This document shows, one piece after another, positions 1-15,136 of a stretch of 15,136 nt of DNA (its first letter is position 1; the number at the start of each line of letters is the position of its first letter). A model generated the notes under the pieces. That model saw only the letters and a list, made by a program, of their open reading frames with translations. It ran no database searches and was not told the origin of the DNA. This DNA comes from Candidatus Saccharimonadota bacterium (GTDB lineage: Bacteria > Patescibacteriota > Saccharimonadia > Saccharimonadales > Saccharimonadaceae). Location of the stretch: the NCBI GenBank assembly GCA_020428185.1, contig JAGQNH010000013.1, positions 1 through 15,136 on the forward strand, written 5' to 3'. The position numbers were made by a program, and so were the translations under genes.

Positions 1-1012
1 CAATATCCACACCAAACCACAAGCCGACCCCACGAACCTCCGTCACACCACGACCAATCAGTTTTTCGAGGCCGTATTGCATTTCTTTGCCTCTCTCAAC
101 CGCATTTACTTGAAACTTCCCAGTACTGATAAGTTCGATAGCAGCGCGTCCTACTGCACACGCAAGTGGATTCCCGCCAAACGTACTTCCGTGCTCACCT
201 GGGCCAATTACATCCATAATATCGCGATTTGCGCAGACAGCAGAAACAGGCAAAATTCCTCCTCCAAGTGCCTTGCCAAGCACATACATATCCGGTTCTA
301 CATTCTCGCGATCACAGGCAAACGTTTCACCCGTACGACCAAACCCAGATTGAATTTCATCAGCAATCATGAGCACATTATTTTCAGTACATATTCGCCT
401 CACTTCATGCAAATAACCATCATTGGGAATAATAACCCCTGCCTCGCCTTGAATCGGCTCGAGTAATACCGCAGATGTGTTTTCATCGATTGCATTTTCT
501 ATCGCAGAAGCATCTCCAAACGGAACGCGTCGAAATCCAGGTGCATACGGTCCAAAACCGTTCCTCGCTGATTCGTCATCAGAAAACCCAACTATCGTCG
601 TCGTGCGTCCGTGAAAATTATCGCCCATGACAATAATATTGGCCTTATTCGTCTCGACACCTTTCACTTCCTGCCCCCACTTACGTGCAAGCTTGATAGC
701 AGTCTCAACCGCTTCTGCACCAGTGTTCATTGGCAATACCGCTTCCTTGCCAGTTAATTCTCCAAGTTCCTGACAAAATGGCTCCAGCTGATCTTGCTTA
801 AACGCACGTGCTGTTAGCGTCAATTTATCTAGCTGATTTTTTGCCGCTGCGACAAGCCTGGGATTTCTATGCCCAAAATTATTTGCCGAATAACCAGCGA
901 GGCAATCTAGATACCACGCGCCATTCACATCACATACCCACGCACGTTTCCCATATTCAATCGGAACATCATTTAATTCGTGATAGTTATTTGCAGACCA
1001 TTTTTCTGTCAT
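1..1012 (-). CDS. rocD: Ornithine aminotransferase (ornithine--oxo-acid transaminase), C-terminus cut by window edge
   Basis: A PLP-dependent class III aminotransferase that would move the delta-amino group of ornithine to 2-oxoglutarate, giving glutamate semialdehyde (arginine/ornithine breakdown or proline supply), in the cytosol. I translated 337 codons from ATG at 1012. The frame is open at base 1, so about 60 of the usual 400 or so residues are missing. Family hallmarks are the N-terminal substrate segment around GYSANNFGHRNP (residues 40-51), NTGAEAVETAIKLARKWG (96-113), the PLP-ring segment FHGR (133-136), LLEPIQGEAGV (183-193), the PLP-nitrogen Asp218 in ADEIQSGFGRTG (217-228) and the Schiff-base Lys247 in VLGKALGGG. 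NTGAEAVETAIK is specific enough to favour ornithine over acetylornithine or GABA aminotransferases. The start is supported by AGAGGG just upstream. The gene lies head-to-tail 84 bases downstream of the surface locus but has its own leader. Confidence 0.93.
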   Translation of the reverse strand, partial: MTEKWSANNYHELNDVPIEYGKRAWVCDVNGAWYLDCLAGYSANNFGHRNPRLVAAAKNQLDKLTLTARAFKQDQLEPFCQELGELTGKEAVLPMNTGAEAVETAIKLARKWGQEVKGVETNKANIIVMGDNFHGRTTTIVGFSDDESARNGFGPYAPGFRRVPFGDASAIENAIDENTSAVLLEPIQGEAGVIIPNDGYLHEVRRICTENNVLMIADEIQSGFGRTGETFACDRENVEPDMYVLGKALGGGILPVSAVCANRDIMDVIGPGEHGSTFGGNPLACAVGRAAIELISTGKFQVNAVERGKEMQYGLEKLIGRGVTEVRGVGLWFGVDI

Positions 1013-1047
1013 ATTCCCTCTTTCTGCCACCCTTACGTATTAGTATA
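1013..1047 (-). promoter_or_regulatory. Leader, ribosome binding site and possible -10 box of rocD
   Basis: On the minus strand AGAGGG lies about 4 bases before the ATG at 1012, a usable Shine-Dalgarno site. A TATACT box at 1047-1042 is a candidate -10 and would give a leader of roughly 23 bases. No good -35 box is visible. A perfect 10-bp palindrome, CTATATATAG, sits just upstream at 1074-1083. The ribosome site is fairly convincing; the -10 is only a guess. Confidence 0.4.
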
Positions 1048-1096
1048 TATCGAACTCTACTATTTCATATTGACTATATATAGCATCGTCCGTTCA

Positions 1097-2245
1097 CTAC
1101 GTATGTCGACGGCGCGGACGCACTCTATGATTAATATGAATCGAACGCTCAAAATAATCACCCGCCCAAAATCCAATCACCATTGCAACTGCAAGAAAAT
1201 ATGTTGGGACGGGCGAATCAAACCAAGACAAATTCATATTACTACTCACATACCCTACAAAATCCTTGGGCTTATCCGGACCTGATACATCAATTGTCGC
1301 CTGCATATATGCCTGCTTACCGTTACTATCAAAGGCCTGCAGCTCAATCGTGTACTGCCCCTTTGCCGCATATTTCTTTGTAGCAGTGAAATAGCCCGGC
1401 TTATTGACGCTCTTTACTGTGTCTACAGAGCCATCACCCCAATTAATTGTCACGGCATATGGAGAGCTACCTCCCCACACCAATACACCAATTGTCGTCT
1501 CGCCATCCGTACTTACATGACGCTGCATGCAGATGACCGCTACTCGAACATCTCTCGATATCGGCATATCGGTACCCGAATTGTAGTCACTACATGATGT
1601 CACATATGATTTATTGCACGCCTCAGATGTTGGTATTTGTACACACGATTCGGGAGGTGTCGGCGTCACTCCAGGAACGATAATCGGATGAATCGGCACG
1701 TTTGTTGCGCCTGTATTTGGAGGTGCAACGTATATCACCTTCACACTTGGTGTAATTGGTCCAGCTTGGTTCATGCCATTATAGTTCAATGCTGTCAGTT
1801 TATTAACGCCACCAAATAGCTGAATTTTCAGCTGAAATGTCGATTCTGTCGTGCATAATGTCGAACCAACAATCGTATTGTTACTATATACAACCACCTC
1901 TGACGTAATAGAACACGTTCCTTCGACATCTATTATCGCCTTTTTAGAAACGGTGCCATTTTTGGGCGACGTAATTACAGCTCCTTGAGTCGGCGGTTCC
2001 GCAGGTACCGTCACACCTACACTGACATTCGTATCAGCAGCCGAAATATCATACCCCACAAACACAAAAAATCCCGTAATAACAAGCAGTATCAGCAATA
2101 TTGGATACGAGGTATGGTGGCGATGTACGACATGTCCTGTGTGGACATGATGCAATAGCCTCAACTTGGCGCCAACAGGATGGGCCACCTTCTTGATCTT
2201 TTGGTGAGCAGTCTTGGCCTTAGTTTTTGTTTTCTTCCGTATCAT
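1097..2245 (-). CDS. Two-membrane-segment surface protein with Ig-like and PKD domains
   Basis: No named family recognised; 382 residues. Residues 1-46 are a strongly basic tail, Lys-rich and then His-rich (seven His in 32-44). A membrane segment follows at about 48-65 (PILLILLVITGFFVFVGY). An Ig-like beta domain spans about 82-172 and a Pro-rich linker 174-200. A Cys-containing segment (Cys201, 210, 218, 239) precedes a PKD-type domain at about 250-322, recognised by WGDG (269-272) and the Y-x-x-x-G-x-Y-x-I-x-L strand (292-302). A second membrane segment lies near 348-361, and the end is basic (RPRRRHT). By the positive-inside rule both ends are cytoplasmic and the Ig/PKD part is a long external loop. 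It is the last gene of the minus-strand surface operon. Its ATG lies 26 bases inside the preceding gene and has no visible Shine-Dalgarno site, so translation is probably coupled. Role inferred: anchoring or scaffold protein for the surface proteins encoded next door. Confidence 0.85.
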   Translation of the reverse strand: MIRKKTKTKAKTAHQKIKKVAHPVGAKLRLLHHVHTGHVVHRHHTSYPILLILLVITGFFVFVGYDISAADTNVSVGVTVPAEPPTQGAVITSPKNGTVSKKAIIDVEGTCSITSEVVVYSNNTIVGSTLCTTESTFQLKIQLFGGVNKLTALNYNGMNQAGPITPSVKVIYVAPPNTGATNVPIHPIIVPGVTPTPPESCVQIPTSEACNKSYVTSCSDYNSGTDMPISRDVRVAVICMQRHVSTDGETTIGVLVWGGSSPYAVTINWGDGSVDTVKSVNKPGYFTATKKYAAKGQYTIELQAFDSNGKQAYMQATIDVSGPDKPKDFVGYVSSNMNLSWFDSPVPTYFLAVAMVIGFWAGDYFERSIHINHRVRPRRRHT

Positions 2246-3218
2246 TTTTTTGTTGTGCGTTTTTGTATTTTTTGATTACTCTCTTATTGTACGCTATCTG
2301 TATCCTTCTGAGAATGAATATCATTAATGAGACTACTAGTAGTATTGTCACGATTAGCTTATATGGTATAACCCAAAAAGACGTACTCGCCATAATCACT
2401 TGACCCTGCGATCCATAACCTAGCGTGACCGTTGCGGTATAGTGGCCAATCATATAGCCGTCATATACGTTATCGAAGCGCCGGATACTACCTGGCAATA
2501 CATTGGACTGAGCTTTGTTTACTGGTATCGAAGCCACGACCGATCCAAACATATTTTTTAACACTATGGTGCCAAATGGCTTGATATGAATATTGCCTGT
2601 ATTCTCTACGCGAGTAATAAAACTTACTGGGCTATTTTCGAAAAAGTTCGACTCTTTGCCATTATTTACCGCATAAAACGAAGCCACAGATGCGTCCTCT
2701 TCGATGATACCGTCAACTTTCACGAGCAGAAGTGTACCGGCGCTTGCCGTCAATCCGACGCCCGTGCGCTTGATGCTCGTATCAGATCCAGAAAAATCCA
2801 ATACACCATAGTGGCCACCCGGCTCCGCATCCATGGGCACAACCACCCTGAACTCCACAGTTTTATTTTTGCGTGCATCTAGGTGGAACTCAGATACAGA
2901 TGGAGTGACCCACGTGCGAACAGAAATTTGTTTCGGAAGCCGAGAGTCACGCAAAACCTTTGGAGAGCCCGTCTCATCCTTCGAGGTAAAATCATTGACC
3001 GATACTGCATAATCCAGATCTCCAGCCGTGATATTTGTCACTTCTACGGTCAATGTATAGATACCGCCGCGCTCAGCATTCAACTCAATAATTGACGGGC
3101 TCAACTGAATACCCTGCGCAGCTCCTGTCGATTGCGCATAGGAATCTACCGGAAGCAACGACACAGAAGCTAATATAGCTATAATCAAGATCGTTGCGCG
3201 ATTATATATTCTTTGCAT
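2220..3218 (-). CDS. Membrane-anchored DUF916/WxLIP-like surface protein (first copy)
   Basis: 332 residues. A signal peptide covers about 1-28 (hydrophobic 9-23, cut near SYA|QS). Two beta-sandwich domains follow. The first (about 36-142) opens with an LSP strand and ends in VPMDAEPGGHYGVL (127-140). The second (about 165-283) holds VENTGNIHIKPFG (204-216). A single membrane helix lies at about 285-303 and a Lys-rich cytoplasmic tail at 304-332. This order (signal, two sandwiches, C-terminal helix, basic tail) is that of the WxL-interacting proteins (DUF916 + DUF3324) of Firmicutes, which bind peptidoglycan and hold WxL proteins; the match is by architecture, not close sequence. It is paralogous to 4957-5856, which carries VPQNAEPGGRYIS at the equivalent place. 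It lies between a secreted beta protein (84 bases upstream) and the PKD protein (26-base overlap downstream), so an operon is likely. Confidence 0.85.
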   Translation of the reverse strand: MQRIYNRATILIIAILASVSLLPVDSYAQSTGAAQGIQLSPSIIELNAERGGIYTLTVEVTNITAGDLDYAVSVNDFTSKDETGSPKVLRDSRLPKQISVRTWVTPSVSEFHLDARKNKTVEFRVVVPMDAEPGGHYGVLDFSGSDTSIKRTGVGLTASAGTLLLVKVDGIIEEDASVASFYAVNNGKESNFFENSPVSFITRVENTGNIHIKPFGTIVLKNMFGSVVASIPVNKAQSNVLPGSIRRFDNVYDGYMIGHYTATVTLGYGSQGQVIMASTSFWVIPYKLIVTILLVVSLMIFILRRIQIAYNKRVIKKYKNAQQKNDTEENKN

Positions 3219-3226
3219 TCTAACCT

Positions 3227-3255
3227 ATTTTACACTCTCTCATCAGATTATGAGA
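3227..3255 (-). promoter_or_regulatory. Possible internal promoter with inverted repeat upstream of 2220-3218
   Basis: On the minus strand TAAAAT (3232-3227) lies so close to the ATG at 3218 that transcription would begin about 2 bases before it. A perfect inverted repeat, TCTCAT-6-ATGAGA (3238-3255), sits over the -35 position, where a regulator or a weak hairpin could act. AGG occurs 5 bases before the ATG and could serve as a weak ribosome site if the transcript starts further upstream. No regulator is known here. The rest of the gap 3219-3302 shows no clear terminator for the upstream gene. Confidence 0.28.
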
Positions 3256-3302
3256 TATTACTAAGCTCAAAACACCCTGCAGACAATGCGCCTTGCGTGC
3301 AA

Positions 3303-4376
3303 CTAGAAGTTTGCAGTAGCGTCGTAGTGAAGATTTGTCGTATAGACGCCAGGTGCCGTCACACCAGCGATATTCGCTATATAGCTAACCGTAAATGTAT
3401 TGGCATTTGTAGGAGCACTCACACTAGCGATGGTATTTCCAGATACAAACCTGAATGAATCAGCCGTATTGTAGTTCGTCGCTGCTGTTGCGGTTCCCGT
3501 GCCGCTGACGTTTGAGCCTACAGATGGGGTGGCATTGCTCACAAGATTGATACCGAACTGACTTGTACCAACCGAAGATGCAGCGTTCGCAGCCATAGCC
3601 GTAATGGTGTTACTTCCTGAAGTTAGTGTCGGTCCGGTTACCGTGACAGTATACCCATGCTCACCATTTGTCGATGCGGCAAATACTGAAGTGCCAGTTG
3701 CCGTTGCAGTAGTCGATGCAGTACCGAGATCCACAGTAGACCCTGCGACAGTAGCGCAGTTTTGGCCTGTGATACTAGTGCCGGTACAAAATGTAAGAGC
3801 CTCGTTGACATCTAGCACGACTTGAATTTGAGCAGAGGTACTAAGTGCAGTGTCCGATGAGTCTACTGCTGTTGTCCACGCAGCATCAGAGTACGTAGTG
3901 ATTTTGGCATAAAACGTCGTATTGGTTGCGGTAGGGTTGTGCACTCCACCCCACTGTATACTGACTGAGCCAGATGGATTGGTAGCGTTGGCTGCATTAA
4001 CAATACGAAGAGACCCGGCCGAAGCGGTATTGACTGTCCATCCAGACCCGGCGCCGACACCACTAGGCTGTACAGCGAGTGTCGATGCAGAAGCAGAAAA
4101 ACCAGCAGGCGTAGAACAAGCGCCCTCTAGTGACGTACAAAACTGCACACCGACAGACTTGATAGCTGTACCAGTAGTCGGAAGGGCGTCGCTCGTCAAT
4201 GTATACGTCACTCCAGACGCATCACCTACGGATGTCGAAAGTGTGATTTTGCGATTTGTAATTGTACCGGCATTTGCAAATGGCGCTTGCAAAAAAGGTG
4301 CTGCAGAGAGCACAAATGCAAAAACCAACCCTCGGATGGCCTGCCTACGCGAATTTTTACCGTTATTATATTTCAT
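3303..4376 (-). CDS. Secreted Thr/Ser/Ala-rich beta-sandwich surface protein, WxL-like C-terminus
   Basis: 357 residues, not a family I can name. The signal peptide runs 1-36: NSRR (8-11), a hydrophobic core at 17-30, and cleavage after ANA (34-36). The mature part has few charges, is rich in T/S/A/G/V, and shows alternating beta-strand patterning throughout. Two close cysteine pairs (Cys80/87 and Cys197/207) could form disulfides. The last strand pair, with AGVTAPGVYTTNL (337-349), resembles the AGxYxxxLTW closing strand of WxL domains, with Tyr replacing Trp. There is no membrane helix and no LPXTG, so retention would need a partner; the adjacent DUF916-like protein is the obvious candidate. 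It is the first gene of the minus-strand surface operon and diverges from 4421-4960 across only 44 bases. Likely an abundant coat or adhesion protein; the function is inferred from context alone. Confidence 0.85.
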   Translation of the reverse strand: MKYNNGKNSRRQAIRGLVFAFVLSAAPFLQAPFANAGTITNRKITLSTSVGDASGVTYTLTSDALPTTGTAIKSVGVQFCTSLEGACSTPAGFSASASTLAVQPSGVGAGSGWTVNTASAGSLRIVNAANATNPSGSVSIQWGGVHNPTATNTTFYAKITTYSDAAWTTAVDSSDTALSTSAQIQVVLDVNEALTFCTGTSITGQNCATVAGSTVDLGTASTTATATGTSVFAASTNGEHGYTVTVTGPTLTSGSNTITAMAANAASSVGTSQFGINLVSNATPSVGSNVSGTGTATAATNYNTADSFRFVSGNTIASVSAPTNANTFTVSYIANIAGVTAPGVYTTNLHYDATANF

Positions 4377-4392
4377 TGGTACTATTGCGAAT

Positions 4393-4412
4393 TATCAGAT
4401 GATACAATGATA
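4393..4412. repeat. TATCA/TGATA repeat cluster in the divergent promoter
   Basis: TATCAGATGATA (4393-4404) is a near-perfect palindrome (5-bp arms around GA). It is followed three bases later by a further direct TGATA (4408-4412). The three half-sites cover both candidate -10 boxes in a 44-base divergent gap. They may be an operator, or simply the by-product of two overlapping -10 elements. Confidence 0.35.
4400..4408 (+). promoter_or_regulatory. Extended -10 promoter of the plus-strand surface gene
   Basis: TGATACAAT matches the extended -10 pattern TGnTATAAT at eight of nine positions counting the free base. Transcription would begin near 4415, about 6 bases before the ATG at 4421. No Shine-Dalgarno site is present (ACCACAAGC precedes ATG), so the message would be essentially leaderless. 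No good -35 is seen at the proper distance, as expected for an extended -10. Confidence 0.4.
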
Positions 4413-4420
4413 CCACAAGC

Positions 4421-4960
4421 ATGAAGAAAACCATAGCCTTTATCGGAGTAAGTTTCGTTGCAATATTTGCATACGTACCTCTCGTGCATGCGTCTTCGTA
4501 CAACCAAGGCAAATACAACGAAAACGTACCATATGGGTCCGCAACCTACATAGCCATTAGTACCGATGGCGACGTTTCGCTTGCCGTCACACCCACCTCA
4601 TCGGGTTCACAAGTGACTGGCACGAGCACTGTCACCGTTACTTCTACTGATGTCGTCGGTCACAAACTCTATCTGCGTTCCGAACCAAGTACCGACATGG
4701 ACAACCTTGGCGATGTTTTACCAACTTCCGGCAATGTCTCTCCTGCCCCTTTGGCAATAAATACATGGGGGTACAACACCGATGGTTCCAACAATTTCGT
4801 TGGCTCTTCGCTCACCGACACACTCATCCGCTCGCTCACTGGCCCAGCAATGTATGGCGATATCACCACTATCACTTACGGTGTCAAGGTAGACCTCGCG
4901 AAACCAGCGGGCAATTACACCACATCGATCGTGTACACTGCAGTACCTGATATTGATTAG
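4421..4960 (+). CDS. Small secreted beta-sandwich protein, WxL-like
   Basis: 179 residues. The signal peptide is about 1-25 (MKKTIAF start, hydrophobic 5-21, cleavage at VHA|SS). The mature domain of about 155 residues is predicted all-beta, without cysteine or further membrane helix. It contains NTWGYNTDGSNNFVG (114-128) and closes with YGVKVDLAKPAGNYTTSIVY (153-172). The latter resembles the last strands of WxL domains (AGxYxxxLTW), again with Tyr for Trp. I associate this WGYNxD plus PAGxYT layout with Patescibacteria surface proteins, but cannot confirm it by search. It faces 4957-5856 and their stop codons overlap by four bases, so this pair forms a second secreted-protein/anchor set. 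It is probably exported by Sec and held on the wall by the DUF916-like neighbours; precise function unknown. Confidence 0.85.
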   Translation: MKKTIAFIGVSFVAIFAYVPLVHASSYNQGKYNENVPYGSATYIAISTDGDVSLAVTPTSSGSQVTGTSTVTVTSTDVVGHKLYLRSEPSTDMDNLGDVLPTSGNVSPAPLAINTWGYNTDGSNNFVGSSLTDTLIRSLTGPAMYGDITTITYGVKVDLAKPAGNYTTSIVYTAVPDID

Positions 4961-5856
4961 GTAGCCATTTTCGTTCGTTGTCGCAGTTTCCAGACTACAT
5001 ACGATATTCCCGCAATGACTATGACAGTTAGCGAAGCAAGCGGCACATACGATTGCTTGGGCAAAAAGTAGATTATAAATTCCCTCTTAGCCGCAGGCGC
5101 ATCGCCCAGCCCAACGGTATATACGGCTCGATACACGCCTACATATTTCAATACTGGCATCTGCGCCGAGATAGCTCGCGTGGTGTGCGGCAGTACGAGC
5201 GAATCACCACTCCGCGAGGCAACCTCGCTATTATCAAATATGCTCCTCACACTGACTGTGTATTTACTACGAAAATGCGCCGTGCCGGTATTCGCGACAA
5301 CCAACTTCCATGGTTCATAACCGTCAAACACGACCGGGCTTTTGAGTGATTTCAGGCTGCCAATTCGCGTTACGTCGCCCCTTACGGTCAAATATAGCAG
5401 CGACGCGATTCGTTGCTCGGTGTGGATTTCGCCCGGTGCAGTTTGTACATCGCTCGATGCAAAGAGACTTATATATCGCCCGCCCGGTTCGGCATTTTGC
5501 GGCACGTCTACAACATACGACACCACATGAGTCTTACCAGGATCAATATCTACCTCAGGAGAATCAAACGACACCCACTTCGACACATCAGACTGCGCGT
5601 CAAACGAATAATCGTATTGCTGATTCACCACCCCAAACTCTTCGGCGTCCAAGCGCACGGTCATTTGCGTATCTGAATAATTTGTAAGTTGGAGTTTGCG
5701 ACTGATTGTCTCACTCGGCGAAACTGACAATTCTGTTCGTAAGGGAGCGAGCGCTAGACCCTTTATATCTCTTATGGCGCATACCGTCTGGGCAGGAGCA
5801 AGTAAAAAACATAGAATTGTCACCAATGTAGCAGCCATGAGCTTTGTTCTCTTCAT
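4957..5856 (-). CDS. Membrane-anchored DUF916/WxLIP-like surface protein (second copy)
   Basis: 299 residues from ATG at 5856. The frame stays open upstream to a GTG at 5892, but starting there would put a polar stretch (ADQYDADMCEI) ahead of the signal peptide, so the internal ATG is preferred. No Shine-Dalgarno site precedes either. Signal peptide about 1-27 (KRTK, then hydrophobic 8-20, cut after VCA). First beta domain about 33-133, ending with VPQNAEPGGRYIS (118-130). Second domain about 150-265, with VVANTGTAHFRSKYTVSV (186-203). Membrane helix about 270-288 and a short basic tail (KLRQRTK). Domain order and the PGG motif make it a paralogue of 2220-3218, and hence a candidate wall-binding holder for a secreted partner. 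Its stop overlaps that of the plus-strand gene 4421-4960 by four bases, tail to tail, leaving no room for a terminator between them. Confidence 0.84.
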   Translation of the reverse strand: MKRTKLMAATLVTILCFLLAPAQTVCAIRDIKGLALAPLRTELSVSPSETISRKLQLTNYSDTQMTVRLDAEEFGVVNQQYDYSFDAQSDVSKWVSFDSPEVDIDPGKTHVVSYVVDVPQNAEPGGRYISLFASSDVQTAPGEIHTEQRIASLLYLTVRGDVTRIGSLKSLKSPVVFDGYEPWKLVVANTGTAHFRSKYTVSVRSIFDNSEVASRSGDSLVLPHTTRAISAQMPVLKYVGVYRAVYTVGLGDAPAAKREFIIYFLPKQSYVPLASLTVIVIAGISYVVWKLRQRTKMAT

Positions 5857-6055
5857 AATTTCGCACATATCAGCATCATATTGGTCCGCCACACATACAA
5901 GCTTACCCCACTATAGCTTTATGCACTATCATAATATGAGATTTATTTATTGATTCGTTCATTCACCATATAAAAGCAAGTGTTGTTGCGTGTTTTATCA
6001 ATTTTGGCTACATTCTAACCTGCCTTTCGGTTCAGTAAAGAATTTGACCAAGAAA
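5857..6055. other. Intergenic junction between surface locus and tail-fibre-like region
   Basis: 199 bases, AT-rich, with no gene that I can support. On the minus strand several TATAAT-like boxes (TATTAT 5936-5931, TATAGT 5915-5910) could serve the gene at 4957-5856, none with a convincing -35. A weak hairpin (GCAA-6-TTGC followed by TTTT, about 5970-5990) downstream of the 6056-6703 gene is the only terminator candidate, and its four-base stem is poor. No tRNA, integrase site or obvious attachment core was seen. Confidence 0.5.
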
Positions 6056-6703
6056 TTAATTACCTGCAATCTGTATACTGGCAGATGTATAATAATGCCA
6101 ACCGTTGACTCCACTAGCTGCTAGACCACCAGATGTTCCTGGATTATCTTTGGTCGCAATCATCATATGGTCTGTCAGGGACGATACAACTTGCTGCGTG
6201 AAGCCCCCTGCCAAAGTAGTACAATAGCCGGTGCTGTAGTGAGACTGACCGAAGAAAAAAATAACAACCGAGTTTGAATAACCAGACATCGAGCTAGCAG
6301 ATATAACAGACGTTGTACTAGCATCGCCACCAGCATATGCACTGTTATATATCGGATTACTCACATGTTGACCTGAAATAACAACAGCGGAGAGAGGGCA
6401 ATTGTAGAGCCACGTCCCTGAAGTATGATTGGTCGCCGTGGCGACTGTATAGTACATTCGATGGGTATACCAAGTCGAGCCACCCGAACCGATTGCTGTC
6501 CAGGTCGGAACAGTTCCCGAAGCCGTAGGAATCGTCATGGCATCGCCAGTACCGCCGTTGCATTCTGAGGCATACAAAATAATGAGATCGCCCACGCTAT
6601 GACTTGGTAATGTCAATGTTCCACCGTTACCATTCGCAGTAGCACCCTTTAATATAGGTGGTGGAGATTGTAATGAAAGTCCCATGCCAATTCCGCTAAA
6701 CAT
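6056..6703 (-). CDS. Phage-tail-like beta protein, translationally coupled to the giant fibre gene
   Basis: 215 residues from ATG at 6703; the TAATG arrangement makes the ATG share one base with the stop of the giant gene. The frame is open further upstream to 6739, but that would only add residues overlapping the fibre gene, and coupling explains the chosen start. AAGGA lies 11 bases upstream, inside the fibre gene. The protein has no signal peptide or membrane helix and looks all-beta. LPSHSVGDLIILYASE (33-47) is a strand pattern common in phage tail and tail-associated proteins (LPxxxxGDLIIL). Cysteines lie at 48, 102 and 161. It is rich in G/S/T/Y, as receptor-contact surfaces often are. 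Its position just after the fibre matches where phages place a fibre tip or fibre assembly protein. Exact function unknown; a distal receptor-binding partner of the fibre is my inference. Confidence 0.82.
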   Translation of the reverse strand: MFSGIGMGLSLQSPPPILKGATANGNGGTLTLPSHSVGDLIILYASECNGGTGDAMTIPTASGTVPTWTAIGSGGSTWYTHRMYYTVATATNHTSGTWLYNCPLSAVVISGQHVSNPIYNSAYAGGDASTTSVISASSMSGYSNSVVIFFFGQSHYSTGYCTTLAGGFTQQVVSSLTDHMMIATKDNPGTSGGLAASGVNGWHYYTSASIQIAGN

Positions 6704-9700
6704 TATGGCGTAAATCCTTGCGTACAGGTACCATACCAACTGGTTCCATCACTAGTGAAAAAGAGTATATCCATCTTCCCTGCAGTTGCCGTAATCGTAG
6801 GGGCGCCAGCCGCATTCCATTTCACACCTGTGAATGTTGCGGTGCCGTTGCCCGTACTTGCCGCTTGTTTAAGCATCAACGTAAATGATTTGCCTGCCGT
6901 AGCTGTAGGCATAGTAAACGTACATGCGGTCGAGGCAGTCAATGTAGCCGTGAGTACTGTGCCGCTTGTGATAGCAAGCGTGTAGCTCGTTGTCACGGTT
7001 CCGATAGCCACAACACCCTCGGTATAGCCATTGACTGTCGGGCTTGTTAAAGTCTTGTTTGTAAGCGTTTGCGCGTCCGTGGTGCCAACAATCGTACCGC
7101 TTGGAGCCGTGACTGCAGAAAGCACGCCAGACGTTAGCTTTGCGATACCAGAACCAGTTGCACGTTTGAGCGTCTTTCCGCCCGTGCCAGAAAAGAGCGC
7201 CACTTCACTATCGACAGATGATGCGGTATTCGTAGAAGCATCACCACCACCCACTGCCGCCCATGTGCCGTCTCCACGAAGGTATGTACTAGCGCTTGGT
7301 GTACCGGTGACAGCAGGAACGGCGGTGACTGATGAGAGGACGGGGTTGCCGTTGGCCTTAATAACGCCAGTACCTTTACCTACCAAGAGAAGATCAATAT
7401 TTGTATCTGTACCGTCCACAGAAATAATCGGCCCATTTCCGGTATACGTACCCTTGAAAGTTGGGTAATTGACTGTAGACACACCTGATGAGAAGAACTT
7501 GCCAACGTAATTACCCTGTCCGTCCTGCATGCCGGCCCATTTAGTGGTCCCTCGGAACTGAAGATTAACAGCGAGTTGTGCATCAGCGCCGGTCGGACCG
7601 ATAACAACAGGATTTCCTGTGGCAGAGTTACTAATAGCTAGGTAGTTAACTGCGCTGGCAGCAGCAGGGTTATATATACTTATATTGCCATTCGAGTCAT
7701 TGACATAGGTTATTTTCGGACTAGTGAGGGTTTTGTTGGTGAGGGTACTGGTTGAAGAGGTAGTTGGGACACTAACACCACCCGACGTAATAGTCCCAGT
7801 AACTGTCAAATCCCCCGGCAAGGAAGAGTTACCTGACGCATCATTTATTGAGGCGGTTTTTCGGGCTGCCCACCCAGAAACCCAGTTGTCTGGCGAGGAA
7901 TTAATCTGCAACCCATTCTCAGCGTTAACGTAAAGAAATTCACCCGTCTGACCTGTCGCGTACAACGACGATTCGCCAACATTGATGATGATCTGATTGC
8001 CTGTTGTTGGCCGAATTTCATCGGTATTGATGTAATTAGAGACCGTTGGACTTGTGAGGGTTTTGTTCGTGAGAGTCTGCGCGCCAGTCAAGGTCACCAG
8101 AGACTGCATATTTGTCTTCAAGTTGGCGATACTATATCCGGTAGATGACCCTCCGGCGATTGCCTGCACTGCCGCATCGACAACCTCTTGTCCGTAGCTA
8201 ATCTGTTCGACACCTACGCAATCGAGATAATACACATTACCGTTTGTGGTCGTTGGGTCATTGATAATAAATGCTTCAAACGCCCCCTTGTCGTCTGGAC
8301 AAATTCCAAAACAGTCCATATCTTGCCAGCCGGCTGCCATACTAGAGTTGGATATACTGTATGTACCTGCTGCACGATTTGTATACGTACCGCCAGCCTG
8401 CGTGGTCCAAAACCGCATGAAGATTCGCACATAGCCAACAGTCATATTGTTTGCTGCGTCTGGCTTGATCTTTACCTTCACACGGAACGCATCGCCCGGC
8501 CTACAGACAAATCGTTTTTTGCCCGATTGCACAGGCGAGAAGTACGGCCCCTGCCAAGTGCTACTAGTTGCTGTCCATGTGAGCGAGTACGTACCCTGAA
8601 ACGCCTCGGTATTCGTATAGGTAGGTGTCACCGCTCCGAATCCGTATCGAGTGACAGTCGTATCCTCGAAATTAGGATCAGGAATCAAATTCGACGACAT
8701 GGCAGCAAGCTCGATATTGGTAGTAGAAGTAGCGAGATCCGTCGTTAAGTTCGTAACAGCCGACTGCGGAATATTACTAAATGTATTCGATGAGCCGCTT
8801 AGTGTCTTGTTAGTCAGGGTGTCTGTTGAAGAAATACTAGGGACAGCCACGCCACCAACATAGACCGTCGGTGAGTAAATTGCACCGTTAAAGACTACGT
8901 TGTCATTGGCGTAAGAGTAGTAAAAAACCTCGCTCTTTACATTGTTGTTGTTGCGGTAGAAGCCAATAGTGTCGGCCACCTCTCCACTAGCAAAGGCAGG
9001 AGAGCCGTCACCGTTGTAGTACATACCGCCACCATACTGAGTAGACTGACCGACCTCGACATACCCCGTACCCTGACTGGCACCGTAGAGTCGGATTCCT
9101 GACGACCCAGTATCATCAGAAATTACGTCTATTATCGTGCTTGTACCGTTGTCGACAGTCAGATTACCTGTCACCGTTGTATTACCGGTTATCGCTGGTG
9201 ATGTCAGGGTTTTGTTGGTGAGGGTTTGAGTGCCAGAGATTGTTGCGACTTCTATATTGTTTGCCTTAACGACACCCGTACCTTTAGATGACAGCTTGAG
9301 ATCGATATTAGTATCACCGCCATTTGCAGAAATAGTTGGAGCGACAGCATTGGTACCATACAAATCACCGCCATTACGTGTAAGGAATTGCGCAGCGCCA
9401 AGTTGACTGCCTGTATTAACAGCATACAAAGTGACGATAGCCAACCCATTAGTGCCTGCCTGAGCAAAGTTGGTCAGCGTATAGCGAATCTTTGATACAG
9501 TGTTTCCCCATGTACCACCAAGGGTAGACCATAGTCCAGAACTCACTAACTTCCATACTTGTGCCGAAGCTTCATTGGTAACTGTATGTATAGTGCGCCA
9601 TGTTGAAGCGGTATAATCCCACACCTCAATGGTGACATCATTTGCACGTGCAGCCGGAGACATATTAATACCTGCGATGAAGCCCCACCTTAGATACGAC

Positions 9701-12700
9701 CCACTAGGTAGTGTTACCTCTGCTACCACTACATCTCCAGAGGCCGCTATAGTCATATTTACAGAGTCAAGCCCTGCTCGTAACGCAGTTGCCGGAGTAT
9801 TGTATGTATACGTAGGAGCTCCGCCATTGTAGGTCATAGTAATAGACCCTCCGCGTAAATCGGCGTATACCAAATCATTTGCCATACCTTCGACTACCAT
9901 TGCGTCGGACGATTGGTTAGGGTCGGTGCTAATTCTCTGCCCTGCACCACCGATATTACCCGAGCTGACAGCTCTTGACGTAAGTACACCAACAGGAGTT
10001 CCACTAATAGTTGGGCTGGTCAACGTTTTGTTAGTTAGCGTTTGCGTACCCGTCAAAGTCACATACGACGCCGCAGCCGTACCGCCTAGTTTGTCGGAGT
10101 CGCCAGCACTAATCTTTTGCCATGCCCCAAGAGCACCACTTTCTTCGTAACGTATTGAAATATACGGGTTGCTCACGTTGCGCGGGAACGCCAATTGCAT
10201 ACCGTAGCTACTGTATGCATAGCCCTCACCCAACCCTATAAACGCGCTGTAGTACTGAGACGCCCCATTGGTGCCGGGACCGTTCGTGCTCCCTTGCACG
10301 TATCGCCACCCAAAATCAATCGTAGATGCAGCACCCTGTGCGTCGAATGATGTCCGGGTTGTGTGCGCATCGCCCATATTATTGAACAAACTGGTCGGCT
10401 TGATGAGAGTCACGTCTGAGACTGCAGTATTCAATTGAGCGAAGGTTGTTGTAAGAGTATTATTCGCGAGTGAAATAGTTTTGTTGGTCAATGTCTGCGT
10501 ACCAGTAGTGGTGACTACATCAGCACCGGCAACCTGCACCAAAGAGTTGGTAATCTTGAGCCGCTCTATGCCATTGACATAAAAATGATGGCCAGACCCA
10601 TTCGGTACCTGATATTCCAGCTTGGAATCAGAAATTCCCAAACCAAAATGGTTGCTGCCACTGCCATTGTCGTATAGTCGCAATTTGAGATTACCCTGAG
10701 TTCCGACGGTATTGTTGCCATACGTGCCACCGAGGTTGATGTTGGCGGGGGTAGCTGTGGCGGTCTGAGTGGATGTACCGATAGCCAGATTGTCGTCTGT
10801 CTTGAGCGTATTTGCTGCGCTACGGTAGAGGTTGGTATCGTTGCCGAAATAAATACCGCCCGCAGCCGTGGTAGTGGTAGTGGAGCCTATATTAAGAATA
10901 CCATCGGAGCGAGCAGTAATCCCTGCACCCAGAGTGATATTTCGATTGGCATCCCAGTCATAAGGATACTCGGTATCCGCACCGCCGCCTTGATTTGCGG
11001 GCCTGTTAGTTAGTCCCTTTATCGAATTGAGGTAAATAGGTCGACTGTTTGTAGTAGTGATAGTCAGGCGTAGATACGTATCACCACCCACACCCGTCAA
11101 CGGAAAGGCCGCGAACGTCGCATTGGCAGTCGTAGTAGAGGTATGTCGGGTCGTCCAGTTGGTACCGTCTGTACCTGATTCAACTGTGACTTCGTTACTT
11201 GGAGCCGGACTACCATAGCCGAAGCCAATCATTATCCAAGATAGGCCACTATACGACAAATTACCGGAATTCCACGTCCATCGTACGGCAGTAGTTGTTG
11301 CTCCGTCGGCGAGCGTATACGCACCAGACTCCTTGCCGGCGAAAACGATTGTCGGATTAGTAGCACTCGACCAAGAACCGCTTGCATATGTTTCATAGGT
11401 ACCCGTTCCAATCCACCTACCAAATCGGAGAATATCGTGCCACAAGTACTTACTAAAAGCATTGAATGCAGGGTATGCACCAATCGAAACGTCATTGGAT
11501 ATTGCATAGTTCTTGTTGGTCAAGCTTGCCGAAGGAACAGTAAGTTGATTCGGCTCAGGAAGCTGAACCGTACCAGTAATTGTCGCTCCATTAATCGTCG
11601 GTGTTGTGAGCGTTTTGTTGGTGAGTGTCTGCGCGTCGGTAGTACCAACAATCGTGCCACTTGGTGCCGTGACGACACTCAGTACACCCGACGTCAGTTT
11701 GGCAATACCACTGCCTGTGGCGCGCTTGAGTAACTTGCCTGTCGTACCAGAGAATACAGCCACTTCGCTATCTACCGACGTTGCAGTATTGGTCGATGCA
11801 TCTCCACTACCCGTGCTATCTACGTAACTCTTCACCGCTGCCGAAGTTGGAATAGTCGTGTCGTTGTTGTTGGCTGCTATTGTTTCTGCTGCCGTCACAA
11901 CTGCACTGGCGTCGAGATTTGATACGGCAATATTTGATATAGTATTGCTCGACGCAGAAATAGTTTTGTTGGTGAGAGTTTGTGTACCAGATATAGTAAC
12001 GATATCGACACCATTTGCTTGTACTGTGCCTGTGCCCTTTGGTAAAAGGTTGAGATTATGATTGGTGTCCACGCCACGTGCCTCAAGAGTAGGAGTCATT
12101 CCAGTGGAAACATAAATGCCCAGAGTACCAGTGCCTTTTGGCTGCATAATAGTGCTGATATTCGTGCTTGCTCCTACCGCATATAAAACCGGATTGCCAC
12201 CTGCAGAATTTGCCACCATAAAATAGTCATTTGCCGAAGCTGTGGCGCTAAACGCCATCATGGTGGCTCCATTGATGTCTTTAATCGTATCTATGCTCGG
12301 AGTCGTGAGGGTTTTATTGGTGAGGGTTTGCGTACCATCTACGGTTGCAGCGCTTTTTGATATATTGGACGGCGTGTTCACTCTCAAATTTGCCAAGGTG
12401 ATTATATTCTTGTCGCCATCCCATGAATACGGATATTCCAACTCCTGACCGCCACCCTGTGCACCCGTGCGGCTGCTTAGCGCCTTGATTGAATTCACAT
12501 CAATAGGACGAGCATTAGCAGTAGTAATTGTCAATCTCGCCCAACTACACGAACCAAGCCCAACAGTATTCTGCAATAAGACCGGTTGGTTCTGGCCAGT
12601 TACCTGAGACGTGTGGTATGTCGTCCAGTTTGTACCATCCGTAGATCCTTCGATAGTAAAATTGTTTGTTGGAGCAGTACCGACATAGCCAAGGTGGATC

Positions 12701-15136
12701 ATCCACCACCGTACATATCCCGCTGTGATATTCGCGCTATTCCACGTCCATCGAGCGCCAGTAGTCGTGGTTCCGTCGGCTACGCGTACAGCAGTGTATT
12801 CGTTACCTGCAAATACCGAATTATTTAATGTCTGACTTGACCACGTAGAACCATCATATGTCTCGAATGTAGGATCACCCCACCATCTACTAAATCGTAA
12901 TACGTCATGCCATAAATATTTTGGCGCCGGAGAAAATGCCGGATATCGCCCCCATGTCTGATCAGTCATATACGCCGCATTTGTCTGCGAAGCATCAGTA
13001 GCACCCACACCAATAAGTGAATCAATTATCGCCGTATTGATAGTTGGGCTTGTGAACGTTTTGTTGGTGAGAGTTTGAGTGCCGGTTGTAGTTACTGCTG
13101 ACACTCCTCCGATTGTCACATCAGATCCACTTATCGACATTCGTTCGCTGCCACCTACGAAGAAGCGATGGACAGCGCCAGTATTTGCTTGGTATTCAAG
13201 CATAGAACCAGACACGCCAAAACCATAGCCCGTGTAGAGTTGAATCTTTTGATTGGCATTACTACCTGGCGAATTCGTGCCGTATGTCTGATCAAAGGTA
13301 ATTTTAGGAGGATTCGATGAACCAGTTGGAGATACCGCCGAACCAACAGAGATGCCAGTGGCACTATTAATCACAGGTGACGTGATTGTTTTGTTCGTAA
13401 GAGTTTGGGTGCCGTCCACAGTCACCACTTCAACACCATTTGCCTTAACAACACCCGAACCCTTAGTCGTCAGCAACATGTCGACATTCGTGTCGGTGCC
13501 ATTCGCGAAAAGTGTCGGTCCAGAACCAGTTGCGCTTCCTGTAAGTCTAAAATAGTTTACAGATGATGCAGTATATCCAACCTGCAGCGCCGCAGTACCA
13601 CCAGGAGAAAGATGGATAAGGCCTGTACCCTTCGTGCTTAAATTAAGAGGAATATCGGTATCAGAACCAGCTGTCTCGACAAACGGACCAGAACCGGCAG
13701 CCTTATTGCGGATATTGACATAGTTTGCTGCACTTGCAGTAGTAGTAAGTCCAAGAACAGCCACGCCATTGCTGTCGAGAATTTGATTAATCTTTGGTGA
13801 CGTCAGCGTCTTATTCGTAAGAGTCTGAGTGCCGGTGAGAGTGACCAAAGATTGGACGGCGGTCTTCATAGTAGCAAGTGAATTCCACGTACTAGATCCG
13901 CCGTTTATACCCTGATAAACATTGTCTATGATGTCTTGAGTATCGGTAACATTCAACCACAATAGATTGTCGACATAATAAATATCGCCAATCCCATTAT
14001 TGAGGCTTCCGGCGAGTCTTACGTTCAATCGGTCCCGACCGGCAGGCACAGTGTAGGTATGAGTTAGCTTCGTCCAGCCACTCGTACTTGGCGCGACTCC
14101 GGTACTATTGATGAAGGCGTAGCCATTTACCCCTGTGGAGTCGGTAGACCACGCTTGGATATAAAAGAGTGTATTAGTGACAGCATTCGAAGCATGGGCT
14201 CGAATATATACTTCCATGTAAAATTTGTCGCCTGGGCGAACCCGAAGCGAGTCGATGTCTGGAATATAATCGCCATCCTTAGTACGTAGGAAGGTTAGCG
14301 TGGGGTATGACGATCCAGTAATCGTCATCTTCAGCGATTGGGTACCCGAAACTGCCTGCTCATTACTGACTTCTCCTGTCCAGTTGGAGCCAAAGCCGTT
14401 GGCAGCCCACAATTCAGGGACCGAACAGCTTGGATCGGAAGCTATATTAGGCAATCCGGACGCCTTGAGATCGATGAACTTCTGCGCAGTGTCGGCAGCA
14501 GTCTGAGCAGTGGTGATGTCAGTGGTTAGATTGGTAACTGCCGATTGAGGAATATTACTTAGGGTATTAGAAGCGCCAGAGATAGTTTTGTTCGTCAGAG
14601 TTTGCGTACCGGTGGTCGTGACGACATCGACACCATTTGCCTGGACTGTACCCGTACCCTTGGAGACAATATTGGCATTAATGGAGCTGTCAGTACCCGC
14701 AGCAGTAAGCGTCACTGCGCCGCCTGCACTACCCCCTTGAATGTTCCAATAATTAGCATTTACACCAGCGGTTCGTGCGAACTTTGCAATCCAGCCAGAC
14801 GCAGAATCAGAAACACCAACATACCCAGATCCTCTAGGCTTGGCAATTAAATTCACGTCTGAATCGGTGCTTTCTGGCCTCAGTACTACACCACCTCCGA
14901 TGGCAAACGACCCGGTGGCGGCATTGGTTACATGCAAATAGCTCACAGCACTAGCAGTGGCAACTAGTGCTATAGAGGTGTTTCCGTTGGTGTCATTAAT
15001 CTGATTAATTCTAGGACTTGTCAGCGTCTTATTCGTGAGAGTTTGCGTGCCAGAAATAGTTGCGACTTCAACGCCATTGGCTTGTACAACACCGGCACCT
15101 TTGGTTTGTAGATCTAGTCCAACATTTGCATCGGCG
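6703..15136 (-). CDS. Giant modular tail-fibre-like protein, at least 2810 residues, N-terminus outside window
   Basis: One frame runs without a stop from the window edge (first whole codon 15133-15135) to TAA at 6703-6705, giving 2810 codons. No true start is visible: a GTG at 14946 lies inside a repeat module and the frame continues upstream with the same repeats. The protein is a chain of phage-fibre modules: linkers of the type GTQTLTNKTLTSPTI (15 copies); GTDTNIDLLL...KGTGVVKANG strand units before many of them; two jelly-roll domains of CBM type and two of discoidin type, plus a third distant one; a knob-like domain; GTPSASTYLRGDGTW; and a C-terminal domain typical of phage fibres. It is Thr/Ser/Gly/Asn-rich, with few Cys or charged residues and no membrane segment or LPXTG. 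Such fibres usually form long trimers that bind host-surface glycans. It may be a prophage fibre or a cell-owned adhesin derived from one. It is followed by the coupled gene 6056-6703. Confidence 0.93.
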   Translation of the reverse strand, partial: ADANVGLDLQTKGAGVVQANGVEVATISGTQTLTNKTLTSPRINQINDTNGNTSIALVATASAVSYLHVTNAATGSFAIGGGVVLRPESTDSDVNLIAKPRGSGYVGVSDSASGWIAKFARTAGVNANYWNIQGGSAGGAVTLTAAGTDSSINANIVSKGTGTVQANGVDVVTTTGTQTLTNKTISGASNTLSNIPQSAVTNLTTDITTAQTAADTAQKFIDLKASGLPNIASDPSCSVPELWAANGFGSNWTGEVSNEQAVSGTQSLKMTITGSSYPTLTFLRTKDGDYIPDIDSLRVRPGDKFYMEVYIRAHASNAVTNTLFYIQAWSTDSTGVNGYAFINSTGVAPSTSGWTKLTHTYTVPAGRDRLNVRLAGSLNNGIGDIYYVDNLLWLNVTDTQDIIDNVYQGINGGSSTWNSLATMKTAVQSLVTLTGTQTLTNKTLTSPKINQILDSNGVAVLGLTTTASAANYVNIRNKAAGSGPFVETAGSDTDIPLNLSTKGTGLIHLSPGGTAALQVGYTASSVNYFRLTGSATGSGPTLFANGTDTNVDMLLTTKGSGVVKANGVEVVTVDGTQTLTNKTITSPVINSATGISVGSAVSPTGSSNPPKITFDQTYGTNSPGSNANQKIQLYTGYGFGVSGSMLEYQANTGAVHRFFVGGSERMSISGSDVTIGGVSAVTTTGTQTLTNKTFTSPTINTAIIDSLIGVGATDASQTNAAYMTDQTWGRYPAFSPAPKYLWHDVLRFSRWWGDPTFETYDGSTWSSQTLNNSVFAGNEYTAVRVADGTTTTGARWTWNSANITAGYVRWWMIHLGYVGTAPTNNFTIEGSTDGTNWTTYHTSQVTGQNQPVLLQNTVGLGSCSWARLTITTANARPIDVNSIKALSSRTGAQGGGQELEYPYSWDGDKNIITLANLRVNTPSNISKSAATVDGTQTLTNKTLTTPSIDTIKDINGATMMAFSATASANDYFMVANSAGGNPVLYAVGASTNISTIMQPKGTGTLGIYVSTGMTPTLEARGVDTNHNLNLLPKGTGTVQANGVDIVTISGTQTLTNKTISASSNTISNIAVSNLDASAVVTAAETIAANNNDTTIPTSAAVKSYVDSTGSGDASTNTATSVDSEVAVFSGTTGKLLKRATGSGIAKLTSGVLSVVTAPSGTIVGTTDAQTLTNKTLTTPTINGATITGTVQLPEPNQLTVPSASLTNKNYAISNDVSIGAYPAFNAFSKYLWHDILRFGRWIGTGTYETYASGSWSSATNPTIVFAGKESGAYTLADGATTTAVRWTWNSGNLSYSGLSWIMIGFGYGSPAPSNEVTVESGTDGTNWTTRHTSTTTANATFAAFPLTGVGGDTYLRLTITTTNSRPIYLNSIKGLTNRPANQGGGADTEYPYDWDANRNITLGAGITARSDGILNIGSTTTTTAAGGIYFGNDTNLYRSAANTLKTDDNLAIGTSTQTATATPANINLGGTYGNNTVGTQGNLKLRLYDNGSGSNHFGLGISDSKLEYQVPNGSGHHFYVNGIERLKITNSLVQVAGADVVTTTGTQTLTNKTISLANNTLTTTFAQLNTAVSDVTLIKPTSLFNNMGDAHTTRTSFDAQGAASTIDFGWRYVQGSTNGPGTNGASQYYSAFIGLGEGYAYSSYGMQLAFPRNVSNPYISIRYEESGALGAWQKISAGDSDKLGGTAAASYVTLTGTQTLTNKTLTSPTISGTPVGVLTSRAVSSGNIGGAGQRISTDPNQSSDAMVVEGMANDLVYADLRGGSITMTYNGGAPTYTYNTPATALRAGLDSVNMTIAASGDVVVAEVTLPSGSYLRWGFIAGINMSPAARANDVTIEVWDYTASTWRTIHTVTNEASAQVWKLVSSGLWSTLGGTWGNTVSKIRYTLTNFAQAGTNGLAIVTLYAVNTGSQLGAAQFLTRNGGDLYGTNAVAPTISANGGDTNIDLKLSSKGTGVVKANNIEVATISGTQTLTNKTLTSPAITGNTTVTGNLTVDNGTSTIIDVISDDTGSSGIRLYGASQGTGYVEVGQSTQYGGGMYYNGDGSPAFASGEVADTIGFYRNNNNVKSEVFYYSYANDNVVFNGAIYSPTVYVGGVAVPSISSTDTLTNKTLSGSSNTFSNIPQSAVTNLTTDLATSTTNIELAAMSSNLIPDPNFEDTTVTRYGFGAVTPTYTNTEAFQGTYSLTWTATSSTWQGPYFSPVQSGKKRFVCRPGDAFRVKVKIKPDAANNMTVGYVRIFMRFWTTQAGGTYTNRAAGTYSISNSSMAAGWQDMDCFGICPDDKGAFEAFIINDPTTTNGNVYYLDCVGVEQISYGQEVVDAAVQAIAGGSSTGYSIANLKTNMQSLVTLTGAQTLTNKTLTSPTVSNYINTDEIRPTTGNQIIINVGESSLYATGQTGEFLYVNAENGLQINSSPDNWVSGWAARKTASINDASGNSSLPGDLTVTGTITSGGVSVPTTSSTSTLTNKTLTSPKITYVNDSNGNISIYNPAAASAVNYLAISNSATGNPVVIGPTGADAQLAVNLQFRGTTKWAGMQDGQGNYVGKFFSSGVSTVNYPTFKGTYTGNGPIISVDGTDTNIDLLLVGKGTGVIKANGNPVLSSVTAVPAVTGTPSASTYLRGDGTWAAVGGGDASTNTASSVDSEVALFSGTGGKTLKRATGSGIAKLTSGVLSAVTAPSGTIVGTTDAQTLTNKTLTSPTVNGYTEGVVAIGTVTTSYTLAITSGTVLTATLTASTACTFTMPTATAGKSFTLMLKQAASTGNGTATFTGVKWNAAGAPTITATAGKMDILFFTSDGTSWYGTCTQGFTP
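6706..7014 (-). other. C-terminal fibre domain
   Basis: The last 103 residues of the giant protein have the pattern of a common phage-fibre C-terminus. A strand segment SYTLAITSGTVLTATL is followed by SFTLMLKQ, then VKWNAAGAPTIT and finally a GKMDILFFTSDGTSWYG closing strand. Known members of this type end many tail fibres and appendage proteins, and the ending argues that the stop at 6703 is the natural one and not a truncation. Confidence 0.75.
7051..7244 (-). repeat. Duplicated GDAST...TLTNKT block, C-terminal copy
   Basis: This encodes about 64 residues from GDASTNTASSVDSEVALFSG to TLTNKT, including ATGSGIAKLTSGVL and TIVGTTDAQ. It is almost identical in protein, and equal in length (194 bases), to 11611-11804. 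The DNA has diverged mainly at synonymous positions. Just upstream (about 7255-7300) is TPSASTYLRGDGTW, a motif very common in phage structural proteins. Confidence 0.9.
8199..8697 (-). other. CBM-like jelly-roll domain B of the giant fibre
   Basis: About 166 residues, opening with the classical NLIPDPNFEDT and containing CRPGDAFRVKVKIKPDA, MAAGWQDMDCFGI and the closing NVYYLDCVGV strand. NLIPxPxFE...GW...YxD is the usual signature of CBM-like jelly rolls on phage fibres, where they bind sugars. It shares flanking sequences with copy A at 13945-14466. It has three cysteines, unusual for this protein. Confidence 0.65.
9418..9885 (-). other. Third, divergent jelly-roll domain of the giant fibre
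   Basis: About 155 residues from YADLRGGSITMTYNG to AIVTLYAVN. YLRWGFIAGIN, VTIEVWDYTASTWRTIHTVT and KIRYTLTNFAQAG line up loosely with the Trp-rich, TDGTNW and RLTIT strands of the two discoidin-like domains. It is followed by the NGGDLYG fibre motif. I infer a distant relative of the same fold; sequence similarity alone is weak. Confidence 0.4.
10102..10400 (-). other. Knob-like receptor-binding domain of the giant fibre
   Basis: About 100 residues with FGWRYVQGSTNGPG, SQYYSAFIGLGEGY, YGMQLAFPRN and PYISIRYEESGALGAWQKIS. The ending, aromatic strand then G-x-W-x-KI(S), is the usual close of pyocin-knob-like domains in phage fibres. It is followed by DSDKLGGTAAASYV, a short unit also common in fibres. 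Confidence 0.45.
10495..10750 (-). repeat. HFYVNGIER fibre unit, copy B
   Basis: Second copy of the unit at 13075-13310, with the same strand order: INLGGTYG, KLRLYDNGSGSNHFGLGI, LEYQVPNG, HHFYVNGIERLKI, then DVVTTTGTQ before the linker. It lies directly after discoidin-like domain B and its short GIYFGNDTNLYRS hinge, whereas copy A precedes discoidin-like domain A. Module order is therefore shuffled between the two halves. Confidence 0.6.
10926..11475 (-). other. Discoidin-like domain B of the giant fibre
   Basis: About 183 residues from YPAFNAFSKYLWHDILRF to YPYDWDANRN, with AVRWTWNSGNL, GTDGTNWTTRHTS and LRLTITTTNSRPIYLNSIKG. The start and end motifs match domain A, while the middle is more divergent, as expected if the outer loops have adapted to different ligands. 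Confidence 0.6.
11611..11804 (-). repeat. Duplicated GDAST...TLTNKT block, central copy
   Basis: Same protein block as 7051-7244: GDASTNTATSVDSEVAVFSG, ATGSGIAKLTSGVL and TIVGTTDAQTLTNKT, with no insertion or deletion between copies. Over the 90 bases compared by eye (11641-11730 against 7081-7170) about 24 differ, yet only about one residue changes. Confidence 0.9.
12391..12945 (-). other. Discoidin-like domain A of the giant fibre
   Basis: About 185 residues from YPAFSPAPKYLWHDVLRF to YPYSWDGDKN. Internal marks are GARWTWNSANI, FTIEGSTDGTNWTTYHTS and ARLTITTANARPIDVNSIKA. The order Trp-rich strands, S-x-DGTNW, then ARLTIT fits an F5/8 type C (discoidin) jelly roll, a fold that commonly binds glycans. 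It is a clear paralogue of 10926-11475. Confidence 0.6.
13075..13310 (-). repeat. RFFVGGSER fibre unit, copy A
   Basis: A strand unit of about 78 residues: KITFDQTYGTNSPGSN, KIQLYTGYGFGV, LEYQANTGAVHRFFVGGSER and a closing V(S)AVTTTGTQ. It pairs with 10495-10750 (INLGGTYGNNTVGTQ, LEYQVPNGSGHHFYVNGIER). In each case a TLTNKT linker follows. Units with HxFYVNGxER are frequent in phage fibres. Confidence 0.6.
13945..14466 (-). other. CBM-like jelly-roll domain A of the giant fibre
   Basis: About 174 residues from SGLPNIASDPSCSVPELWA to DIYYVDNLLWLNVT. The pattern is a damaged or altered N-terminal strand, VRPGDKFYMEVYIRA in the middle, TSGWTKLTHTYTVPAG, and a closing YYVDNL strand. It resembles CBM4/9-type carbohydrate-binding domains found in fibres and glycan-active enzymes. 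The flanks (SNIPQSAVTNLTTD before, GGSST...LVTLTG after) also occur around copy B at 8199-8697, so a larger unit was duplicated. Confidence 0.6.

Follow-up and report, generated by a model that had tools for sequence, protein, structure and literature searches.

The window analysed here, a stretch of 15,136 nucleotides that makes up the entire contig C10 of a Candidatus Saccharimonadota assembly (G000; 700,561 bp in 146 contigs, 75.5% complete), raises the question of whether a giant tail-fibre-like gene in a patescibacterial genome is the fibre gene of a prophage or encodes an adhesin recruited from phage by an epibiont, the two possibilities named in a sequence-only reading of the locus. The giant gene (Table 1) is a single stop-free frame of 2810 codons on the minus strand, open at the contig edge, and it cannot be extended within the contig because the window already spans all of it. 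The proposal that the frame passes the GTG at 14946 and reaches the edge, making the protein larger than the window can hold, was borne out: the frame runs on upstream of this codon and holds a further linker copy at 15026-15048, so the GTG is internal and not a credible start. Linkers of the TQTLTNKT type give 11 regular-expression matches in the giant protein, and exact matches to the linker DNA number 10 within the gene and 19 across the assembly; as the reversed control pattern gave 0, chance does not explain their abundance. The length, which had been called unusual, is indeed extreme but not unique, since a relative (G009) has a complete frame of 2775 aa beginning with the N-terminal domain described below, and a called protein of 2920 aa with the same start (P0164) is present in the protein database. 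Six contigs of the assembly (C2, C3, C10, C12, C31 and C33) terminate inside such linker-bearing or NT genes, a pattern that points to repeated sequence or to differences between strains of the population at these places. At two loci of relatives (L033, 4003-9335; L035, 9353-15224) the giant frame stops and linker-bearing sequence goes on in another frame; decay, assembly error or variable expression could each be the cause.

Table 1. Features of the window, in order of position.
Feature	Position	Strand	Remarks
Class-III aminotransferase, chromosomal flank	2..1030	-	Aminotran_3, E 1.2e-104
Membrane protein, cassette iii	1097..2245	-	Pfam PKD_4, E 0.0038, below cut-off
Surface protein, cassette i	2220..3218	-	Pfam WxLIP_PGBD, E 0.0024, below cut-off
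Secreted surface protein, cassette ii	3303..4376	-	Signal peptide by eye
Secreted SYNQGKYNENVPYG protein, cassette iv	4421..4960	+	Signal peptide by eye
Surface protein, cassette v	4957..5892	-	Pfam fn3_5, E 1e-4, below cut-off
Second tail-like gene	6056..6703	-	215 aa; ATG overlaps stop codon of giant gene (TAATG)
Giant tail-fibre-like gene	6703..15135	-	At least 2810 aa; 5' end off contig
C-terminal head domain	6706..7005	-	Last 100 residues of giant protein
Module common to Gordonia and Mycobacterium phage proteins	9274..9990	-	Residues 1716-1954
F5/8C-like module, copy 2	11011..11568	-	Shares 47% identity with copy 1
F5/8C (CBM32)-like jelly-roll module, copy 1	12481..13038	-	Weak Pfam match, E 0.0044, below cut-off
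CBM4_9-like module	13936..14604	-	Weak Pfam match, E 0.0089, below cut-off

Between the linkers, the giant protein consists of CBM32/F5-8C and CBM4_9-like jelly rolls. The first F5/8C-like copy is also backed by a predicted structure (mean pLDDT 64, with blocks of 52-90 over residues 51-186 and low values before) and by its fold matches in the PDB, of which 25 reached E<=0.001, many of them CBM32 or F5/8C proteins; the giant protein compared with the PDB by sequence gave 0 matches at E<=0.01. The jelly-roll modules appear to be sugar-binding-like. Several parts of the protein show kinship with tail-fibre and minor tail proteins, in module sequence or in fold: residues 254-402 (13930-14376) match the minor tail protein of Mycobacterium phage Tortellini, residues 733-1411 match Gordonia phage Bantam in two pieces that enclose both F5/8C-like copies, and the module at residues 1716-1954 matches phrog_33513 (function unannotated) with an E value of 3.4e-24. 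Inspected by eye, the head domain is of one type with the domain that ends the short members of the family, and its fold is judged from a related domain in one of them (P0002, encoded by the same-family genome G022). The second tail-like gene, read from an upstream-extended start as 227 aa, matches the minor tail protein family phrog_13352 (E 7.8e-17), and all 34 phage records that match it are from Mycobacterium phages.

Phages of Gordonia and Mycobacterium are over-represented among phage records. They account for 47 of the 52 phage records that match the giant protein, in raw counts that include many near-duplicates. For two linker-rich control proteins, picked by the analyst, the ten commonest organism names included neither Gordonia nor Mycobacterium phages. 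Of twelve rows listed for the copy on contig C3, six, among which are five from Mycobacterium phages, match the C-terminal head domain and not a receptor module, and the giant relative P0163 gives a mixed picture, with 75 of 192 phage records from Mycobacterium or Gordonia phages, 41 from Pectobacterium, 19 from Vibrio and the remainder from others.

Where the start of a family member is visible, it often carries a conserved N-terminal domain (NT) with the pattern RLP..D.G.WG.I. Searching G000 and 99 relatives with an alignment of 19 NT starts found the domain in 44 of these 100 genomes, with up to 20 matches per genome. The shortest frames with NT have fewer than 100 residues, some of them lying at contig edges, and the longest have about 2800. 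A short form of 233-237 residues, present in several genera, consists of NT plus the head domain and has 957 relatives in the protein database at E<=0.001, of which 120 were listed. Among 50 long relatives of the window protein, 15 have a strict NT start and the rest start otherwise or are cut. Within G000, NT starts lie on C12, on C48 and at the edge of C31, and linker-bearing fragments lie on four contigs (C2, C3, C12 and C33). The AlphaFold model of P0002 has pLDDT below 50 for residues 1-106, so no claim is made about the fold of NT; the Foldseek TM-scores for this protein are low. Directly upstream of the 2775-residue NT giant of G009 lie three type IV pilin-like genes, by eye (L034, 1009-2676). 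A genome of another class (G223, contig C31, around 7962-10847) has a 3643-residue frame with module matches and without an NT start, and this genome has no TatC match.

A Sec signal or a wall anchor, which the sequence-only reading had named as the mark of a cellular adhesin, was not seen at those termini of the proteins that are available. The NT starts of relatives show neither by eye, two examples have no hydrophobic stretch by calculation, the copy on C12 begins MPTPQRLPIVNSDDGVWGDIIRQYLEKEHF with no hydrophobic signal, and no LPXTG-like C-terminal end was seen by eye in the window giant. What accompanies the family instead is tatC, together with a separate small protein that has a Tat-like motif (A1).

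One rival reading makes the giant protein a fibre from a prophage or from a tail particle that the cell has domesticated, such as a tailocin or contractile injection system. In its favour, the linkers, the modules and the 227-residue neighbour all match phage tail families, and NT occurs in two viral contigs, one with tail sheath and tape-measure genes (L078) and one with a gene that matches tail spike families (L079). Prophages have also been reported in the group: PMC12424758 describes, for Nanosynbacter, strain-specific prophages that encode tail and capsid proteins, and PMC10031880 describes CPR genomes that carry phage genes for sheath, portal and terminase. Against a prophage, the phage portal family PF04860, which was the only virion family searched genome-wide, matched 2 of the 100 genomes, one of them over the cut-off, and did not match G000, a count that holds for one portal family and for an assembly 75.5% complete. 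Head, packaging or tail-machine genes were seen neither in the window nor around the mapped copies. The neighbours are housekeeping- and surface-protein-like: copies in G000 adjoin tatC (C12) and, by eye, genes for EF-Tu (C3) and for grpE and hrcA (C12), and copies in relatives adjoin rpoBC-like (G007) and dnaK-like (G005) genes, which places the fragments at chromosomal loci. NT is also rare in the viral collection, where the alignment scan found a single IMG/VR locus (L078), two pattern scans found one (L079) and none, and a query with NT of type A found 0 loci; in the phage collection the type-A query found one record, over residues 102-136 only, leaving the start uncovered. With no match to the one portal family searched and no structural genes seen nearby, a prophage origin of the window gene is unlikely, and we regard the prophage or tail-particle explanation for the fibre as very unlikely. 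Since NT does occur in viruses, though rarely, its ancestry is likely to lie in phage. Thus the phage-fibre-like character noticed at the outset stands, the prophage option is not supported, and an epibiont adhesin derived from phage is the best reading; with fair confidence, the evidence favours a family of cell-encoded, phage-derived fibres.

The N-terminus of the window gene lies off the contig, so NT is not seen there, and its presence has to be judged from synteny and modules. All five cassette proteins have counterparts in G059, in identical order and at 40-60% identity, and they are similar to those of G044 and G067. In these three relatives the tail-like genes and the cassette follow A1 and NT, which occupy the position that the giant gene takes in the window. 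The window giant has the same modules as the C12 gene and as two giants that bear NT, P0163 and P0164. Supported by this synteny, the missing N-terminus is predicted to carry NT, and the window gene fits a cell-encoded family of the Saccharimonadales. That the giant is instead a modular protein without NT which merely sits beside the cassette would agree with the loss of its N-terminus from the contig and with the minority of long relatives that have a strict NT start, others differing or being cut, but it would sit poorly with both the shared modules and the synteny with NT genes, and we consider it unlikely. A join between C10 and C12 was considered but is not supported by an end overlap: the two contigs have compatible orientation and share a stretch of 117 bases at 89% identity, yet this stretch belongs to an internal module. 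The end of C10 overlaps neither C12 nor C31, both of which bear NT starts, and C10 was joined to no contig.

The window contains no tRNA genes. Cassette protein v is presumably DUF916-like. The secreted cassette protein at 4421-4960 of the window and two secreted proteins of relatives (L011, 6085-6642; L063, 9104-9541) have repeated [FY]G-type motifs after a signal peptide recognized by eye, and these motifs look similar to the tails of A1 proteins. In several genera a conserved pair of methyltransferase-like and glycosyltransferase-like genes, by eye, is positioned between the tail-like genes and the surface cassette (L038, 5433-6792; L039, 6214-7554; L049, 1695-3031).

A1 is a protein of about 56-83 residues with an R-x-x-F-L motif and one hydrophobic stretch. 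Most type-A A1 proteins end in a C-terminal tail like GFGSRKFGV, and a second form, which adjoins tatC, has a YGxxxYGG-like tail. Proteins exported by Tat carry the motif S/T-R-R-x-F-L-K ahead of a hydrophobic stretch. In 13 aligned rows of A1 the first arginine, the phenylalanine and the leucine are invariant, and the second position of the pair is arginine in 6 of 35 distinct sequences (RR), lysine in 22 (RK) and another residue in 7. The Pfam TAT_signal model matched two of three NT-linked A1 proteins scanned, both below the cut-off, and did not match the tatC-linked A1. A database search with one A1 query returned 40 relatives at E<=0.01, the query included, all of them unnamed or hypothetical. 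Among the NT starts listed, A1 lies upstream of 11 of 15 of type A, and also upstream of the C12 gene; none was found beside two large NT genes, that of 2775 aa in G009 and that of 1755 aa in G007, although A1 is present elsewhere in both genomes. The tail of A1 follows the type of the NT that it adjoins: in 24 distinct pairs of A1-NT neighbours, with NT types assigned by script and tail classes counted by eye, a K[FY]G tail marks 13 of the 15 pairs with NT of type A and 0 of the 9 with NT of type B (p 4e-5). Such matching is expected if the A1 tail and NT touch, and co-inheritance of neighbours would also yield it. In G070, the gene immediately before an NT gene encodes a TatA-like protein (L069, 4279-4587; PF02416, E 4.6e-9) whose A1-like tail ends in GYGQQGYGEKANS.

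NT and A1 are coupled to TatA and TatC in the genomes that encode them. Among the 100 genomes including G000, TatC is present in 43 over the curated cut-off, which was the criterion used (45 at E<=0.001), TatA in 42, A1 in 44 and NT in 44. NT and TatC are both present in 42 genomes, NT only in 2, TatC only in 1 and neither in 55 (p 1e-24), which is agreement in 97; the exceptions are G053 and G088, with NT and no TatC, and G008, with TatC and A1 and no NT. All 43 genomes with TatC have A1, and G069 has A1 without TatC. An earlier single-sequence NT query, which found NT in 35 of the 100 genomes, gave corresponding counts of 34/1/9/56, with G033 kept in; the match in that genome spans residues 44-117 only and is absent from the alignment search. 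Because the genomes share ancestry, the p-values overstate independence; with one genome per family the counts are 14/1/0/21 (p 4e-9). An artefact of genome size was rejected as the cause, as the coupling holds in each of four size strata (built from rounded table values) and in the one-per-family counts. As a control, one cassette protein is present in 72 of the 100 genomes and is not coupled to TatC (34/38/9/19, p 0.19). In a sample of 286 genomes from across the phylum, NT-start matches were found in 14 (G107 and G128 being counted on short matches of 23 to 37 positions), all 14 of which have TatC, and 10 more genomes, all outside the class, have TatC and no NT; seven genomes with matches that begin at model position 26 or later, in the modules, were not counted as NT, and none of these has a TatC match.

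Gene order is in keeping with co-occurrence. In 33 of the 44 genomes with A1, tatC is found within 1 kb of it, and an NT start lies within 400 bp downstream of at least 24 of 63 A1 hits, a lower bound because only part of the NT matches was entered; 13 of the 63, on the same incomplete NT rows, have neither tatC nor NT nearby. The tandem order tatC-A1-NT was found in seven genomes of six families (G006, G056, G074, G095, G099 and, from two families outside the class, G301 and G367), and contig C12 of G000 has the order tatC (confirmed by Pfam), A1, cassette, A1, NT giant.

Phage fibres fold in the cytoplasm, and folded proteins are no cargo for the Sec pathway. If A1 served as a signal-bearing adaptor or anchor on a Tat-linked route, a folded fibre could still be exported, and the co-occurrence of these genes would be explained. 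Probably, then, the family consists of phage-derived host-binding fibres, built from phage-tail parts with jelly-roll, sugar-binding-like modules on a repetitive stalk. The fibre would fold in the cytoplasm, NT would dock on the C-terminal FG or YG tail of the one-helix A1 protein with its Tat-like R-x-x-F-L motif, and the complex of NT and A1 would be exported or anchored via the TatA/TatC system that travels with these genes, placing the fibre on the cell surface, where it may attach to the outside of a host bacterium; the host is most likely an actinobacterium. The prevalence of RK over RR disfavours the role of a simple Tat substrate for A1, which could alternatively be a subunit of the translocase or only an anchor. 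A cargo of about 300 kDa would be extreme for Tat.

Alternatively, the adhesin, cellular and derived from phage, might be tied to Tat only indirectly and leave the cell by another route (such as a type IV pilus or T4SS), with A1 as a membrane anchor or translocase component and not as a Tat substrate. The full RR motif is missing from most A1 proteins, gene coupling is silent on direction, and the TatA-like protein of G070 combines an A1-like tail with a position directly upstream of an NT gene, all of which this explanation accommodates; it accounts less readily for the near-perfect co-occurrence with both TatA and TatC and for the tatC-A1-NT tandem in genomes of six families, two of them outside the class, and it seems to us rather unlikely. 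Docking of NT on A1 with Tat-linked export or anchoring remains the preferred reading. A wider proposal is offered tentatively, as a possibility that we would not yet call probable: the Saccharimonadia may possess a secretion and display system in which Tat, a tiny signal-anchor adaptor and phage-derived NT export pre-folded, swappable receptor-binding fibres, and by which an episymbiont chooses actinobacterial hosts through modules of the phages of those hosts.

A search of the literature in PubMed Central found no report linking Tat, tail fibres and Saccharibacteria, and the coupling to Tat and A1 is the new and most testable part of this work. Among the essential envelope functions of a cultivated epibiont, PMC10633639 lists pili, a T4SS and proteins with glycan-binding domains, and phage-like fibres are not named in that section. 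PMC6031116 reports a genome in which a Tat system occurs with four genes predicted to carry a Tat motif, two of these being of unknown function, and PMC9166423 records TatA and TatC in Saccharimonadia and two other classes. NT fibres are candidate cargo for this patchy Tat system of the Saccharimonadia, and if Tat exports such fibres, the known cargo of the pathway would be extended. The NT family provides concrete, testable candidates for host-binding fibres, and the modules shared with Gordonia and Mycobacterium phages give a hint of host range; the source bacterium, which probably lives on other bacteria, may hold its host with virus-style fibres.

Compared with known systems, the giant protein shares jelly-roll modules with minor tail proteins of Gordonia and Mycobacterium phages (Bantam gene 40, Tortellini) at 28-38% identity in the rows listed, but it is much longer, its gene lies on a cellular contig by surface-protein genes with no virion genes seen, and its family has the Tat/A1 linkage. 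Phage tail fibres with TLTNKT linkers (phrog_38058; pelagiphages and cyanophages) have linker repeats and a fibre-like architecture in common with it, whereas the two linker-rich controls lack Gordonia and Mycobacterium phages among the names listed. The adaptor domain of T4 gp9 and CBA120 TSP4 differs in that no baseplate was seen near the NT or giant genes. Loci for DUF916/WxLIP surface proteins are known from Gram-positive bacteria; the cassette of the window resembles them, with weak Pfam matches below the cut-off, but unlike such loci it includes one tested protein that is more widely spread than NT and uncoupled to TatC. Proteins that are exported by Tat as hitchhikers, or held by a signal anchor, depend on a Tat-like motif and one hydrophobic stretch on the partner of a signal-less protein. 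A1, with its Tat-like motif and single hydrophobic stretch beside the signal-less NT protein, resembles such partners; unlike the Tat hitchhikers, A1 mostly has RK rather than RR, its partner is the N-terminal domain of a phage fibre, and the two form a recurrent pair beside tatC.
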